From: Nitrososphaeria archaeon | GTDB taxonomy: Archaea; Thermoproteota; Nitrososphaeria; JACIWG01 | DNA: 64,000 nt | Reading direction: 5' to 3' | NCBI GenBank assembly: GCA_029776065.1 | Contig: JARVJP010000011.1 | Location: 340,961 to 404,960, forward strand | Shown here: positions 1 to 64,000 of the stretch, one piece after another | Layout of the letters: each line of letters starts with the position of its first letter | Numbering within the stretch: position 1 is the first letter of the stretch | Position numbers and translations under genes: made by a program | Notes under the pieces: model-generated | Databases searched by the model: none | Seen by the model: the letters and a program-made list of their open reading frames with translations, nothing else | What the model was told of the DNA's origin: nothing

Positions 1-453
1 ATCTCGGTAAGTCCAATAATCCTTCTCATGGTCCATCATTAGGCCAAGTAACCTATCTGAAGATATCCAAGAAGCGTAGTAGGTCTTTATCATCTCCTTC
101 GCTTTTTCTACCAGCTTTTCCATGCCGATCTTGATTAGCTCTTGTTTTTCCCCAGTTATCCCCAGTTCTTTAGCTGCTTGGAGTTCAACTGGAAGTCCTT
201 GAGTATCCCATCCCCCTCTGAAAATCACCTTTTTCCCAGAAAGCGTCGCGTAACGGAACCAGAGGTCTTTATAAAATCTTCCTCTAACATGGCCTATATG
301 TGGTTCACCATTCAATGTAGGAGGTCCTTCGACGTAGCCTACAACTTCCTTCTGATCCTCCCTCTCCTCTACTCTTCTTCTGATGTTGTTCTTATCCCAG
401 TAGACTCTGACTTTTTCCTCTAGTTCTTTTGGTTTATAGCTAGGCTCTAACAT
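1..453 (-). CDS. ileS: Isoleucyl-tRNA synthetase, N-terminal part
   Basis: Charges tRNA-Ile with isoleucine. The gene runs off the left edge, so only the first 151 residues are present and no stop is seen. Reading back from the ATG at 453, the protein opens MLEPSYKPKELEEKV. It has the class I synthetase HIGH motif as PHIGH near residue 52, followed by the IleRS-typical stretch GWDTQGLPVE near residue 81. GLPVE separates it from ValRS and LeuRS, although those belong to the same superfamily. It is transcribed away from the metallophosphoesterase gene at 582, across a 128-base divergent spacer. The identification is firm; the remaining catalytic and editing domains lie outside the window. Confidence 0.93.
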   Translation of the reverse strand, partial: MLEPSYKPKELEEKVRVYWDKNNIRRRVEEREDQKEVVGYVEGPPTLNGEPHIGHVRGRFYKDLWFRYATLSGKKVIFRGGWDTQGLPVELQAAKELGITGEKQELIKIGMEKLVEKAKEMIKTYYASWISSDRLLGLMMDHEKDYWTYRD

Positions 454-480
454 ATTGACTACCTATTCCTATATGGTCCC

Positions 481-507
481 ACGCGTCAATTGTTAAAGTT
501 AACGCGT
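481..507. promoter_or_regulatory. Imperfect inverted repeat in ileS/phosphoesterase divergent spacer
   Basis: Two ACGCGT hexamers (481-486 and 502-507) bracket an AT-rich core. The arms extend to nine positions with one mismatch. It lies between two divergent starts and could be an operator for either gene. ACGCGT is itself a palindrome, so a chance pair is possible. Confidence 0.25.
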
Positions 508-581
508 TATTGAATTTTTAGTTTTTGCAACTTTTAGAGGAGTTTTTAGCAAAGTAAATAAAAGGTTTTCGCAGAGACTAT

Positions 582-1274
582 ATGAATGGGTTGGAACTAA
601 CTTTCATTGCGGATATCCACAGTAACTTGGAAGCTCTTGAGGCGGTACTTGAAAAAGTTAAGGGGGGGCAAACTTACTGCTTAGGTGATCTAGTCGGATA
701 CGGTGCTAACCCAAACGAGGTAATTGATATAGTACGTTCTAAAGGGATAAAATGCATCCTTGGAAATCACGATTACGCAGTATGCACTGGTGATACATCG
801 TATTTCAATCCAAGAGCAGTGAACGCCATCATGTGGACTAGAAAGATTGTCACAAAGGAGAACTCTGAGTTCTTATCATCCCTCCCTAGGACATTGCGTC
901 TAAAAAGGGAAAACAGGAAGATATTACTGGCGCATGCAACCCCAGAAAACCCTATCTTCGGCGACTACATCCACCCAGAGACTGATCCGTTCAAATTTCT
1001 GTCTTATGCTACAGAATACGAAGAAGATATAATGGGGCTTGGTCACCTGCATGTCCCTTACTCATATCATAAGCTTGACAAGGTTATCTTCAACCCTGGG
1101 AGCGTTGGCCAACCTAGAGATGGAAACCCTCTGGCACGTTATTGTACAGTAAATTTGGATTCTTTGAAAGTGAAGTTCTTTGAGCTTGATTACGATCGAG
1201 AACTTTCTGCCCGAAAGATTGTTCAAGCCGGTCTCCCAACAATCTTCGCAACTAGACTGTTCAAAGGAATCTGA
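582..1274 (+). CDS. Metallophosphoesterase, YfcE/MJ0936-like
   Basis: A calcineurin-fold phosphoesterase of 230 residues, probably a two-metal phosphodiesterase of unknown substrate. The metal-ligand motifs occur in the family order: DIHSN (about residues 11-15), GDLVGYG (about 36-42), GNHD (about 62-65), a histidine in LLAHATP, and GHLHVP near residue 156. It closes with NPGSVGQPRDG, typical of the MJ0936/YfcE subfamily. The ATG at 582 lies about 25 bases after an AT-rich box (agtaaataaaagg, about 552-564), which fits a leaderless message. A second, truncated member of this fold begins at 63838. The substrate cannot be read from the sequence. Confidence 0.85.
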   Translation: MNGLELTFIADIHSNLEALEAVLEKVKGGQTYCLGDLVGYGANPNEVIDIVRSKGIKCILGNHDYAVCTGDTSYFNPRAVNAIMWTRKIVTKENSEFLSSLPRTLRLKRENRKILLAHATPENPIFGDYIHPETDPFKFLSYATEYEEDIMGLGHLHVPYSYHKLDKVIFNPGSVGQPRDGNPLARYCTVNLDSLKVKFFELDYDRELSARKIVQAGLPTIFATRLFKGI

Positions 1275-1317
1275 TGGTCTATTGTTAAGTAAAGTTTATT
1301 ACAGATTTTCTGAGTGA

Positions 1318-2109
1318 ATGTGGATTATGCCTATAGGTGTTTTAGGTCTTGGAAATCTGGGCGGTTCAATTGTCAAGGGATTGATTAAATCAGGCTACCC
1401 TCCTGATCAAATCTTCGTATACGATCAAGATGAACGTAAGCATAAGGAGTTCACTAGTATGGGTGTTCACCCTTCTGTCTCAAGTGGGGCCTTATTATTC
1501 TTAACAGAAGTGATCTTTATGTGCGTTAAACCCTCGGATTTTGAGAAAGCTGCTAGAAATTTTAGCTTCGTAGAAGACAGTAAGGCCTTAGTCTCATTTG
1601 TAGGAGGTGTAAAACTAGAGAGTTTGGCCACTAAGATACATGGTAAGAACGTCTTTAGAGCCATGCCAAACATATCAAGTGAAGTATGTGAATCAGTTAT
1701 CGCTTTAGCTTCCCCTAAGACTGCTGATGCAAATGTAAAGAAGAAGGTTGTTGAACTGCTTTCTAAGATAGGTGATGTGTACGAAGTTGAAGATAGCCAG
1801 ATAGATGCCTTCACGTCTTTATCTGGTAGTGGGGTGGCCTTCGCTGCTGAAATGATTAAAGCGTTCTATGAAGCGGGTGTGCTCTTAGGGTTAAGCCACG
1901 ATAATGCGAAGAAGGTTGCAGTAAAGGTCTTCCTAGGTACTTCAAAACTTCTCTCTCAATATGATTTCGAAGAGATAAGTAAAAGGGTGGCTACACCTGG
2001 TGGGACTACTATTGAAGGTCTATATGTTCTAGAGAAGACCGGTGTAAGGGGTTCGATAATTGAAGCAATCAAAGCGGGCGCTGAAAAAGCTTCAAAGTTA
2101 TCGTGTTAG
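1318..2109 (+). CDS. proC: Pyrroline-5-carboxylate reductase
   Basis: Last step of proline synthesis: NAD(P)H reduction of 1-pyrroline-5-carboxylate. The 263-residue length is normal. The N-terminal Rossmann motif is GVLGLGNLGGSIVKG. The C-terminal half has the family signature LSGSGVAFAAEMIKA and the end motif VATPGGTTIEGL. The ATG at 1318 follows a TATA-like box (about 1289-1300) by about 25 bases. The in-frame ATG at 1327 is an alternative start. It converges with proA, and the two stop codons overlap by four bases (2106-2109). With proA and proB nearby, a complete glutamate-to-proline route is encoded within 6 kb, though not as one operon. Confidence 0.92.
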   Translation: MWIMPIGVLGLGNLGGSIVKGLIKSGYPPDQIFVYDQDERKHKEFTSMGVHPSVSSGALLFLTEVIFMCVKPSDFEKAARNFSFVEDSKALVSFVGGVKLESLATKIHGKNVFRAMPNISSEVCESVIALASPKTADANVKKKVVELLSKIGDVYEVEDSQIDAFTSLSGSGVAFAAEMIKAFYEAGVLLGLSHDNAKKVAVKVFLGTSKLLSQYDFEEISKRVATPGGTTIEGLYVLEKTGVRGSIIEAIKAGAEKASKLSC

Positions 2110-3353
2110 ATCTCCCTCACCTGCCCTGAGCCATGGATAATATACTTGGTCGTTGTAATCTCCTTCAGCCCCATCGGTCCTCTTGCATGGAGCTTTTGTG
2201 TGCTGACCCCTACCTCTGCTCCTAGGCCGAACTCTCCTCCGTCTGTAAATCTTGTTGAAGCGTTTACATAAACACATGCTGCGTCAACGTTTAACTTAAA
2301 GTAGCTTGCGTCTTGTAGGTTCTTTGTTATTATTGCCTCAGAATGTTTTGTACCATACTTGTTTATGTGGTCCACGGCCTCTTCAACAGATCCAACTACT
2401 TTGATTGCTAACGTTAAATCTAAATACTCTTCATACCAGTCTTTTTCTGATACCATAACCACGCTCTTTGAGATGGCTGTAGTCTTCTGGTCTCCTTTTA
2501 CGAGCACATTGTACTTTCTCATTTCCTCTACCAGTATCGGTATGTAGCTGTCAGCTATCTTTTCGTGTACAAGTACCTTTCTTACCGCGTTGCAAACGGC
2601 TGGTCTCTGAACCTTTGCGTTTACTATGATCTTGTTTGCCATATCAAAGTCAGCGTCCCAATTGATGAAGATATGGTTGTTACCTGCGCCAGTTTCTATC
2701 ACAGGAACTATCGCCCTTTCCCTAACATGCTTTATGAATGACGCGCTCCCCCTTGGTATTATGACATCGATGTAATCGCTCAGTTTAAGCATCTCGTTTA
2801 CGACTGCCCTTTCCTTTGACGCTATAATTTGGATCGAATCCTGTGGGATGATCCCATCTAAAGAAGACCTCATGACCTCAACGATTTTAACGTTCGAGTT
2901 GATCGCCTCTGATCCTCCCCTAAGAACGCAGGAGTTTCCTGCTCTAAGCGCTAACCCTGCGATGTCGACCGTGACATTGGGCCTTGCTTCATAGACTGCT
3001 CCAATTACACCGATAGGGACCCTAACCTTCAAGATCTCTAGTCCGTGTTTTGTCTTCCACCCTTCAACAATCTCTCCAATTGGGTCAGGTAGAGAAGCTA
3101 CCTTCAAAAGCCCATCAGCACATTCCTTCAACCTCTTTTCGTTAAGTAGGAGTCTGTCTACTAGAGGTGAACCAGGGTTAAATGCACTGAATTCTTCCAC
3201 ATCCTTCTTGTTCGCTTCTAGGATCTCTTTTGAGTGGTCTATCAACCCTCTTGACATCGAACGCAAAGCACTCTTCCTTGTGTCATCAGAGGATCTGGCC
3301 AGGGCGTAGGAAGCTTTTTTAGCTGCCTTTGCTTTTTCTATTAGTTCGGACAT
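2106..3353 (-). CDS. proA: Gamma-glutamyl phosphate reductase
   Basis: Second step of proline synthesis: NADPH reduction of glutamyl-5-phosphate to the semialdehyde. It is 415 residues long, the normal size, with an aldehyde dehydrogenase fold. Visible ProA motifs are VPIGVIGAVYEARPNVTVD near residue 115, the cofactor-side motif RGGSEAINSN, the catalytic cysteine in QRPAVCNAVRKVL near residue 250, and NASTRFTDGGEFGLGAEVGVST near the C-terminus. It starts with ATG at 3353. The glycerate kinase and enolase genes separate it from proB (6482-7327). All four are on the minus strand and may be co-transcribed, although gaps of 58 to 323 bases allow separate promoters. Confidence 0.93.
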   Translation of the reverse strand: MSELIEKAKAAKKASYALARSSDDTRKSALRSMSRGLIDHSKEILEANKKDVEEFSAFNPGSPLVDRLLLNEKRLKECADGLLKVASLPDPIGEIVEGWKTKHGLEILKVRVPIGVIGAVYEARPNVTVDIAGLALRAGNSCVLRGGSEAINSNVKIVEVMRSSLDGIIPQDSIQIIASKERAVVNEMLKLSDYIDVIIPRGSASFIKHVRERAIVPVIETGAGNNHIFINWDADFDMANKIIVNAKVQRPAVCNAVRKVLVHEKIADSYIPILVEEMRKYNVLVKGDQKTTAISKSVVMVSEKDWYEEYLDLTLAIKVVGSVEEAVDHINKYGTKHSEAIITKNLQDASYFKLNVDAACVYVNASTRFTDGGEFGLGAEVGVSTQKLHARGPMGLKEITTTKYIIHGSGQVREI

Positions 3354-3438
3354 TTAGTTTACCATATTTTCTATAAAATAAAAACTTTGCTTCAACGTCC
3401 TCTTTTACAAGTTTATAGTATAGGCGTGTTATGTATAT

Positions 3439-4809
3439 TCATTCTACGTAGATTAAGACTAGGTCCATTAGATTAGTGCCTGTGACTCTGGCGTAGATTG
3501 CATCTCCTGTCTGCTTGAATACAAAGGATGAGTTATGCGTGTTCAATTCCAATGCAACGTTTAAGCCCAACTTTATTGCACGCGGTATTAGTGTAGCGTC
3601 AACGATCGCGCCTGCAACATCGGTCGGGCCGTCTGTACCATCTGTGGCAATAGATACGATAACAGCTTTACTATCTTCCAACAAATGCTGTGCTGCTGAG
3701 AGAGCAACTTCTTGGTTTCTTCCACCCTCTCCTGACTTACCAGCTATTGTCACCGTGGTCTCTCCACCAAGTATAACTAGACATGGGCGTCTAAAAGGCC
3801 TATTGAACGTAGATAGTTCGTTCGCAATAGATGCGACTACTGTTCCAACATGCTTAGCTTCCCCTCTCAGGCTGGTCGTTAGTATAAAGGAGTTTATCCC
3901 TCTCTTAGAAGCTATCTTTTGTACTAATTCGCATAATCTAATGTTGTCTGCGATCACCAGATTATGGACCTTTAGACCATTCCTCTCATAGTCTAGTAAC
4001 GTTGGGGATTCTTCAGAAGGCAATGCTGTCTCTAAGTACTTCCTAATGGACTCAGGTATCTTATCCAACAAGTCGAAATCTATTAGGATCCGTACAGCAT
4101 CGGAGAACCTTGAAGAATCAGGCACAGTGGGCCCCCAGGGTTCTCCTTCAACTTCATCCACAGCAATTAGACCAACCGTCGTCGCTCCCTTAGCCAACAT
4201 GGGAATCTTTCCTCTTCCAAGCTGTGATAAGTGATTTCTTACAATGTTCATCTGCTCGACCGTCATCCCGGAATTAAATAGAAGCCTATGTAATGCTACG
4301 TGATCAGCTAGAGGAACCCCAATTGGCGGTTTCGAAGTTAAAGCGGTCCATCCTCCGCTTACGCAGACTATGAGAAGGTCATCCTTTCCTACCTTGTTAA
4401 GCATTCTTAGAACTTCTTCAGCTGCCTTTACACTATCAGGGTTAGGTATTGGATGTCCTCCAAGTAAGATTGGAATACTTTTAGTTTGAGTGGTAGACCC
4501 TTTTTTCTCAACCACCACTCCCCCTGCTATTCTCCCATTCAGTATTTCTTCAAGTGCTCTGATCATGAAGCTCGAGTTTTTTCCTCCTCCAATTACGTAG
4601 ACGTTCTTGAAATCATTTAGGTTCAGCTTAAGGTCCTTTATCTTCAAGATATTATTGGTTAGTTTTGCTACTTCTTTGATAATGTTATAGTAGTTAACTT
4701 GATTTAGGGTTTCCTCTACCAATTCTAGTAGGATCTTTCTCTCTTTCTTTTTTCCCTTTGATGTGAGCTCATCTATGTTCTCTATAATCATGTTCTTGGC
4801 CTTGCTCAT
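3439..4809 (-). CDS. MOFRL-family glycerate 2-kinase-like protein
   Basis: Family members phosphorylate D-glycerate to 2-phosphoglycerate using ATP. At 456 residues the protein has the usual two-domain layout: an N-terminal kinase domain (about 1-320) and a C-terminal MOFRL domain with GGETTVT, GGRNQE and TDGTDGPTD-AGAIVD (about residues 350-415). Two N-terminal loops depart from the usual pattern. The common SGGGSAL is SGGWTAL here, and the ASGPT loop reads EPWGPTVPD. The usual FF(K/R) segment near the end is FVFKQTGD. It sits 59 bases downstream of an equally atypical enolase, which would use 2-phosphoglycerate. The pair may therefore form a glycerate-to-PEP branch, or act on a different sugar acid. 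Kinase assignment is secure; substrate is not. Confidence 0.8.
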   Translation of the reverse strand: MSKAKNMIIENIDELTSKGKKKERKILLELVEETLNQVNYYNIIKEVAKLTNNILKIKDLKLNLNDFKNVYVIGGGKNSSFMIRALEEILNGRIAGGVVVEKKGSTTQTKSIPILLGGHPIPNPDSVKAAEEVLRMLNKVGKDDLLIVCVSGGWTALTSKPPIGVPLADHVALHRLLFNSGMTVEQMNIVRNHLSQLGRGKIPMLAKGATTVGLIAVDEVEGEPWGPTVPDSSRFSDAVRILIDFDLLDKIPESIRKYLETALPSEESPTLLDYERNGLKVHNLVIADNIRLCELVQKIASKRGINSFILTTSLRGEAKHVGTVVASIANELSTFNRPFRRPCLVILGGETTVTIAGKSGEGGRNQEVALSAAQHLLEDSKAVIVSIATDGTDGPTDVAGAIVDATLIPRAIKLGLNVALELNTHNSSFVFKQTGDAIYARVTGTNLMDLVLIYVE

Positions 4810-4868
4810 CTTTTATTTAGGAGGTATAGATAAGATTTGAATTAAATAAAAGCTTAACCATAAAAATC

Positions 4869-6158
4869 TTAGGTTAGAGGTGGTATCCTATAGTTCCGAC
4901 CCGCATATCTAGAGGTGCCTCCCAGCTCTTCTTCTATTCTGATCAGTTGGTTGAACTGCGCCACCCTCTCACTTCTAGTTGGGGCACCATTCTTTATCTG
5001 TCCTGCGTTGATCGCCACCGCTAATTCCGCAAGCCAAGTATCCTCCGTCTGTGCCGATCTCTCAGAGACCAAAACACTATAACTGTTCCTCATCGCATAG
5101 GATGCTGTATCTAGGGCTTCTGTCAAGGTTCCTACTTGGTTTACTTTTAAAAGGACCGTGTTTGCTGAATGCATTTCTACACCCTTAGCCAGCCTTTTCA
5201 TGTTCGAGACGAAAAGGTCATCGCCAACAATCTGAATATTAAGCCTCCTTGTTATTTCAGCGAAGCTTTCAAAGTCGTCTTCATGGAATGGGTCTTCTAT
5301 TGATCTAAGAGGGTACTTATTCACAAGGTTCTCATATATCTCCATCAACTGTTCTTTAGTAATGTCCTTTCCTCTATACCTATACTTGCCTGTATCCAGG
5401 TTGTACATATGCGTTGCTGCAGCATCTAAGGCTAACACAAAGTCACCTTCGTACCCTTCTTCCTTGATAGCCTTCAATATTATCTCATACGCTTCCTCAG
5501 GGTTGTCCACTCCAGGAGGGGAGAAGGAGCCTTCATCCCCGGTATTCAGAGAATACTTACCGTACCTTTCCTTTAACATATTACCTAACGTGTGATAGAC
5601 CTCCGACCCCATTTGAATTGCCTCTGAAAAGGTTCTCGCACCTATTGGCATAGCGTTAAACTCTTGAAAGTCGAAATCGGTTGCTGCAAGCTTTCCACCA
5701 CATATGTAAAGAAACATCGGTACAGGAAGCACGTGAGAGTTCGAGCCCCCAATATATCGATATAGAGGAAGTGATAGGCTATTTGCTGCTGCCTTTGCCA
5801 CAGCTAAAGAAGTTGCCACCATCGCATTACCACCAAGCTTTGACTTCAGCTCTGTACAATCATATTCTATCATCTTATAGTCAATATCTCTTTGGCATCT
5901 AACGTCCATTCCAATAAGAAGTGGTGAAATAACTTCGTTTACAACCTTAACCGCTTCCCGTACACCGAGTCCCCCATACCTCTTTCCACCATCTCTTAGC
6001 TCGGACGCCTCATATCTTCCTCTTGAGCGGCCCGCTGGGGTATCCGCCCTCCCTAGAACGCCTACCTCTGTCATAACATCAACTTCAACAGTCGGGTTCC
6101 CTCTGCAATCCAATATTTCTCTAGCCTTTACGGATCTGATTTGAAACCTACTTTCCAA
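4869..6158 (-). CDS. eno: Enolase, divergent subfamily
   Basis: Enolase interconverts 2-phosphoglycerate and phosphoenolpyruvate. It is 429 residues, full length. The metal and general catalytic sites are recognisable: GDEGSF, ALDAA, SIEDPFHEDD, VGDDLF, LLKVNQVGTLTEA and GQIKNGAPTRSERVAQFNQL. Two active-site segments differ from the classical enzyme. The mobile loop SGASTG is AGRSRG (near residues 40-45), and the SHRSGETED segment reads SERSAQTED (near 363-371), so the active-site histidine equivalent to yeast His373 is Glu. It starts at TTG (6158); no nearby ATG exists in frame. It may be a second, specialised enolase or the organism's only one. It sits next to a divergent glycerate kinase. 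Confidence 0.85.
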   Translation of the reverse strand: MESRFQIRSVKAREILDCRGNPTVEVDVMTEVGVLGRADTPAGRSRGRYEASELRDGGKRYGGLGVREAVKVVNEVISPLLIGMDVRCQRDIDYKMIEYDCTELKSKLGGNAMVATSLAVAKAAANSLSLPLYRYIGGSNSHVLPVPMFLYICGGKLAATDFDFQEFNAMPIGARTFSEAIQMGSEVYHTLGNMLKERYGKYSLNTGDEGSFSPPGVDNPEEAYEIILKAIKEEGYEGDFVLALDAAATHMYNLDTGKYRYRGKDITKEQLMEIYENLVNKYPLRSIEDPFHEDDFESFAEITRRLNIQIVGDDLFVSNMKRLAKGVEMHSANTVLLKVNQVGTLTEALDTASYAMRNSYSVLVSERSAQTEDTWLAELAVAINAGQIKNGAPTRSERVAQFNQLIRIEEELGGTSRYAGRNYRIPPLT

Positions 6159-6365
6159 TGTTATTCAACATTTAAGCTTCGGATTTAATCCAATATAAGT
6201 CTTCAAATGATGAAAGAGAAAGACTTTTTCTTTACAATACATATAATTGAACAAGAATTTAAAATGTTAAAAAGCTTATAGGTGTTTACTCTTCTCTTTT
6301 TAGAAGAAGGTAAATGGGTTTAGGGAGAAAAAGTTTTCCTAAGAACCTAGTTAATAAATCAGAGC

Positions 6366-6388
6366 TTGAAAATAATGGTTATTTTCAA
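6366..6388 (-). terminator. Perfect 10-bp stem-loop downstream of proB
   Basis: A 10-bp inverted repeat with a three-base loop: TTGAAAATAA (6366-6375) and TTATTTTCAA (6379-6388). It lies downstream of the proB stop and upstream of enolase. It may shape the 3' end of the proB message or the leader of the next one. The stem is AT-rich, so it would be weak as RNA. Confidence 0.35.
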
Positions 6389-6400
6389 TAAAATTCAACG

Positions 6401-6425
6401 AACTTGACTTGTGATCTGTCAAGTT
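6401..6425 (-). terminator. Perfect 8-bp stem-loop downstream of proB
   Basis: AACTTGAC (6401-6408) and GTCAAGTT (6418-6425) with a nine-base loop, 57 bases past the proB stop. On the minus strand it is followed by a T-containing stretch (ttgaattttatt), which is compatible with transcription termination. The repeat could equally bind a regulator. Confidence 0.35.
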
Positions 6426-6481
6426 TATGGCATTGATAATGTAGTTTATGTTCTTAATAAGTTGCTTACATACTTCCTATA

Positions 6482-7327
6482 CTATCTGTCAATTAAAAGA
6501 TAATGCGTTGTTTTCTTTTTTGTAGCTGGTGTTATCCTTGTACCCACATCTTTTCCAGATAATATGTCCTTTATTATCCCCTGTTTGGTGCCGTTTGCGA
6601 TGACAACTTCGATTCCTGTCTCGGCAACTATCTTGGCTGCTTGGAGTTTTGTTTTCATGCCGCCTCTGCCAAGCTTTCCTTTTCCTTGAGCTGACTTCAT
6701 TAGTTCGCTGTTTAGGATTTCTATTCTCTTAACTAATCTTTTTGAGCCGTCTTCAGATACCTCAAAGTATCCATCTACGTCACTTAACATTATCAATAGG
6801 TCGCCACCCAGCTTTGAAGCTATTATCGCTGAAAGTCTGTCATTATCTCCAAATCTAACATCATCTGGAACGTAGGGGTTTACAGGTAGGAGTTCTTTAA
6901 CAGAAACCGCATCATTTTCATTGATTATCGGGATAACATTGCGTTTTAGCAGAGCGTTCAGGGTTCTCCAGACGTTTTTGTAGGCGATCTGGTTTGCAAG
7001 GTCCTCCTCGGTGAAGAGTATCTGTGCGGTAATGATGCCTTTTTCTCTGAAGTACTTCTCGTAAAGGCTCATGAGATATGGTTGTCCGATTGAAGCACAG
7101 ACCTGCTTATCTGTTAAACTTAGTTCATGTGGTGTTGTGTTTAATCCTAAGATCGTGATACCTGATAAGATTGCGCCTGAGGAAACCAAAATGAATGACT
7201 GTTCCTTCCCATGTAGTTCTGCTATTTGGTATGCTATGTTCTTTATTGCTCTCTCACTGATTCCCCCGTCTTCTGAGAGGACTGATGTTCCGATCTTTAC
7301 TACTATGATGCGCTTCCCTTTTTTCAT
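6482..7327 (-). CDS. proB: Glutamate 5-kinase without PUA domain
   Basis: First step of proline synthesis: ATP phosphorylation of glutamate. The 281 residues cover only the amino acid kinase domain. The C-terminal PUA domain of many bacterial enzymes is absent. Motifs in order are VVKIGTSVL at the N-terminus, VSSGAILSG near residue 48, PIINENDAVS near 137, RFGDNDRLSAIIA near 159, LLIMLSDVDG near 178, and GRGGMKTKLQAA near 217. The KIGTS and FGDND motifs distinguish it from isopentenyl phosphate kinase and UMP kinase. It starts with ATG at 7327. Together with proA (2106) and proC (1318) it completes the pathway. Confidence 0.9.
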   Translation of the reverse strand: MKKGKRIIVVKIGTSVLSEDGGISERAIKNIAYQIAELHGKEQSFILVSSGAILSGITILGLNTTPHELSLTDKQVCASIGQPYLMSLYEKYFREKGIITAQILFTEEDLANQIAYKNVWRTLNALLKRNVIPIINENDAVSVKELLPVNPYVPDDVRFGDNDRLSAIIASKLGGDLLIMLSDVDGYFEVSEDGSKRLVKRIEILNSELMKSAQGKGKLGRGGMKTKLQAAKIVAETGIEVVIANGTKQGIIKDILSGKDVGTRITPATKKKTTHYLLIDR

Positions 7328-7397
7328 CTCATTGAGCTTTCCTGTATTTACTATTAAACTTTAATTCTACAAATCTTTGAGTTGAATAGATTGTATC

Positions 7398-8738
7398 TTA
7401 AGGTTTGTTTTTAGGCAATATGTTCTTCGGATCTATTACCAATAGTTTATCTGAAGAATATTTCCTAATCTTTTCTAGGGTTAACCCATTATATTCACTG
7501 TGGTCTGTTGCAACTATCACTATGTTCACACCTCTTAACGCCTTCGATAAATCATTTGTGAATACTACTTCCCTTGGTAGGTCGTTCTCTTCGTAGGTGA
7601 ATGGGTCATGCACCACTACATCGCATCCATACTTCAAAAGGCGTTTTACAACGTCTAATGTCGGGGATAGCCTGCTGTCAGCAACACCCCCTCTGAACGA
7701 GAGCCCTAGGACAACTACTTTACATCCCTTCAAGTCCCCATACTTCCTCCTAAATTCAATAACTGCCCTTTCAGCGACTTCTATCGGTTTCCGTTCATTT
7801 ATCTTTCTAGCAGTATGGACAAGTTTAAGTAACCTTTCCCTGCCTTTAAGTATAAAGTAAGGGTAGACCGGGATGCATGCACCACCAACCCCTATGCCTG
7901 GCTTATGTAGGTGACTATATGGTTGGCTGTTAGCGGCGTTCATGATCTCCCAATAATCCAATCCTTCTTCTTCACAGTAATCTGCGAGTTCATTAGCGAG
8001 CGCTATGTTGACATCACGATACACGCCTTCAAAGACCTTCTCTGCTTCAGCTGCCTTTATCGAAGAAAGAATGATAACCCCCTTTTGAGCCACTATTGAG
8101 TAGAGCAGCTGACCGATTCTTAAACTCATTTTACCGTAGCCGGAAACTATCTTCGGATACCTTGACTCGATGTCTTCTAAAGCCCTTCCAACAAGAATTC
8201 TCTCTGGGCTATAGATTAAGGCGAAGTCTCTTCCCGCTTTAAGTCCACTTTCTTCCTCTATTACCGGCCTTAATGTGTTCTCGGTCGTTCCAGGTGGCAG
8301 CGTTGTCTCGATGGAAACCGCATCTCCTACCTCTAAGAACTTCCCAATATTTCTTGAGACATCAACTATTAGGCTTACATCTGCAGGGCAATTTTTTCCC
8401 AATTTTTTGGTTGAAAATGGGACTGTGATTATGTGGAAACTTGATCGTTTAACTGATTCTTCGTAACCTTCCATTGCAACGATCTTTCCATCTGAGTATG
8501 CTTGTATAATGGTTTTTGAGATTTCTGCGTCTTCTATAGTTCTCCATTTACCGCTATTTATTTTTTGGATTACTTCCTCTTTTACGTCCTGTGCGATAAC
8601 TTTGCAACCTTTTCTTAGGAACGCGGATGCTATCGCTGCTCCAACGTGCCCGAATCCGTGAATTGAGATCCAAGCATAGCCATTGACGAATTTAGTAATT
8701 AATTCGTTGTCGGACAGATTTAGAAGGTTTTCCTTCAT
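7398..8738 (-). CDS. Nucleotide-sugar dehydrogenase, UDP-ManNAc/UDP-glucose type
   Basis: An NAD-dependent enzyme of 446 residues that oxidises the C6 alcohol of a UDP-sugar to an acid, for surface polysaccharide or glycoprotein glycans. The N-terminal Rossmann motif is GFGHVGAAIA (about 28-37). YSPERILVG and the helix KAAEAEKVFEGVYRDVNIA mark the central family signature. The catalytic cysteine lies in GVGGACIPVYPYF near residue 292; the usual GGHCIP is GGACIP here. The C-terminal UDP-binding domain shows VLGLSFRGGVADSRLSPTLDV. It most resembles the WecC (UDP-N-acetylmannosamine) branch. No glycosyltransferase adjoins it, so the sugar is not fixed. ATG at 8738. Confidence 0.82.
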   Translation of the reverse strand: MKENLLNLSDNELITKFVNGYAWISIHGFGHVGAAIASAFLRKGCKVIAQDVKEEVIQKINSGKWRTIEDAEISKTIIQAYSDGKIVAMEGYEESVKRSSFHIITVPFSTKKLGKNCPADVSLIVDVSRNIGKFLEVGDAVSIETTLPPGTTENTLRPVIEEESGLKAGRDFALIYSPERILVGRALEDIESRYPKIVSGYGKMSLRIGQLLYSIVAQKGVIILSSIKAAEAEKVFEGVYRDVNIALANELADYCEEEGLDYWEIMNAANSQPYSHLHKPGIGVGGACIPVYPYFILKGRERLLKLVHTARKINERKPIEVAERAVIEFRRKYGDLKGCKVVVLGLSFRGGVADSRLSPTLDVVKRLLKYGCDVVVHDPFTYEENDLPREVVFTNDLSKALRGVNIVIVATDHSEYNGLTLEKIRKYSSDKLLVIDPKNILPKNKP

Positions 8739-8795
8739 TAATCAAACTGTCTATTTGACATTAGATAAATCTTTAACTAAAAGTTTATAGTTGTT

Positions 8796-9296
8796 CTATA
8801 CTTCCTTTGTAACCTTCACCCCACACCTGGGGCAGAACTTTATGCTTTTATCTCTAAATGGTTTGAGCTCAAACCCACATGATGGGCAATCATCTAACAC
8901 AATGATCTTCTTCTCATCTAGTTTAACTCCTCTTTTTGAGTAATAGTCTTTTATTGCCTCCTTAAGTCCATCAGCTGCGAGGTTAGAGCAGTGCATCTTA
9001 ATAGGCGGTAGCCCTTCAAGCGCGTTGGCAACGTCATTCCTAGTGATCTTTAACGCTTCATCTAATGTCTTGTTTTTAGCCAGCTCTGTTATCATGCTAC
9101 TCGTTGCGATGGCTGCACCACACCCGAAGGTCTTGAACTTTATATCAGAAATCTTCCCATCTCTTACCTTTATGTAAAGTGTTAGCAGATCACCGCATAT
9201 CGGGTTACCAACGGTTCCAACCCCATCTGCGTCTATGATTTCACCTACATTTCTCGGGTTTCTGAAATGTTCAAGTACTTTTTCCGAGTACGTCAT
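8796..9296 (-). CDS. iscU: IscU-type Fe-S scaffold with C-terminal zinc ribbon
   Basis: Scaffold on which iron-sulfur clusters are built from sulfur supplied by the cysteine desulfurase encoded just upstream. All three cluster cysteines and the conserved aspartate are visible: PICGD, FGCGAAIATSS and MHCSNLAADG. After the normal IscU domain (about 125 residues) it carries an extra 40 residues with two CxxC pairs (CPSCG and FCPRCG), which look like a small zinc ribbon. The ATG at 9296 is preferred because AGGTGA precedes it by seven bases. A GTG at 9311 would give five more residues and overlap iscS. The stop of iscS is at 9298, so the two genes are tightly coupled. Confidence 0.88.
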   Translation of the reverse strand: MTYSEKVLEHFRNPRNVGEIIDADGVGTVGNPICGDLLTLYIKVRDGKISDIKFKTFGCGAAIATSSMITELAKNKTLDEALKITRNDVANALEGLPPIKMHCSNLAADGLKEAIKDYYSKRGVKLDEKKIIVLDDCPSCGFELKPFRDKSIKFCPRCGVKVTKEV

Positions 9297-9297
9297 C

Positions 9298-10521
9298 TTA
9301 TTCACCTTCACTATGCTCCATTTTCTGTCTCCACTCCTCTAAATCAAGTGGTTTTCCCCACAGCGGCGACATTGCCCTCAACTTCGAAACAACATCTTTA
9401 ATCACCGTAGACACCTGATCAACTTCTTCTATCCGATTGTCTCTTCCTAGGGTGAGCATTAAGGATCCGTGTGCTTCAACCTCGTTTGGGACTATGGCCA
9501 TTAGAACATGTGATGGCTCAAGAGTTTTAGAAGAGCACGCGGAACCAGTTGAAGCCATTATTCCGTATGCATCTAAATTAAGGACGAGAGATTCTCCTTC
9601 TATACCGATAAATCGGAGGCTGGCGTTGTTAGGAAGTCTTAATGTGCGATGACCGTTAAGGTATGCCTGTTCGATGTTCGATGTAAGCGTATCTATCAGC
9701 TTGTCTCTGATTTGTTTCTCCCTTTCACTTTCTTCTCTCCATTCTTTATACATTATTTCTGCTGCCATTCCGAAGCCGGCTATTGCAGGCACATTCTCTG
9801 TTCCAGACCTTAACCCCTTCTCCTGTCCACCTCCAAAGATTATCGGTTGAATTCTAGTACCTGTTTTTACATATAACGCGCCTACACCTTTTGGGCCGTA
9901 GAGGTCATTTGAAGATAGAGTTAGCATGTCTACTTGATCCCGTACGACGTTAACAGGTATTCTACCAACCGCAGGCACTCCATCACTATGCAGTATTGCT
10001 CCTTTCGCGTGTACGATGTCAGATATGGCGCGAATATCTTGAGTCGTTCCTATTTCGCCGTTAGCGTAAGCTATTGAGACGATCAAAGTGTTGCTGTCAA
10101 CTATCTCATCGAGCTTTGGGAGTTTTACCCTCCCATACTCGTCAACCGGTGCGTAAGCTACTTCAAAACCTAGCTTAGAGAGATACTTTGCTACATTCAT
10201 TATGCTAATGTGTTCTATCTTAGAAACCACTACCTTCCTTCTCCCATTCTTGTTTCTCAAAGCGTAACCTATTAGTGCTAAGTTGTTTGACTCAGTGGCT
10301 CCGCTTGTAAATATGATTTCCTCTTTTCTTTCTGCTCCTATAAGTTTCGCTACCTTTTCCCTTGAATCCTCAAGTTTCTTCCTAGCATCCAAACCTAGTG
10401 TGTGGAGAGATGAGGGGTTTCCAAAACTTTTGTCATAAAGCTCTTCCATATGCTTTATGACCCTGGCATCCATAGGGCATCCTGACGCGTGATCGAGGAA
10501 TATTCTTCTCAAGCTGTTCAC
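9298..10521 (-). CDS. iscS: Cysteine desulfurase-like IscS lacking the PLP lysine
   Basis: A NifS/IscS-family aminotransferase-fold protein of 407 residues that should deliver sulfur to IscU. The N-terminus FLDHASGCPMD, the PLP-phosphate region TSGATESNN, HSDGVPAVGRIPV, and the active cysteine in STGSACSS (about Cys329) are present. The lysine that normally forms the Schiff base with PLP, in the motif HK(I/L)YGPKG, is missing: the sequence reads SSNDLYGPKG, with Asp at residue 206. The same substitution is known from Archaeoglobus fulgidus IscS. The start is GTG at 10521, directly after the stop of the dsrE-like gene. It may bind PLP non-covalently or act mainly as a sulfur-transfer partner. 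Confidence 0.88.
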   Translation of the reverse strand: MNSLRRIFLDHASGCPMDARVIKHMEELYDKSFGNPSSLHTLGLDARKKLEDSREKVAKLIGAERKEEIIFTSGATESNNLALIGYALRNKNGRRKVVVSKIEHISIMNVAKYLSKLGFEVAYAPVDEYGRVKLPKLDEIVDSNTLIVSIAYANGEIGTTQDIRAISDIVHAKGAILHSDGVPAVGRIPVNVVRDQVDMLTLSSNDLYGPKGVGALYVKTGTRIQPIIFGGGQEKGLRSGTENVPAIAGFGMAAEIMYKEWREESEREKQIRDKLIDTLTSNIEQAYLNGHRTLRLPNNASLRFIGIEGESLVLNLDAYGIMASTGSACSSKTLEPSHVLMAIVPNEVEAHGSLMLTLGRDNRIEEVDQVSTVIKDVVSKLRAMSPLWGKPLDLEEWRQKMEHSEGE

Positions 10522-10890
10522 CTAGAAGACAAGTGCTGACTTAGAAGAGAGCATTAAGTCATTTAAAGTGATTGGGCCACCAAACTTACACCCTTCAATA
10601 TACTCTCCTCTACTTAGCCCGAGGATCTGTGTGCTCTGTTCACATATCATAAACTCAACGCCTTCTTCTTGAGCCTGCTTTATAAACTCTGCTAGAGGCG
10701 GCATATTACCCATCTTTATCACCTCAGCGACACCCTTTCGCATGATTAGAATCCCTTTTATCATGAAGAAGATCGTAGCGTCGATATCCATCTTTTTGGC
10801 GGCCGTTGCTAGGATGAACGGCGCATACAACTTCTCTGGGGTCTCAGGGCCTGACATCACCACATAAAGTAACCTTTCCCTATCTGCCAT
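10522..10890 (-). CDS. DsrE/F-like sulfur-relay protein
   Basis: A 122-residue protein with the DsrE/peroxiredoxin-like fold: YVVMSGPETPEKLYAPFILATAA, then a middle helix and sheet, then VEFMICEQSTQILGLSRGE. The cysteine in MICEQS (about residue 82) is at the usual sulfur-carrier position; a second cysteine follows in EGCKFGG. It is encoded between the TusA-like gene (one base gap) and iscS (abutting). This makes transfer of persulfide sulfur between TusA and IscS its likely role. The partner direction is inferred from gene order only. Confidence 0.78.
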   Translation of the reverse strand: MADRERLLYVVMSGPETPEKLYAPFILATAAKKMDIDATIFFMIKGILIMRKGVAEVIKMGNMPPLAEFIKQAQEEGVEFMICEQSTQILGLSRGEYIEGCKFGGPITLNDLMLSSKSALVF

Positions 10891-10891
10891 C

Positions 10892-11134
10892 TTATTTCAC
10901 CTTCATTATTGTGAATTTTAATACCGTTCCTTCTATCTCGTAATCGACTATCCTATCTCCTCTCCTTGATAATAACCTTTTAACGTCTTCTTCCGCTGCT
11001 GGGTCATCGGTTAACAGCTTAATACGTCCTCCTACTTTGACCTTATCTAGTGCCTTCCTGAGTCTAAACACTGGTTCCGGACAGAAGAGTCCTATTGTGT
11101 CTACGATGTTTTCTACCTTTTGTTCATCTTGCAT
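10892..11134 (-). CDS. TusA/SirA-like sulfurtransferase
   Basis: A small sulfur-carrier protein of 80 residues. The signature is GLFCPEPVFRLRKAL near residues 14-28, where the cysteine of CPEP carries persulfide, followed by the LLTDDPAAEEDV strand-helix seen in the family. It is the first gene of the tusA-dsrE-iscS-iscU cluster. Its upstream gap (11135-11237) faces the end of porB, so the cluster promoter should lie there. It probably relays sulfur to tRNA thiolation, molybdenum/tungsten cofactor or cluster assembly. The final target cannot be told. Confidence 0.85.
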   Translation of the reverse strand: MQDEQKVENIVDTIGLFCPEPVFRLRKALDKVKVGGRIKLLTDDPAAEEDVKRLLSRRGDRIVDYEIEGTVLKFTIMKVK

Positions 11135-11237
11135 TTGTTATCAATAGAAAATAATATTACACTGTTATAAAAGCTTTATGTATGGTAACCAACTTTATGT
11201 AAAAAACAAGAAAAGAAAAATAATGTAAAGGCCCCCT

Positions 11238-12158
11238 TTACTGTGATAGGGGTCCATAGCCAAACTTCGCTGCGTTGCTGTCAGCTATTGCCTGTATTTT
11301 AGCTACCTCTTCGGGTTTGTTTACTATGTGTCTGAACCTTCCTTGCACCTTAAGGTACTCGGTCACAGGAAGTCTTTTAGCGACCTTTACCGTTGTTATG
11401 TACTCTCCGTTAACAACTTCGTAAAGCGGCCATAAAGCGGTTTGAACAGCTAGCCTACTGACCTTTACTGAAGAAGCTGTGTCGATCCTCCAACCGGGAG
11501 TGCAAGGGCTTAAGAAATGTATGAAGCTTGCACCCGAAGTGTTCAGCGCTTTCTCTATCTTGTTCGCCGCATCTACTATATATGCAACGTTTGCTGTTGC
11601 CGCATACTTTATGCCATGAGCTACAGCAATAGCGACCAAGTTCTTCTTCTCAGTCTTTTGGCCTGGGCTAAGTTTTCCTGGAGGAGAAGTCGTTGTCCAT
11701 GCTCCATAGGGTGTTGCACTACTCCTTTGGATACCGGTGTTCATGTAAGCCTCGTTGTCGTAGCATATATATGTAAAGTGGTCTCCTCTTTCTAAAGCCC
11801 CGCTAAGTGCTTGTAGCCCTATATCTGCTGTCCCACCATCTCCTCCCAATGCGATTACATTTGGGCTGCTGTCTTTGAGTCCCTTCCTGATCATCGCGTT
11901 ATAGGCTGCTCTTATACCTGATGCTGCTGCAGCAGCGTTTTCGAAGGCTATATGTATCCATGGAATTCCCCATGCTGTGTCTGGGTAGAATGTTGAAGAC
12001 ACTTCTAGGCAACCAGTGGCGTTTGTAATTATAGTGTTGTCTCCTGCTACCTTTGTTACGAGTCTAGCGATTATTCCTGCACCACAACCTTGGCAAAGTC
12101 TATGCCCTGGGCCGAAGTTTTCCTTTAGTGGTAAGTCTTTAACGGTCTTATATGGCAT
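11238..12158 (-). CDS. porB: Pyruvate:ferredoxin oxidoreductase, beta subunit
   Basis: Thiamine-diphosphate-binding subunit of the enzyme that converts pyruvate and CoA to acetyl-CoA, CO2 and reduced ferredoxin. At 306 residues it shows GHRLCQGCGAGI and TNATGCLEVSS near the N-terminus; these cysteines bind a 4Fe-4S cluster. The diphosphate and Mg motif is GGDGGTADIGLQALSGA (about residue 103). YDNEAYMNTGIQRSSATP and a late cysteine in HFLSPCTPGW follow. It is the last gene of porGDAB and starts directly after the porA stop. Other 2-oxoacid oxidoreductases share these features, but the length and the TGIQRS motif fit pyruvate best. Confidence 0.9.
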   Translation of the reverse strand: MPYKTVKDLPLKENFGPGHRLCQGCGAGIIARLVTKVAGDNTIITNATGCLEVSSTFYPDTAWGIPWIHIAFENAAAAASGIRAAYNAMIRKGLKDSSPNVIALGGDGGTADIGLQALSGALERGDHFTYICYDNEAYMNTGIQRSSATPYGAWTTTSPPGKLSPGQKTEKKNLVAIAVAHGIKYAATANVAYIVDAANKIEKALNTSGASFIHFLSPCTPGWRIDTASSVKVSRLAVQTALWPLYEVVNGEYITTVKVAKRLPVTEYLKVQGRFRHIVNKPEEVAKIQAIADSNAAKFGYGPLSQ

Positions 12159-13334
12159 TTAGATGTTCACCCCAACATAATCCATTATCGTATCAACCCT
12201 CTTCTGAGAAGCGACTTTAAGCCCTTTGTTGAACATTATGCGTATATCTTCAGGTCCTATTTCTCTTCCTCCAAGTCCTGCGATGATGTTTATGGCTGGG
12301 ATTGTTACATCAAAGGTTTTAAGGCTGGCTTGGATCTCCATGTGAAGTGGTCCTGATATAGCACCAGGGCTTGTCGCCTTCTCTAAGACGACCACGGATT
12401 TAGTTTTCAAGAGGGTGTCTACAATTTGTTTTGCTGGAAACGGTCTAAATAATTTAAGGCTTAGAGAACCAACCTTCGCCCCATCTCTCCTCATCCTTCT
12501 CACGATTTCTCTGACGGACCCACCTATCGAACCCAACGAGACTAGTATCGTATCTGCATCGTCCGTCATGTAGGCATTAAATATTCCATACCCTCTCCCA
12601 CTTATCTTCTTATATTCTTTGTCCGCTTTAACTATCGCATCAAAGGAGTCTTCTAAAGCTTTGACTGCCTGATACTTTGCTTCAAAATAGTACTCAGGTG
12701 AGCCGAGTGCTCCAAACGTGTAAGGGCTTTTTGGGTCAAGTACAAGTGATCTAATCTTCTTAGGTGCGTACTTTAAGACCTCTTCATCGTCTAATGTAGT
12801 CACTGGTTCGTAGGTGTGTGTGAGGATGAAGCCATCAAAGTTCAGGTTCACAGGTAAATGTACGTTCTCGTCTTCTGCAACTCTGTATGACTGTATAGTT
12901 TTGTCATACGCCTCTTGGGCTGATTCAGCGAAGAAACAGATCCATCCTGCATCTCTTTGAGCCATTATATCGCTATGGTCATTCCATATGTTTATTGGCG
13001 CTGAAACCGCTCTGTCTGCGATGCCCATAACCACTGGCATCCGCATCGCAGCTGTGATGAAGAGAATTTCATGCATCAAAAGCAGACCTTGCGAACTTGT
13101 TGAAGTGAAGACCCTTGCTCCGGCTGCTGAAGCTGCTAACGCGGCAGTCAGAGCAGAATGCTCTGACTCTACGGGGATGAATTCAGCGTTTAGTTCCCCG
13201 TTTGCTACATACTCTGATAACTTTTCCACCATAGTGGTTTGTGGTGTGATAGGGTATGCAGATATAACGTCTACATCTAGTTGTTTAACAGCATAAGATA
13301 GTGAAGTGTTTCCTGAAAGGAGTATTGTTTTCAT
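12159..13334 (-). CDS. porA: Pyruvate:ferredoxin oxidoreductase, alpha subunit
   Basis: The alpha subunit (391 residues) carries the pyrimidine-binding domain and helps bind pyruvate and CoA. Family motifs are SAYPITPQTTMVE near residue 24, FIPVESEHSALTAALAASAAGARVFTSTSS (residues about 53-83), and VMGIADRAVSAPINIWNDHSD near 108. The threonine in PITPQTT is the usual substrate-contact region. The start ATG at 13334 abuts the stop of the delta subunit gene. Separate alpha, beta, gamma and delta genes are typical of archaeal POR, unlike the fused bacterial enzyme. Confidence 0.9.
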   Translation of the reverse strand: MKTILLSGNTSLSYAVKQLDVDVISAYPITPQTTMVEKLSEYVANGELNAEFIPVESEHSALTAALAASAAGARVFTSTSSQGLLLMHEILFITAAMRMPVVMGIADRAVSAPINIWNDHSDIMAQRDAGWICFFAESAQEAYDKTIQSYRVAEDENVHLPVNLNFDGFILTHTYEPVTTLDDEEVLKYAPKKIRSLVLDPKSPYTFGALGSPEYYFEAKYQAVKALEDSFDAIVKADKEYKKISGRGYGIFNAYMTDDADTILVSLGSIGGSVREIVRRMRRDGAKVGSLSLKLFRPFPAKQIVDTLLKTKSVVVLEKATSPGAISGPLHMEIQASLKTFDVTIPAINIIAGLGGREIGPEDIRIMFNKGLKVASQKRVDTIMDYVGVNI

Positions 13335-13610
13335 CTAATCACTCTCCCTAACCATAGAAATCGCCTTCACAGGGCATTCTTGTGCGCAGATCCCACAGCC
13401 TTTACAATAATCGTAATCAACGGTATACTTGTTATCCTTTAGGTATATCGCAGGTTCTGGACATAAACTCCAACAGATCCCACATGTGATGCATTTGTTG
13501 TAGTCAATAACTGCTCTAAAGGCTCTCCAACTCCCTGTCTTCGTCTGCATACTGCTTAGTGGTGTTTTAAGTACAAATCCTTCATCTATCTCAGAAACTT
13601 TCTTCGGCAT
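13335..13610 (-). CDS. porD: Pyruvate:ferredoxin oxidoreductase, delta (ferredoxin) subunit
   Basis: A 91-residue ferredoxin subunit that passes electrons from the TPP site to external ferredoxin. It has two 4Fe-4S motifs: CITCGICWSLCP near residues 41-52 and CKGCGICAQECP near 69-80. The N-terminal segment MQTKTGSWRAFRAV is usual for PorD. Both neighbours abut without a gap, so translation of the four subunits is probably coupled. Confidence 0.92.
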   Translation of the reverse strand: MPKKVSEIDEGFVLKTPLSSMQTKTGSWRAFRAVIDYNKCITCGICWSLCPEPAIYLKDNKYTVDYDYCKGCGICAQECPVKAISMVRESD

Positions 13611-14147
13611 TTAATTCAACACCTCTGTACTATCATATGTTTCCTTTAAAGATGTAACATTTCTTTGATCAAATCTTTCTCCAACGACCTTAGCGATCGT
13701 CTCGAAAGAGATCACCGGTGCTGCTTTCAAGAGTGCGCCCAACATTGCTGTATTTGTGATCGGCGCTCCTAAGTTCTTTAAAGCTATAGAAGTAGCATCG
13801 GCTTTAGCGACTTTGTAGTTGGGGAAGATCTTCTTAACTTCTGAACTATCTTTAGCAGTATTAAGTACAACTATACCATCACTCTTCAATCCAGAGGTCA
13901 CATTCACCACAGAAAGTAAGGACATGTCTAGGACTACAACTACATCGGGTTCTGCTATTTGCCATCTAATTTCGATAGGTTTGTCATCTATCCTTGTAAA
14001 CGCAAGGACCGGTGCTCCACGTCTCTCAGGTCCGAAGGCTGGAAAGGCTTGAACATATTTTCCATCCCTTAGAGCAGCGTTCGCTAACATCTCTGATGCT
14101 GTTACAGCCCCTTGTCCCCCTCTACCGTGCCATCTGATTTCTATCAT
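13611..14147 (-). CDS. porG: Pyruvate:ferredoxin oxidoreductase, gamma subunit
   Basis: The gamma subunit of POR, about 178 residues, binds neither TPP nor a cluster and stabilises the complex. It begins MIEIRWHGRGGQGAVTASE, the hallmark of the subunit, and has AFPAFGPERRGAPV near residue 40. The ATG at 14147 is chosen because GGTGA precedes it by five bases; a TTG at 14159 would add four residues. It is the first gene of the operon, and its promoter must lie in the gap 14160-14249. Expression of this operon supports pyruvate oxidation, or reductive carboxylation if the organism fixes carbon. Confidence 0.9.
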   Translation of the reverse strand: MIEIRWHGRGGQGAVTASEMLANAALRDGKYVQAFPAFGPERRGAPVLAFTRIDDKPIEIRWQIAEPDVVVVLDMSLLSVVNVTSGLKSDGIVVLNTAKDSSEVKKIFPNYKVAKADATSIALKNLGAPITNTAMLGALLKAAPVISFETIAKVVGERFDQRNVTSLKETYDSTEVLN

Positions 14148-14249
14148 TTTTCTCACCAAGCTCTTCAGATTAAATGCTTATATTACTTTTGTTTATAATT
14201 ATCTTTTACTCAAGATTTATACAACTATGAACGTAGAACATGTATAATC

Positions 14250-14873
14250 TTAATGGAGGAGGATAGAGAGGAATATTTGCGCTAGATATTTACCCAAGTA
14301 AAAGGATAACATCATGTTGGCAAGGTATCCGATGCACATAGGCACAATCGCAGGAAGCCCTGTCTCTGCTTCAACAAACACCTTCTTATCTTCTCTTTGT
14401 AGCTCTTCAAGACGTTTATAAGCGTTATCCGCTACCTTAGACAACCTTTCTTCAACTCCGTCAACGATTACCTTTACAGGGTATAGGTTCTTCCTTCCCA
14501 TAAACTCATCTAAAGGGAGAGTTACTTTCCTCTCCTTTTTAATCACAACTTTTACTATCGCGTATGGAACCGTCACTAATGTGAAGATGATCAAGGTCCC
14601 TATAGGGGCAAATGGATCGTCGTCAATAACAATCACTGCTAATCCTATTGCGTCTGCTAATCCTCCTCCGAGAAGGTAACTTAGTGCTAAAATTACTGCC
14701 ACCATTACAAGTTTAAAGGCCAAGAAGACTTGATTGTTCAGGTTCGTATAAACCATTAGTACGCCAGCAGCAGCCGCTGGGATCCATGTGTAGTCGCTGA
14801 TCTGGTTTTCTTTGACGTCCTGTATTGCTCCTGCTAAAAGGCTTATAGCTGTTAGAGTTGAAATAAGTACCAT
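14250..14873 (-). CDS. Prepilin/preflagellin peptidase, family A24
   Basis: A membrane aspartyl protease of 207 residues that removes the signal of archaeal type IV pilins or archaellins. The first catalytic aspartate is in AIQDVKENQISDYTW near residue 19. The second is in LGGGLADAIGL near residue 73, a variant of the usual GxGD motif. Several hydrophobic helices cover residues 1-110 and the last 30. Between them is a soluble stretch with FMGRKNLYP. It lies seven bases before the DNA ligase stop and is on the same strand, so co-transcription with the ligase is possible. No pilin gene is in the window. Confidence 0.75.
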   Translation of the reverse strand: MVLISTLTAISLLAGAIQDVKENQISDYTWIPAAAAGVLMVYTNLNNQVFLAFKLVMVAVILALSYLLGGGLADAIGLAVIVIDDDPFAPIGTLIIFTLVTVPYAIVKVVIKKERKVTLPLDEFMGRKNLYPVKVIVDGVEERLSKVADNAYKRLEELQREDKKVFVEAETGLPAIVPMCIGYLANMMLSFYLGKYLAQIFLSILLH

Positions 14874-14880
14874 ACCTAAA

Positions 14881-16584
14881 TCACGTTTTATATTCGCTAT
14901 TATCTTTTCCCAAAATAGTCTTCTGTTGTCTCCGGAATATCTCTTCGACTTGCTGTAATGAATCGGCTTGTTCTATACTTTTGTCCTCTCTGATTCTAAC
15001 TATTCGGGGGAAACGGAGTGCATACCCTGATTCATGTCTATTGCTTTTTTGAATGCCGTTAAAAGCTACTTCTATCACGATTTGAGGATTGACGATTATT
15101 CTCCATCCTTCATCTTTTATAGCCATGCTCTTTAACCTGTCACTCATTTCGTATAATTCTCTATCGGTGAGGCCGGAGTATGCTTTACCTATGGTCTTAA
15201 GCTCTCCATTATCCCATATAGCAAATATGTAATCAGAAAATATGTTTGCTCTTTTACCATGTCCTCTTTCTGCTCCAATTATCACAACATCGAGCGTGTC
15301 AAGTTCTTTCTTTAGCTTAACCCAATTTTTACCACGCTTTCCTACTGTGTAGATTGATTCGGGGTCTTTCAACATTAATCCTTCAAAACCCCTTTCTACG
15401 CTTTCGTGGAACATTTTTTCTATTTCTTCCTTCGTGTTGATGAAGGTGTACTCTAACACTTTTACTTTCTCTGGAAACTTTATCTTCTCAAATAGCCTTT
15501 TTCTCTCTTTTAATGCCTCTTTGTAGACAGACTTTCCGTCGAAGTAAAGCACATCATACACAAAAAGAGATAACGGTATCCTTTGCATCAAATCCTCTGA
15601 AATTTCTTTCCTTTGAAGTCGTTGTTGAAGAAGTGTAAATGGTAACACCTTATCGTTCATGTATGCCACAATTTCGCCATCGAATATGTAATCATGAGGT
15701 ATCTTCTTAAGCTCTTCCGCTATTTCAGGGAAATAATTGGTCGACTCGTTTCCTCTTCTAGTAAATATCTTAACTACTTCACCCTTTTTGTGGCATTGCG
15801 CTCTTACCCCGTCAAGCTTAGGTTCACAAATCAATTCTCTTCCAAAGTATTCTATTATTTCCTGGGCTGTCTGCATCGCTTCAGCCAACATGAAGTTGGT
15901 TTGGCATAATGGCTCAAGTTTAGCATCAGTTAATCTGTTCAGTTTGGCAAGGTACGCTGTCTTTCCAATATCGTTCGTGAGTAGGTAAGTCTCATTAACC
16001 TCCTCATATCCTTGGTTAAACGCGTTTGCGACCCCTTCAATGACCAAACCTGCAACAAGACCGATTCTCATCTCCCCTGTAAGTAGTTTAGTGAGGTACT
16101 TTGACTCAAGAGGGGTCATATTCAAGTACAATCCTAAAAGTGCCTGCCTTTTTTCATGATACGCGCCCTTTCCACTCATTCCAGCAACCTTCCTAAACTT
16201 TTCCTCAACATCGACAAGAGTGTATCTCTCTCTTATAAGAGGTTCGATTACTTTTACTGCCAACATCTCCTCCGCTGCATCCCCAAGGTCTCCATATCGA
16301 AGATATGTTCTTCCAAGTGTGTCATCACTTTTTCCACTTAACTCGGCTATAATGCTTACTAGGGTAGAGTATCCAACCTGTAGTTCTAACCCCTCTGAGG
16401 GGGGAGAGATCTCGCCAGAGAGTAATCTACACGCAACCTTGAGGTTTTCATCATCTAATGATTTAAGGTAGTTTGCAAGTATCTCGACTTTAAGGTTTTT
16501 GCTGGCCGTATTTCCTATGTCTTCGCAAGTTGTTGCGAATGCGTAAAAGCTTATAGGCTCGTAGTCGGTCATAGATTTGCGCAT
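14881..16584 (-). CDS. lig: ATP-dependent DNA ligase
   Basis: Seals nicks in replication and repair. It is about 567 residues, normal for archaeal ligase: an N-terminal DNA-binding domain, an adenylation domain and an OB domain. The nucleotidyltransferase motif I is CEPKLDGVRAQ (active lysine near residue 260), followed by FTRRGNESTNYFPE, FDGEIVAY, VYDVLYFDG, EGLMLKD and WVKLKKE. An upstream TTG at 16605 lies inside a TATA-like box (ttatatt, about 16605-16611). The start is therefore more likely the ATG at 16584, about 25 bases after the box; the ATG at 16572 is the next alternative. ADP or NAD use cannot be judged from motifs alone. Confidence 0.92.
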   Translation of the reverse strand: MRKSMTDYEPISFYAFATTCEDIGNTASKNLKVEILANYLKSLDDENLKVACRLLSGEISPPSEGLELQVGYSTLVSIIAELSGKSDDTLGRTYLRYGDLGDAAEEMLAVKVIEPLIRERYTLVDVEEKFRKVAGMSGKGAYHEKRQALLGLYLNMTPLESKYLTKLLTGEMRIGLVAGLVIEGVANAFNQGYEEVNETYLLTNDIGKTAYLAKLNRLTDAKLEPLCQTNFMLAEAMQTAQEIIEYFGRELICEPKLDGVRAQCHKKGEVVKIFTRRGNESTNYFPEIAEELKKIPHDYIFDGEIVAYMNDKVLPFTLLQQRLQRKEISEDLMQRIPLSLFVYDVLYFDGKSVYKEALKERKRLFEKIKFPEKVKVLEYTFINTKEEIEKMFHESVERGFEGLMLKDPESIYTVGKRGKNWVKLKKELDTLDVVIIGAERGHGKRANIFSDYIFAIWDNGELKTIGKAYSGLTDRELYEMSDRLKSMAIKDEGWRIIVNPQIVIEVAFNGIQKSNRHESGYALRFPRIVRIREDKSIEQADSLQQVEEIFRRQQKTILGKDNSEYKT

Positions 16585-16650
16585 GACTCGTATCATTGGT
16601 GTCAATATAACTATTATTGGAGTTTATATGTTGTAACCATCTACTATAAT

Positions 16651-17076
16651 GTGGATTTCAAACTAAGCCTGTTCTCAGATAGATGTAATGGCTGTGGTGT
16701 TTGCGAGCAAGTGTGTCGCATCATGCATAAGTCGTCAGTTCCACGTATTCGAGTCTACCAAAACTCACAACGTGGATTTGAATTAATGGTGTGCACATCC
16801 TGTGAAGAGAAATATTGTTTAAAGGCGTGTGGGAGTGGTGCCATCTTCATCGATCCTCTAACGGGCTCATTGGCCATCTCAAAGAGCCTGTGTACTAAAT
16901 GTATGAGATGTGTTTACGCGTGTATTGATAATGGTATCTTGTACGACTTTAATAAAGATGAACTATTATGTTGTGATAAATGTTGGGGTAGTTTCTATTG
17001 CGCATTAATTTGTCCTATGGGTGCTATAGGTAAGATCACGCTAAGTGAGCCATTGAAAGTCACACAAAACTTTTAA
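16651..17076 (+). CDS. Polyferredoxin with four 4Fe-4S-type motifs
   Basis: An electron-transfer protein of 141 residues, similar to the HycB/CooF/DmsB-type ferredoxin subunits of oxidoreductases. Cysteine motifs in order are CNGCGVCEQVCR (about 12-23), CTSCEEKYCLKAC (about 47-59), CTKCMRCVYAC (about 80-90) and CCDKCWGSFYCALICP (about 106-121). The start is GTG at 16651, about 25 bases after a TATA-like box agtttatatg (16621-16630). No catalytic subunit adjoins it. The next gene, 20 bases on, encodes NAD(P)HX dehydratase. Its redox partner is therefore unknown. Confidence 0.8.
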   Translation: MDFKLSLFSDRCNGCGVCEQVCRIMHKSSVPRIRVYQNSQRGFELMVCTSCEEKYCLKACGSGAIFIDPLTGSLAISKSLCTKCMRCVYACIDNGILYDFNKDELLCCDKCWGSFYCALICPMGAIGKITLSEPLKVTQNF

Positions 17077-17096
17077 GTAAAACGTCTGTCTCTCCA

Positions 17097-17972
17097 TTGA
17101 GTAAGATGGCGATTCTAAAGGAAACCTCACAAGAGTTCGTCAAATCTATTATAAAACCACGATCGAAGTGGTCTAGGAAGGGCGATAATGGGCGAGTTCT
17201 AGTAATAGGTGGGAGTTGGATGTTTCACGGAGCCCCATTTTTAGCTTCTATGGCCGCACTTAGGACAGGTGTGGACCTTGTATATTTAGCGACACCGAAG
17301 ATGAATGCTCTTTCTATAAGGTCTATGTCACCTGATTTGATTGTGTTCCCTCTTCCAGATGCTAAGTTTAAGACTGGGTGTGCTCAACGTCTTATTAAAT
17401 GGTTACCAGCAGTTGACTGTGTCATTATGGGGCCTGGTCTTGGTAAAGGATGTGAAGACGGATTAAAGCTTGTTATTAAAGAGATGAAGTATAGAAACAT
17501 ACCTATGGTTCTCGATGCAGACGCCCTTCACTACGACATTGTGAGGTTACTGAACGACAAGAAGCATGTGGTAACGCCTCACGCAGGAGAGTTCAATCGA
17601 TTATTTGGCGTTGTGCCATCGAATAAAGTAGAGGAAAGATGCACTTTGGTGGAAGCCAAGGCTAAAGAAGTTGGGGTTACTATACTCTTAAAAGGTCCAA
17701 TCGATGTAATAAGTGATGGGGAAACCACGTATTTAGATCATGCAGGAACACCGGCCATGACCGTTGGTGGAACAGGAGACGTTTTATCAGGAATCGTAGG
17801 TGCTCTAATCGCGAAGGGTGTGCCCTCATGTGAAGCTGCGGCTGCAGGTTCTTATTTAAATGGTAAAGCGGGTGAATTAGCTTTCCAGAGGAAGGGTCTC
17901 CATATAACAGCATCTGATCTGATCGACACCCTCCCTGATGTTCAGAAACAATTCGATAAAATTTCAGAATAG
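17097..17972 (+). CDS. nnrD: ADP-dependent NAD(P)H-hydrate dehydratase
   Basis: Repairs hydrated NADH or NADPH in an ATP- or ADP-driven reaction. The 291 residues match the stand-alone dehydratase domain (ribokinase-like fold). The epimerase domain often fused in bacteria is missing. Visible motifs are GRVLVIGGSWMFHGAPFLA near residue 33, VIMGPGLGKG near 105, VLDADALHY, VTPHAGEFNRLFG, and the phosphate-binding GTPAMTVGGTGDVLSG near 217. It starts at TTG (17097), with ATG at 17106 as an alternative. It follows the polyferredoxin gene by 20 bases and is probably co-transcribed with it. Confidence 0.88.
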   Translation: MSKMAILKETSQEFVKSIIKPRSKWSRKGDNGRVLVIGGSWMFHGAPFLASMAALRTGVDLVYLATPKMNALSIRSMSPDLIVFPLPDAKFKTGCAQRLIKWLPAVDCVIMGPGLGKGCEDGLKLVIKEMKYRNIPMVLDADALHYDIVRLLNDKKHVVTPHAGEFNRLFGVVPSNKVEERCTLVEAKAKEVGVTILLKGPIDVISDGETTYLDHAGTPAMTVGGTGDVLSGIVGALIAKGVPSCEAAAAGSYLNGKAGELAFQRKGLHITASDLIDTLPDVQKQFDKISE

Positions 17973-18034
17973 CCTCCATTCTTGATTCTCCCCCTTTGAA
18001 AAGTTAATATCGCCTATATTATTAATGGCATAAT

Positions 18035-18742
18035 ATGAATAAACTTTCTGAAACAAAGATAAAGATGTATTCTGTTGAAATACTCTCTGAAGTAAAAAAG
18101 CGACTAACTTATGAGGAGCTCTCTAAAGAGTTAAGTCTTCCCGCACCTGTTATCAGTAGATATGTGAAAGGCCACGTGCTACCAAATTTGGAGAGAGCAG
18201 AAAAGATCATAAAATGGTTTGAAGATAATTACTTCAAAAAAATTCTAAGAGATGAAATTTACGTTGGGCGGGATGGTGTCATAGATGTGTCTTTCTTAAC
18301 ATATGACACTATACTTCAAAGGGTAATTGCTGAACATGCTTTAAGCTACTTCAAGGACGTAAAAGTTACAAAGATCTTGACTGTTGAGACGAATGGTATA
18401 CCGATCGCTATACAGCTGGGAAATGTATTCGGTGTTGATGTCGTGATCGCTAGAAAAGAGAGGCTGTTTGAGAAATACTATGAAGAAAAATATAGTGTGA
18501 TCCCCCCTCTGATCAAGTCGTTTTACGTTCCTAGGTCGAGTTTGAAGAAGAATGATCAGATCTTGATCGTTGACGATTTGATAAGGACTGGTAACACGAT
18601 CAAAGCTCTTGTAAGTATTGTGAATAAAAGTGGTGCCAAGTTAGCCGGAATCTTCACTGTGATAGAGGTTGGAAACGCCCTATCCTCTTTAAAGGATGGC
18701 TTGAAGATCGGTGTACCCACTATCTCTATCCTTTCCAAGTAA
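18035..18742 (+). CDS. PRTase-type transcription regulator, GfcR/PyrE-like
   Basis: A 235-residue protein with an N-terminal helix-turn-helix (YEELSKELSLPAPVISRYVKG, about residues 25-46) joined to a type I phosphoribosyltransferase domain. The PRPP loop is ILIVDDLIRTGNT, near residues 177-189. In haloarchaea, relatives (GfcR) regulate sugar and purine genes and are not orotate phosphoribosyltransferases. By analogy this one probably senses PRPP or a nucleotide and binds DNA. It stands alone, with a TATA-like stretch about 25 bases before the ATG. The target genes are not shown by the sequence. Confidence 0.78.
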   Translation: MNKLSETKIKMYSVEILSEVKKRLTYEELSKELSLPAPVISRYVKGHVLPNLERAEKIIKWFEDNYFKKILRDEIYVGRDGVIDVSFLTYDTILQRVIAEHALSYFKDVKVTKILTVETNGIPIAIQLGNVFGVDVVIARKERLFEKYYEEKYSVIPPLIKSFYVPRSSLKKNDQILIVDDLIRTGNTIKALVSIVNKSGAKLAGIFTVIEVGNALSSLKDGLKIGVPTISILSK

Positions 18743-18767
18743 ATACTCAAAGTTGATCCTTAGAATT

Positions 18768-20813
18768 TTATACCCTCTTAAGGTTTATGAAGCCCATTTT
18801 TTCAAGTAGTTTAAACCATTGGATGACCTCTTTATGTTTCGAATACCCTGTCTCAATTTCAGTTAACCTAGCAACATCCCATAGGTTTCTTTTTCCATCA
18901 GCCCAGCATAAGGAAATATAGGCAATCCGTCTCCACAGATTCTTTCTTTGAAGTTCCAGAACCTTCTTCTGTTCGGTTTCATTTAACTTTATCATTTTAG
19001 ATTTCAAATCGATTGGACCAGGATTCGTTCTAATTGGTACATACTTTGATGCTTGTTTTTGGAGTTTTATCTCCCCATACTCCTTTGGTGTCACTTTGTA
19101 GACGTTATATTTAGATCCCTCTCTTAAAATTTGGTCATAGAGCTTGGTTCGCTTTAATTCTAAAAAGCCTTTGAACTTCCCATGATAATAAGATTTGATC
19201 TGGGCTATCTCCTGGTTTGCTGTATCAAACTTCTCTAAGCCCTCTATAGCGCTTCCAAGGTAGTTAAGCCATAGGTTTGTCTGATCTTCCCACCTTCTTA
19301 GCTGCTCTGAAGCTTTAGACTCAAAGTTTCTACTATTAGTATTTGATATTTCAAGTATGATCTCGTCAAAGAGCTTTAAAATAATGTTCTCACAGAATCT
19401 CTCTGTTAACAAAGCTAAAAAACTGAAATCATTTCTATCTACGCATGCTAGGGTGTAAGCAAAGGTTGTAGCAATAGTTCCAACATTCCATAGGGTTTCA
19501 GAACACACCTTGTCAACCGTGTCCTCTGATGTGTGGTAGTACCTGTCTGGCCAATTCGTAAAGGAGATTGTTGGTACCCCTACAGAGGGGTCAGATAGTA
19601 TCTCGTGATCACTTCCCCCTGAAAAGCTAATAAAAGCATAGTTAAAACTTGATAATCTCTCCGATTCGGATAACGTTTTAACATCTTTTGTTAGGTAGTT
19701 GAAAAGATATTCCACATATGCATTGATGAATGTTGGAAGAGAGAGAGGGGTACGTTCGACCATTAGTATGCTTCCACATAGTTTCTGGTCTTCGCCGACC
19801 ATATCCAAGTTCACACCTGCAACAATATTCCTCAGATTTTTCACGTTGCTGGCTATATAAGCAAAGGTTCCAGTCATTTCAGGTATGAAAAGGAATCTAA
19901 TCGTCTTCTTAGGTTTAGACAGCTTTCCTCCTCCGATAAGTGTCTTCAGAGTTCTAGCCGCTTCGATCAGCGCTCCAACTCCTGACGCATTATCGTTTGC
20001 GGAGGGCTGAGGGTGGCATAGATGAGCGGTCAACAGTATCTCTTTTTCACCTTCTCCAGGGATTTTTGCTGTGATTACTTCTATTGTTCCATCATAAATC
20101 TTGCTCTTCACAGTTGCTTCGACCTTCAAGATTTCTCTTTTTGCTAGGTCCCTTATTTGAGCTCCTCTTCTTGGGGATATGACAAATCCAAAGCACTTTT
20201 TCATGCCTGTGTGCCACCAGAAGCTTGTATACTGCAGGGCGTTAGGGAGGTCTAATCTTCTTCTGACAGGTAATAGTTCTGGTAACCTATCAGAAATGAT
20301 ACCTATTGCTCCATATTTCCCAACTGCTAGAGGTAGTACATAATTTAAGTCACCAGACACTAGCACGACTTTTCCTTTAACATCAACATTCTTGTATTCT
20401 TCTTCTGTTTCTCCTTTATCTAAGACAACTAGTTCAGTCTCTATGCCCTCTGGTTGGGTAGACATGCTACGCTGTATCACGCTCAGTTTATTTTCCTGGT
20501 AGTCCGCTATCTTCTCCTTCAAGCTTTTTGTGACTAAAAAGAGCTTCGCCTCATCTACAAAGGTTTCTTGGAACGATGAATAGTTCCAAAAGGAAGCGTT
20601 CTCGTTTGCTGGGTACTTTAGTATTTCAACTTCTAATCCTATATCGGAGAGTTGTTGAGCTACGTGGTTCGCTGCTGCTCTGTAACCAGGGCTTGCTTGT
20701 ATTCTATGGAAGTTGATAATTTGTTCTACTATGTGCTTTGCTCTTTCACCTGAATACTCCTCTCCTATTAAATCGAACACTTCCTTATTCAATATACCCC
20801 TGTTGTTTATCAT
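18768..20813 (-). CDS. M28-type zinc aminopeptidase with PA-like insert (DUF4910-like)
   Basis: A cytosolic peptidase candidate of 681 residues with no signal peptide. Zinc ligands of the M28 fold are visible: His in TAHLCHP (about 261), Asp in SANDNASG (about 272), Glu in IPEMTG, Asp in NLDMVGED, and His in YYHTSEDTVD. Residues about 130-240 form a protease-associated-like insertion. The last 200 residues are helical and end in a winged-helix-like segment. It lies 22 bases downstream of rad50 and is likely the last gene of the nurA-herA-mre11-rad50 operon. A link to DNA repair is not known and may be incidental. Confidence 0.72.
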   Translation of the reverse strand: MINNRGILNKEVFDLIGEEYSGERAKHIVEQIINFHRIQASPGYRAAANHVAQQLSDIGLEVEILKYPANENASFWNYSSFQETFVDEAKLFLVTKSLKEKIADYQENKLSVIQRSMSTQPEGIETELVVLDKGETEEEYKNVDVKGKVVLVSGDLNYVLPLAVGKYGAIGIISDRLPELLPVRRRLDLPNALQYTSFWWHTGMKKCFGFVISPRRGAQIRDLAKREILKVEATVKSKIYDGTIEVITAKIPGEGEKEILLTAHLCHPQPSANDNASGVGALIEAARTLKTLIGGGKLSKPKKTIRFLFIPEMTGTFAYIASNVKNLRNIVAGVNLDMVGEDQKLCGSILMVERTPLSLPTFINAYVEYLFNYLTKDVKTLSESERLSSFNYAFISFSGGSDHEILSDPSVGVPTISFTNWPDRYYHTSEDTVDKVCSETLWNVGTIATTFAYTLACVDRNDFSFLALLTERFCENIILKLFDEIILEISNTNSRNFESKASEQLRRWEDQTNLWLNYLGSAIEGLEKFDTANQEIAQIKSYYHGKFKGFLELKRTKLYDQILREGSKYNVYKVTPKEYGEIKLQKQASKYVPIRTNPGPIDLKSKMIKLNETEQKKVLELQRKNLWRRIAYISLCWADGKRNLWDVARLTEIETGYSKHKEVIQWFKLLEKMGFINLKRV

Positions 20814-20835
20814 CTATATTAATCTCTTTTCACGA

Positions 20836-23178
20836 TCATTCTGGCTTGATTATACTTCCCCTTTCTGTTTCTATAACGACTAACTTTTGGCTGAATTCTT
20901 CTTTAAGTTGTTCTATGTGTGTTATTATGAATATCTGTTCAAATATTGAACTGAGCTCTTTGATTCCTTCAATTAATACTTTCATGTTTTCTTGGTCTAA
21001 TGGTCCAAAACCTTCGTCAACGATTAATATGTTTGGCATGTTCTTTCCCTTGTATTGTGAAATAGCGCTCATCGTAGCTAGCCTAATTGCGAAACCTATG
21101 ATGGTTCTCTCGCCTTGTGAAAACGTTGATAGAGGTCTGTACGCGTTATCTATCTTAGATCTATCTCTCGCTCTAACTTCTATGTCCCCCTCGCCAGTTA
21201 CTCCTATATCAATCTCGTATTTTCCACCTTTGAATTTGGATATAAAGTCTGAAAGGTTAGCTTGCACCATTTGTACGAACTCCCTGAGATATTCCACTGG
21301 GAAGGCGTTGGTGTGAAAGACCCTTTCCTTCAGTATAGAGTATATTTCCCTCTTTCTCCTTAACTCTTCCATCTCATCTTCATTGTTTTGCAGCAGTCTC
21401 TCTTCCTCCATTAGCTTTCCTAAATTGATTTGAGCAACCTCTAGATTCGTTGTCTTTGAACGCTTTTCTCCCTTGAGTTGTTCTATTCTATCCTCTACTT
21501 CTTGTATTGTTCTTTTAAGTTGTTCTTCCTTCTTAGTAAGTTCCTCTACCCTTTCTAAGTCTTTTGATAATTCTTGTTTCTTCTTTAAAGTTGACTCTTT
21601 TTCTTCAATCTTCTTTTCGTAGTCTTTGTATTCTTCAAGGGCTTTTTGTAATCTGTCCTTCTCGTTATCGAGTTCCCTCTCCTTCCTTAGGATAAAGGAT
21701 GTGGTGCGTTGATTAGGTAAAATGTTAAGGTTTACTTTAATTAAGTCATCTTCAATTTTTCTTTCCAAGTTATCCAATTTTTCTCGTACCCTCTGTATGC
21801 TACTGTAAACATCCCCTCTGTATTCGTCATCTAACTCAATAACCTCCTTATCAAATCTTCTTTTTGCATCAATTGATTGCGAATATTTAATATTCAATTC
21901 TGATATTTCTTCTTTTAGCAGACTAATTTCTCGGTCTAAGTCATTAATTGTTCTAGTCAGCTCTTTGACTTTTTCAGGGTAAGAATTTATCTCGTTTGTC
22001 AACTTTTCGACTAATTTGACTTGTCGCTCAGATGAGAGGTCTGTCTCACAGACTGGGCACTTGAATTCATTCTTTACGTTCTTCAGGTAGATCGTACTAG
22101 CCTTCCTTTTAGTTTCGTACTCTGCTTTTGTCTCATTAGCTTTTAATAGTTCAACCTCCTTTATCCCAAGGTTGGTGTTTAATTCTCTTAATCTCCTCTC
22201 TATATCTGGCAGTTCATGTACCTTGTTTTCTAGTTCGAAGAGTTCTTTAAGCATCGAAAGGGTCTGTTCTAACTTTAACTTATTTTCGATATTTACATAT
22301 GTGTCCTGTAGTGTTTTGATGTCGTCACTAGTCTTTTTGATCTTACTTTCAAGTTCTCCTTTATCGATCTTACCTACTCTGTTAACAAATTCCTCTGTTT
22401 CTCTTTCAAGTGCGTCTAGTTTTTTTGAAAGCTCTTTGATCTGCCCTAAGGTTTCGTGTAACCTTTTAAGTTCCTCGCTTACTTCTTCTTTTTCCTTTAC
22501 TAAAGCGTTCCTCTTTTTTTCTTCTACCAATATTTGATTGTCAAGGCCTTTTAACTCGTTCTTAATAGACTGAATCAGGTTCTCTAAGGGTTGCTTCTCT
22601 TTTAGATCCGTCCTCAATCTCTCTATCTGATCTTTTAAACTGTCTATTTTTGGTGTAATAAGATCTAATTCATCTTTAGCTTTGTCGTAAGCCCTTTTAA
22701 AGTCAACTTCTAGGAACCTAAGGAAAAGTTCCCTTCTCTCTCTAGGCGACTTTTCACTTAGTGTCTCAACTTGCCCTTGGGCAATTACAACCGTGCTTAG
22801 AAACGTCCTTGCGTCCATACCAAATATCCTCTCTATCTCGCCTTCGATTTCCCTAAACTTTGTAATCTTCTTTCTATCCGTTTCACTGTATAAAAGTGCT
22901 CTGGAAACCTTATCCGTATACTTTCTCTCTATCGCATACCTTTTTCCCTCGTGTTCAAATTCAAGGACAATAACGCCTTCCCGTGAGGGGAGTGATAGGT
23001 CCTTCAAGGAGAACTCGTTGAATTCGTTGAAGAATGAAATTATAGGGATTGTGACGAATGCCGTTGTCTTCCCTGAACCGTTAGGACCTGTTATTAAAAC
23101 GACTTTGTAATCTTCTAAGTTCAGTTCTAGTCTTGGAAATACCTTTAGGTTCTCAGCAAGTATCTTTGTTATCTTCAC
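20836..23178 (-). CDS. rad50: DNA repair ATPase Rad50
   Basis: SMC-like ATPase that with Mre11 tethers and processes double-strand breaks. At 780 residues it is about 100 shorter than the well-studied Pyrococcus and Sulfolobus proteins, mainly in the coiled coil. Walker A is GPNGSGKTT (about residues 32-40), and the Q-loop follows in VVIAQGQVE. The zinc hook CPVC lies near residues 374-377 in the middle of the coil. The ABC signature is FSQGERTII, and Walker B is ILIVDEGFGPLD. The start overlaps the mre11 stop by four bases. Rad50 is the fifth gene of the cluster counting from nurA. Confidence 0.95.
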   Translation of the reverse strand: MKITKILAENLKVFPRLELNLEDYKVVLITGPNGSGKTTAFVTIPIISFFNEFNEFSLKDLSLPSREGVIVLEFEHEGKRYAIERKYTDKVSRALLYSETDRKKITKFREIEGEIERIFGMDARTFLSTVVIAQGQVETLSEKSPRERRELFLRFLEVDFKRAYDKAKDELDLITPKIDSLKDQIERLRTDLKEKQPLENLIQSIKNELKGLDNQILVEEKKRNALVKEKEEVSEELKRLHETLGQIKELSKKLDALERETEEFVNRVGKIDKGELESKIKKTSDDIKTLQDTYVNIENKLKLEQTLSMLKELFELENKVHELPDIERRLRELNTNLGIKEVELLKANETKAEYETKRKASTIYLKNVKNEFKCPVCETDLSSERQVKLVEKLTNEINSYPEKVKELTRTINDLDREISLLKEEISELNIKYSQSIDAKRRFDKEVIELDDEYRGDVYSSIQRVREKLDNLERKIEDDLIKVNLNILPNQRTTSFILRKERELDNEKDRLQKALEEYKDYEKKIEEKESTLKKKQELSKDLERVEELTKKEEQLKRTIQEVEDRIEQLKGEKRSKTTNLEVAQINLGKLMEEERLLQNNEDEMEELRRKREIYSILKERVFHTNAFPVEYLREFVQMVQANLSDFISKFKGGKYEIDIGVTGEGDIEVRARDRSKIDNAYRPLSTFSQGERTIIGFAIRLATMSAISQYKGKNMPNILIVDEGFGPLDQENMKVLIEGIKELSSIFEQIFIITHIEQLKEEFSQKLVVIETERGSIIKPE

Positions 23179-24485
23179 TCCTCCATCACTTCGTCAATAA
23201 TCTTCAAAGCCTCCTTTATGACCTCTTCCTTTAAAGCTTGGGGGATGTCTATGCTTCTAATGTATTTTGGAAGGGCTTCCTTAACCGGTAGACTCTTTGA
23301 GACGACCTGCGAAACCTTAGTTTCTTCTGATAAAACTTCTATTTTAACATGCAGATATCCTTTCTTTAGTAGTTCCTGTTCTAAGGTATATCTATCGAAC
23401 GTCTTTCTCATGGTATTTGGAAGCTTGACTTCAACTTTAACACAAGGTCCTTTGGTTGGTTCATAGATAGGGCACTTTTTCATTATTGAATCTAAAATCT
23501 GTTCGGTGTTTATAATTGTTGTATCGTACGTTCTATTCGGAAGGCTTAAATGAACCAAGCACATATCCCTTGTATTGAGGGGGGTAATTCTAGAGGAAAG
23601 CTTGCCATTCCTCTCTTCCACTATTATAACCCCCTTTTCACTCCTACTAAGCCTTCTACCATCTATATACGATGGTTCATCGAAGGTCAGTCTAAATACA
23701 GACCCACTATACCAGCAATTATCTGAGCCGACCGTTTGCATGATATGGAAATGGCCTAACGCAATGTAATCAAATGGCAGCCTGCAGACTTCATTCGCTC
23801 CATATGTGATCTCACTCCTTGAACCATAGAACCTTCTCTCTGACCCTGGTATAGAGCCTATGATTGGAATATGTGCTCCAAGGATGTAATAATCAGCCTT
23901 TATTTTTGCTCGCTCACCTTCTACGCGCCTAAAGATTTCCTTTTTTATTTCATCTATGCGGGCTTGTCGTTGTACGTCCTTCGCTCTTTGGAAGATTTCT
24001 TCTGCATCCTTTACCCCCTCATACTCTAATTCCACAGGGTAGTATGGTAATGCCACAAACCCTACAGTCCTTTTATCTTTCGTCTGGATCATTATGCTCT
24101 CGATCTTCCCAAGGTAGTGGAAGTAATTCTCCTGCGTTCTAGAGAGTAATATTCTGTATGTTTTCAAGAGCTCAGACGCGCTATCGTTCGCTGGTCTATC
24201 GTGGTTTCCTCTAATAATGATCACATGTATCTGTTTATCTAAAAAGAACTTTAAGAACTCTGAAAAATGGAGTGAAGCGTTACCTGAGGGTAAAACCCTG
24301 TTGAACACGTCCCCTGCTACAAGTACAACGTCTACGTTCTCGGTTACTGCTATCTGTTTGATCTGTTCTAGGGAGTCTAGGATGTCCTTGTATCGTTCTT
24401 CAGCTGCTTTACTGCCCAAGCTAGTGAAAAGGTCTTCGCCAATATGCAGGTCCGCCGTATGAAGTATCTTCACCAACTTAATCAC
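23175..24485 (-). CDS. mre11: DNA repair nuclease Mre11
   Basis: A manganese-dependent nuclease of 436 residues, partner of Rad50. All phosphoesterase motifs are present: HTADLHIGEDLF near the N-terminus, VAGDVFNRVLPS, IIRGNHDRP, LGAHIP and ALGHFHIMQ. The C-terminal region (about 300-436) would bind the Rad50 coil. Possible starts are GTG at 24485 (overlapping the herA stop by eight bases), TTG at 24476 and GTG at 24473. The latter two fit the usual short leader before KILHTADLH. Its position between herA and rad50 is typical of thermophilic archaea. Confidence 0.95.
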   Translation of the reverse strand: MIKLVKILHTADLHIGEDLFTSLGSKAAEERYKDILDSLEQIKQIAVTENVDVVLVAGDVFNRVLPSGNASLHFSEFLKFFLDKQIHVIIIRGNHDRPANDSASELLKTYRILLSRTQENYFHYLGKIESIMIQTKDKRTVGFVALPYYPVELEYEGVKDAEEIFQRAKDVQRQARIDEIKKEIFRRVEGERAKIKADYYILGAHIPIIGSIPGSERRFYGSRSEITYGANEVCRLPFDYIALGHFHIMQTVGSDNCWYSGSVFRLTFDEPSYIDGRRLSRSEKGVIIVEERNGKLSSRITPLNTRDMCLVHLSLPNRTYDTTIINTEQILDSIMKKCPIYEPTKGPCVKVEVKLPNTMRKTFDRYTLEQELLKKGYLHVKIEVLSEETKVSQVVSKSLPVKEALPKYIRSIDIPQALKEEVIKEALKIIDEVMEE

Positions 24486-26115
24486 TATCCAACGCTTTTG
24501 TCAACGACTTGGAATATTCTTTGAAGTCTGGTTTGTACTTTGACTCATAAATGCGTCTCAACTCCCCCATTTGAGAGCTATATTCCATCACCTTCACTAC
24601 CGCTGGAAACCTTATAGCACTACCATATGTGAGAAACTCCTGTCTTCTAAGAGATGTGACTAATGGTTTAAAGAGCTTAGGCAGTTTAAGGGTTCTTGTA
24701 GAGACTTCAACGTCTCTGTCGATGCTCGTTGCTCCAATAAAGAAGTTCCACACCATACCCAACACATTTTCATCGATTTGGGAAGGGGTTTGGTCTATAA
24801 CGCATAGTACTATTCCTCTTTTTCGAAGTTCCCGCGCTATTAGACCCAGAGGGCTGCTCCCACGAACCTCGGGGTTTAGGAACTTATGTGCTTCCTCAAC
24901 AAATATTACGATCCTGTTCTTCGTTCCCTCGGTTATTCCTTTGCTGACATATTCCTCCCTAAGTCTTCTCGAGATGTAGTTGACTACGAACATGTATAAA
25001 ATTTCAGAATCCCCATACCTCCCAAACGTGACTACAACGTTTCTATTTTCTTTAAGGTCGTTTATCAACTCTTGGCATGTATCGTTTTCATCTGTTATTT
25101 GAGAGAAATGTTTGAACGGTTCAAGCCTTCTCGAGAAAGCCCTTAAGCTGGTTATCACTTGCATGTCGAATTTAGACTTAAGTACTTTATAATCAAAATT
25201 ATCAAAGTTGAGTAGCGCATCAAACCACGTTTTATCCAGCTCTTCTAACCTGTTCTTAACTGCGTAAAGATTTAGTGCCCCTATTCCAGATATGTTTAGG
25301 AGCTCGCTTAAAACAACTACATCTTCAACCTCAATGTTCTTCTTCTGGATCTTTAGCTCGCTTGCTAATACCCCCCTTCTAAACTCCTTGTCTATCTCAT
25401 CAACAAGTTCAGGGTCGACGCAGTAGACTCTGAACTCTTCAGGGAAGGTCTCTGCTACACCAGGAGCCAGTACTTGTTGAGTCGGTGTCTTAAGCTTTAA
25501 TCCGTATTCAGAGTGCATATCGAAAATGAGTAAGACCGAAGGAATACTGACTAGTTGACTATTTTTAATACGATTTGAATACAGCACTATGTAGGCAGCG
25601 ATCAGATTACCCAAAACACTTTTTCCTGTGCCTGATTTCCCAAATATACCGAAACTATTTTGGATTAGCGTGTCAACATCGATTGGAACTTTAAAGTCCA
25701 AAGGTTTTATTGTACCCAACGGGTACCTGTCCTCCATATTACATGCCCCGTAAAATGTCCAAGCTTCCTCTGGAGTGGGTAGATAGCACTCTGATAGGTA
25801 GTCTGGGATGGTTCGTGCATCTTCAACCTCTTGAGTGGCAGATGATGCTATTGGTATACAATTGATTTTAGAAGACAATAGAGTATCAGCGATCATTTCC
25901 TTTGCAAACATCGGTTTTCTTGACATGTTTACAACTGACGCAGTTTCATCAGAATCCGCAATAATATCGTTTGTTATCATCAAATACGTTCTTTGCGTTC
26001 CTTTCACAATTAGACTATGGCCTATCTCAATTTCCTCATGAGATTTTCCGTCTAGCTTGACTAGAACTCCATTACTATAGGTTCCTCCTATGGTAAAACC
26101 TACCTTATTACTCAA
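24478..26115 (-). CDS. herA: DNA double-strand-break repair helicase HerA
   Basis: A hexameric FtsK-like translocase that works with the NurA nuclease to resect DNA ends. The 545 residues begin with a HAS-barrel (about 1-70: VGFTIGG... and the strand pattern EIEIGHSLIVKG). This is followed by the ATPase core: Walker A GIFGKSGTGKSVLGN near residue 157, LLIFDMHSEYG (Walker B-like), and RIVIFVEEAHKFLNPE with its catalytic glutamate. The arginine-finger region lies in ELRKRGIVLCVIDQTPSQID. It overlaps the adjoining genes on both sides by eight bases. No sign of damage is seen. Confidence 0.93.
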   Translation of the reverse strand: MSNKVGFTIGGTYSNGVLVKLDGKSHEEIEIGHSLIVKGTQRTYLMITNDIIADSDETASVVNMSRKPMFAKEMIADTLLSSKINCIPIASSATQEVEDARTIPDYLSECYLPTPEEAWTFYGACNMEDRYPLGTIKPLDFKVPIDVDTLIQNSFGIFGKSGTGKSVLGNLIAAYIVLYSNRIKNSQLVSIPSVLLIFDMHSEYGLKLKTPTQQVLAPGVAETFPEEFRVYCVDPELVDEIDKEFRRGVLASELKIQKKNIEVEDVVVLSELLNISGIGALNLYAVKNRLEELDKTWFDALLNFDNFDYKVLKSKFDMQVITSLRAFSRRLEPFKHFSQITDENDTCQELINDLKENRNVVVTFGRYGDSEILYMFVVNYISRRLREEYVSKGITEGTKNRIVIFVEEAHKFLNPEVRGSSPLGLIARELRKRGIVLCVIDQTPSQIDENVLGMVWNFFIGATSIDRDVEVSTRTLKLPKLFKPLVTSLRRQEFLTYGSAIRFPAVVKVMEYSSQMGELRRIYESKYKPDFKEYSKSLTKALDSD

Positions 26116-26713
26116 TAAGACTCACCACCATTAAGCTAAGTTCATCAAACCCTCTAATGTGAAGCATTCTAACTACTCCACTTAAAAACTGAGCTAGCTC
26201 AGAATGGTTCAAAACGTTCTTTAAATATATTAGATGGCTTAAGACACAGTCGACTCCACCGTTCTCGTATAGTAGATGGAGGTAGTCGCAAGGCTGTCCT
26301 AAGAATTCCCTTATATCTTCTACATCCATCGAATAGACTTGGGCATGGACTAAAGCGTGGTGTAAATGGTCTGCTTGTAGATAACGTCCTTGGACGAATT
26401 CTCCAACGATTGTCGCATCATAAGAGTTGTAAGTGCGATCTTTTAGGTCGGGTAGAGCGTGGTCTATCTCTGTTGGCGCGATCTTGAGTCTAGAAGGTCT
26501 TGTTGAACTACCAGCAATTACAAGTTTAGTGTCTGTCACAACGCCTACCACATAATATGCCCCGTTATCTACTATCGTGAAGGCACCTCGCTCTATGGTT
26601 TCAACTGTTTTCTCCCTGTGTAGCTCGAATTCGAACCTCTTAAAAGTTGACGCCATAACTTCTCCAATAGCTTTTTCCATTAACCCATATTCTCCATGCA
26701 GTTTAAAACTCAT
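26108..26713 (-). CDS. HAS-barrel-like protein of the herA-nurA operon
   Basis: A 201-residue protein without a clear enzyme motif. Its first 70 residues (IGEVMASTFKRFEFEL, then a glutamate-rich strand, then AYYVVGVVTDTKLV) resemble the HAS-barrel that opens HerA and some ATP-synthase-like proteins. The rest is mostly helical (HLHHALVHAQVY, DIREFLGQPCDYLHLLYENGG). It lies between nurA and herA with a one-base overlap to nurA and an eight-base overlap to herA, so it is translated with both. It could be an adaptor that docks NurA on the HerA ring or caps the hexamer. That role is an inference from domain and position. Confidence 0.6.
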   Translation of the reverse strand: MSFKLHGEYGLMEKAIGEVMASTFKRFEFELHREKTVETIERGAFTIVDNGAYYVVGVVTDTKLVIAGSSTRPSRLKIAPTEIDHALPDLKDRTYNSYDATIVGEFVQGRYLQADHLHHALVHAQVYSMDVEDIREFLGQPCDYLHLLYENGGVDCVLSHLIYLKNVLNHSELAQFLSGVVRMLHIRGFDELSLMVVSLIE

Positions 26714-27963
26714 CAGGCTATCCCCTTCCTTTTCAACTCACCTTTTCTAGTTAGCTTTAATGTTAGATCAACTCCATATTTTCTGCTCAATTCTAAAGCT
26801 TTTCTGTGAACCAGTTCATTCACTGTGTTTCTGTCCCTTGAAGAGAGAACTGCAAACTCGTGGGCATTCATTAGAGTATAAGGATATCCTTTTGTGAGTA
26901 TCGAATCTGCGACAACTGCTTTGTGCACTTTTTCTACAACTTCACCGGATTCCAAGTACTTGTATGGAAACTCAATTCTTAATATGCTCTCATCAATTCT
27001 TAGGTAGAAGGCTACAAGATCAAGTTCCAATTTGTTGAAGTCTTTAGCGATAACTGGGTTTATTGGCCTAAAGTAGGGTGTTCGAGAATAGTTCACCTTC
27101 AGGACTTCAATTAAGAAAAGCTTGTCCGATAAATTCCTGAATAACAGCTCCTCCTCTGATGGCTTAGTCAAGCAATCACTACACCTTCTGGTGCCTTTAC
27201 AAGTGGAACACTTTAGTCCAAGGTTTATCAGCCCTCTATCTAAACTATGGTATACAGACACAGGTATGATGCCCATTTCATCAAGCTCCCTAATATAATC
27301 TTTAAGCGAGTTTAAGAGGTAAGACTGCCTATCCCTAGTATAGCTTTGAGCATATGGTATCGAAAGAGATTCGTCAAGGAACATTATAAAGGGCAGGTAT
27401 TCTTCAAAAGACTCTTTCAATAGAGTTACTGTGAGTTCCCAATTCCATTTCTGGTAATCCACCCCATCAAACATCCTTGGGCGCATTGCAGGGGCATACA
27501 GTTCATCGCCTATCTTTAAATCCCCTAATGAATTACTATAACACTTGCCAGCTTTTCTCCAGTAGACCCCCACCTGCGTATACGAATAAAGAAGGTTCTG
27601 ATGTAGGTTATGCTCTATTGTGCTCGCATCTACTGCGGCAATCGAGTTCTCTTCGAGTACTTTAAAGCTCCATTCCATCATATCAGAAGGTGTTCCCATA
27701 GGTGGGTCGGTTAGAGTAACCTCGCCTCTTTCCCAATTCTCTTGCTCGAGAGGGAACGCTACGCTGTTTAGATAATTGATACAAGAAGGGTCGCTGGATA
27801 AAATGCTTAAAGCCTCACCATAGGTCACTTTAAATGGACTGTAAACAGCAAACTTTTGGCTAAGATTCTTGTAACCATAAAGGCTTTCTACTATCTTCTT
27901 CTCTTTTTTATCTAGCTTTTGGCTAAGAGAATGTATCGAAAGCTCATTTAACATGGCGTTCAA
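26713..27963 (-). CDS. nurA: DNA repair nuclease NurA with zinc-knuckle insert
   Basis: A 5'-to-3' nuclease that with HerA resects DNA ends. The 416 residues carry the NurA domain, with the metal aspartate in IAAVDASTIEHN (near residue 109), FIMFLDESLSIPY near 195 and VSVYHSLDRG near 235. A short cysteine cluster, CSTCKGTRRCSDC (near residues 252-264), follows the last motif and could bind zinc. I do not recall this in standard NurA. It is the first gene of a five- or six-gene operon on the minus strand. The start is ATG at 27963, with ATG at 27954 an alternative. Confidence 0.85.
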   Translation of the reverse strand: MNAMLNELSIHSLSQKLDKKEKKIVESLYGYKNLSQKFAVYSPFKVTYGEALSILSSDPSCINYLNSVAFPLEQENWERGEVTLTDPPMGTPSDMMEWSFKVLEENSIAAVDASTIEHNLHQNLLYSYTQVGVYWRKAGKCYSNSLGDLKIGDELYAPAMRPRMFDGVDYQKWNWELTVTLLKESFEEYLPFIMFLDESLSIPYAQSYTRDRQSYLLNSLKDYIRELDEMGIIPVSVYHSLDRGLINLGLKCSTCKGTRRCSDCLTKPSEEELLFRNLSDKLFLIEVLKVNYSRTPYFRPINPVIAKDFNKLELDLVAFYLRIDESILRIEFPYKYLESGEVVEKVHKAVVADSILTKGYPYTLMNAHEFAVLSSRDRNTVNELVHRKALELSRKYGVDLTLKLTRKGELKRKGIA

Positions 27964-28084
27964 ATAGTCTTGCTAGATGTTGCATTAAAGCCTTTGGTCT
28001 AATGTTAAGTTATAATCTCGTCGTTCTTTCATTATTTCTTAAAAAAGTCTTTTATCCAACACCAACATAACTATAATCTGAGGA

Positions 28085-28564
28085 TTGATAATGAAAACCT
28101 TGGTAGTTTACTACACTCGAACTGGAAACGCGAAATTCATGGCCGAAACTATTGCGGCAGAACTCGGAGCAGACATAGAAGAAGTCATTGATCTTAAGAA
28201 CCGTCAAGGTAGACTTGCCTTCCTGCCAGCTGGTAGGGATGCTATGTTCGGAAAAGAAACTGAGATTGCTCAAACAAAAGTAATTCCAGCTGACTATGAC
28301 CTCATAATCATCGGGCAACCTGTTTGGGCTGGTAGTCCAACGCCGGCGATCAGAACATACCTGAAAAAGAATGACTTGTCTGGAAAGAAGGTGGCATTAT
28401 TCTTCTCGGATTCAAATTTGGGTCAAGCCGTCGAGAAGATCAAAGCGTTGATGCCGAATTCAACATTTGTGGGTAAGTTAGCATTGCCGGCGAAAGAGTT
28501 AAGGAACAAAGAAGAGACGAAAAAGAAAATCGCTGATTGGTGTAATACACTCAAAATAACATAA
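28085..28564 (+). CDS. Flavodoxin-like FMN protein
   Basis: A small electron-carrier or flavoprotein of 159 residues. The FMN phosphate loop is YYTRTGNAKFMAE near residues 9-21, and the ring-contact loops are GQPVWAGSPTPAIRTYL (about 78-94) and FFSDSNLGQ. It resembles archaeal and bacterial flavodoxin/WrbA-like proteins with the PVWAG motif, often fused or linked to rubredoxin-type redox systems. It is divergent from the nurA operon across a 121-base spacer, so it has its own promoter. A stem-loop follows its stop (28572-28604). The partner protein is not evident. Confidence 0.82.
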   Translation: MIMKTLVVYYTRTGNAKFMAETIAAELGADIEEVIDLKNRQGRLAFLPAGRDAMFGKETEIAQTKVIPADYDLIIIGQPVWAGSPTPAIRTYLKKNDLSGKKVALFFSDSNLGQAVEKIKALMPNSTFVGKLALPAKELRNKEETKKKIADWCNTLKIT

Positions 28565-28571
28565 TATGTTG

Positions 28572-28604
28572 GTGCATTCCCTTTACACTAGCTTGTGAGT
28601 GCAC
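28572..28604 (+). terminator. Stem-loop after flavodoxin gene
   Basis: GTGCATTC (28572-28579) pairs with GAGTGCAC (28597-28604), eight pairs including one G-T, with a 17-base loop that can pair further. It starts five bases after the flavodoxin stop codon, where it could define the 3' end of that message. No T-run follows, so the call is tentative. Confidence 0.35.
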
Positions 28605-28719
28605 TAATGGTGTGGGTTTAAGAAAAATTTCCTAACGCTATAACGTTATCGAAACCCTAGTTCTGTAGTAGAGTTTAAATTACAAGGTAAAAAGAATGAT
28701 TATTTATCATAAAGCCATT

Positions 28720-30078
28720 TTAGTCTAGGACTGTTGAAGGGTTTAAGATGTTGTTTGGGTCAAAAGCTTTCTTTATTTGTCTCATTAGTTCGATCTGTTT
28801 TGCTGGCAGGAACTTGTATAACTCTTTAACCCTGATCTTGCCTATTCCATGCTCTCCTGTGATCACACCTCCTAGTTCAATTGAGGCCTTATAGATTTCT
28901 TCTTTGATTTTATCGTATTTCTCCAAGTCCTCCTTCATCACATGTGAGTGGACGTTGCCATCTGCTGCGTGGCCATACACAGGTATGTACGCTGAGTACT
29001 TCTCTGATATGGCGTCGATGATTTCAGCAAGCTCCCCTATCTTTGACGGGGGGACTGTGGTGTCTAGGATGTCACCATATCTTGGTTTTAATGCGGTGTA
29101 GATGTTGCTTCTTATCTTCAAGATTGATTCCTGCTCATCGCGTCTCTCTGCTATTGAAGGTTCTAGGCCGCCGTTTTCTAAAGCTATTGTGGACATCTTT
29201 TCCGCATCCGAGAAGACTTCGTTCTCGCCTCCCGCTAAGATCGCTATTAGAAAGACCTTACCACTTACAATCCATTTCTCGCCCAAGTGTTCTGCAGATA
29301 GCTCCATAACTTCCCTCTCAACATATTCTAGCGCTAACGGAACGACGCCTGCATTCAATATCTTTGGCACACACTTTAAGGCTTCATGCCTAGTATTAAA
29401 TGGTAGTAAGAGTGTTAACGTGCGTTCTGTCTTTGGTGTCAGTTTGATAAAGGCCTTGGTGACGATGCCTAATGTGCCCTCACTCCCGATCATTAAGTGC
29501 ATTAGACTATAGCCCATATTGTCCTTCAACAGTTTTCCGCCTAGCTTTAGAATCTCCCCTGTTGGAAGGACTACCTCTAACCCTTTAACGAAGTTCCTCA
29601 TCACACCGTGTTTTACAGCCCTAGCTCCACCTGCGTTGCAAACAATCAACCCTCCAATCTGTGCGCCTTCATCACCAGGGTGAGGGGGGAAAGAGAGTTC
29701 TGCCTCGTCTGCAGCCTTTAGAAGCTGTCCAAGGGTAGCTCCAGCTTCGGCTTCGGCCATGAGGTTTTCCTTGTCAACGACGATCTTGTCCATCCTCTCC
29801 ATGGACACTATGATTCCAACTTTCGTTGGAATAGCTCCTCCAACTAAGCCTGTCCCACCTCCTCTTGGATACACTGCTATCCCTTTCTCATTTGCTAGCT
29901 TTATTATAGCTGATATTTGGTTGCTATCGCTTGGTTTAACAAGTATGCATTCTGTGGAAGGTGTTGGCCTGACTGGGATGCTGGTTTCATCTATTAGGTA
30001 GCTTTCCATTTGTTCTTTGCTGGTTATCACAAACTCTGGTCCAACAATATCCTCTAAGGTCTTTACTATGTCATTCAT
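28720..30078 (-). CDS. FAD-linked D-2-hydroxyacid dehydrogenase, GlcD type
   Basis: A flavoenzyme of 452 residues that oxidises a 2-hydroxyacid such as D-lactate or glycolate. The FAD_binding_4 region has YPRGGGTGLVGGAIP (about residues 70-84), PPHPGDEGAQIGGLIVCNAGG (about 135-155), and MIGSEGTLGIVTKA near 196. The C-terminal half shows HAADGNVHSHV and GGVITGEHGIGKIRVKEL, typical of the GlcD/LDH family. Its start overlaps the etfA stop by one base, so EtfAB is the probable electron acceptor. This organisation resembles the electron-bifurcating lactate dehydrogenase (LctBCD), though the NAD-linked step is not shown here. Confidence 0.85.
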   Translation of the reverse strand: MNDIVKTLEDIVGPEFVITSKEQMESYLIDETSIPVRPTPSTECILVKPSDSNQISAIIKLANEKGIAVYPRGGGTGLVGGAIPTKVGIIVSMERMDKIVVDKENLMAEAEAGATLGQLLKAADEAELSFPPHPGDEGAQIGGLIVCNAGGARAVKHGVMRNFVKGLEVVLPTGEILKLGGKLLKDNMGYSLMHLMIGSEGTLGIVTKAFIKLTPKTERTLTLLLPFNTRHEALKCVPKILNAGVVPLALEYVEREVMELSAEHLGEKWIVSGKVFLIAILAGGENEVFSDAEKMSTIALENGGLEPSIAERRDEQESILKIRSNIYTALKPRYGDILDTTVPPSKIGELAEIIDAISEKYSAYIPVYGHAADGNVHSHVMKEDLEKYDKIKEEIYKASIELGGVITGEHGIGKIRVKELYKFLPAKQIELMRQIKKAFDPNNILNPSTVLD

Positions 30079-31085
30079 CAGGTTCGGTTCACCTTTCTGG
30101 CTTTTATTTGTTTTATCATCTCTGGTATGACTTGGTATAGGTCACTTATGATGCTGTAGTCTGCGGTTCTGTGTATTGGCGCTGATGGGTCGGTGTTTAT
30201 GGCTATAATCGTCTCTGATTCCTTCATTCCTGCTAGGTGTTGAGGGCTGCCAGATATCCCGCATGCGATGTAAAGCTTAGGCTTGACCGTGTTACCGCTG
30301 AAGCCTACTTGATGCTCCTTCCCTATCCAGCCTTCATCCACTGGTGTCCTACTTGCTCCTACTACGCCACCTAGTAAGTCTGCTAGCTCTTTTAAAAGCT
30401 TGAATCCTTCTGATGTGCCAAGTCCTCTTCCACCTGAAACTATGATCTTCGCTTCTGTGATGTTGAATTCTGCTTGTCTTTCTTTTCTAATAATTCTCGG
30501 TCCTCTCTCATTAGGTACTTCCGTGGCCTCATTAATGATTTGGCCCTTCCTAGCCTGATCCTTTTCCCTCATCTGCATGACTTTGTATCTAACAGTAGAC
30601 ATCACCGGCTTGGTCTTTGTTTTGATGTGGGCTAGAATGTTTCCAGTGAAGGCTGGACGTATCTGTATTAGGTCACCGTTTTCGTCAACTTGAAGGTCTA
30701 TGCAATCTGCGGTCAACCCTGTCTCCAACGCAGCTGCTACCCTAGGCGCTAGAGATCTACCAAAGTGAGTTGCCCCGAACAAGAAGATGTCTGGTTTTTC
30801 TCTTTTCACTAGTTGGACGATGTTGTGTTTATATGGGATTATGTTTAGTTCTTTGAATACGATGTTGTCGTATAAGAATACTTGGTCCGCGCCATAGTAT
30901 ATAAGCTCCATAGCCTGTTCTCTGCTTACCCTGTAGCCAAGAAGAACGCATGAGAGTTCGGCATTCAGTTTGTCTGCGATCTCCCTACCCTTGCCTAGGA
31001 GCTCGAAGGATATTGGGTGAATTAAGTCGTCTCTTTTTTCTGCAAAAACTATAACCTTTTTCTTAATTTCGGAACTTGTTGTCAT
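30078..31085 (-). CDS. etfA: Electron transfer flavoprotein, alpha subunit
   Basis: Subunit of the FAD-binding ETF heterodimer, 335 residues. The C-terminal FAD domain carries IIVSGGRGLGTSEGFKLL (about 210-227), GASRTPVDEGWIGKEHQVGFSGN near 247, LYIACGISGSPQHLAGMK near 277, and AINTDPSAPIHRTADYSI near 300. The N-terminal domain (about 1-200) is the usual Rossmann-like half, without the extra ferredoxin domain found in the acetogen protein. It lies two bases downstream of etfB and overlaps the GlcD-type gene by one base. The three genes should form one operon. Confidence 0.9.
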   Translation of the reverse strand: MTTSSEIKKKVIVFAEKRDDLIHPISFELLGKGREIADKLNAELSCVLLGYRVSREQAMELIYYGADQVFLYDNIVFKELNIIPYKHNIVQLVKREKPDIFLFGATHFGRSLAPRVAAALETGLTADCIDLQVDENGDLIQIRPAFTGNILAHIKTKTKPVMSTVRYKVMQMREKDQARKGQIINEATEVPNERGPRIIRKERQAEFNITEAKIIVSGGRGLGTSEGFKLLKELADLLGGVVGASRTPVDEGWIGKEHQVGFSGNTVKPKLYIACGISGSPQHLAGMKESETIIAINTDPSAPIHRTADYSIISDLYQVIPEMIKQIKARKVNRT

Positions 31086-31087
31086 TG

Positions 31088-31885
31088 TTAAATCAGCTTC
31101 TTCGCTTCTAAAGCGTCTAATACGAAGTTAACCCCTCCAGGAACGTCTTTGAAGGTCTTTCCTTGCCTCTCCTTTTCTTTAGGTATCACGACTTTGTGAA
31201 CAGTTGTTGGTGACCCAAAATATCCTACGTTTGCTAGGTTTATTACATCTGATAGATCGTTAGCATGCCACACCTTTATTTCTGCCTTCATCGCTTTAAG
31301 TTTATCCCTTAAGGTAGGAAGCCTTGGTTTATTCACATCCTTGGTTACGCTGACTAGAAGTGGAAAGTCGGATTCAAGTAAATAGGATGACTCATCGACT
31401 TCGCTCATAACTTTGATCTTATCCTGACTTATATCATTTATTTTAGAAACATAGTAGATGTGTGGGATACCGAGTTGTTCAGCCACCTCAGCTCCAACTT
31501 GACCTGTATCGCCATCTACTGTCTTCTCACCGCAGAAGATTAGGTCAAAGTCTCCAACCTTCCTTATGGCACAAGATAATGTATAAGAAGTTGCCCAAGT
31601 GTCTGCTCCTGCAAATACCTTATCCTCTAATAATATCGCCTCATCAGCGCCTCTTGCTATGGCGTCTTTAAGAGATGTAACTGCTTGAGGTGGTCCCATA
31701 CTGATGGCAGTGACGATGCCTCCCACTTTCTCCTTAACCTGCACCGCTGCTTCTAACGCGTTTAGGTCAAACGGATTGATTTCAGCTTCTGCTGAGCTTC
31801 TATCTATTCTACCCTTCTCAACATCGAACCTTACTTTAGCTATATCAGGTACTTGTTTAATGAGAACTATCAGTTTTAGTCCCAT
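31088..31885 (-). CDS. etfB: Electron transfer flavoprotein, beta subunit
   Basis: Beta subunit of the ETF dimer, about 265 residues. Family features are LIVLIKQVPD at the N-terminus, INPFDLNALEAAV near residue 37, and the nucleotide loop FCGEKTVDGDTGQVGAEVAEQLG (about 118-140). The ATG at 31885 is favoured over a TTG at 31894 because the family normally starts just before LKLIVLIKQVPD. The gene is divergent from the AglD-like gene at 32018 over about 130 bases. Whether this ETF bifurcates electrons to ferredoxin needs biochemical evidence; the sequence allows it but does not prove it. Confidence 0.9.
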   Translation of the reverse strand: MGLKLIVLIKQVPDIAKVRFDVEKGRIDRSSAEAEINPFDLNALEAAVQVKEKVGGIVTAISMGPPQAVTSLKDAIARGADEAILLEDKVFAGADTWATSYTLSCAIRKVGDFDLIFCGEKTVDGDTGQVGAEVAEQLGIPHIYYVSKINDISQDKIKVMSEVDESSYLLESDFPLLVSVTKDVNKPRLPTLRDKLKAMKAEIKVWHANDLSDVINLANVGYFGSPTTVHKVVIPKEKERQGKTFKDVPGGVNFVLDALEAKKLI

Positions 31886-32017
31886 TTTAGACAACGTTGT
31901 TTCGAAGTTTCTTTATTTAAAAATTTTCAACTCCCAGCTATATTGATTAAAATTATTATAGAAAAGAAATAATAGCCTATCATAAATACAATAGGTGCGG
32001 AATAGGCGTGTTATCTC

Positions 32018-33067
32018 TTGGGAGATAGTTCTTATTCGAACACCAGTAAAATATGGAAGATCGATAAGCTAAAGCCGCTTCTCCTACTTATAATAGGTGT
32101 TCTCGCTTTAACAGTGTTTATCCTATTTTCTGACTTTGAGAGTATGATAAATTACATTTCTCTCGCTGATAAAGTTCAATACTCGATAGCATTCCTTTCA
32201 ATGATATTAGGTGTTATAGCGTACGCTATCTCATGGATCTTTTTGCTCAAGTCCGCGAAAGTTAAGCTTGGGATATTAAAGGCGATTGAAAGCACTTGGA
32301 TAAGTGTTTTCTTCAACATCATGGTCCCAACAGCTTCTGTCAGCGGTGAAATCGCTAGAATATTATATGTCGTAAAAGAGACAAACGATAATCATGGCAC
32401 TGTAGCTGCTACTGTTTTCCTTCACAGAATAATAACGTTCCTTCCATTCATATTTGGGTCGATCTTTGGGTTTCTATACCTTGGCCTATTCTATAACCTT
32501 CCATCATATTTATCCTCCCTAATAGTAACAATATCTTCTCTACTAATTTTCGCCCTCTCCGTGTTGTTACTTTTTATTGTAAAACCAAATATTTCCATGA
32601 GGATTGGAATCAAGATCGCATCCTTGCTAGATAGGTTTATCCCAAAAAGATGGAAGAAGGGCTCTAGCATAATTGAACTTACAGGAAAAGCGTTTTCCGA
32701 GTTCGAAAAATCTATGAACGTATTGAAACATGGTAAAACATTGATTTCGCTATCAATCATTTTTGCTTTTTTGTATTGGGTCTTTGACGTGCTAGTAGCC
32801 TATTTCGTTTTCTCATCGTTGAACTTCCATGTTTCATTTATTCTGATAATCGCTGTCTACACTATCGGGATATCGATACAGATAATCCCTATCGGGATCC
32901 CTGGCATGGTAGGATTTGTCGAAACTATAATGTCAGGCCTTTACGTTATCTCAGGAATTCCACTTGGATTAAGTGTTGCTGCAACTGTCATGATAAGGCT
33001 TGTGATGATGTGGTTTGAAGCCTTGATCGGTGGGCTGGTCTTCTGGTCTTATTCCAGACGACATTAG
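32018..33067 (+). CDS. AglD-like / lysylphosphatidylglycerol synthase TM-region protein
   Basis: An integral membrane protein of 349 residues with about eight hydrophobic helices. It belongs to the UPF0104/LPG_synthase_TM family, which in archaea is linked to dolichol-phosphate sugar use (AglD) and in bacteria to lysyl-lipid flipping. Characteristic segments are STWISVFFNIMVPTASVSGEIARILY (about 90-116) and IQIIPIGIPGMVGFVETIMSG (about 286-306). The start is TTG at 32018; no upstream or nearby in-frame ATG is available. The function in lipid or glycan transport is an inference from family membership only. Confidence 0.7.
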   Translation: MGDSSYSNTSKIWKIDKLKPLLLLIIGVLALTVFILFSDFESMINYISLADKVQYSIAFLSMILGVIAYAISWIFLLKSAKVKLGILKAIESTWISVFFNIMVPTASVSGEIARILYVVKETNDNHGTVAATVFLHRIITFLPFIFGSIFGFLYLGLFYNLPSYLSSLIVTISSLLIFALSVLLLFIVKPNISMRIGIKIASLLDRFIPKRWKKGSSIIELTGKAFSEFEKSMNVLKHGKTLISLSIIFAFLYWVFDVLVAYFVFSSLNFHVSFILIIAVYTIGISIQIIPIGIPGMVGFVETIMSGLYVISGIPLGLSVAATVMIRLVMMWFEALIGGLVFWSYSRRH

Positions 33068-33134
33068 CCATTAATACAAAGGAAAGGGTTTCTATAAACA
33101 CTTATTAGTATATCAATCAAATATATAGTGATAA

Positions 33135-34718
33135 ATGCATTTTAATTCAGAAAACGACGAAGGTAATGTAGAATATAAGCTCAAATTAACCTCAGTTGAT
33201 AGAGACCGGCTTAACGAGCTTGCCACACAACTCAACTACCGCGTTAATGAAGGAGGTGGCGAAGCCTTTTACGACCTAGGGGTAACGGATGAAGGTGAAC
33301 TACTAGGCCTTGACCCAAAAGAAGCTAAAGTCACCTTCAAAAATTTCGACAAAATATGTAAGATGATCAATGTCTCCTATACAATTATTAGATCGGTTGA
33401 AGGCAAAAAAGGAACTGTTTACGAACTCCTTGTTAGAAGAGTCGCTGAAACCCTCCCAATCTCAGTCTCGCTAGTATTTGTTGGTAACGCTGACGCTGGG
33501 AAATCATCCATAAAGGGTGCCCTTGTTTACAATGTTCTAGACGACGGCGACGGATTAGCGATGAGCAAGGTTGTAAGATACATCCACGAAATAAAGATGC
33601 GGAGAACTTCAGCCGTCAACACGCATATTCTAGGATTCGATATCCTCGGTAACTGTGTGAACTCAGACTTGATCAACTACAGTGAAAGCGAAATATACTT
33701 AAAATCTTCCAAAGTTTTAAACTTGATCGATCTTGCCGGTCACGAGAAGTATCTTAGAACCACACTAAGAGGCATACTTGGAAACCTTCCTGATTATGCT
33801 GCCCTGATTGTCGCTGCTAACTCCGGTGTAGTTGGGACGTTCAAAGAGCATCTAGGAATCTCTCTTGCTTTAAAAATACCCGTGTTCATATGCCTAACCA
33901 AAATCGATATTACCCCTGAAGAGAAGATTAGAGAAACCTTAGATGATATAATAAAAGTTCTCAAGCTTCCAGGTGTAAATCAGATTCCCTACTTAGTGAA
34001 GTCTAAGGACGACATCGTCCTCGCTGCTAGGCACATAAAGAGTGGACGTGTTGTACCAATCTTCACCATCTCTAATCTAACAGGCTACGGCCTACAAGAC
34101 TTGAAAGCTTTTTTGAACATCATCCCACCAAGGATATCATGGAAGGAATGCTACGAGAGGGCATTCAAATTTTATGTGGATGAGATATTCAATGTAACGG
34201 GTGTGGGGACCGTGGTTAGCGGCTTGGTGGAAGAAGGCGCTGTGTCTGTTGAGGATGAAGTGCTGGTAGGTCCCTTTGAGGACGTAAGAAACTCATTTAA
34301 AAAGACGAAGATTAAAGGCATTCAAATAAACCGAGTCTTTGTAAAGAGGGCCTTTGCAGGCCAAAGCGCAACATTCGCAATTCCGTCTATCGAGTATAGT
34401 AAGCTTAGGAAAGGGATGGCCGTACTGGATAAGAACCTGTCCCCTGATCCAGTAAGAACTTTTAAAGCGCAGGTTAAAGTCCTACATCACCCTACAACCA
34501 TGAGAGTTGGGTATACCCCAGTCATCCACGCCCATACCATAAGACAGACAGCTAAAATCATCGAGATGAGCAAAGAGGCATTGCGGACCGGTGACATAGC
34601 TGAAGTCACCTTCAAGTTCATTATGCGCCCCGAATACCTTGAAAAAAATGAGACGTTCGTGTTCAGGGAGGGGAAGACACGGGGAATAGGCACAGTACAG
34701 GAAACCTCGAACGATTAA
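33135..34718 (+). CDS. GTPBP1/EF-Tu-related translational GTPase
   Basis: A protein of 527 residues related to eukaryotic GTPBP1/GTPBP2 and archaeal EF-1alpha-like GTPases. After a 110-residue N-terminal domain, the G motifs are GNADAGKSSIKGAL (G1, about 117), LIDLAGHEKYLRTTLRG (G3, about 198) and CLTKIDITPEE (G4, about 255). EF-Tu-type beta-barrel domains (VGTVVSGLVEEG, and RTGDIAEVTFKF near the end) follow. G1 reads GNADAGKSS in place of GHVDHGKTT, as in GTPBP1. The ATG at 33135 follows a TATA-like stretch (aaatatatag) by about 15 bases. It may act in ribosome rescue or mRNA surveillance. Confidence 0.82.
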   Translation: MHFNSENDEGNVEYKLKLTSVDRDRLNELATQLNYRVNEGGGEAFYDLGVTDEGELLGLDPKEAKVTFKNFDKICKMINVSYTIIRSVEGKKGTVYELLVRRVAETLPISVSLVFVGNADAGKSSIKGALVYNVLDDGDGLAMSKVVRYIHEIKMRRTSAVNTHILGFDILGNCVNSDLINYSESEIYLKSSKVLNLIDLAGHEKYLRTTLRGILGNLPDYAALIVAANSGVVGTFKEHLGISLALKIPVFICLTKIDITPEEKIRETLDDIIKVLKLPGVNQIPYLVKSKDDIVLAARHIKSGRVVPIFTISNLTGYGLQDLKAFLNIIPPRISWKECYERAFKFYVDEIFNVTGVGTVVSGLVEEGAVSVEDEVLVGPFEDVRNSFKKTKIKGIQINRVFVKRAFAGQSATFAIPSIEYSKLRKGMAVLDKNLSPDPVRTFKAQVKVLHHPTTMRVGYTPVIHAHTIRQTAKIIEMSKEALRTGDIAEVTFKFIMRPEYLEKNETFVFREGKTRGIGTVQETSND

Positions 34719-34758
34719 AAGAAACATTTATTTTGTGTCATTATAAAACAAGAATATA

Positions 34759-35196
34759 ATGCGACTTAACCTTTCTGAAGAAAGCATCATAAACGCGAAG
34801 AGCGCTTTAGAAATCCTTTTCCCTGACAAGAGATCTAGAATTGCAGCTAAACTCCTTCTAGAATGGATGAAAGAAAACAAAGGAAGAGCCACCAAGAACG
34901 CGTTGAATAACTTCTCAAAGAGGCTAGAAAATAAAGAGTTAATGTATGGTAACTCTCCATTTAAGTATAGCCGGAGAAATCTGTATGGGACTGTGATAAA
35001 GAACTTGGTGAAGCTGGGGTTCCTGCAGAGGAACGCTCCTATCTGGGATGAAAGAATGCAGAAAACTTTGAAGGTGTACCAGATACAGATCTTTGATATA
35101 CCTAACAAGCCTCCAGCAATCGGATTTTGGAGGTTATCATATTACGTATGCAGAAAATGGAATGAGGAATTTGCATACTTCACCCATGAGCAATAG
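34759..35196 (+). CDS. Uncharacterised basic protein, possible winged helix
   Basis: I do not recognise this 145-residue protein. It is basic and mostly helical. Residues 1-60 look like two or three helices (SAKSALEILFPDKRSRIAAKLLLEW in outline), followed by LYGTVIKNLVKLGFLQRN (about 78-95), which reads like the recognition helix and wing of a winged-helix domain. The last third is aromatic (WDERMQKTLKVYQIQIF, FWRLSYYVCRKWNEEFAYF). It starts 40 bases after the GTPase gene and is probably co-transcribed. A T-run (35235-35240) follows, and then the structured RNA. A link to that RNA is possible but unsupported. Confidence 0.5.
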   Translation: MRLNLSEESIINAKSALEILFPDKRSRIAAKLLLEWMKENKGRATKNALNNFSKRLENKELMYGNSPFKYSRRNLYGTVIKNLVKLGFLQRNAPIWDERMQKTLKVYQIQIFDIPNKPPAIGFWRLSYYVCRKWNEEFAYFTHEQ

Positions 35197-35234
35197 TACA
35201 GTCACTGTCTCCAACTGAATGTTTTAAGTCAATA

Positions 35235-35240
35235 TTTTTT
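35235..35240 (+). terminator. T-run terminator after the uncharacterised gene
   Basis: Six T residues in aatattttttatcc, 39 bases after the stop at 35196, match the simple T-rich terminators of archaea. It separates the upstream gene pair from the RNA promoter that follows. Confidence 0.4.
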
Positions 35241-35252
35241 ATCCACTAAGTC

Positions 35253-35280
35253 ATATAAAATTTCCATTAAAATAATAAAA
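35253..35280 (+). promoter_or_regulatory. Candidate TATA region of the structured RNA
   Basis: An atataaaa box (35253-35260) and an aataataaaa stretch (35271-35280) lie about 45 and 25 bases before the first base of the RNA's terminal helix (35305). Either fits archaeal TATA spacing, depending on whether the transcript begins near 35281 or near 35300. Confidence 0.45.
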
Positions 35281-35304
35281 CAGCTGTTGTTAGTTATGTA
35301 TCAA

Positions 35305-35595
35305 GCTCATACGTCCTCTGCAGAAAGTTGAAGCATCTGCATTTGAACAGCCAACGAGCGTGCATCTGCCATCCGGAGGGTGGATGTGGGATATCCACTG
35401 TTCAAATGCTCTTGTGGAAACAATCTGCTCCTGAGGAAATGAACTTCAAATCGTCAAGCCGACCACAATCTGTGGCTTAGGCAACTAAGTCACCGAAAGC
35501 AGATGGGTTGACCTGAAGCCTTCGGTTAAAAACAGAAAGTGGAAAGCAAGATGGTAAGAAGATCGGCTCCCTAGGAAAAAAAAGGGCGTATGAGC
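35305..35595 (+). ncRNA. Structured RNA, about 290 bases, family unassigned
   Basis: A 13-bp helix closes the whole element (35305-35317 with 35583-35595, one U-G). Inside are a perfect 12-bp helix (35339-35350 with 35398-35409) holding smaller hairpins, and a 9-bp hairpin with a GCAA tetraloop (35472-35493). An 8-position helix with one mismatch (35453-35460 with 35505-35512) stacks on CUUCA/UGAAG (35444-35448 with 35514-35518). The G-U pairs at 35314/35586 and 35475/35490 become A-C mismatches on the opposite strand, so the RNA is on the plus strand. There is no open reading frame over it, and it is richer in G+C than the flanks. A P1-like closing helix, GAGGAAA (35433-35439) and AAGAAGAUCGGCU (35556-35568) recall RNase P RNA, but no convincing P4 pairing was found. 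It is not a recognisable SRP RNA. Confidence 0.65.
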
Positions 35596-35605
35596 CTTCT
35601 AATCA

Positions 35606-36001
35606 TTAATCGCCTTGAATAGTCTGTAGAGTTGCGAATAAGGCGCCAAGTTGCGCACTTAGATTTTTGTTTTCTAAGGTGTCAAAGTATACCTGAAGTA
35701 TTTTCACCATCTTCAAGAGGTCTTTTTTAGCGCCTCTCATCAAGTTCTCAAGTTCCTCCTTTCCTCTCGGCGTTATTATGTATTTGGGATATCTCTCGTT
35801 TTCAATTATCAATTTTTTAAGATAGTTTTTAGATTCTAATTCGTTAGTAATGTAGTATATCGAGCCTGGACTTGGTTGCCACATTCCCCCGGTCTTCTCA
35901 GATAGATTTTTTATTAAAGTTACCGCCGATAAGGGTGCCCTCGATGCCTCCTTGAGGATTATCGTCTTCAGAAGCCCTGTCGGCACATTTAGTGTTGCCA
36001 T
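35606..36001 (-). CDS. PadR-family transcription regulator
   Basis: A winged-helix DNA-binding protein of 131 residues. Features are KTIILKEASRAPLSAVTLIKNLSE (helices 1-3), PSPGSIYYITNELESKNYLKKL (recognition helix, about residues 40-61), and the wing YPKYIITPRGKEELENL. A C-terminal helix (about 95-131) would form the dimer. It starts with ATG at 36001 and is divergent from the cupin gene at 36102 across 100 bases, so either gene may be its target. The gene ends 10 bases from the structured RNA, on the opposite strand. Confidence 0.78.
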   Translation of the reverse strand: MATLNVPTGLLKTIILKEASRAPLSAVTLIKNLSEKTGGMWQPSPGSIYYITNELESKNYLKKLIIENERYPKYIITPRGKEELENLMRGAKKDLLKMVKILQVYFDTLENKNLSAQLGALFATLQTIQGD

Positions 36002-36101
36002 GGGTAATTTCCATCGGAAAGGAAAATAAAAAGATTAATTCGAAGGCTAGGTCTAACGTGAACTCTTAAATATTATGTGCCCTAAGAAGTGATGATAAAG
36101 A

Positions 36102-36425
36102 ATGGGGAACGAGTCTCCTAAATCTAAAGTGTTTAATTCGAGAGATCTTAACTACCAAGAAGAGAGTATAGTTAGTCGTACAGTTATCGACAAAGACTGC
36201 GGTACTGTCACAGTATTTGCCTTTGATAAAGGGCAGAGGTTAAGCGAGCATACCGTACCATATGACGCCTTTGTTCTCATCCTAGATGGTAAGGCAGAAA
36301 TTAAAATATTGAAAAAACAATATATGTTAGAAGAGGGTGACATGATAATATTGCCTGCTAATGAACCTCATGAGGTTAGAGCTTTAGAGTCTTTTAAGAT
36401 GATCTTGGTTATGATAAGGTCTTAG
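36102..36425 (+). CDS. Small cupin-domain protein
   Basis: A single cupin barrel of 107 residues. The first conserved cupin motif is LSEHTVPYDAFVLILDGKAEI (about residues 48-68), and the second is MLEEGDMIILPANEPHEVRAL (about 75-95). Possible metal ligands are His51 and the histidine in EPHEV. Such proteins act as metal-binding isomerases, dioxygenase-like enzymes or sensors; here nothing decides which. It is divergent from the PadR-family gene. It ends six bases from the end of the pseudogene on the other strand. Confidence 0.75.
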   Translation: MGNESPKSKVFNSRDLNYQEESIVSRTVIDKDCGTVTVFAFDKGQRLSEHTVPYDAFVLILDGKAEIKILKKQYMLEEGDMIILPANEPHEVRALESFKMILVMIRS

Positions 36426-36430
36426 ATAAA

Positions 36431-36649
36431 CTATGTTTGCAGGCTTCTACCGATGATCTTTCCGTAAAGGTATAGTGCGTGAACGGCTCTTATACGTTGT
36501 TTTGGCCTCTTATATATTGGGAAGCCAGGTCTCTTCAAGTAGCTTACGACTTCGGTGTTTCTATTAAGAAGTGAGATCACAACGGGCGTTAAGTATTGCT
36601 TTTGAATAGCTCTGTTCTTCTCTGCTGCGTCAATTTCCCTTTTTATTGC
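36431..36649 (-). pseudogene. C-terminal fragment of an ADP-forming acyl-CoA synthetase
   Basis: An open stretch of 72 codons ending at TAG (36431-36433) and preceded by an in-frame TAA at 36650-36652. It has no start codon at its beginning. Its end reads GFPIYKRPKQRIRAVHALYLYGK. This resembles the C-terminus of the CoA-binding/ligase subunits of ADP-forming acetyl-CoA synthetases, where a short P-x-(Y/F)-x-x-P segment precedes (A/R)AVxALxxY. The rest of such a gene (about 400 residues or more) is absent upstream, where the GNAT gene begins on the other strand. I read it as a decayed remnant. The family call is moderately sure; the loss of the N-terminal part is clear. Confidence 0.5.
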
Positions 36650-36713
36650 TTAAAAAGCCAACTATAAGCAAATTTAATATTATAATTAAGCATATCGACT
36701 ATGATGGTCCATT

Positions 36714-37262
36714 ATGGTACTTCTAAAGGGCAATAAAATCAATCTTCGCCCACTTGAACCTGAAGACCTGAGAGAGGTGTTTAGAATGGTCAATTCCCCT
36801 GAGTCGGTGGGTGTTTTCGACGTTTTCCAATTTGCGAGTTGGGGTGAAGTTGAAAAGTGGTTTAAAGGCCCAATAGGTCCGAACGATCTCACAGTACTTC
36901 TAATTGAGAGGAATGAGGATAAAGAAAGGCTAGGAATAGTTGTCTATTATAGCGCGCATCCTATATTGCAGAATTTGGAAATAGGTTTCCAGATCAGTTC
37001 CATCGAAGAGCGAAGCAAGGGGTATGGGGCAGAAGCAGTAAGGCTATTGGTCGACTTCCTTTTTAAGACTCGCAACGTTCAGAGAGTTCAAGCAACGACC
37101 TCAACCGAAAACGTTGCTGCTCAAAGGGTGCTTGAACGGAATGGGTTTATCAGAGAAGGGTTGATGAGGAAGTCATTATTTGGTGATGGGAGATATCAGG
37201 ACACATACTTATACAGTATCTTAAGAGATGAATGGGTGTCCATTTCTTCCAAGGGTTACTGA
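36714..37262 (+). CDS. GNAT acetyltransferase, RimJ/RimL type
   Basis: An N-acetyltransferase of 182 residues using acetyl-CoA. It starts INLRPLEPEDLREVFRMVN, typical of the RimJ/RimL subgroup. The acetyl-CoA loop is SSIEERSKGYGAEAVRLLVDF (about residues 100-120), and the C-terminal motif is VQATTSTENVAAQRVLERNGFIREG (about 128-152). The substrate may be a protein N-terminus, ribosomal protein or small amine; this is not shown by sequence. It stands alone between the pseudogene fragment and the SCP2-like gene. Confidence 0.82.
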   Translation: MVLLKGNKINLRPLEPEDLREVFRMVNSPESVGVFDVFQFASWGEVEKWFKGPIGPNDLTVLLIERNEDKERLGIVVYYSAHPILQNLEIGFQISSIEERSKGYGAEAVRLLVDFLFKTRNVQRVQATTSTENVAAQRVLERNGFIREGLMRKSLFGDGRYQDTYLYSILRDEWVSISSKGY

Positions 37263-37448
37263 CTTTTGTTAACGAATCATCCTGTTTGAATTTGATCAAA
37301 TCTAAATCCTCTTAAGTATTGTAGCGAATTTATCTATTTCGGGAAAATGTTATTCGAGACTATAATTGATTTAAATTTAATGTAATGCTAAGTTGATGAT
37401 TCACATCGTTTAAATACAGGAATTTGAAATCATCCATTAAGAGATAGG

Positions 37449-37808
37449 TTGGCTTCAAAGGAGGATGTTATAAAAGCGTTGTCTAAGATCTTGGAAAGAC
37501 TTGAATTGCCTTCAAATAAGGCGATATTTGCGTCCTTCACAAAGACTATCCTATTCACATTCACAGACTTGCAAGCCTCCTTTTGCATAGAGATTGAAAA
37601 TGGAGTTGTGAAGAAGCTGTTGGAATTCTCTTCGGAAAGACCGGACATCATTGTTTCCTCTGATAGTAACACCTTCTTCGACATCGTTGATAATAAGTTG
37701 AACCCGATAAATGCCTATTCAACAGGAAAATTGAAAGTTCAAGGCTCATTTCTTGACCTTTTGAAGCTTCAGAAATTGATGCGATCAACAAAACCCAGTT
37801 TATTTTGA
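37449..37808 (+). CDS. SCP2-like sterol-carrier domain protein
   Basis: A 119-residue protein with the layout of the SCP2/lipid-binding fold: an amphipathic first helix, strands around TILFTFTDLQASFCIEIENG, a central DIIVSSDSNTFFDIVDNKLNPINAYSTGKLKVQGSF region in outline, and a final helix LLKLQKLMRS. The segment (G/A)KLKVQGS is typical of SCP2 proteins. The start is TTG at 37449; ATG codons nearby are out of frame. In archaea such proteins are of unknown role and are thought to bind hydrophobic ligands. Confidence 0.72.
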   Translation: MASKEDVIKALSKILERLELPSNKAIFASFTKTILFTFTDLQASFCIEIENGVVKKLLEFSSERPDIIVSSDSNTFFDIVDNKLNPINAYSTGKLKVQGSFLDLLKLQKLMRSTKPSLF

Positions 37809-37957
37809 TTTAAGCTCATTTTGGCGTATGCTTCCAAGTTTATCATCTTTTCTTCTCCATAATTTTCAGTAAGTTGAGCATTAGGCTAAAACCTTGGGAT
37901 CATCCTATTTGATAGCATCACTTTATCATTTAAACAAATTATAGGAAATGCGTTAAC

Positions 37958-39211
37958 TTATTCGTATCTTAATGCTTTGATAGGGTCCATTCTTGAAGCT
38001 CTCCATGCGGGATAAAGTCCTGCTAAAACGCTGACAGAGACAGCGACAAGTAAAGAAACGCATGCCATATCTAATGTCACAACAGGAGTGTATGATAAAG
38101 ACATCCCGCCACCAAAGGATGTTCCTCCGAACCCAGCAGATCCTGTGCTCGACCCTTGTGCGTTAGGAGAAAGTATGGTCTGTAAAAGGTATGGTATTGC
38201 CATGGACACGCCGTAGCCTGTGATTAAACCTATTACCCCACCTGTCAAACCTATTATTGCGGACTCTGATAAAAATAGCTTCATGATGTCGCTGTCCTTA
38301 AACCCAATGGACTTTAAGACACCGATTTCCCTCGTTCTCTCGAATACTGAGACGAGCATGATGTTGATTATCCCCACACCTGCTACTGTCAGTGATATGG
38401 CTGCTATTGTGCCAAGTAATGCTCCAAGTAATCCTGTTATGGTGGAGACGATCTGAGTTATCTGTTTGGTTGTTATGATCTGAACGCTGTTCCCATATAT
38501 GTTAGTTAAAAGCTCTTGGACGTTACTTACTCCATCAATACTTGCTGCTTTAACTAAAAGAAGAGAATAGGACTTCCTATTTAATATCTTCATAGCCGAC
38601 TCCATCGGTATGAACAGCGTGTTATCAGTTTGTATTAGAGAGCTTGAACCATATGTGTCTAGTATGCCTATCACTTGTACAGTGACCCTCCTACTAACTT
38701 GCCCACTTTGTTGTGCGAGAATTAAAGGTTGACCGATGTTTAAACCTTGGGAACCTGCTTGCGAAACTGGAAAGGCGATATTATGTCCAACCAAGGCGAG
38801 TGGCACACTGCTTGGTGGGTACACGGCACCTTCAACCAATCTGATTTCACCGAGGAATATTCTGAGGCCTTCACTATCTACTCCTATGACGGTTACTGCT
38901 TTGGTTTCACTTCCAAGGGTAAGCTCCATTTGGGCGCTCACCATAGGTATTACGTTATCAACTCCAGGGATTGAAGCTATCTTTGCGACGTCGACTTGGG
39001 TGAAAGTTGTTCTGCTTGGTGTCACGATCAGTGTTGTGGGACCAAGGCTTTGGAGCGTGTTTAAAACGCTTACCTGTATCCCTGTTGTCTGAGACACTAA
39101 GGCGATGATACTTGCAACGCCTATGACCACACCTAGAATCGTTAGGGCTGCTCTAAGTTTTCTTTCTCTTAGGCCTTTGAATCCAAGCCATAAAATGTCC
39201 CTGATCTTCAT
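37958..39211 (-). CDS. ABC transporter permease, MacB/FtsX type
   Basis: A membrane permease of 417 residues with four membrane spans: one at the N-terminus (RKLRAALTILGVVIGVASIIALVS in outline, about 15-38) and three in the last 170 residues. A large extracytoplasmic domain (about 40-270) lies between them. The segment VFERTREIGVLKSIGFKDSDI near residue 288 is the FtsX coupling helix. A glycine/serine-rich loop (SSTGSAGFGGTSFGGG, about 352-367) sits outside. It is the last gene of the operon after the ATPase (41179) and the exported protein (39248). The substrate may be a peptide, lipid or antibiotic. Confidence 0.85.
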   Translation of the reverse strand: MKIRDILWLGFKGLRERKLRAALTILGVVIGVASIIALVSQTTGIQVSVLNTLQSLGPTTLIVTPSRTTFTQVDVAKIASIPGVDNVIPMVSAQMELTLGSETKAVTVIGVDSEGLRIFLGEIRLVEGAVYPPSSVPLALVGHNIAFPVSQAGSQGLNIGQPLILAQQSGQVSRRVTVQVIGILDTYGSSSLIQTDNTLFIPMESAMKILNRKSYSLLLVKAASIDGVSNVQELLTNIYGNSVQIITTKQITQIVSTITGLLGALLGTIAAISLTVAGVGIINIMLVSVFERTREIGVLKSIGFKDSDIMKLFLSESAIIGLTGGVIGLITGYGVSMAIPYLLQTILSPNAQGSSTGSAGFGGTSFGGGMSLSYTPVVTLDMACVSLLVAVSVSVLAGLYPAWRASRMDPIKALRYE

Positions 39212-39247
39212 CTTTTCACCTCAAGGAGTCTTCCATGTTTTTATACT

Positions 39248-41182
39248 TTAGCCATGAATGGTTGACTTATGTGATGATCTCCTACCTATGGCTAGTCCTG
39301 CGATTAACATAACAATTCCAACGAACAAGTATGAGACCATCGGGAGGAAGCCGGCGTCTGAACCTCGTTGTATTGTCGAGGTCTGGGTTGAAGTGCCTTT
39401 CTCATAGACGTCTAATGTAATGTTCCTGATTATAGTATGCTGATTTCTTAAATTATCAAAGTAGGTTAACTCCACGGGTATTTGATATGTTCCAGGCTTT
39501 GTTGTGTTCGTAATTAAAATGCTTAGTGTGAACGTTGTTGGGGTGTTGACCTGCATGTCTCCTATGAAGATTGAGTTAGACCCAAACATCTTAAAGCCCG
39601 ATGGGAGGTGAGGCGTAGCTATGACCGCTGAAGAAACTATTGTACCGATATTAGTTAAGGTGACCGTGACTGAGAATATTTGGCCTATTGTAGGTCTTTC
39701 AGGTAGTATTGAGAAGTCAACCATCTGTAGGTTTATCAGGCCTTGTGACAATAGGCCTATATTTCTAATTTCTTGTTTTAAGTTATTCTGTGTATCATAG
39801 TATTTTATACTCGCTTGCAGTATAGTGGATGCAGTTGACGTGGGTGGTGCGAAGATCTTTGCATCAACCATAAAGCTTTCTCCAGGTAGGAGTTGGTCGG
39901 CCTGCGATATGTCGGGTTGAAGCCATGTGAATTGACCGCCTTGAAAAGAATACATTATAGAAATGCTCCTGAGCGGTGTCGTTCCAATATTAGACACCAA
40001 TATAGTTAGGTTGTTCGCCTTGCCGGCCACAAGAGTATTTGGCTGGACTTTTATCGAAATCGGGGATAGTTCTGATGTACGCTTGAGTAGAAACGAAAGC
40101 GTTTTCACTTCACTTCTAATTATCTGGGACTCATCGAGATAGGTTATTGTCAGTGAGACAGATGTTGAATCCGATGATGTGGATGGGAGGTATGCTGTTA
40201 TTGGAAATTGGGTTTTCTGCCCTGGAGCCAATGTTCCTAAGTTGGTTTCTCCGTCTGTGCCGATTATTGTTAGGGGAGGCTGTGGGCTAAGTTTTATCCT
40301 AAGGTCCTTCATCGCCGTTGATCCTTGGTTATCGATTGTTATGTCAATTCGGTTCAACTCGTTAGGAGTAAGATAACTTGTGGAGGGATGAACCTTAAAT
40401 GTGGCTTGTTCAATGCTTCCTATTATAAAACCTAGACTCTGACTTGTGCTCCTAACATTCAGATAGGCGTCTCGGTAGGTTGCTGCAAGAGAAAAGGTGG
40501 TCGGAGATCCTCCAGCCTGAGGTGAGACATAGACACTAAGCTTTAATTGAACACTAGCCCCGGGATCCAGTGTAGGTACAACATCAAGAACGTTCAGTAA
40601 GCTAACCTGAGATGGTGCCGTAACATATATAGTGACTTCTGATGCCCTCCCAGTTCCTTTATTGTTGACGTTGATGAAAACATCGTTTACCCTTCCTGGC
40701 ATAAGATAAACCGTTGAAGTATCAAAATTGAGCTTAACTCTACCCTTGACCTGCACTGGGAAGGTCAGCTCCTGAGTCAGATTTGTGTCCCACGTGGTGT
40801 TCCACATCAACTTCAATGTGAACATAGCACTGCCGATAGAAACATTTTCGTCTAAGTTCAGGTTGAATGTTAATTGAAAAAGGGAATTAGGCGCCACTCC
40901 TGTTGCATATGCCGTTGTGCTGGTGTTTCCATTCAAGTCGGTGAAGCAAGGAGCATGTTCCAATGTGCCTTTTAGGGTTGAAGCCGCATACCAACCAACA
41001 TATTTAAGTGTCACAGTCAAGGGGGCGTTAAGGTCGCCTGGGCCAACTTCTATAGGTGTCGCAACTGTCCCCCAGTTTACGCTTGTCACTTCGAAACTTG
41101 ATGCACTAACTCTTCCAAAGCTTGAGAAGACGGGAAATAAGAGTAAAGCCGTAATACCTAATACAACAATGTTATCTCTCAT
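39248..41182 (-). CDS. Exported NEW3/CARDB-type multi-domain surface protein
   Basis: A secreted, membrane-anchored protein of 644 residues. The N-terminus has a hydrophobic signal (VVLGITALLLFPVFSSFG, about 5-22). It is followed by four or five repeated immunoglobulin-like domains of the CARDB/alpha-galactosidase NEW3 kind, each with the pattern ...PG..N.....V.N.G. Examples lie at about residues 145-235, 265-355, 370-455 and 490-575. A C-terminal transmembrane helix (SYLFVGIVMLIAGLAIG, about 612-628) is followed by basic RRSSHKS. The start overlaps the stop of the ATPase gene by four bases. It probably acts with the permease as an extracytoplasmic adaptor, taking the place of MacA. Confidence 0.72.
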   Translation of the reverse strand: MRDNIVVLGITALLLFPVFSSFGRVSASSFEVTSVNWGTVATPIEVGPGDLNAPLTVTLKYVGWYAASTLKGTLEHAPCFTDLNGNTSTTAYATGVAPNSLFQLTFNLNLDENVSIGSAMFTLKLMWNTTWDTNLTQELTFPVQVKGRVKLNFDTSTVYLMPGRVNDVFINVNNKGTGRASEVTIYVTAPSQVSLLNVLDVVPTLDPGASVQLKLSVYVSPQAGGSPTTFSLAATYRDAYLNVRSTSQSLGFIIGSIEQATFKVHPSTSYLTPNELNRIDITIDNQGSTAMKDLRIKLSPQPPLTIIGTDGETNLGTLAPGQKTQFPITAYLPSTSSDSTSVSLTITYLDESQIIRSEVKTLSFLLKRTSELSPISIKVQPNTLVAGKANNLTILVSNIGTTPLRSISIMYSFQGGQFTWLQPDISQADQLLPGESFMVDAKIFAPPTSTASTILQASIKYYDTQNNLKQEIRNIGLLSQGLINLQMVDFSILPERPTIGQIFSVTVTLTNIGTIVSSAVIATPHLPSGFKMFGSNSIFIGDMQVNTPTTFTLSILITNTTKPGTYQIPVELTYFDNLRNQHTIIRNITLDVYEKGTSTQTSTIQRGSDAGFLPMVSYLFVGIVMLIAGLAIGRRSSHKSTIHG

Positions 41183-41904
41183 ATGTTCTCTATCACCTTT
41201 TCAACTGTACCATCTCTAAGATATATTATTCTGTCAGAGACACCGGTTATCTCTAGGTTGTGAGTTACCATGACGATGGTCACCTTCCCATTCTTACTTA
41301 TGCCTTTCAAAAGAGACGCAACTCCCTTAGCAGTCTTTGAATCAAGGTTACCAGTTGGCTCGTCGGCTAATATTAAAGATGGGTCATTCACAAGAGCTCT
41401 GGCGATCGCGACACGTTGCTGCTCCCCCCCACTCAATTCATTCGGTTTTTTGTCAGCCTTGTCAGCCATACCAAGCTGAGCTAGCAAAAAGCTTGCCTTT
41501 TCCTTCCTTTTAGCGTTTGGTATATTAAGTGTCATTAAAGGGAGTCCAACATTCTCAATTGCATTCAAGTATGGGATCAAATTATATGATTGGAATATAA
41601 AACCTAATGTCCTACCCCTCAGCATAGCAAGCTCTTTCCCACTTAGCTTAGACGTCGGTACGCCGTTGATGTACACTTCTCCACTTGTTGGACGATCCAA
41701 GGTTCCAATAAGGTTAAGTAAGGTGGTCTTGCCGCTACCCGACGGCCCAACGATTGATACAAGCTCCCCCCGTTTAATTAAAATGGAAACATTCTTTAGT
41801 GCCTCATATTCTATCGCTCCTCTCTTGTAGACCTTCCCAAGTCCTTGAGTTCGCACTGTAATCTCTTGGGGGTGAACGTCTGTTCCGATAGAGGCCATAT
41901 ACAT
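41179..41904 (-). CDS. ABC transporter ATP-binding protein, MacB/LolD type
   Basis: ATPase subunit of 241 residues. Walker A is [13 protein letters not shown] (about 53-65), the Q-loop is [17 protein letters not shown] (about 98-114), the signature is [15 protein letters not shown] (about 147-161), Walker B is [13 protein letters not shown] (about 168-180), and the H-loop is VMVTHNLEI. The ATG is at 41904, with a second ATG at 41898. A TATA-like box (tttatatataaa, 41933-41944) sits about 30 bases upstream, so the message is probably leaderless and begins inside the inverted repeat at 41908-41931. It is the first gene of a three-gene export operon. Confidence 0.9.
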
Positions 41905-41907
41905 ATC

Positions 41908-41931
41908 AATATCGATATCAGCGTCGATATT
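41908..41931 (-). promoter_or_regulatory. Operator-like inverted repeat at the MacB operon start
   Basis: A perfect 8-bp inverted repeat with an 8-base spacer: AATATCGA (41908-41915), tatcagcg, TCGATATT (41924-41931). It lies directly upstream of the ATPase ATG (41904) and directly downstream of the TATA-like box (41933-41944). A repressor bound here would block transcription start, as PadR- or MarR-type regulators do for drug-export operons. Confidence 0.55.
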
Positions 41932-42167
41932 ATTTATATATAAACATTGTTAAATAGTTCCCAAGAAGTAACATACAACTACTGTGATTCAAAGCAAAAA
42001 TGTTCTCGGCAAGGATCAGTTTGCTTCTGATCTCATAAGCTAACTTTAAAAGGATTAAATTTGAGATTTTTTATTTACAAAATTTATTCCTCTTCGATGA
42101 TAGCTTTCGTTTTTAATAAAGTAAAAACGTTTATTAACGAAATTGTATAAAAATTTATGGGGAAGTT

Positions 42168-43382
42168 ATGGTGGATCTTTATAACTTTATAGCTAAACGT
42201 ACTGATAGAATGAAAGCCTCCGAAGTACGTGAAATTTTACGCTATGCAAAAGGTGATGTTATATCCTTTGCAGGTGGGTTGCCAGATCCTTACTGCTTAC
42301 CGTCCGAAGATGAAATATGTTCTGCGATAGATTATATCTCGAAATTTAAAGAAAAAGCTTTCCAGTACAGTCTAACTGGAGGGATATTAGAACTAAAAGA
42401 AGAAATCGCAAAGTATTGTGGGGAGAAGCTCGGTATCAAAGCCTCTGCTGAAGAGATTTTGATCACGACTGGAAGCCAACAAGCTCTTGACATAACTGCA
42501 AGGATATTGATTGACCAACGTGATTATGTAATCACCGAGCTCCCAACTTACATTGCTGCGATTCAAGCTTTTAGTCTATTTAGACCCAACTATTTAGGAA
42601 TACCAATGGATGATGAAGGTATGAAGATCGATTATCTTGAGAGCAGTTTAAGGGCGATGAATGAGGAGGGGCTGAAGCCTAAATTCCTCTACACGATACC
42701 CACCTGTCAGAATCCAGCTGGTCTGTCGATGTCAATGGATAGACGTAGGTGGCTTCTTGAATTGGCTTCAAAGTATGATTTCATAGTTGTTGAAGATGAC
42801 CCTTACAGTCAAATAATGTTTAGAGATATCCAAGTTAAAAGGCTTAAGAGCTTGGACACGGAAGGTCGAGTAGTTTACCTTTCCACCTTCAGCAAGATAT
42901 ACGCTCCTGGGGTGAGGGTTGGATGGATAATTGCAGATAAAAGTATATTAAATTATTATGAGCTCGCTAAACAATCTATCGATTTATGTACATCTTCTGT
43001 TAACCAGTATTTTGTACTACACGCTCTACAATCAAGGATCATAGAGAAAAGGCTTCCTGCTGTAATCAACAAATATAAAATAAAATGTGAGCTGATGCAT
43101 AAAATGCTAGAGGAGAAGATGCCTGAAGGGTCGAAGTGGAGCAACCCTGTTGGCGGCATGTTCATATTTGGATGGTTAGATGAACGTGTGAATACTAAGA
43201 AGATACTTATGGATGTAATACAGAAGTACAATGTTGCATACGTTCCAGGAGGCTCGTTCTTCGTAGATGGTAGTGGATGGAACACACTTAGACTCAACTT
43301 CACGTTTCCAACTGAGCAGCAGATAGAAGTTGGTGTAGGTCGATTAGCTAAGGCGATAGAGAACGAGTTAAAGAAGCTCTAA
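42168..43382 (+). CDS. PLP-dependent aminotransferase, LysN/2-aminoadipate type
   Basis: A class I aminotransferase of 404 residues. It starts with IAKRTDRMKASEVREILRYAKGDVISFAGGLPDP in outline, as do the LysN/aromatic aminotransferases of archaea. The PLP lysine is in STFSKIYAPGVRVGW (about residues 246-260). The substrate-side motif is TGSQQALDITAR near 104, and YTIPTCQNPAGLSMS follows near 180. It lacks the N-terminal HTH of MocR regulators. It is probably used for 2-aminoadipate, aromatic or branched-chain amino acids; the sequence does not choose. It stands alone after a 263-base spacer from the ABC operon. Confidence 0.85.
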   Translation: MVDLYNFIAKRTDRMKASEVREILRYAKGDVISFAGGLPDPYCLPSEDEICSAIDYISKFKEKAFQYSLTGGILELKEEIAKYCGEKLGIKASAEEILITTGSQQALDITARILIDQRDYVITELPTYIAAIQAFSLFRPNYLGIPMDDEGMKIDYLESSLRAMNEEGLKPKFLYTIPTCQNPAGLSMSMDRRRWLLELASKYDFIVVEDDPYSQIMFRDIQVKRLKSLDTEGRVVYLSTFSKIYAPGVRVGWIIADKSILNYYELAKQSIDLCTSSVNQYFVLHALQSRIIEKRLPAVINKYKIKCELMHKMLEEKMPEGSKWSNPVGGMFIFGWLDERVNTKKILMDVIQKYNVAYVPGGSFFVDGSGWNTLRLNFTFPTEQQIEVGVGRLAKAIENELKKL

Positions 43383-43473
43383 CATGAGGTGAAGGTGTTG
43401 TATAAAAGGTCATTCCATAATAAGTACAAAGCTTATCTGGATCTATCATCGCTGTTGAAAATATTTGTTTAGA

Positions 43474-44796
43474 CTATTCCTTTCTACTTATCTTCACGAC
43501 GTCAAGTAGTATCTTTTTCACATCATTTTCTAGGACGTCGGCAACGTTAGGCTTTGTCCGCCCTCCATCCCCGCTTACAAGTTCTTTGACATAGGTCCCA
43601 GCCTCGCATTCAATAAATATTTCAGCCTTAAATCGAGTTAGCCTTCTAAACTCGATCTTATTGACCTTCCTTTCTCTTAAGATGTCTGCTCTACGCGATA
43701 ATACTCTTAAGGGGGTTTGTTGTGCAATCTTCGCACCGTTTAACACTTTAAGCCTATCAAGTTGTTTTAAAGGTCTTTTGAATGTTACTATCACTTTGTA
43801 TGTTTTATCCACTTTAGCTTCTTTGATAGATGCAACTTCATCTTTGTCGGTAAATCTAAGATCATTGACCTCTACAAACTTAGATCTGTTGATCTCAGAC
43901 AATGCCTTTTGAAGATCTAAGTTTCTCATCCTTGGGTTTAAAATTTCGATAATGAAAGGTCGATAATCAAGGCATCTAACGTCAACATCTTCCCTACCTG
44001 CGCCGTGGAAGCTCGACTTTCCCCCCTTTGACATTTTAAGTAGCGGTTTCTCAATTATCTGTTGTACCGATGTCCTATACATCTTACCCTTCCAACCACA
44101 AGCTCTACACCCTTTCCCTCTGCATCTTCTACAGTGCCATGTTGTTTGAGGTATACCTCTAACAAGTTTCTTATACCCACCATATACGAAGAGGCTCTTG
44201 GGCTTTATCTCAACCTCTAATCTTTTAAGATCTAATATGATTACAAGCTGTGGATCTTCGTGATCAACAGTTCTGTCATATTTCCCCTCTAACCTTTTTC
44301 CCACGTCCCTGTTTATCTCGTCTTTAATGGATTCGCCGTATTTTGGAGAAGTCCTTAGAATTAACTCATCCTTCTCATAAAGCGTTTTGTTTAAAATGGT
44401 CCCAACAAGAAAGGTCCTAAATTCGTACCTTCGCACGTTTTTTATAGCTTCGTCTATAAGTTTTGGAACTATTTCCAAAAAAATGTCATCGCAAATACTA
44501 CACTTTTTCTCCTCGGAGGATGTTTTTTGTATCCATCTAAAGTTATAATCTTGAAAATTTTCCATTCTAAGATCGATTTTTACTCCCGCCTCCAATGATA
44601 ACGCTATAAAATCTCTTACGATTTCGCCTCTTCTTTCATTTGTGATCCCATGTAATAATTTTCCAAAGGCTCTTCCAAGACACCTGTTACAGACATAACC
44701 TATATTCAATATCTCTGTTGCTGTTCTAAAAATTTTATCGTTTAAGAAATCTTTTGAAATATCCCCTTTAAAACCCAACTTATCGCCTCCACCCAT
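43474..44796 (-). CDS. pus10: tRNA pseudouridine synthase Pus10
   Basis: Modifies uridines 54 and 55 in the tRNA T-loop. It is 440 residues, normal for archaeal Pus10. The N-terminal THUMP-containing part has a zinc site: CNRCLGRAFG near residue 35, and CSICD near 96. A second cysteine cluster, CRRCRGKGCRACGW (about residues 219-232), joins the catalytic domain. The catalytic aspartate lies in GREDVDVRCLDYRPF (about residue 270). The late motif is CEAGTYVKELVSGDGGRTKPN. The ATG is at 44796. It is followed closely (12 bases upstream) by the end of the SudA-like gene on the same strand. Confidence 0.92.
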   Translation of the reverse strand: MGGGDKLGFKGDISKDFLNDKIFRTATEILNIGYVCNRCLGRAFGKLLHGITNERRGEIVRDFIALSLEAGVKIDLRMENFQDYNFRWIQKTSSEEKKCSICDDIFLEIVPKLIDEAIKNVRRYEFRTFLVGTILNKTLYEKDELILRTSPKYGESIKDEINRDVGKRLEGKYDRTVDHEDPQLVIILDLKRLEVEIKPKSLFVYGGYKKLVRGIPQTTWHCRRCRGKGCRACGWKGKMYRTSVQQIIEKPLLKMSKGGKSSFHGAGREDVDVRCLDYRPFIIEILNPRMRNLDLQKALSEINRSKFVEVNDLRFTDKDEVASIKEAKVDKTYKVIVTFKRPLKQLDRLKVLNGAKIAQQTPLRVLSRRADILRERKVNKIEFRRLTRFKAEIFIECEAGTYVKELVSGDGGRTKPNVADVLENDVKKILLDVVKISRKE

Positions 44797-44808
44797 ATGT
44801 GACTATAT

Positions 44809-46209
44809 CTATCGCACGCTTTTGTCAAAAGTTTTATTTATGTTCAATGCAGCTCGTTTACCATCGCCTATCGCCTGTATCACCGTTGCTGTGCCTCCAA
44901 TTATGTCACCTCCAGCCCAAACTCTATTAAGACTGGTTCTCGACTCATAGTTGACGATAATGTATCCGTCTCTGTCCAATTTTATTTCAGGAATAGTTTG
45001 GGTGAATGCCTTGTTAGCCCTTTGTCCTATCGCCAAAATAGCCATATTCGCTTTTATGAAAAAGTTCGAGCCCTCTATTGAAATTGGTGTAGGCCTTCCA
45101 GTCTTATCTATATATGTAAGTTTGTTTCTGACAGACTCTAACTTGGTAATATGATTATTCTCATCTCCAACAAACCTTAAAGGGCTCACAAGTGGCAGAA
45201 CTTTAACCCCTTCTTCTTTTGCACGCAATACTTCCTCCCTCCTTGCAGGCATATCTTCCTCACTTCTTCTATACACAATAGTTACTTCTTCAGCTCCTAA
45301 CCTAACAGCAGCTCTTGCTGAATCTACTGCAGTGTTCCCCCCACCTACTATAACAACCCTTCTTCCAGAATCTACTGGAGTATCATATTTAGGGAAAAGG
45401 TACGCCTTCATTAGAACAGTCCTAACAAGAAACTCATTTGCGGTGTAAACCCCACTCAAATTTATCCCTAGTATGTTCAAGATTATAGGTGCCCCTGCTC
45501 CTATACCAATAAATATTGCTTCATAACCATTCTTAAAAAGTTCGCTTAAAGTTAGAGTCTTTCCCACAAATACATTTGTAACAAATTTCACTCCCGCCTC
45601 CTCCAGTGTTTTTATCTCTTTTTCGACAACATCCTTAGGTAGCCTAAACGAAGGGATGCCGTAAACAAGAACTCCACCAGGCTTATGGAACGCCTCGAAA
45701 ACCGTCACATCATATCCCAGCTTAACAAGGTCTCCTGCAACCGTAAGCCCTGCAGGCCCAGAGCCCACCACAGCAACCTTCCCACCATGTGACTGTTCGC
45801 ATTTAAGTTTCTTCCAACCCTTTTTTAAAGCGATATCTGCAACAAACCTTTCAAGCAAACCTATCGAAATAGGTACTCTCTTCTTATTCAAAATACAAGC
45901 TTTTTCACACTGCATTTCAACTTGGCAAACCCTACCGGTTACAGCAGGTAAACTGTTTGTTTCACATATTATCCCAATAGCTCTTTTATAATCTCCATTT
46001 CTTATCGCACTAATAAATTGTGGGATTCCCACGTTAGCGGGGCAACCTGACGTACAAAATGCCTTAGGGCACTGTAGACAACGCGCTGCCTCCTTCTGAG
46101 CCTGATCTTCATTAAATCCTAAGTTCACCTCATTAAAGGTCCTAACCCTCTCTTCGAGGGTTAAAAGTTTTGGCATCTGCCTTATGGAAGCTTCTTCACT
46201 ATCCATCAT
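44809..46209 (-). CDS. NfnB/SudA-like NADPH flavoprotein (GltD family)
   Basis: A flavoprotein of about 466 residues homologous to the small subunit of glutamate synthase, to sulfide dehydrogenase SudA and to the large subunit of NADH-dependent ferredoxin:NADP oxidoreductase. Cluster cysteines lie in CLQCPKAFCTSGCP (about 45-58) and CQVEMQCEKAC (about 95-105). The FAD fold is VAVVGSGPAGLTVAG, the second dinucleotide fold is VVIVGGGNTAVDSAR, and the end motif is VWAGGDIIGGTATVIQA. The ATG at 46209 is preferred because GGTG lies just before it; an earlier start at 46248 would overlap its partner by 50 bases. The stop of the 46199 gene lies 11 bases inside this gene. Confidence 0.85.
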   Translation of the reverse strand: MMDSEEASIRQMPKLLTLEERVRTFNEVNLGFNEDQAQKEAARCLQCPKAFCTSGCPANVGIPQFISAIRNGDYKRAIGIICETNSLPAVTGRVCQVEMQCEKACILNKKRVPISIGLLERFVADIALKKGWKKLKCEQSHGGKVAVVGSGPAGLTVAGDLVKLGYDVTVFEAFHKPGGVLVYGIPSFRLPKDVVEKEIKTLEEAGVKFVTNVFVGKTLTLSELFKNGYEAIFIGIGAGAPIILNILGINLSGVYTANEFLVRTVLMKAYLFPKYDTPVDSGRRVVIVGGGNTAVDSARAAVRLGAEEVTIVYRRSEEDMPARREEVLRAKEEGVKVLPLVSPLRFVGDENNHITKLESVRNKLTYIDKTGRPTPISIEGSNFFIKANMAILAIGQRANKAFTQTIPEIKLDRDGYIIVNYESRTSLNRVWAGGDIIGGTATVIQAIGDGKRAALNINKTFDKSVR

Positions 46210-47035
46210 ATTCACACCCCTTAAATTTCTGGTACACTTCTGACTCACGTTGTGTGTACGTCTTCAATCTCGACTCAAGCGTGTCAAAGTCAAGCAAGTG
46301 TGCGTCAAAATCTGGTCCATCGATGCAAGCGAACTTGATCTCTCCACCGACAATAACTCTACAAACTCCACACATCCCTGTTCCATCTATCATTATCGGA
46401 TTAGCGCTAACAAAAGTCCTAATGCCACGATCACGTGTGACTTCGCTAACCGCCTTCATCATTTGGACTGGTCCAACAGCATACACATACCCAATAGTAT
46501 CTTTTTTTTCTAAAAGTCTCTTTAGAAGGTCAGATACAAACCCTCGATACCCATAAGAGCCGTCATCTGTGCACACGTGTATTTCATCACAAATTGATTT
46601 CAGCTCTTCAACCAAAACAAGACGACTATATGTTCTCGCTCCAACAACTCCAATAACATAGTTCCCTAGAGACTTCAAAGCCCTAGCCTGGGGGAAGATT
46701 TCAGCCACGCCAACCCCGCCTCCAACTACCACTACATCACCATATTTCTTAACTTCCGAAGGCCTGCCAAGCGGTCCTAAAATAGAGAAGATCTTATCAC
46801 CAGCATTTTTTGAAGCAAGTAACATCGTCGTCCTCCCAACAACTTGAAATACCAATGATATTGTACAGTCATTGGAATTGCCATCAACTATAGTTAAGGG
46901 GATGCGTTCTCCAGCCTCGTTCACCATTAGGACCACAAACTGTCCAGGTTTCCAATTTTTCGCTACTAATGGTGCGTCGATTCTAACTTTAAAAATACCT
47001 TCTGCAAGCTGAACTTTGTCCAATATGGTGTACAT
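46199..47035 (-). CDS. NfnA/SudB-like FAD/[2Fe-2S] reductase subunit
   Basis: Partner subunit of 278 residues, with a ferredoxin-NADP reductase fold. FAD-binding residues are in RIDAPLVAKNWKPGQFVVLMV and IPLTIVD near the N-terminus, and the NAD(P) motif is VVVGGGVGVAEIFPQARAL (about 102-120). The C-terminal [2Fe-2S] cysteines lie in GMCGVCRVIVGGEIKFACIDGP (about 232-253). The gene overlaps the SudA-like gene by 11 bases and is transcribed first. In Pyrococcus and Thermotoga relatives such a dimer acts as NfnAB, coupling NADH, NADPH and ferredoxin. In this genome it would link POR and ferredoxin to NADPH. Confidence 0.86.
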   Translation of the reverse strand: MYTILDKVQLAEGIFKVRIDAPLVAKNWKPGQFVVLMVNEAGERIPLTIVDGNSNDCTISLVFQVVGRTTMLLASKNAGDKIFSILGPLGRPSEVKKYGDVVVVGGGVGVAEIFPQARALKSLGNYVIGVVGARTYSRLVLVEELKSICDEIHVCTDDGSYGYRGFVSDLLKRLLEKKDTIGYVYAVGPVQMMKAVSEVTRDRGIRTFVSANPIMIDGTGMCGVCRVIVGGEIKFACIDGPDFDAHLLDFDTLESRLKTYTQRESEVYQKFKGCEYDG

Positions 47036-47141
47036 AACATGTTAATCGTATTTGCCTTAGACTAATAAAAGTTTTTAATTTTTAATTGTAAACATTTGTA
47101 AATATTTCAAAATAGTGGTATAAAAAAGAAGGAGGGGGACC

Positions 47142-47537
47142 TTATTTAACCCCAAGTTTTCGAGCATACTTAGCAATTAAAAAGATAACAAATGCAACTA
47201 TTAGAAAGTCTATTATTACAGCTACAAAGTCTCCCACTTTAAAGTTCATTCCATTTCCGATCGCTAAACTTATGACTGCTTCTTTCCAATCACCTGCTGG
47301 TAAGAAGGCTCCTGGTATAGGCATTATTATGTCACTGACTAAGGCTGAAACCAACTTACCGATGTACGTGCCCATTATGAAGCCTATGGCAAGCCCTAGT
47401 ATACCTCCTTTCCCAATGAAATCGATAAACTCGGCCCATAAACCCTTTGGAGGTGGAGGTGGGGGAGGAGATGGTTTTGGTTCAAGTAGCTGACGAATTT
47501 TCTGTAACTCTTCCACTATCTCACTATCTTTTGGCAT
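47142..47537 (-). CDS. mscL: Large-conductance mechanosensitive channel MscL
   Basis: A membrane channel of 131 residues that opens under membrane tension to release solutes during osmotic downshock. TM1 is GILGLAIGFIMGTYIGKLVSALVSDIIMP in outline (about 45-73), the periplasmic loop is short, and TM2 is FVAVIIDFLIVAFVIFLIAK (about 104-123). An N-terminal extension (about residues 1-30) has a helical EIVEELQKIRQLLE segment and then a run of seven prolines before GLWAEFIDF, a form also found in other archaeal MscL proteins. ATG at 47537. It is monocistronic. Confidence 0.85.
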   Translation of the reverse strand: MPKDSEIVEELQKIRQLLEPKPSPPPPPPPKGLWAEFIDFIGKGGILGLAIGFIMGTYIGKLVSALVSDIIMPIPGAFLPAGDWKEAVISLAIGNGMNFKVGDFVAVIIDFLIVAFVIFLIAKYARKLGVK

Positions 47538-47600
47538 GTTTCTCGTTATAGAATTTTTTTAGTTATATATATATTTATTCTGTAATTGGTAACTCTTTAA

Positions 47601-48238
47601 TTATTCTATTATTTTCTTCTCAAGGTCTATAATTGCCTTAATCTGATCGCTTATGCCTCCACCAGGAGCAAGGGTTCTGTTTAAAATTGGGGCAGCTACT
47701 GCAAAATAAGTTGGTCTTGCTTTTATCACCTTTTTGATGCGCTCCATATCATTAAGGCTTCCTCCAACGAAGACCTTCATATTTACCTATGGTATAACCT
47801 TGTTCATCAGCTCTTCTGCGCTACTAACATATCTGTAAGCGAACAGGCTGATTCCTGCAGCCCCTATCATCTTATACTTCTTCGCATCTGAAATCATCTC
47901 TTCTGGTTTTCCTCTTAAAATTTCTGGTATTCCTGTGCATCTTCCTACTATGGGGTAGAAGCGAGTTCCCTCTAGTTCTTTGAAAACCTTGTTGTACCCT
48001 CTCTTTATTCCAACTATGTTTCTCACTCCTATTTTCTTGCGATCTTAACCGCTCTTACCTGTCCATCTTCGGTTGCTGTGTAAACTTCTAAAAATGAATC
48101 CATGCCTTCGTCATGTGCTATAGATATAAGCCTTTTAAGTTCATCAACAGGAAGACCCACCTCTTTAACTCCAATATTTCTGAGACCTGTGCCTTTTACT
48201 TCGTCAATGATTTGGAAATCGTCTGGCACTGTTTTCAT
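47601..48238 (-). pseudogene. Broken TIM-barrel protein gene: frameshift plus in-frame TAG
   Basis: Three consecutive small open stretches read as one beta/alpha barrel of about 210 residues. The first (48238-48029, 69 codons) ends at an A-run (gcaagaaaatag). One added A would continue ARKIGVRNIVGIK into the second stretch (starting at GTG 48026). The second ends with VIP at TAG 47789-47787. The third continues in the same frame two codons later as MKVFVGGSLNDMERI. The order of strands and helices suggests all eight barrel units. The family could not be named; it is possibly a phosphosugar aldolase or isomerase. It could be a real pseudogene, or the frameshift could be an assembly error in a homopolymer. 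Confidence 0.6.
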
Positions 48239-48348
48239 ATTTTACATCATAAAAAAGACTAGCTTTGACAATTCAACCTTTGAAATTAAAGTGATCTTTA
48301 TTTAAGGTTGCTACGATAGAAAGTACTAATGCAACTTTATTTGGTTAT

Positions 48349-49146
48349 CTATTGGCTGTGAGAAAGATAATCAAACCTTCCTCCATCAACAACTATTAAC
48401 TGCCCTGTCACAAAGCTGGATTCATCTGATGCTAAGAATAGAGCAACATTAGCCATATCCTGAGGCTCAGCTACTCGACCCAAAGCGGTTGATCGCGCCT
48501 TCTCCTTTAGAAGTTCTTCGACCTCCTGCGGGGTCCGCCCTATGTTTATTATCTCTGTACGTGTTATACCAGGCGCTATCGCATTCACATTTATGTTGTA
48601 CTTTCCTAGTTCAAAGGCTAACCTCTTTGTCAATATTATCAAACCTGCTTTAGCAGGTGTGTACGCAACAGCTTTGCCACTTGTTCTGCCAATTGTACCT
48701 AAGGCAGCATTCGATGAAATATTGATGATCTTCCCATATCTTTGTTTAATCATATATGGTGCTACCGCTTGTATACAATAATAGGGGCCAAGCAGGTTTA
48801 CTGCAAGGGTTCTTTCCCAGTCTTCTCTTGTGGCTTCTAATATGCTGGGGCTCATGATCGCTATCCCTGCATTATTTACGAGGACATCAATCTTACCGAA
48901 CTCGTGTAACGCCTTATTCACCATGGTGTCTACTTCAACTTTGTTTGACACATCTGCCTTTACCGCTATCGCTCTTCTACTCATTTTGGAGATTTCATCT
49001 ACAACCTGTTCCGCTCTTTCCCGGCTCTTCTCATAATTCACTACGACATTCGCCCCCTCCCTTGCGAAGGTGAGCGCTATCGCTTTACCTATACCTCTAG
49101 AAGAACCTGTTACTAAACAAACTTTGTCTTTAAGTCTCACACCCAT
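48349..49146 (-). CDS. SDR-family dehydrogenase, glucose/ribitol type
   Basis: A short-chain NAD(P)-dependent alcohol dehydrogenase of 265 residues. The cofactor motif is VTGSSRGIGKAIA (about 13-25), NNAG lies near residue 91, and the catalytic serine, tyrosine and lysine are in NISSNAA (about 145) and AYTPAKAG (about 164-168). The C-terminal motif is VTGQLIVVDGGRF. Asn and Tyr in VVNYEKS suggest NADP use. It neighbours a 2-hydroxyacid dehydrogenase and the sugar ABC locus, so oxidation of a polyol or sugar is likely. The substrate cannot be told. Confidence 0.88.
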   Translation of the reverse strand: MGVRLKDKVCLVTGSSRGIGKAIALTFAREGANVVVNYEKSRERAEQVVDEISKMSRRAIAVKADVSNKVEVDTMVNKALHEFGKIDVLVNNAGIAIMSPSILEATREDWERTLAVNLLGPYYCIQAVAPYMIKQRYGKIINISSNAALGTIGRTSGKAVAYTPAKAGLIILTKRLAFELGKYNINVNAIAPGITRTEIINIGRTPQEVEELLKEKARSTALGRVAEPQDMANVALFLASDESSFVTGQLIVVDGGRFDYLSHSQ

Positions 49147-49280
49147 ATTTTTAAGTGGATGGTTTTTAAATCTTCCATAGGAAGACCTTTAATATTTAGT
49201 CTAGAATATGAATCAAACTTTAATAAGATCGTCATCAAATTGAAAATCTATAAATAAAAGATTTCTTCCACTTTCTTTCG

Positions 49281-49949
49281 ATGTTGTTTTTAAGTGATGT
49301 GACTGAAGTGCTTAAAAAGATATTCGCTAAGCGAAGATACGTAGTAGCGTTCCCATTAATTACCTTACTTCTAATCGTAATTAATCTGTTTTCCATAGTC
49401 GGCATCTTCCTCTACATGACACAATCGTACATTGGTTGGAAAGCGCCCATAGCATTCGGTTTTTTCACAAGATACGCGATTTCTAGGTCATTTTCCTTTG
49501 ACACTAACGACTTCTCTATATTTTGGATGGTTTCCAATAATTCTCTCCTTTCTATATCCATTTTGGCCTTCCTAGCCATGGTAACATCATCAATGATAGC
49601 TAGTCTCGTGTTTACAGAGCTGTTGTATGTCTCAAGAGAACTTAAAGGTGCATGTAGATTAGAACGCGGGGTGGGTGTAATGAGTTCAACATCAACATTA
49701 GTAGGCATAACTTCAACTATTTCTGCTGCTTCATCTTGTTGTGGTTTTCCAACAGTTCTGACAACATTAGCTGGTCTAATAGCTGCTTCTACAGCAAGCT
49801 CAACAATAGGCTTATCTATAGTCCTAAGTCAAATAGTTCCTTACCTGCTATGGATCGGGATTTGTATTAACCTGTTCCTCTTACTCATAACCTCTAGAAA
49901 AATCAGTAAACTACCTGCGTTCCAATTGATTAAACAACGATCATCCTAA
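49281..49949 (+). CDS. Uncharacterised multi-spanning membrane protein
   Basis: I do not recognise this 222-residue protein. It has about five hydrophobic helices: about residues 24-46, 85-113, 139-155, 158-178 and 185-206. A cysteine pair, SSCCGFP (about 152-158), sits in a membrane-proximal loop, and the segment VGITSTISAASSCCGFPTV is rich in small residues. It is convergent with the hydroxyacid dehydrogenase gene and overlaps its end by nine bases (49941-49949). ATG at 49281. A transport, redox-sensing or copper-related role is possible, but nothing in the neighbourhood supports one over another. Confidence 0.55.
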   Translation: MLFLSDVTEVLKKIFAKRRYVVAFPLITLLLIVINLFSIVGIFLYMTQSYIGWKAPIAFGFFTRYAISRSFSFDTNDFSIFWMVSNNSLLSISILAFLAMVTSSMIASLVFTELLYVSRELKGACRLERGVGVMSSTSTLVGITSTISAASSCCGFPTVLTTLAGLIAASTASSTIGLSIVLSQIVPYLLWIGICINLFLLLITSRKISKLPAFQLIKQRSS

Positions 49950-51020
49950 GAGATCAAACTTTTCCCATTTACTTAATGCTGACGGGTTAACACAGTAAAG
50001 AGGTGTTTTAACTTCAAGCAATCTTTTGATGTCTTCAGCGACCATCTTCGCCGCTCTCGCGACAACATCCTTAGCTGCCCCCCCTATATGAGGTGTTATC
50101 GTAACATTGTCGTAGGTTAGAATAGGGTCACTCTTACTTAGAGGTTCATTTTCAAACACATCTAAGGCTGCTCCTGCAATACGCCTGTTCTCTAAAGCTT
50201 CATATAAAGCCTTCTGGTCCACGAGCCTCCCTCTAGCAGTGTTAATAAGATAAGCTGTCTTCTTCATCAAAGCTATTTCTTTTGCACCTATCATCTTTAC
50301 GGTAGAGGGGGTCAGCCGAGCGTGGATCGACACAAAGTCAGACTCTTTTAACAACTTCTCAAGATCGACCGGCTGACAACCCATCGCAAGAATATCCTCA
50401 CTCCTAACATATGGATCATATACTAACACATTCATCTCGAAGCCTTTCGCGCGTTGAGCGACCTTTCTTCCAACCTGCCCAAACCCTATCAACCCCAAGC
50501 TCTTACCTGCTAACTCGTAACCGCATATTTCATAGTCGTAGTATTCATACTTCCAATTACCTTTCCTAAGGTCCTCAAATGCCCTTGCAATACTCCTCGT
50601 TTCAGCTAAGATGAACCCAATAGTGTAATCTGCTACCGCATCAGCATTCCTACCTGGCGTGTTTATTACTGGTATGCCTCTGTCTGTTGCAGCATCTACA
50701 TCAACATTAACAGCTCCACCTCTAGTGCAAGCAACTATTTTCAAATTCTTACTTGCATCGAGGACTTCGACTGTCACAGGCGCCGCGTGAACTACAAGGA
50801 CTTGTGTATCGCCCATCTCTTTTGCCAGCTCCTTAGGGTCACCTGAAAACTCTTCAATCAATCTCCGAACCCCTTGTAAAACATTTTTCTGGTACTCTCG
50901 AGTAGTCCACTCTATTGTACGTATGTTTAAATTCATATCAACTTTTGATAAGATTTCTTGTAAATGGATTTTTATTATATCGCTTTTCATAAACGAGTCT
51001 CCTGCTATTAATATTTTCAA
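49941..51020 (-). CDS. D-isomer-specific 2-hydroxyacid dehydrogenase
   Basis: An NAD-dependent enzyme of about 359 residues, with 3-phosphoglycerate dehydrogenase-like architecture. The NAD motif is LGLIGFGQVGRKVAQRA, the catalytic arginine is in NTARGRLVD, the glutamate in VFENEPLS, and the histidine in TPHIGGAA. It has no ACT domain. The start is taken as TTG at 51020, giving MKILIAGDSFM; an earlier ATG at 51056 would add 12 residues with no homology feature. Its divergence from the sugar-binding protein gene suggests that a 2-keto or 2-hydroxy acid from the imported sugar is the substrate. Confidence 0.85.
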   Translation of the reverse strand: MKILIAGDSFMKSDIIKIHLQEILSKVDMNLNIRTIEWTTREYQKNVLQGVRRLIEEFSGDPKELAKEMGDTQVLVVHAAPVTVEVLDASKNLKIVACTRGGAVNVDVDAATDRGIPVINTPGRNADAVADYTIGFILAETRSIARAFEDLRKGNWKYEYYDYEICGYELAGKSLGLIGFGQVGRKVAQRAKGFEMNVLVYDPYVRSEDILAMGCQPVDLEKLLKESDFVSIHARLTPSTVKMIGAKEIALMKKTAYLINTARGRLVDQKALYEALENRRIAGAALDVFENEPLSKSDPILTYDNVTITPHIGGAAKDVVARAAKMVAEDIKRLLEVKTPLYCVNPSALSKWEKFDLLG

Positions 51021-51148
51021 TATCTTGTACACCGATTCAAAAAGGGATACAATCATTATTTAAAAGTTACATTTTAACAGTATTATATAAATATTAAATA
51101 TATCATTTTAATTAATAATAAAATTAAAATAAAATTAAAATTATTACG

Positions 51149-51176
51149 CATTCTAGTTTATAAATTAATTAGAATG
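51149..51176. promoter_or_regulatory. Operator-like inverted repeat before the sugar ABC operon
   Basis: CATTCTA (51149-51155) and TAGAATG (51170-51176) form a perfect 7-bp inverted repeat. Between them is a 14-base spacer that contains a TATA-like box (tttataaat, 51157-51165). The box is 38 bases before the binding-protein ATG. A repressor dimer covering both arms would mask the promoter. It lies in the AT-rich divergent spacer between the hydroxyacid dehydrogenase and the transporter. Confidence 0.5.
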
Positions 51177-51202
51177 TTTAAATAATAGGTGCTCTCTTTT
51201 GA

Positions 51203-52840
51203 ATGCGAAGGGATTTGTCTGAAAAAAGTGTTGGTAGAAGAAGCTTCTTAAAAGTGGCTGGCGCTACAGCGGGCGGTCTTATTGTTGGCGGAGTTGCTGG
51301 ATACCTTCTGAACCCAGGAGAGAAGGTTTGGACGACTGTTACAGAAACCACAACAAAGACTGTAACAGGTACCGCAACAGTGTCTCCTACAGCTGTGCCA
51401 TGGGAACAGTACTTTCCAAGAGCAGATAGAATTATGAAAGACTGGGAGCTAAAATGGACAGGTTGGGATCCAACAGAATACATAACAACGACTGATTGGG
51501 TTAGATCGATCGATTGGGGCAAAGTTAAATCAAAGTATGCAGGGCAGACTGTAACTATGGCTTGCGAAGGTGTCGATATTTCTGCGCCTCAGACCTTCCA
51601 GCCCGGTTTTCAAGGAATTTCAGGTGCTTCACTACAATTGTTTGGTATTCCTCCTGAGACATTGCACGAGAAACTAATGGCTGAATTCACAGCCGGTACT
51701 GGGCGATACGACACAGCAGAGCTCTTTGGTGCTTGGGCTCAGGCCTATTTCCCTTACATGATAGACATAAGGCCTTTTGCACAGACATATGGTGTGGACC
51801 TGAAAGATATTCACCCTGCATTTAGAATGATGAATACAGGGCCAAATGGTGAACTACTAGGTGTAGTAGAGGATGCGGACCTTCACTCATTCATATGCAG
51901 AAAAAACCTTCTGGACAAGGCTGGGCTAAAGATCCCAACGACATGGGATGAAGTGTTAGAAGCTTGTGAGGTGTTAAAACCGATCGGGGCGAAAGAAGGT
52001 TGGTACCCCTGGATCACATACTATAGTGCAAAAGGTTTCCTTACATTTTGGTACTGGGGGACGATCGCTGTCCAATTTAGGGATGTCACCTACACACGTT
52101 TAGACAGTTGGGAACCAAACTTCGTTGGAGATGAAGAAGGAGGAGTTAGAGCACTTGAAATACACAAAAAATTACTAGAATACAGCCCACCTGGTAGTAT
52201 TAACAATACTTACGAATTAGGCAGAGAACAATGGTTAGCTGGCTTAGGCGCAATGGCGACATCACACCAGTGCTGGCCAAGACAGTCGTACGATCCCGAG
52301 CTTTCAAAGATCTCACCTTTGAATACAGACAACATTATAGAAATTCGTCCCTATCCTAAGGGAACCACGAACCATGCACCAGAGAATATTACAACAACGT
52401 ACTTGGGAATTCCAAAGACGAGTAAACAACAAGAGCTCGCATTCCTTTGGTCTGTTTACATGAATAGCCAAGAATCTTCAGCTTTGATGGGTTGCCATGG
52501 GACAGGTGTAGAATCAGGGTTTGTATCTGTAATTAGTAATCCGAAGGTGTGGAAAGGTCAACCTGCATACAAGAATATATGGGAGACTGCTTGGACTGCT
52601 GCAACTGAAACATTTGTATATATTCCTGAAGCATACGCTATTGAAGAAGCTGCTGGCGCAGAAATCTACAGATATCTTGATGGTTCTGAACCAAGCGCAA
52701 AGAAGGCATTACAAAATGCGGAAGCCGAAGTTAGAAAAATATTAGATAAGGCAGGCTACTTGAAAACAGGGATCAAGCCCCCTCCATGGACTGTAGAAGA
52801 CTGGTGCAAAGAGCATAACGAAGTCAATCCAAAGCCATAA
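51203..52840 (+). CDS. Tat-exported sugar-binding protein of ABC transporter
   Basis: Extracytoplasmic solute-binding protein of 545 residues. The N-terminus is a twin-arginine signal: VGRRSFLKVAGATAGG (about residues 10-25) with a hydrophobic stretch to residue 35. A threonine-rich linker (about 42-66) follows and is typical of glycosylated archaeal surface proteins. The rest shows the bacterial SBP_1-type pattern, with LRKNLLDKAGLKIPTTWDEVLEACE-like sequence near residue 245. Many tryptophans suggest a sugar or polyol ligand. It heads the operon with two permeases, two ATPases and two kinases. The start ATG follows aggtg by about 12 bases. Confidence 0.85.
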   Translation: MRRDLSEKSVGRRSFLKVAGATAGGLIVGGVAGYLLNPGEKVWTTVTETTTKTVTGTATVSPTAVPWEQYFPRADRIMKDWELKWTGWDPTEYITTTDWVRSIDWGKVKSKYAGQTVTMACEGVDISAPQTFQPGFQGISGASLQLFGIPPETLHEKLMAEFTAGTGRYDTAELFGAWAQAYFPYMIDIRPFAQTYGVDLKDIHPAFRMMNTGPNGELLGVVEDADLHSFICRKNLLDKAGLKIPTTWDEVLEACEVLKPIGAKEGWYPWITYYSAKGFLTFWYWGTIAVQFRDVTYTRLDSWEPNFVGDEEGGVRALEIHKKLLEYSPPGSINNTYELGREQWLAGLGAMATSHQCWPRQSYDPELSKISPLNTDNIIEIRPYPKGTTNHAPENITTTYLGIPKTSKQQELAFLWSVYMNSQESSALMGCHGTGVESGFVSVISNPKVWKGQPAYKNIWETAWTAATETFVYIPEAYAIEEAAGAEIYRYLDGSEPSAKKALQNAEAEVRKILDKAGYLKTGIKPPPWTVEDWCKEHNEVNPKP

Positions 52841-52863
52841 CTTGTATTAACTGGTGAATATCA

Positions 52864-53718
52864 ATGAGAAAGCTGAATCCGGGATTGCTTATGTCAATCC
52901 CAACCCTTCTATTTTTATTCTTTTGGTTCTTCTTCCCATTCCTATATAACATATACGCTAGCATGCACTACTGGACTCTTTATAACCCTAACATCCAGTT
53001 CATTGGAGCGGAGAACTTCATAGACGTTTTATCAAGCATAGATTTCAGGAATTCAGCGTTTGCTTCATTCTTTTATACTATAATATGTTTTGCAGTAGAA
53101 TTGCCACTTGGTTTAGGAATTGCTGTACTTCTTTCTAGGGAATTCAAGGGTGTTGGGATAGCAAGGGTAATAATTGCAATTCCTATCCTAATGATTCCTA
53201 TAGGGACGTCCATAATGTGGAAGCTTCTTACTATGCCTAAGCTAGGTCTTCTGCAATATTTTTCTGAAGTCCTAGGTTTTGGCGTTATTGACTTTTATGG
53301 GAACTTTTGGTTAGCTTCACTACTTATTTTACTGATCGACGCTTGGCAATGGACACCATTCTTTGCTATTGTTCTATTAGCTGCGCTTGTTAGTCTTCCA
53401 AGAGAGCCTTATGAAGCAGCGAAGGTAGATGGTGCTTCTCCATTTATGGTCTTCACCAAGATAACCCTTCCATCTATTCAGCCAGTAATGGTCATCGTCT
53501 CAATATTGAGAGTTCTCGATTTGTTGAAACTCGCAGACCCTATCTTCGTTGTTACAAAGGGTGGATCTGGGACAGAAACCTTAAGCGCTTATATTTGGAG
53601 AGTTGCGTTTAAACCTCTTGACATCGGGTATGGTGGAGCTGTGGCAGTCCTATATTGGATATTGATGTTTGTTTTGGCAAATATACTCGTTAGGAGATTT
53701 AAGAGTGTGATACAATGA
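52864..53718 (+). CDS. Sugar ABC transporter permease, MalF/UgpA type
   Basis: An inner-membrane permease of 284 residues with six predicted helices. It begins MRKLNPGLLMSIPTLLFLFFWFFFPFLYNIY, characteristic of UgpA-like proteins. The EAA coupling loop is EPYEAAKVDGASPFMVFTKITLPSI, near residue 183. The motif KGGSGTETLSAYIWRVAFK lies in the last third. The gene is 23 bases after the binding protein and overlaps the next permease by four bases (ATGA). Substrate class is set by the binding protein. Confidence 0.9.
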   Translation: MRKLNPGLLMSIPTLLFLFFWFFFPFLYNIYASMHYWTLYNPNIQFIGAENFIDVLSSIDFRNSAFASFFYTIICFAVELPLGLGIAVLLSREFKGVGIARVIIAIPILMIPIGTSIMWKLLTMPKLGLLQYFSEVLGFGVIDFYGNFWLASLLILLIDAWQWTPFFAIVLLAALVSLPREPYEAAKVDGASPFMVFTKITLPSIQPVMVIVSILRVLDLLKLADPIFVVTKGGSGTETLSAYIWRVAFKPLDIGYGGAVAVLYWILMFVLANILVRRFKSVIQ

Positions 53719-54548
53719 ACAAGTCAAAAACTAGTTCAAACATAATCTATGTGATTTTAGTATTAATTGTACTTGTTTGGACTCTATTGCCAATATATTG
53801 GACCGTAACAGCTGCGTTTAAGAGCAGAATAGAAGTAGTCGCATGGCCACCCACCTTTATCCCAGAAAAACCTACAATCAACTGGTTTATTGAGGTATGG
53901 TACGACAGACCGAACCCTAATTACTATGCTAACTCCATCTTGGCGATGATAGGAAGTACAATCATTGCTTTGGCGTTGGGTATACCAGCTGCTTATGGTT
54001 GTGCAAGGTATACCTTTAAGGGGAGACAAGATGTCCTATTTACAATACTTACTTTCAGATTTCTACCTCCAGCGACTGTTGTCATGCCACTTTATCTTAT
54101 TGGTAGAACATTTCATTTAATTGATACAACTTTATTCTTGTCCATCTTATATGGTGGTATGAACATCCCTATTATAACATGGGTAATGCTATCATACTTT
54201 AGAGAGATTCCTGTGGAACTAGAGGAAAGCTATCAGATAGACGGATATACCAGATTTGAAGCGTTTAGGAGGGTAACTTTTCCGTTGGCAAGACCAGGAA
54301 TGGTTGCAATAAGCATGTTGGTTATGGCGTTTAGTTTTGGTGAGTTTTTGTTCGCCTCCATTTTAACGACATCCCCTGTTGCAAAAACACTACCGGTGAG
54401 TATTGCCGAGTATATGGGTGGTGAATGGGGGTATATGTGGAACCAGATGGCCGTCTTAACTACCTATGGTTTGATTCCTCTAATCATCATATTCTTTCTG
54501 GTTAGAAAGAACCTTGTTAGAGGGCTCACGTTCGGAGCGGTTAGGTGA
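53715..54548 (+). CDS. Sugar ABC transporter permease, MalG/UgpE type
   Basis: The second permease, 277 residues and six helices. It opens with a hydrophobic helix (NIIYVILVLIVLVWTLLPIYW, about 9-29). The EAA loop is IPVELEESYQIDGYTRFEAFRRVTFPLARPG (about 170-200). The C-terminus ends with VRKNLVRGLTFGAVR, usual for the MalG/UgpE family. It starts at 53715 within the end of the previous gene, so translation is coupled. Confidence 0.9.
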   Translation: MNKSKTSSNIIYVILVLIVLVWTLLPIYWTVTAAFKSRIEVVAWPPTFIPEKPTINWFIEVWYDRPNPNYYANSILAMIGSTIIALALGIPAAYGCARYTFKGRQDVLFTILTFRFLPPATVVMPLYLIGRTFHLIDTTLFLSILYGGMNIPIITWVMLSYFREIPVELEESYQIDGYTRFEAFRRVTFPLARPGMVAISMLVMAFSFGEFLFASILTTSPVAKTLPVSIAEYMGGEWGYMWNQMAVLTTYGLIPLIIIFFLVRKNLVRGLTFGAVR

Positions 54549-54554
54549 GCTGGA

Positions 54555-55643
54555 ATGGCAGAACTCGTGATTGAAAACATCTCGAAAAAGTTCATGGGCA
54601 AGACTGCACTAGATAACGTATCTCTCACAATACATGATAAATTGTTCACGACGATCTTTGGCAATGCAGGAGCCGGTAAAACCACTTTACTTAGAATAAT
54701 CGCCGGTGTTGAGAAGCCAGATAAAGGGAAGATTTATCTTAATGGGAAGGACATAACGACTTTCTTACCTAAGGACCGTAATGTAGCGATGGTGTATCAG
54801 AGCTTTGCTCTCTATCCACATATGACTGTCTACGACAATATCGCCAACCCACTTCGAGCGAGGAAGATGACAAAGAGCCAAATCGATGAAAAGGTCAATC
54901 AAATTTCAAAGTCTCTAGGAATACAAGAGCTCCTCTCCCGGTATCCGAGAGAACTTAGCGGTGGTCAAGCACAGAGGGTTGCTATCGCTCGATCCCTTGT
55001 CCGAGATGCCGACGTCTACCTATTAGATGAACCGTTAACCAATCTTGACTACAAGATTAGAGAAGGAATGAGAGAGGAATTAAAGAAGATGTGCAAGGAC
55101 TTTTCAGCCACACTTGTATACGCTTCCCCTGACCCTCTTGACGCATTAGCGATGGCAGATCGTGTGGCAGTAATGAGCGATGGGAAGCTACTACAATACG
55201 GGTTAACTAGAGACGTTTACTACACGCCAAATGACATTACTGTTGCAACGATTTTTGGTACACCACCTATTAACATCCTTAAAGCAGAGGCGAGAGAAAA
55301 GGATGGGCACCTGTTTTTAGAGACCCCTCTTTTTAGAACAGATGTTACTAAATATAAAGAAAGGCTCTCTCCAAATAAAGAATATAAGGTAGGGGTCAGA
55401 CCTCATCACCTCGCCATATCAAAGAGGAAAGTAGAAGTTGAAATGGTCTCCTTCCCAGCAGAAGTACATCTGACCCATGTTGTTGGAGCTGAAACCATCT
55501 GCTACGCCCGTTCTAATAGCGAAGAAATCACAATACATGTACCTTACATTTATAGAATGGAAGGGTTAGAACAGGTCTATGTCTACTTCGATCCAGCGCA
55601 CCTGTTAGTCTTTGACAAAGATACCGGTTTAAGGGTGACCTGA
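54555..55643 (+). CDS. Sugar ABC transporter ATPase 1, GlpT-like (no H-loop His)
   Basis: A UgpC/MalK-family ATPase of 362 residues. Walker A is GNAGAGKTTLLR (about 36-47), the Q-loop VYQSFALYPHM, the signature LSGGQAQRVAIARSL (about 134-148) and Walker B VYLLDEPLTNLD. Where MalK has VTHDQxEA, this protein reads VYASPDPLDA (about 186-195), so the H-loop histidine is lost. The C-terminal TOBE-type domain (about 240-362) is present. The next gene encodes a second ATPase in which the signature is lost but the H-loop is intact. The two probably form a heterodimer with one active site. Confidence 0.85.
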   Translation: MAELVIENISKKFMGKTALDNVSLTIHDKLFTTIFGNAGAGKTTLLRIIAGVEKPDKGKIYLNGKDITTFLPKDRNVAMVYQSFALYPHMTVYDNIANPLRARKMTKSQIDEKVNQISKSLGIQELLSRYPRELSGGQAQRVAIARSLVRDADVYLLDEPLTNLDYKIREGMREELKKMCKDFSATLVYASPDPLDALAMADRVAVMSDGKLLQYGLTRDVYYTPNDITVATIFGTPPINILKAEAREKDGHLFLETPLFRTDVTKYKERLSPNKEYKVGVRPHHLAISKRKVEVEMVSFPAEVHLTHVVGAETICYARSNSEEITIHVPYIYRMEGLEQVYVYFDPAHLLVFDKDTGLRVT

Positions 55644-55657
55644 GGAGGAATGAGATA

Positions 55658-56743
55658 ATGAGTAAAATTACTCTAAAAAATATAACACACATCTATGATA
55701 AGAGGGTAAAGGCGGTCGACAATCTTTCGATGGAGGTCGATGATGGTAAACTTGTTGCCTTGTTGGGGCCATCTGGATGTGGTAAAACTACTCTAATGAG
55801 GATAATCGCTGGACTAATATATCCGACTTCAGGAGATGTATACTTCGACGAAGATCGATTCACGGACATCGAACCTGAAAGGAGAAACGTCGCAATGGTG
55901 TTCCAATTCCCTGTCGTCTACGCGACGATGAGCGTCTACGAGAACCTAGCATTTCCACTTAGAGCTAAGAAGCTTGGTGAAGAAGAGATCAAAAGAAAGG
56001 TAAAGGAAATGGCTGAGTTCCTAGAACTCACACCATATCTCGAAATGAAGGCAGGGAAACAGAATGCTGCAATAAAGCAGATGACTTCACTCGGTAGAGC
56101 CATCATAAGGGATGCTAGGTGTGTTCTTCTAGATGAGCCTTTGACGAATATAGACCCCCACTCACGACTTATTCTTAGAGAGAAGATACTTAGATATAGG
56201 GCTGAGAAGAAGCAGACAATCGTCTACGTTACCCATGACCAAAGTGAAGCCTTAACTCTAGGAGACAAGATAGCAGTGATGAATAACGGCATACTACTCC
56301 AATACGACACTTCACGTAATGTATATGAGCGGCCTGCAAGCTCGTTTGTAGCATACTTTATTGGAAACCCTGGTATGAATCTGATCGAATGTGCATTTAA
56401 GAAGGTTGGTTCAAAGATAGTCTTCGAATCTGATGGCATCAAAGTAAGCCTTCCATACGAATTAGCTAAAGAAGTTGAGAAAGAAACATCTGGTAAAGTC
56501 GTTTTAGGAATAAGACCTGAACACATAGAACTAAGTAAACGAAAGGTTGAAGAAGGAATGTTAGGCACTTGTGTTCTCTTCGAAGACATTGGCATCACGA
56601 AGGTTCTTAATCTGCAACTTAATGGCACTAAGGTTAGAGCAAAAAACCCAGAGTTCGAAGTCGAAGTAGGCGAAAAACTCTATATCAGGTTTCCTGAGGA
56701 GCGCCTAAGAATCTTCAATTCTAAGGGAGAAATCATCCTGTAA
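55658..56743 (+). CDS. Sugar ABC transporter ATPase 2, GlpS-like (degenerate signature)
   Basis: The second ATPase, 361 residues. Walker A is GPSGCGKTTLMR (about 36-47), the Q-loop VFQFPVVYATM, Walker B VLLDEPLTNIDPH and the H-loop VTHDQSEAL (about 190) are intact. The ABC signature LSGGQ is replaced by QNAAIKQMTSLGRAI (about 134-148). This form resembles what I recall of GlpS in rhizobial glycerol transporters, where the ATPase pair is also unequal. A TOBE-type domain follows from residue 240. It lies 14 bases after ATPase 1 and 36 bases before the first kinase gene. Confidence 0.85.
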   Translation: MSKITLKNITHIYDKRVKAVDNLSMEVDDGKLVALLGPSGCGKTTLMRIIAGLIYPTSGDVYFDEDRFTDIEPERRNVAMVFQFPVVYATMSVYENLAFPLRAKKLGEEEIKRKVKEMAEFLELTPYLEMKAGKQNAAIKQMTSLGRAIIRDARCVLLDEPLTNIDPHSRLILREKILRYRAEKKQTIVYVTHDQSEALTLGDKIAVMNNGILLQYDTSRNVYERPASSFVAYFIGNPGMNLIECAFKKVGSKIVFESDGIKVSLPYELAKEVEKETSGKVVLGIRPEHIELSKRKVEEGMLGTCVLFEDIGITKVLNLQLNGTKVRAKNPEFEVEVGEKLYIRFPEERLRIFNSKGEIIL

Positions 56744-56779
56744 TTTAATCACCATTAAATTAGTAGGAGTAGAGGAGTA

Positions 56780-58333
56780 ATGCTGACTGATAAGTTTCTC
56801 ATGGGAATCGACGTTGGGACAGGAGGTGGAAGATGCTTTATCTTCGACTTAGATGGCAGAGAAATCGCGAGCACCTATAAGGAATGGACGTACATCTTTC
56901 CATCGAATATACCGTACGCTGTAGAGTTCGACCCGGATGAGATGTGGAAGACAATAAGGTTCTGTATCAAAGAAACTCTGACAAAATCGAAGATCACGTC
57001 TAACCAGATCGCTGGGATCAGTTCAACAAGTCAAAGACAAGGGCTTGTCCTATTAGATAGAGACGGGCGCGCACTATATGCTGCGCCCAACATGGACAGT
57101 AGAGGGTTCGTTGAAGCAGAAGAATTGGAAAGACTTTACGGTAAAGAAAACTACCAGATAACTGGTAGGTGGCCCCTCCCGTTTTTTGGGCCATGTAGGC
57201 TACTGTGGATCAAGAAACATCAACCTGAGAAGTTCAAGGCCATACATAAGTTACTGATGTTAAGCGATTGGGTCATATACAAGTTAGGTAACATAGCTGT
57301 TAGCGAACCTTCAATCGCTTCATCTTCGATGATCTTCGATGTCAAGAAAAAAATGTGGTCTAAGGAGGTCGTTGGTTGGATTGGAATATCTGAAAACATT
57401 CTTCCTGAAGTCCAAGATAGCGGGGAATACGTAGGAAGTGTCGCAAAGGATGTCGCGTCTGAGACAGGGTTAAAGGAAGGAACCCCTATCATCACAGGCG
57501 GCGCTGATACGCAGTGTGGTTTGTTGGGGACTGCTGCGGTGGAGGAGGGGCAGACCACAATCGTCGCAGGTACCAGCACCCCCGTTCAAATGGCATTAAA
57601 CAAACCAATACTCAGCGAGGAAATGAAGACTTGGACAAGCGCTCACGCTATGAAGGATAGGTGGGTTCTAGAGAGTAATGCTATTTGGACTGGGCTAGTA
57701 TTTAGATGGTTTAGAGATGCTTTAGGAAATCTTGAGAAGATCTTAGCATCTATTCTAAACGTGGACGCATATGAACTAATTGATAAGGAAATAGAGTCTG
57801 TACCAGAGGGCTCTAACGGTGTGACCGCTGTGTTCTCAAACATAATGGATGCACGGAGGACATTGAAGACTAGGCCCAGAGGCGCTATCTTCGGTATCGC
57901 CCACACTAGATCTGATCTAACAGGGAAGAAGGAAATCGCAAGGGCAATAATTGAAAATACCTGTTACGCTGTTCTAGGGAATTGCTCGCAGTTAGAGGAT
58001 GTTTCTAAAATTAAGCTAAAAGAGGTTCGAATGTGCGGTGGGGCCACTAAGAGCAAAATATGGACTCAAATTCAAGCGGATATTTTAGGCCTACCTGTTT
58101 ATGTTCCAAAGGTTAAAGAGGCAACAGCGTTGGGTGTAGCGATATGTGCAGGGGTGGGGTCAGGTTTGTACAGAAGCGTATCCGAAGCTACCTCTTCTTT
58201 AGTGCGCTGGGAAACGATTAAAGAACCAAATTCTTCATCACACGAGAAATACTTACCATTATTTGAAAAATGGCGTAAACTACACGATACTTTATTCGAT
58301 CTTACAGATAGAGAGATTCTACCAAAATATTAG
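56780..58333 (+). CDS. FGGY-family carbohydrate kinase 1
   Basis: An ATP-dependent sugar or polyol kinase of 517 residues. The N-terminal ATPase motif is LMGIDVGTGGGRCFIFDLDG (about 7-26), the middle signature is ISSTSQRQGLVLLD, and the second phosphate loop is GGADTQCGLLGTA near residue 240. The C-terminal ATP motif is VRMCGGATKSKIWTQIQADILG (about residue 417). Glycerol, xylulose, ribulose and erythritol kinases share this architecture. The adjoining transporter suggests a sugar or polyol. It is a tandem paralogue of the next gene. Confidence 0.85.
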   Translation: MLTDKFLMGIDVGTGGGRCFIFDLDGREIASTYKEWTYIFPSNIPYAVEFDPDEMWKTIRFCIKETLTKSKITSNQIAGISSTSQRQGLVLLDRDGRALYAAPNMDSRGFVEAEELERLYGKENYQITGRWPLPFFGPCRLLWIKKHQPEKFKAIHKLLMLSDWVIYKLGNIAVSEPSIASSSMIFDVKKKMWSKEVVGWIGISENILPEVQDSGEYVGSVAKDVASETGLKEGTPIITGGADTQCGLLGTAAVEEGQTTIVAGTSTPVQMALNKPILSEEMKTWTSAHAMKDRWVLESNAIWTGLVFRWFRDALGNLEKILASILNVDAYELIDKEIESVPEGSNGVTAVFSNIMDARRTLKTRPRGAIFGIAHTRSDLTGKKEIARAIIENTCYAVLGNCSQLEDVSKIKLKEVRMCGGATKSKIWTQIQADILGLPVYVPKVKEATALGVAICAGVGSGLYRSVSEATSSLVRWETIKEPNSSSHEKYLPLFEKWRKLHDTLFDLTDREILPKY

Positions 58334-58485
58334 AAATCGGATTCTGATCACCCCTAAAGCGCCCAAATTCAGCATTCTTTTTATTCATAGTTGGATGGGA
58401 ATCATAGAACTCTGCATTTACCTATCCTTCTTTCTGTCAAAAAGTTAATATGATGTCTCATTATTTAGTTAAGGTGTGTGATGCC

Positions 58486-60036
58486 ATGAGTTTTGAAAAA
58501 TACCTAATGGGGATCGATATCGGAACTGGAGGTGGCAGGTGCTTCATATTTGATTTAAATGGGAAAGAAGTAGCAAGTACATATAGAGAATGGACGTATC
58601 TTTACCCGAACATTCCCCATGCTGTTGAATTCGATCCAAAGGAAATGTGGAACATTATCAAATTTTGTATCGTAAATACTCTGTCTAAGTCAAAGATTAA
58701 TCCCTCTAAAATAGCGGGAATCAGCTCTACCAGTATGAGAGAAGGCATCGTACTTTTAGACAAAGAAGGTAAGGAGATCTACGCTGCCCCTAACGTAGAT
58801 TGGAGAGGCTTCAAAGAAGCCGAAGAAACTGAAAAGGCATTTGGAGAAAAGATATACGAGGTTTCTGGTCGTTGGCCTGCTCCACTCCTAGCTCCTTATA
58901 GGATTCTTTGGTTAAAAAAGCATCAAGTTGAAAAGTACAATAAAGTTGATACGATGTTGATGCTTAGTGATTGGGTTCTATACAAACTGTCTAATGTCAT
59001 ATCAAGCGAGCCCTCGATCGCTTCATCCTCTGGGATGCTAGATATCAAAAGGAGGGAATGGTCTGAAGACATTATTGAATGGCTCAGATTACCGAAGGAT
59101 ATTTTTCCAAGAATATACGAGGGAGGAGAACAGATTGGAGAGCTGCCAAAGGAAGTTGCATCAGAAACAGGGCTTAAAGAGGGGGCTCCAATCATTGCTG
59201 GTGGTGCTGATACGCAGTGTGGTTTGTTGGGGACTGCTGCGGTGGAGGAGGGGCAGACGACCGCTGTTGCTGGTACCACAACCCCTGTCCAGATGGTTGT
59301 GAATACACCTTTGATCAGTAAGAAGAAAAAGCTTTGGACAGGAGCTCACGCGACAAAAGGGAGATGGGTGATTGAGAGCAACGCTATTCTAACAGGGCTG
59401 GCTTTCCGTTGGTATCGTGATTCTGTGGGCAGTTTAGAGAAGAGCATGGCGCAGATACTGCAGGTAGACCCATATGAGATAATTAATAGAGAAATTGAAA
59501 GCGTGCCACCTGGCTCAAACGGTGTGTTTGCTGTCTTCTCAAGTGTATTTGATGGTGCTCAGACACTCAAGGTTAGGTCGAGAGGTTCTTTCTTTGGGCT
59601 TAATGGAACAAGACCGGAATTGACTGGAAGAAAGGAGATGGCTCGAGCGATGATCGAAAACGCATGCTACGCAGTCTTCGCCAATTGTTTACAGCTTGAG
59701 GAATGCTCAAACATGAAGATAAAGGATGTGAGAATCTGTGGGGGTGCCGCTAAGAGCAAGATATGGACCAAAATTCAAGCCGATGTTATCGGTAAGCCTG
59801 TTTATGTGCCTCAAGTGAAAGAAGCTACTGCGCTTGGGGTCGCGATGTGCGCTGGTGTTGGAGCGGGAATATATAAGAACATTTCAGAAGCTGCGTCCTC
59901 CTTAGTCCACTGGGAAACCATTCAAGAACCTGACAAGTCAGCCAATCAGATCTATAACGACTTATTTTGGAAGTGGCGCAGATTACATGACGTCGTATTC
60001 CAATTGACGATAGATGGCGTTCTTTCCAATTGGTGA
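58486..60036 (+). CDS. FGGY-family carbohydrate kinase 2
   Basis: A paralogue of the preceding kinase, about 516 residues, matching it along the whole length (MGIDIGTGGGRCFIFDLNG; GGADTQCGLLGTAAVEEGQT; VRICGGAAKSKIWTKIQADVIG). The start ATG at 58486 is chosen because AAGGTGTG lies seven bases ahead and the first residues MSFEKYLMGID then align with kinase 1 (MLTDKFLMGID). An upstream ATG at 58450 would add 12 residues. A 53-base stretch is identical in both genes. The paralogues may use different sugars from one transporter, or be subunits of a heteromer. Confidence 0.85.
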   Translation: MSFEKYLMGIDIGTGGGRCFIFDLNGKEVASTYREWTYLYPNIPHAVEFDPKEMWNIIKFCIVNTLSKSKINPSKIAGISSTSMREGIVLLDKEGKEIYAAPNVDWRGFKEAEETEKAFGEKIYEVSGRWPAPLLAPYRILWLKKHQVEKYNKVDTMLMLSDWVLYKLSNVISSEPSIASSSGMLDIKRREWSEDIIEWLRLPKDIFPRIYEGGEQIGELPKEVASETGLKEGAPIIAGGADTQCGLLGTAAVEEGQTTAVAGTTTPVQMVVNTPLISKKKKLWTGAHATKGRWVIESNAILTGLAFRWYRDSVGSLEKSMAQILQVDPYEIINREIESVPPGSNGVFAVFSSVFDGAQTLKVRSRGSFFGLNGTRPELTGRKEMARAMIENACYAVFANCLQLEECSNMKIKDVRICGGAAKSKIWTKIQADVIGKPVYVPQVKEATALGVAMCAGVGAGIYKNISEAASSLVHWETIQEPDKSANQIYNDLFWKWRRLHDVVFQLTIDGVLSNW

Positions 60037-60149
60037 AATTCGAACCCTTTTGCTTTAAAGAATTAATATATAGCTCGGAAGCCCAAAGGTTTAACCCTGT
60101 ACGCGTTGGTAAACTCAATTAACTCTTTGTTTTAACTCTTGGCAGTGGG

Positions 60150-60164
60150 CCTGAATAAATCAGG
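60150..60164. terminator. Small stem-loop between kinase 2 and the HypB-like gene
   Basis: CCTGA-ATAAA-TCAGG, a 5-bp perfect stem in the convergent spacer after the kinase stop (60036) and the MinD-type gene stop (60199). It may serve as a two-sided 3' end signal. The stem is short, and chance is possible. Confidence 0.25.
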
Positions 60165-60198
60165 ATAGGGTAGTTCATTCTAACCTTACTAAGGTTCT

Positions 60199-60933
60199 TC
60201 ATCTTGCTTCTAATATATTTGGTAAAACTAATTTCTCAATCGAACTAGCAAATTCTGTGTTAAATAACTTATCCACGTTCCCTATTGACCCTTCGATTTG
60301 GTCGTCAAAAGGTATTGTTCCGAGGTACTTCACACCAATATCCCTCACATGTTTGGCTAAGGCTGTATCACTTCTTCCTATGTTTTCTAGGACGCCAATT
60401 ATGGTGATGTTTTGTGATTTAAGGAGGTCTACAAGTTTTTGCACAGTGCTAAATGCGAGAATGGATGGTGTTGCTACTAATAGGAACCTGGATCTACTAA
60501 TATACTTAATGACATCTAATGTCGTATCTCCTATTCCAGGAGGCATGTCTAATATTAGAAAGTCCAATTCACCCCATCCAGTTACAGCCAACAGTTCTGT
60601 AAGTATATTCGATAGGTCTTCCCCTCTTAAAGAAGTTGATTTATCTTTTGTATAATAGACTATTGACATGTGCCTTAACCCGAACACCTCTACTGGAATA
60701 ATACCCTTATCCTCTGTTGGGTTTAATCCTCTAACCCCTAATATGAGGTGAGTCGAAGGACTTGTGAAATCTAGGTCCAGTAAACCTACTTTGTATCCCC
60801 TTCTAGTTAAGATTAAAGCAAGTACTGATGCTGTAAGGCTTTTTCCAACACCTCCTTTACCGCTTGAAACCACTATTATATCCTTTACACCCCTAAGCCT
60901 CCCATCAATTATGCTGATTCGGGGGTCAACCAA
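60199..60933 (-). CDS. MinD/Mrp-type ATPase, archaeal HypB-like
   Basis: A 244-residue P-loop ATPase with the deviant Walker A GKGGVGKSLTASV (about residues 26-38), the switch region LLDLDFTSPSTH and ILDMPPGIGDT near 128. It lacks the Mrp/NBP35 metal-binding CxxC (the corresponding site reads GVLENIGRSD). It starts at TTG one base after the hypA stop. In Thermococcus kodakarensis a MinD-type ATPase beside HypA takes the place of the GTPase HypB and helps insert nickel into [NiFe] hydrogenase. I infer that role here. The alternative is an Fe-S carrier of the Mrp family. Confidence 0.72.
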   Translation of the reverse strand: MVDPRISIIDGRLRGVKDIIVVSSGKGGVGKSLTASVLALILTRRGYKVGLLDLDFTSPSTHLILGVRGLNPTEDKGIIPVEVFGLRHMSIVYYTKDKSTSLRGEDLSNILTELLAVTGWGELDFLILDMPPGIGDTTLDVIKYISRSRFLLVATPSILAFSTVQKLVDLLKSQNITIIGVLENIGRSDTALAKHVRDIGVKYLGTIPFDDQIEGSIGNVDKLFNTEFASSIEKLVLPNILEAR

Positions 60934-60934
60934 A

Positions 60935-61333
60935 CTACTTTCTACCTCTTATTTTCTGAATGTAAAGTCCCCTGCCTTCAACGATGTTGAAATCTGGACT
61001 TTTGCATTTTGGACACTTAATATACGTATGGGAAACTTCGGGAATGAAGTGGATCGCTTCAGAGACTTCCTCATTAAATTTATTTTTGTTAAAGACCCAA
61101 AGATTACCGCATACATTGCATTTAAAGCTGGCTTTGTGCATCTTTATGCTGAACTTGGCTTTCTTAAGTTTGCCTTCCTTAAGATGTTTTAATGCGAACT
61201 TCATGATACCTGTGTCTATCTGTTGTAATTCCCCTATTGTTAGACTTACCTCGAAGACTTCCTCGTACTTTTCTCTTTCAACTATTTCTTCAACGGTAGT
61301 GATGACCGCTTCGGCAAGTGCCCACTCATGCAT
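60935..61333 (-). CDS. hypA: Hydrogenase nickel-incorporation protein HypA
   Basis: Nickel chaperone for [NiFe] hydrogenase maturation, 132 residues. It begins MHEWALAEAVI; His2 and Glu3 are Ni ligands in the family. The structural zinc site has two CxxC pairs: CNVCG (about 72-76) and CPKCKS (about 108-113). The N-terminal fold is the usual three-strand/two-helix layout (VFEVSLTIGELQQID). The gene after it encodes a MinD-type ATPase. A hydrogenase should therefore exist elsewhere in the genome; none is in the window. Confidence 0.87.
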   Translation of the reverse strand: MHEWALAEAVITTVEEIVEREKYEEVFEVSLTIGELQQIDTGIMKFALKHLKEGKLKKAKFSIKMHKASFKCNVCGNLWVFNKNKFNEEVSEAIHFIPEVSHTYIKCPKCKSPDFNIVEGRGLYIQKIRGRK

Positions 61334-61369
61334 ATTGATTATATCAAAACTCCATTAAATAACCGTTTC

Positions 61370-62311
61370 TCAACTTAATAAGGTCTTAGAAGTTGAATCC
61401 ATCCTCTCAAGTATTAGTTCTGAGGCTTCTAAACTTGTGCTTCTAAAACCACAATCAGGGTGGATGTAGAGTATCCTCTCTAATCCTATCTTGCTGTATA
61501 ATTTTAAGAGCCTACCTTTGACCACTTCCTCCCCTTCGACTTCCTCAATAGTGGTCGCTTGGACAGATACACACCCTGCCCCTATCCTTTTATTATGCGC
61601 TTCTAACATCTGTTTTGAAACTACCTTTAAGTTATTTCTAACGTTATGAGCGCTGAATGCTAGGCTCAATACAGGTGCATCTAATGACATAAAATCACTT
61701 AACAACTGTTCATTAAGTGGTCCACAAATATGGACAGAAAGCCTATTATTGTCTCGAAAATTGCTGGTGACATTTTTGATCGACTCGTTTACAAATTTGA
61801 CTGCTTTCTTAGAATCGATCACCCTTGATGAGAGGCTTGGCTCGTCGATTTGTAGGTAGCAGTCATTCCTAGCAACTTCTTCTATCAAAGGGCTTAATGC
61901 CCGCGCAAAATCGTAATAGATATTTAAATCGCCGATGTTTCTATAATAGCTTAACCCGTTTAAGGCGCATGAGAACCCTAATGTTATGGGGCCTGTTATA
62001 GTCACCTTTATAGGAACACTCCACTTGCCAAGTGAATCCAAGTAGTTTCTAACAAATCTAAAATCATGTAGTTTAATATGTTCCTTGGGCGTTTCTATTG
62101 GTTCCACCTTAGACCTTATGAACACGCCTCGGTTATTTCTACCCAAGCCGGGAAGGGTGTCAAAATACCCTATCATGTCAGACCTTTGTTCACCATCAGA
62201 AACTATGTCTATATTATGTTTAAGTTGCATCTCTACCATCCTCTTAATCGACTCCTCTATGTCCCCTCTTAGTTTTGGGAAGCTTCCTACAACCGTCTTC
62301 AAGATCTGCAT
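61370..62311 (-). CDS. MetE-core methionine synthase-like protein
   Basis: A zinc-dependent methyltransferase of 313 residues equivalent to the C-terminal half of cobalamin-independent methionine synthase. It starts with VVGSFPKLRG and has the motif IVSDGEQRSDMIGYF (about residue 35) and VTITGPITLGFS (about 104). The zinc and substrate ligands are in SVHICGP (about 197) and the late HPDCGFRSTS (about 288-297). The archaeal core enzyme uses methylcobamide or another methyl carrier in place of methyl-THF. The ATG at 62311 is 50 bases upstream of the inositol phosphate synthase stop on the same strand. Confidence 0.82.
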   Translation of the reverse strand: MQILKTVVGSFPKLRGDIEESIKRMVEMQLKHNIDIVSDGEQRSDMIGYFDTLPGLGRNNRGVFIRSKVEPIETPKEHIKLHDFRFVRNYLDSLGKWSVPIKVTITGPITLGFSCALNGLSYYRNIGDLNIYYDFARALSPLIEEVARNDCYLQIDEPSLSSRVIDSKKAVKFVNESIKNVTSNFRDNNRLSVHICGPLNEQLLSDFMSLDAPVLSLAFSAHNVRNNLKVVSKQMLEAHNKRIGAGCVSVQATTIEEVEGEEVVKGRLLKLYSKIGLERILYIHPDCGFRSTSLEASELILERMDSTSKTLLS

Positions 62312-62360
62312 GCGAAAAGTGGTGATATTGCCCTGTTTTATAAGCCTTGAGTTTTGAACA

Positions 62361-63419
62361 TTACATTTTTATTAAGATGTCAGGTTTTTTAGCAAGCCAA
62401 GCCTTTATCCACTCAGCTGCCTCCTCATCACTTGCTGCTTGAACAGGGGGATGTTTGAAGTAGAATGCACACACCTCATTTATCGGACCACTTTCTCCTC
62501 TATCCAAAGCTACCTTTGCAAGCCTAGTCGCGTCCATCGCGCTATAAGCAAACATAGACTTGTCATCTACCGACAGCTTGACATCTAGTGTGACAGGGAA
62601 TCCTGCATAGCTCTGTCCTTTAACATATATGAAAGCAACTTTTGTATTCCCTAAGAATGGGACGTAGTCGCTGGGCCCGATTCTAACTCCAATATCATAT
62701 GGTAGAACTGATGTGACTGCCTTTGTTTTACTCTCCCTTTTACTGACCAGTCGATTCTCATCCATCATGTTTTGGAAGTCAGTGTTTCCCCCAACATTAA
62801 GTTGATATGTCTCGATTACTTCAACATTTCTCAATTTAAAGAGTCTAACCAGTGTTCTATGCAATACTGTTGCACCAATTTGACCTTTAACATCGTCGCC
62901 AAGTATGGGTAGGTTTGCCTCCTTGAACTTCTTACCCCATGACCCATCACTTGCTATAAATGCTGGTATTGTGTTTATGAACGCAACACCTGCTTTTAAC
63001 GCGACTTCAGCGTAGAACCTTGTTGCTTTCTCGCTACCGACAGGTAGTAAGCTAAGAAGGACGTCTGCACCTTTAACGATCTCCACAGCCTCCTCTAAGG
63101 AGCAACCCTTTCTCAGAGGCTTTATGATGTTTTCCATGTGTTTTGCTACGCCGTCTAACACAGGGCCACAGCTCACTTTAACACCTGTCTTATCGACGTC
63201 AGCAAACTTTGGTGTTATGTTAGGTTCTGCGAAGATCGCCTCAGACAAGTCTTTCCCTACCTTGTTCCTGTTGACATCGAAGGCAGCGACGAATTCTACA
63301 TCAGATACTTTATATCCTCCAAGAGAGGTTTCATCTTTTCCTCTGTAATAATATGGCGACTGAACTACTGCAGAAGCGGTGTTTCCAACACCTGCTAGCG
63401 CAACCTTGATCTTAGACAT
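62361..63419 (-). CDS. Inositol-1-phosphate synthase
   Basis: An NAD-dependent enzyme of 352 residues that turns glucose-6-phosphate into L-myo-inositol-1-phosphate, precursor of archaeal phospholipid headgroups and of the thermoprotectant di-myo-inositol phosphate. The NAD motif is VALAGVGNTASAVVQ near the N-terminus. The core motifs are SLLPVGSEKATRFYAE, FINTIPAF, GDDVKGQIGATVLHRTL, LNVGGNTDFQNM, and SYAGFPVTLDVKLSVDDKS. The ATG is at 63419. It is divergent from a PadR regulator over 71 bases that contain three identical octamers at 16-base spacing, so it is probably that regulator's target. Confidence 0.88.
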   Translation of the reverse strand: MSKIKVALAGVGNTASAVVQSPYYYRGKDETSLGGYKVSDVEFVAAFDVNRNKVGKDLSEAIFAEPNITPKFADVDKTGVKVSCGPVLDGVAKHMENIIKPLRKGCSLEEAVEIVKGADVLLSLLPVGSEKATRFYAEVALKAGVAFINTIPAFIASDGSWGKKFKEANLPILGDDVKGQIGATVLHRTLVRLFKLRNVEVIETYQLNVGGNTDFQNMMDENRLVSKRESKTKAVTSVLPYDIGVRIGPSDYVPFLGNTKVAFIYVKGQSYAGFPVTLDVKLSVDDKSMFAYSAMDATRLAKVALDRGESGPINEVCAFYFKHPPVQAASDEEAAEWIKAWLAKKPDILIKM

Positions 63420-63430
63420 GTTTATAACTA

Positions 63431-63470
63431 TAAATATTTATGGATATAAATATTTCCAAGCTTAAATATT
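63431..63470. promoter_or_regulatory. Three TAAATATT repeats at 16-bp spacing
   Basis: The octamer TAAATATT occurs at 63431-63438, 63447-63454 and 63463-63470, exactly 16 bases apart, in the spacer between the inositol-1-phosphate synthase start (63419) and a PadR-family gene start (63491). The first is part of the longer palindrome ATAAATATTTAT (63430-63441). The arrangement looks like a tandem operator, or overlapping TATA boxes for the two divergent genes. Confidence 0.5.
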
Positions 63471-63490
63471 AATATGCTTTAATTAAAGCG

Positions 63491-63793
63491 ATGGGGAAAC
63501 CTCTTAATCGACTCACTTCATCACTGACCTTAAACAATTTGTGGCTTTATATAATAAAGTTGTTAGTGGAAAGGCCTATGTTCAGTAGAGAACTTTACAA
63601 AGCTTTAAGAGATAAATACAGTATTAAAGCTGACCTCATCACAGTGTACTCAGTATTATACAGGTTGGAAAAGGAAGGCTACATACTTCGAAGCGGTTCA
63701 TATAGGAAGTATTATGAAGTAACAGAGAAGGGAAAGAAGGAGTTTCAAGAGGGCTTAAAATTATTAGAGAACACTCTGGCTCTTTTAAAGTGA
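63491..63793 (+). CDS. PadR-family winged-helix regulator
   Basis: A small DNA-binding protein of 100 residues. The fold reads LWLYIIKLLVERPMFSRELYKALRD (helices 1-2), IKADLITVYSVLYRLEKEGYILRSG (recognition helix and turn, about 44-68), then the wing YRKYYEVTEKGKKEF. It has a short final helix and no ligand domain. It starts with ATG at 63491 and faces the inositol phosphate synthase gene across the repeat cluster (63431-63470). Autorepression and control of that gene are likely; the inducing signal is not known. Confidence 0.8.
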   Translation: MGKPLNRLTSSLTLNNLWLYIIKLLVERPMFSRELYKALRDKYSIKADLITVYSVLYRLEKEGYILRSGSYRKYYEVTEKGKKEFQEGLKLLENTLALLK

Positions 63794-63837
63794 AAACTTA
63801 ATTCGCAGAGTAACTTACAAATAGCGGTGGTTTAGTG

Positions 63838-64000
63838 ATGAAGATAGGTATCGTTGGGGATTCACATGACAACCTAAATGCGATCAAGGAATCCATCTCC
63901 CTTCTAAATGCGGAAAAAGTTGACTACCTGCTTCACACAGGAGATATGGTGAGCCCTTTTTCAGCTAAACTCTTCCTTAGATTTGATTCAAAGTCTTTTT
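63838..64000 (+). CDS. Metallophosphoesterase, N-terminal part
   Basis: The first 54 residues of a calcineurin-like phosphoesterase; the gene runs off the right edge. It begins MKIGIVGDSHDNLNAI, where DSHD is metal motif I. It continues with LLHTGDMVSPFSA, where GD is motif II. The short form and the DSHDN start fit the YfcE/MJ0936 group of phosphodiesterases. The ATG is 45 bases after the PadR gene stop and could share its transcript. Confidence 0.82.
   Translation, partial: MKIGIVGDSHDNLNAIKESISLLNAEKVDYLLHTGDMVSPFSAKLFLRFDSKSF

Follow-up and report, generated by a model that had tools for sequence, protein, structure and literature searches.

The locus and its neighbours

A gene for an RNA of about 296 nt adjoins a PadR-like gene in a Nitrososphaeria archaeon, within the 64,000-nt stretch of DNA that was analysed here and that we call the window. 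The features of the locus are listed in Table 1. The RNA gene is matched over its full length by our models R1 and R2 (258.8 and 245.4 bits, respectively, in its own genome), the window sequence being part of the training sets of both, and it is present as a single copy in that genome. The preliminary description had placed a TATA-like box at a suitable distance from the RNA, and this element was recovered: RATAAAA is kept at the position of AATAATAAAA throughout the five genomes of the window's family, while in a second family of genomes, described below, CTTAGATA is found at about -32 in three of four. Transcription of the RNA would presumably start from this box. As previously noted, the region is free of crossing reading frames: no ORF of annotated length crosses the RNA in the window, and no reading frame is conserved across the relatives. 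A protein-coding region was rejected, the frames being broken and unconserved among relatives.

The gene that precedes the RNA is an ORF of 145 amino acids, which is 77% identical to an ORF of a relative (G004). Both follow a gene for an EF-Tu/EF-1A-like GTPase (33135-34718 in the window), and the ORF and the GTPase gene form a conserved gene pair. On the other side, the PadR gene borders the RNA in the five genomes of the window's family, with 57-65% identity between the PadR orthologues, and this tail-to-tail arrangement is kept in every one of them although more distant genes differ on both sides (sister genus).

Table 1. Features of the RNA locus (positions in the window)
Feature	Position	Strand	Remarks
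145-aa ORF	34759-35196	+	no Pfam match; gene preceding the RNA
TATA-like element AATAATAAAA	35271-35280	+	about 28 nt upstream of the RNA 5' end
RNA gene	35303-35598	+	ends estimated from P1 and from where conservation stops (alignments A4 and A11)
P1 closing helix, 5' strand	35305-35317	+	13 bp; 100% of cells paired in the window's family
5' arm	35319-35428	+	helices 2-5 of the five-sequence structure
Self-complementary hexamer UCCGGA	35372-35377	+	within the apical loop (8 nt) of the 5' arm; candidate kissing-loop site
3' arm	35429-35579	+	helices 6-9; 90-100% of cells paired, 9 pairs with compensatory change
RCAA-loop hairpin	35474-35491	+	consensus helix of 7 bp, at the three-way junction
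Apical hairpin of the 3' arm	35492-35526	+	loop GAUGGGUUGACCUGAAGC at 35502-35519
P1 closing helix, 3' strand	35583-35595	+	partner of 35305-35317
PadR-like regulator gene	35606-36001	-	Pfam PF03551, E 7e-10; tail to tail with the RNA

Fold and conservation in the window's family

The large structured RNA proposed at 35305-35595 is real, as judged from its folding energy, nine homologous sequences and compensatory changes. Its predicted minimum free energy is -120.3 kcal/mol, whereas dinucleotide shuffles give -80.8 ± 5.5 (z -7.15) and not one in 100 folds as well. The overall plan is a closing helix, P1, that encloses two long arms; P1 has exactly the position and length first given for it, and a 13-bp helix at a comparable span occurs in none of 100 shuffles of the region. 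The 5' arm is made, in order, of an outer stem, an internal loop, a second stem, an internal loop, a third stem and an apical hairpin. The third stem corresponds to the 12-bp helix that had been called perfect (35339-35350 with 35398-35409); this helix exists in the window, but an internal loop interrupts it in the relatives. After the apical hairpin, at 35387-35396, lies GGAUAUCC, a short stretch of self-complementary character that is present in all nine RNAs, with GGGAUCCC or GGGGACCCC at the same spot in others, and that may form a 3-bp hairpin or an extra contact (helix 7 of the nine-sequence structure).

The 3' arm is a long imperfect stem (35435-35455 with 35550-35570 and 35463-35473 with 35532-35542) that leads to a three-way junction. 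One of the two hairpins at its end had been described as a GNRA-capped hairpin of 9 bp. When the window sequence is taken alone the helix does have 9 bp (35472-35480 with 35485-35493, hairpin 35472-35493) and a GCAA loop, but the loop is RCAA in the relatives, hence not strictly GNRA; in the window's family 100% of the cells of this hairpin are paired, two of its pairs show compensatory change and three vary one-sidedly. The loop GAUGGGUUGACCUGAAGC of the other hairpin is invariant in the five genomes of the window's family and absent from the second family, so it does not belong to the core of the whole RNA family. Two further proposals fared less well. In the relatives the two strands of the suggested pseudoknot (35423-35428 with 35499-35504) read GUUUCC and GUGGAU, which leaves five of six pairs, three of them G-U, and one mismatch, and the pseudoknot is thus not conserved; helix 2 better explains its bases. 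The CAUCUGC or AAUCUGC repeats are indeed found at 35334, 35363 and 35422, with the complementary GCAGAU at 35499, but these copies are not conserved.

A DNA search of 61 genomes matched the RNA in all four other genomes of the window's family and nowhere else. These genomes are archaeal metagenome-assembled genomes, and each carries one full-length copy. Gene order in the family is partly conserved, with insertions, and many of the window's neighbours lie on a single contig of G004. The full-length copies, the shared PadR neighbour and the gene order point to vertical inheritance, not mobility. RNAalifold predicted 100 pairs from the five sequences; 95.8% of the cells are paired and 21 of the 100 pairs show double-sided compensatory change, in a structure derived from the very sequences that are scored, four of the five being closely related. 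In controls in which the partner strand was slid by one to three columns, 38-46% of the cells were paired and one to three pairs changed on both sides, and none of 500 shuffles reached the observed share of paired cells or the observed double-sided count. Each of the four relatives has 8-12 G-U pairs and 0-1 A-C pairs, and the RNA is therefore placed on the plus strand, as G-U pairs had first indicated. Judged by these alignments, the RNA structure is under selection.

A second family of carriers and the identity of the RNA

Model R1 gave a weak match, of 20 bits and limited to the 5' arm, in genome G013, which belongs to a second family of the class; about 328 nt around the match adopt a two-arm fold closed by a helix of their own (z -3.5). 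A DNA similarity search with this copy found none in the sister genomes G010, G040 and G056, and loci were therefore fetched via the neighbouring gene, which encodes a protein of 253 amino acids. In G010 and G040 (loci L060 and L061, chosen solely through this protein gene and thus independently of R1) an RNA of about 300 nt with the same plan lies upstream of the 253-aa gene, beside prs. When R1 was run unfiltered on the three loci its best match was the 5' arm in each (20.0, 19.8 and 15.3 bits), and the matches in G010 and G040 (19.8 and 15.3 bits) are on the correct strand and inside the closing helix. Model R2, built on eight sequences (the five of the window's family and three of the second), then recovered a full-length copy in G056, a genome outside its training set, with 105.8 bits (E 1.9e-28). 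The second-family form measures 300-327 nt and has the closing helix, the 5' arm and the strand of the window RNA in all four genomes.

Compensatory changes are also found when this family is considered alone (in three sequences 34 of 108 pairs change on both sides), and a structure-blind MAFFT alignment of eight sequences keeps eight P1 pairs in all eight, four of them compensatory. With nine sequences both sides change in 39 of the 69 pairs, against 7-15 in slid controls, in an alignment that was fitted to the model and hence leans towards the structure. The nine outer pairs of P1 are paired at 96% across the nine sequences, six of them with compensatory change. The covariation is genuine, but the nine sequences come from two families and some are nearly identical, so that they do not each count as independent evidence. 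Best shared between the families are P1 and the 5' arm, including its stems, internal loops and apical hairpin; the 3' arms of the two families could not be aligned with confidence.

The surroundings of the RNA differ in the second family. At four loci (L060, L061, L077 and L058) it lies beside prs, the gene for PRPP synthetase, and usually upstream of the 253-aa gene; in G013 an OB-fold Ssb-like gene is present in addition to prs. In this family prs is divergent from the RNA and the 253-aa gene is downstream. In G056 the RNA, next to prs, is on a different contig from the 253-aa gene, and a transposase-like ORF is found upstream of that gene (locus L059, oriented, 715-1428), at the place where the relatives carry the RNA.

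These arrangements bear on the idea that the RNA acts in cis, either by regulating the convergent PadR gene, as an antisense RNA or from its 3' side, or as the leader of a downstream gene. The RNA ends 8-40 nt from the PadR stop codon, on the opposite strand, in the five genomes of the window's family, and in G013 it ends about 40 nt upstream of the 253-aa gene, which is on the same strand; both observations fit such a role. However, PadR is not beside the RNA in the second family, which renders an antisense action on PadR unlikely since the RNA is kept there, and the conserved feature is an intramolecular structure, which antisense pairing does not need. As for a leader, the gap to the downstream gene varies in the second family (about 40-250 nt), and in G056 the RNA and the 253-aa gene are on separate contigs, with the transposase-like ORF before the latter. 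A leader or riboswitch was also rejected in view of the convergent 3' neighbour in one family and the variable distance to the downstream gene in the other. We consider a function in cis unlikely, and the PadR neighbour is probably not part of the function of the RNA. Because the neighbours differ between the families (PadR in one, prs and the 253-aa gene in the other), we infer that the RNA stands alone and would act in trans.

The RNA is present in all nine sampled genomes of the two families, and no credible match was found in the other 391 sampled genomes of the class; a 14-bit match in family f11 (G314) is to a short hairpin and was taken as chance. In 398 genomes of the phylum R1 found the window's own copy and one match of 13.6 bits (G673), again a short hairpin attributed to chance. 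These large scans used strict filters and R1 overlooked the second family in one of them, so that more divergent members could have escaped. Weak R1 or R2 matches in genomes of families f2, f4 and f7 were discarded as lying inside coding sequence. Unfiltered scans of PadR loci in other families of the class gave nothing above noise, and the gaps next to PadR in these families show no shared RNA fold, two of them holding a tRNA-like fold. The latter are in family f6 (L038, 1229-1458, and L039, 1235-1449), where a cloverleaf-like, tRNA-like sequence downstream of PadR is unrelated to the RNA. No match to the RNA was found in phages and plasmids; a pattern match on a viral contig (L022) lies within a capsid gene and was dismissed as chance.

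The RNA of a decayed or active mobile element, for example an omega RNA or an intron, would likewise be structured and non-coding and could have different neighbours in two families. Against this, the RNA is a single-copy gene in the window's genome, local gene order is kept within each family, no nuclease or transposase gene adjoins it in the window, phages and plasmids gave no match, and the one pattern match on a viral contig is the chance one in a capsid gene. A mobile origin is in our view highly improbable.

The alternatives first offered for this RNA were a strongly divergent RNase P RNA and a new RNA class. In its favour, the former has a similar length, a closing helix that could be P1 (the catalytic core would then be in the 3' arm) and a string resembling AAGAAGAUCGGCU near the 3' end. 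However, this string is found in the window only and is not conserved in the relatives, and the genome carries a standard, full-length archaeal RNase P RNA elsewhere (G000:C3:224867-225147, 187.4 bits for a cut-off of 84). It also carries its own SRP RNA (G000:C3:267793-268102, 113.9 bits for a cut-off of 96.5), and the window RNA is thus neither of the two. Searches of the window with cmscan against Rfam 15 gave no match at gathering thresholds, and over the RNA region only chance matches at E <= 10, none of them to an RNase P model; no Rfam match at E <= 1 covers the RNA at the second-family loci. Matches to the CR-I and CR-V consensus need at least three mismatches in all nine sequences while the genome's own RNase P RNA needs two and three, in a comparison that is crude. 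The RNA is not the RNase P RNA of the cell, and that it could be a divergent version or a duplicate of it is next to inconceivable. SRP RNA was rejected as well: RF01857 does not match and the SRP locus is a separate one.

A modification guide, or another RNA that base-pairs with ribosomal RNA, is very improbable. The loop region of the 5' arm has a 13-nt complement in 16S rRNA when G-U pairs are tolerated, but chance alone should yield about one such match at this size, 23S, SRP and RNase P RNAs contain no complement of at least 13 nt, and no guide-RNA family of Rfam was matched, save a chance snoRNA at E 9. Rfam 15 includes the OLE, ROOL and GOLLD families, and none of these shows Rfam similarity to the window RNA. 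No description of the RNA family was found in the open-access literature, the scope of our search. The nine homologues in two families, the extensive compensatory change and the lack of any Rfam match, archaeal RNase P and SRP models included, agree with the second alternative: on sequence evidence this is a previously uncatalogued archaeal RNA family, the family being what is new, with no claim that the mechanism is.

The 5'-arm loop, proposed working and known counterparts

The apical loop of the 5' arm, of 7-9 nt, contains a self-complementary hexamer that is in register in all nine sequences. The hexamer is CCCGGG in eight of them and UCCGGA in the window, a switch that preserves self-complementarity. 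Cryo-EM of OLE and GOLLD has revealed symmetric kissing loops, recognised by changes from one palindrome to another (PMC12286853). Since our hexamer is palindromic and palindrome switches mark the kissing loops of OLE and GOLLD, its conservation suggests by analogy that the RNA may form kissing-loop dimers. The homodimer through the 5'-arm loop is tentative, and we would not expect it on balance. A simpler alternative is that the two outer nucleotides of the hexamer form one more intramolecular pair, C-G or U-A, closing a CCGG tetraloop that may perhaps be recognised by a protein; the switch from C-G to U-A is also explained by such a pair.

This alternative leads to a scaffold or decoy RNA whose action would consist solely of protein binding, without any dimer of the RNA. 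The apical hairpin of the 5' arm and its internal loop are the parts best conserved between the families, as expected of a protein site, and the CCGG loop can form a closed tetraloop. On the other hand, a search for kink-turns found no canonical box-C-like motif common to the nine sequences. Action by protein binding alone is a serious possibility, although the chances are somewhat against it.

We propose the following working for this RNA. The gene, single-copy and independently transcribed, would give rise to a structural RNA of about 296 nt of an uncatalogued family, in which P1 would hold together a compact body bearing two long arms. The RNA would work in trans as a folded scaffold, bound either to a partner protein or to another molecule of the same RNA; in the latter case the two copies would pair via the exposed self-complementary hexamer of the 5' arm. 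That we are dealing with a scaffold RNA that stands alone, acts in trans and is inherited vertically, and not with a riboswitch, a leader, an antisense, a guide or a mobile-element RNA, seems to us reasonably probable from the comparison of the loci. The full proposal of a new archaeal RNA of which two copies are joined by a palindromic kissing loop of the 5' arm, in a small RNA-based homodimer, remains doubtful. The prediction is nevertheless specific, a loop-loop dimer or a protein bound at the 5' arm, and can be addressed with an in vitro transcript of about 300 nt.

Beyond rRNA, RNase P RNA, SRP RNA and modification guides, the large structured RNAs known from archaea are few. The RNA described here comes with the support usual for a new RNA family, namely homologues, compensatory changes and a model able to recover a member outside its training set; its lineage is represented here by metagenome-assembled genomes alone. 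It resembles archaeal RNase P RNA (RF00373) in its length near 290 nt, its terminal closing helix and its single-copy gene, but shows no covariance-model similarity to it, and no P4, CR-I or CR-V elements were found in the window RNA. With archaeal SRP RNA (RF01857) it shares a length of about 300 nt, paired 5' and 3' ends and a two-domain rod. The evidence is of the type used for the trans-acting candidates of Weinberg et al. (2010; PMC2864571), covariation in an intergenic RNA that stands alone and is confined to a narrow lineage; many of their motifs are in Rfam 15, of which no family matches the window RNA. Like OLE, ROOL and GOLLD (PMC12286853), it is stand-alone, lineage-restricted and highly structured, with little or no known function, but it is archaeal, not bacterial, about half their length or less, and has no OLE-associated proteins adjoining it. 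In OLE and GOLLD loops that covary as palindromes are shown symmetric kissing loops, whereas the window RNA has a candidate palindromic loop only; if the homodimer is true, it would be an archaeal counterpart of the RNA-only quaternary assemblies described so far for the bacterial OLE, ROOL and GOLLD.
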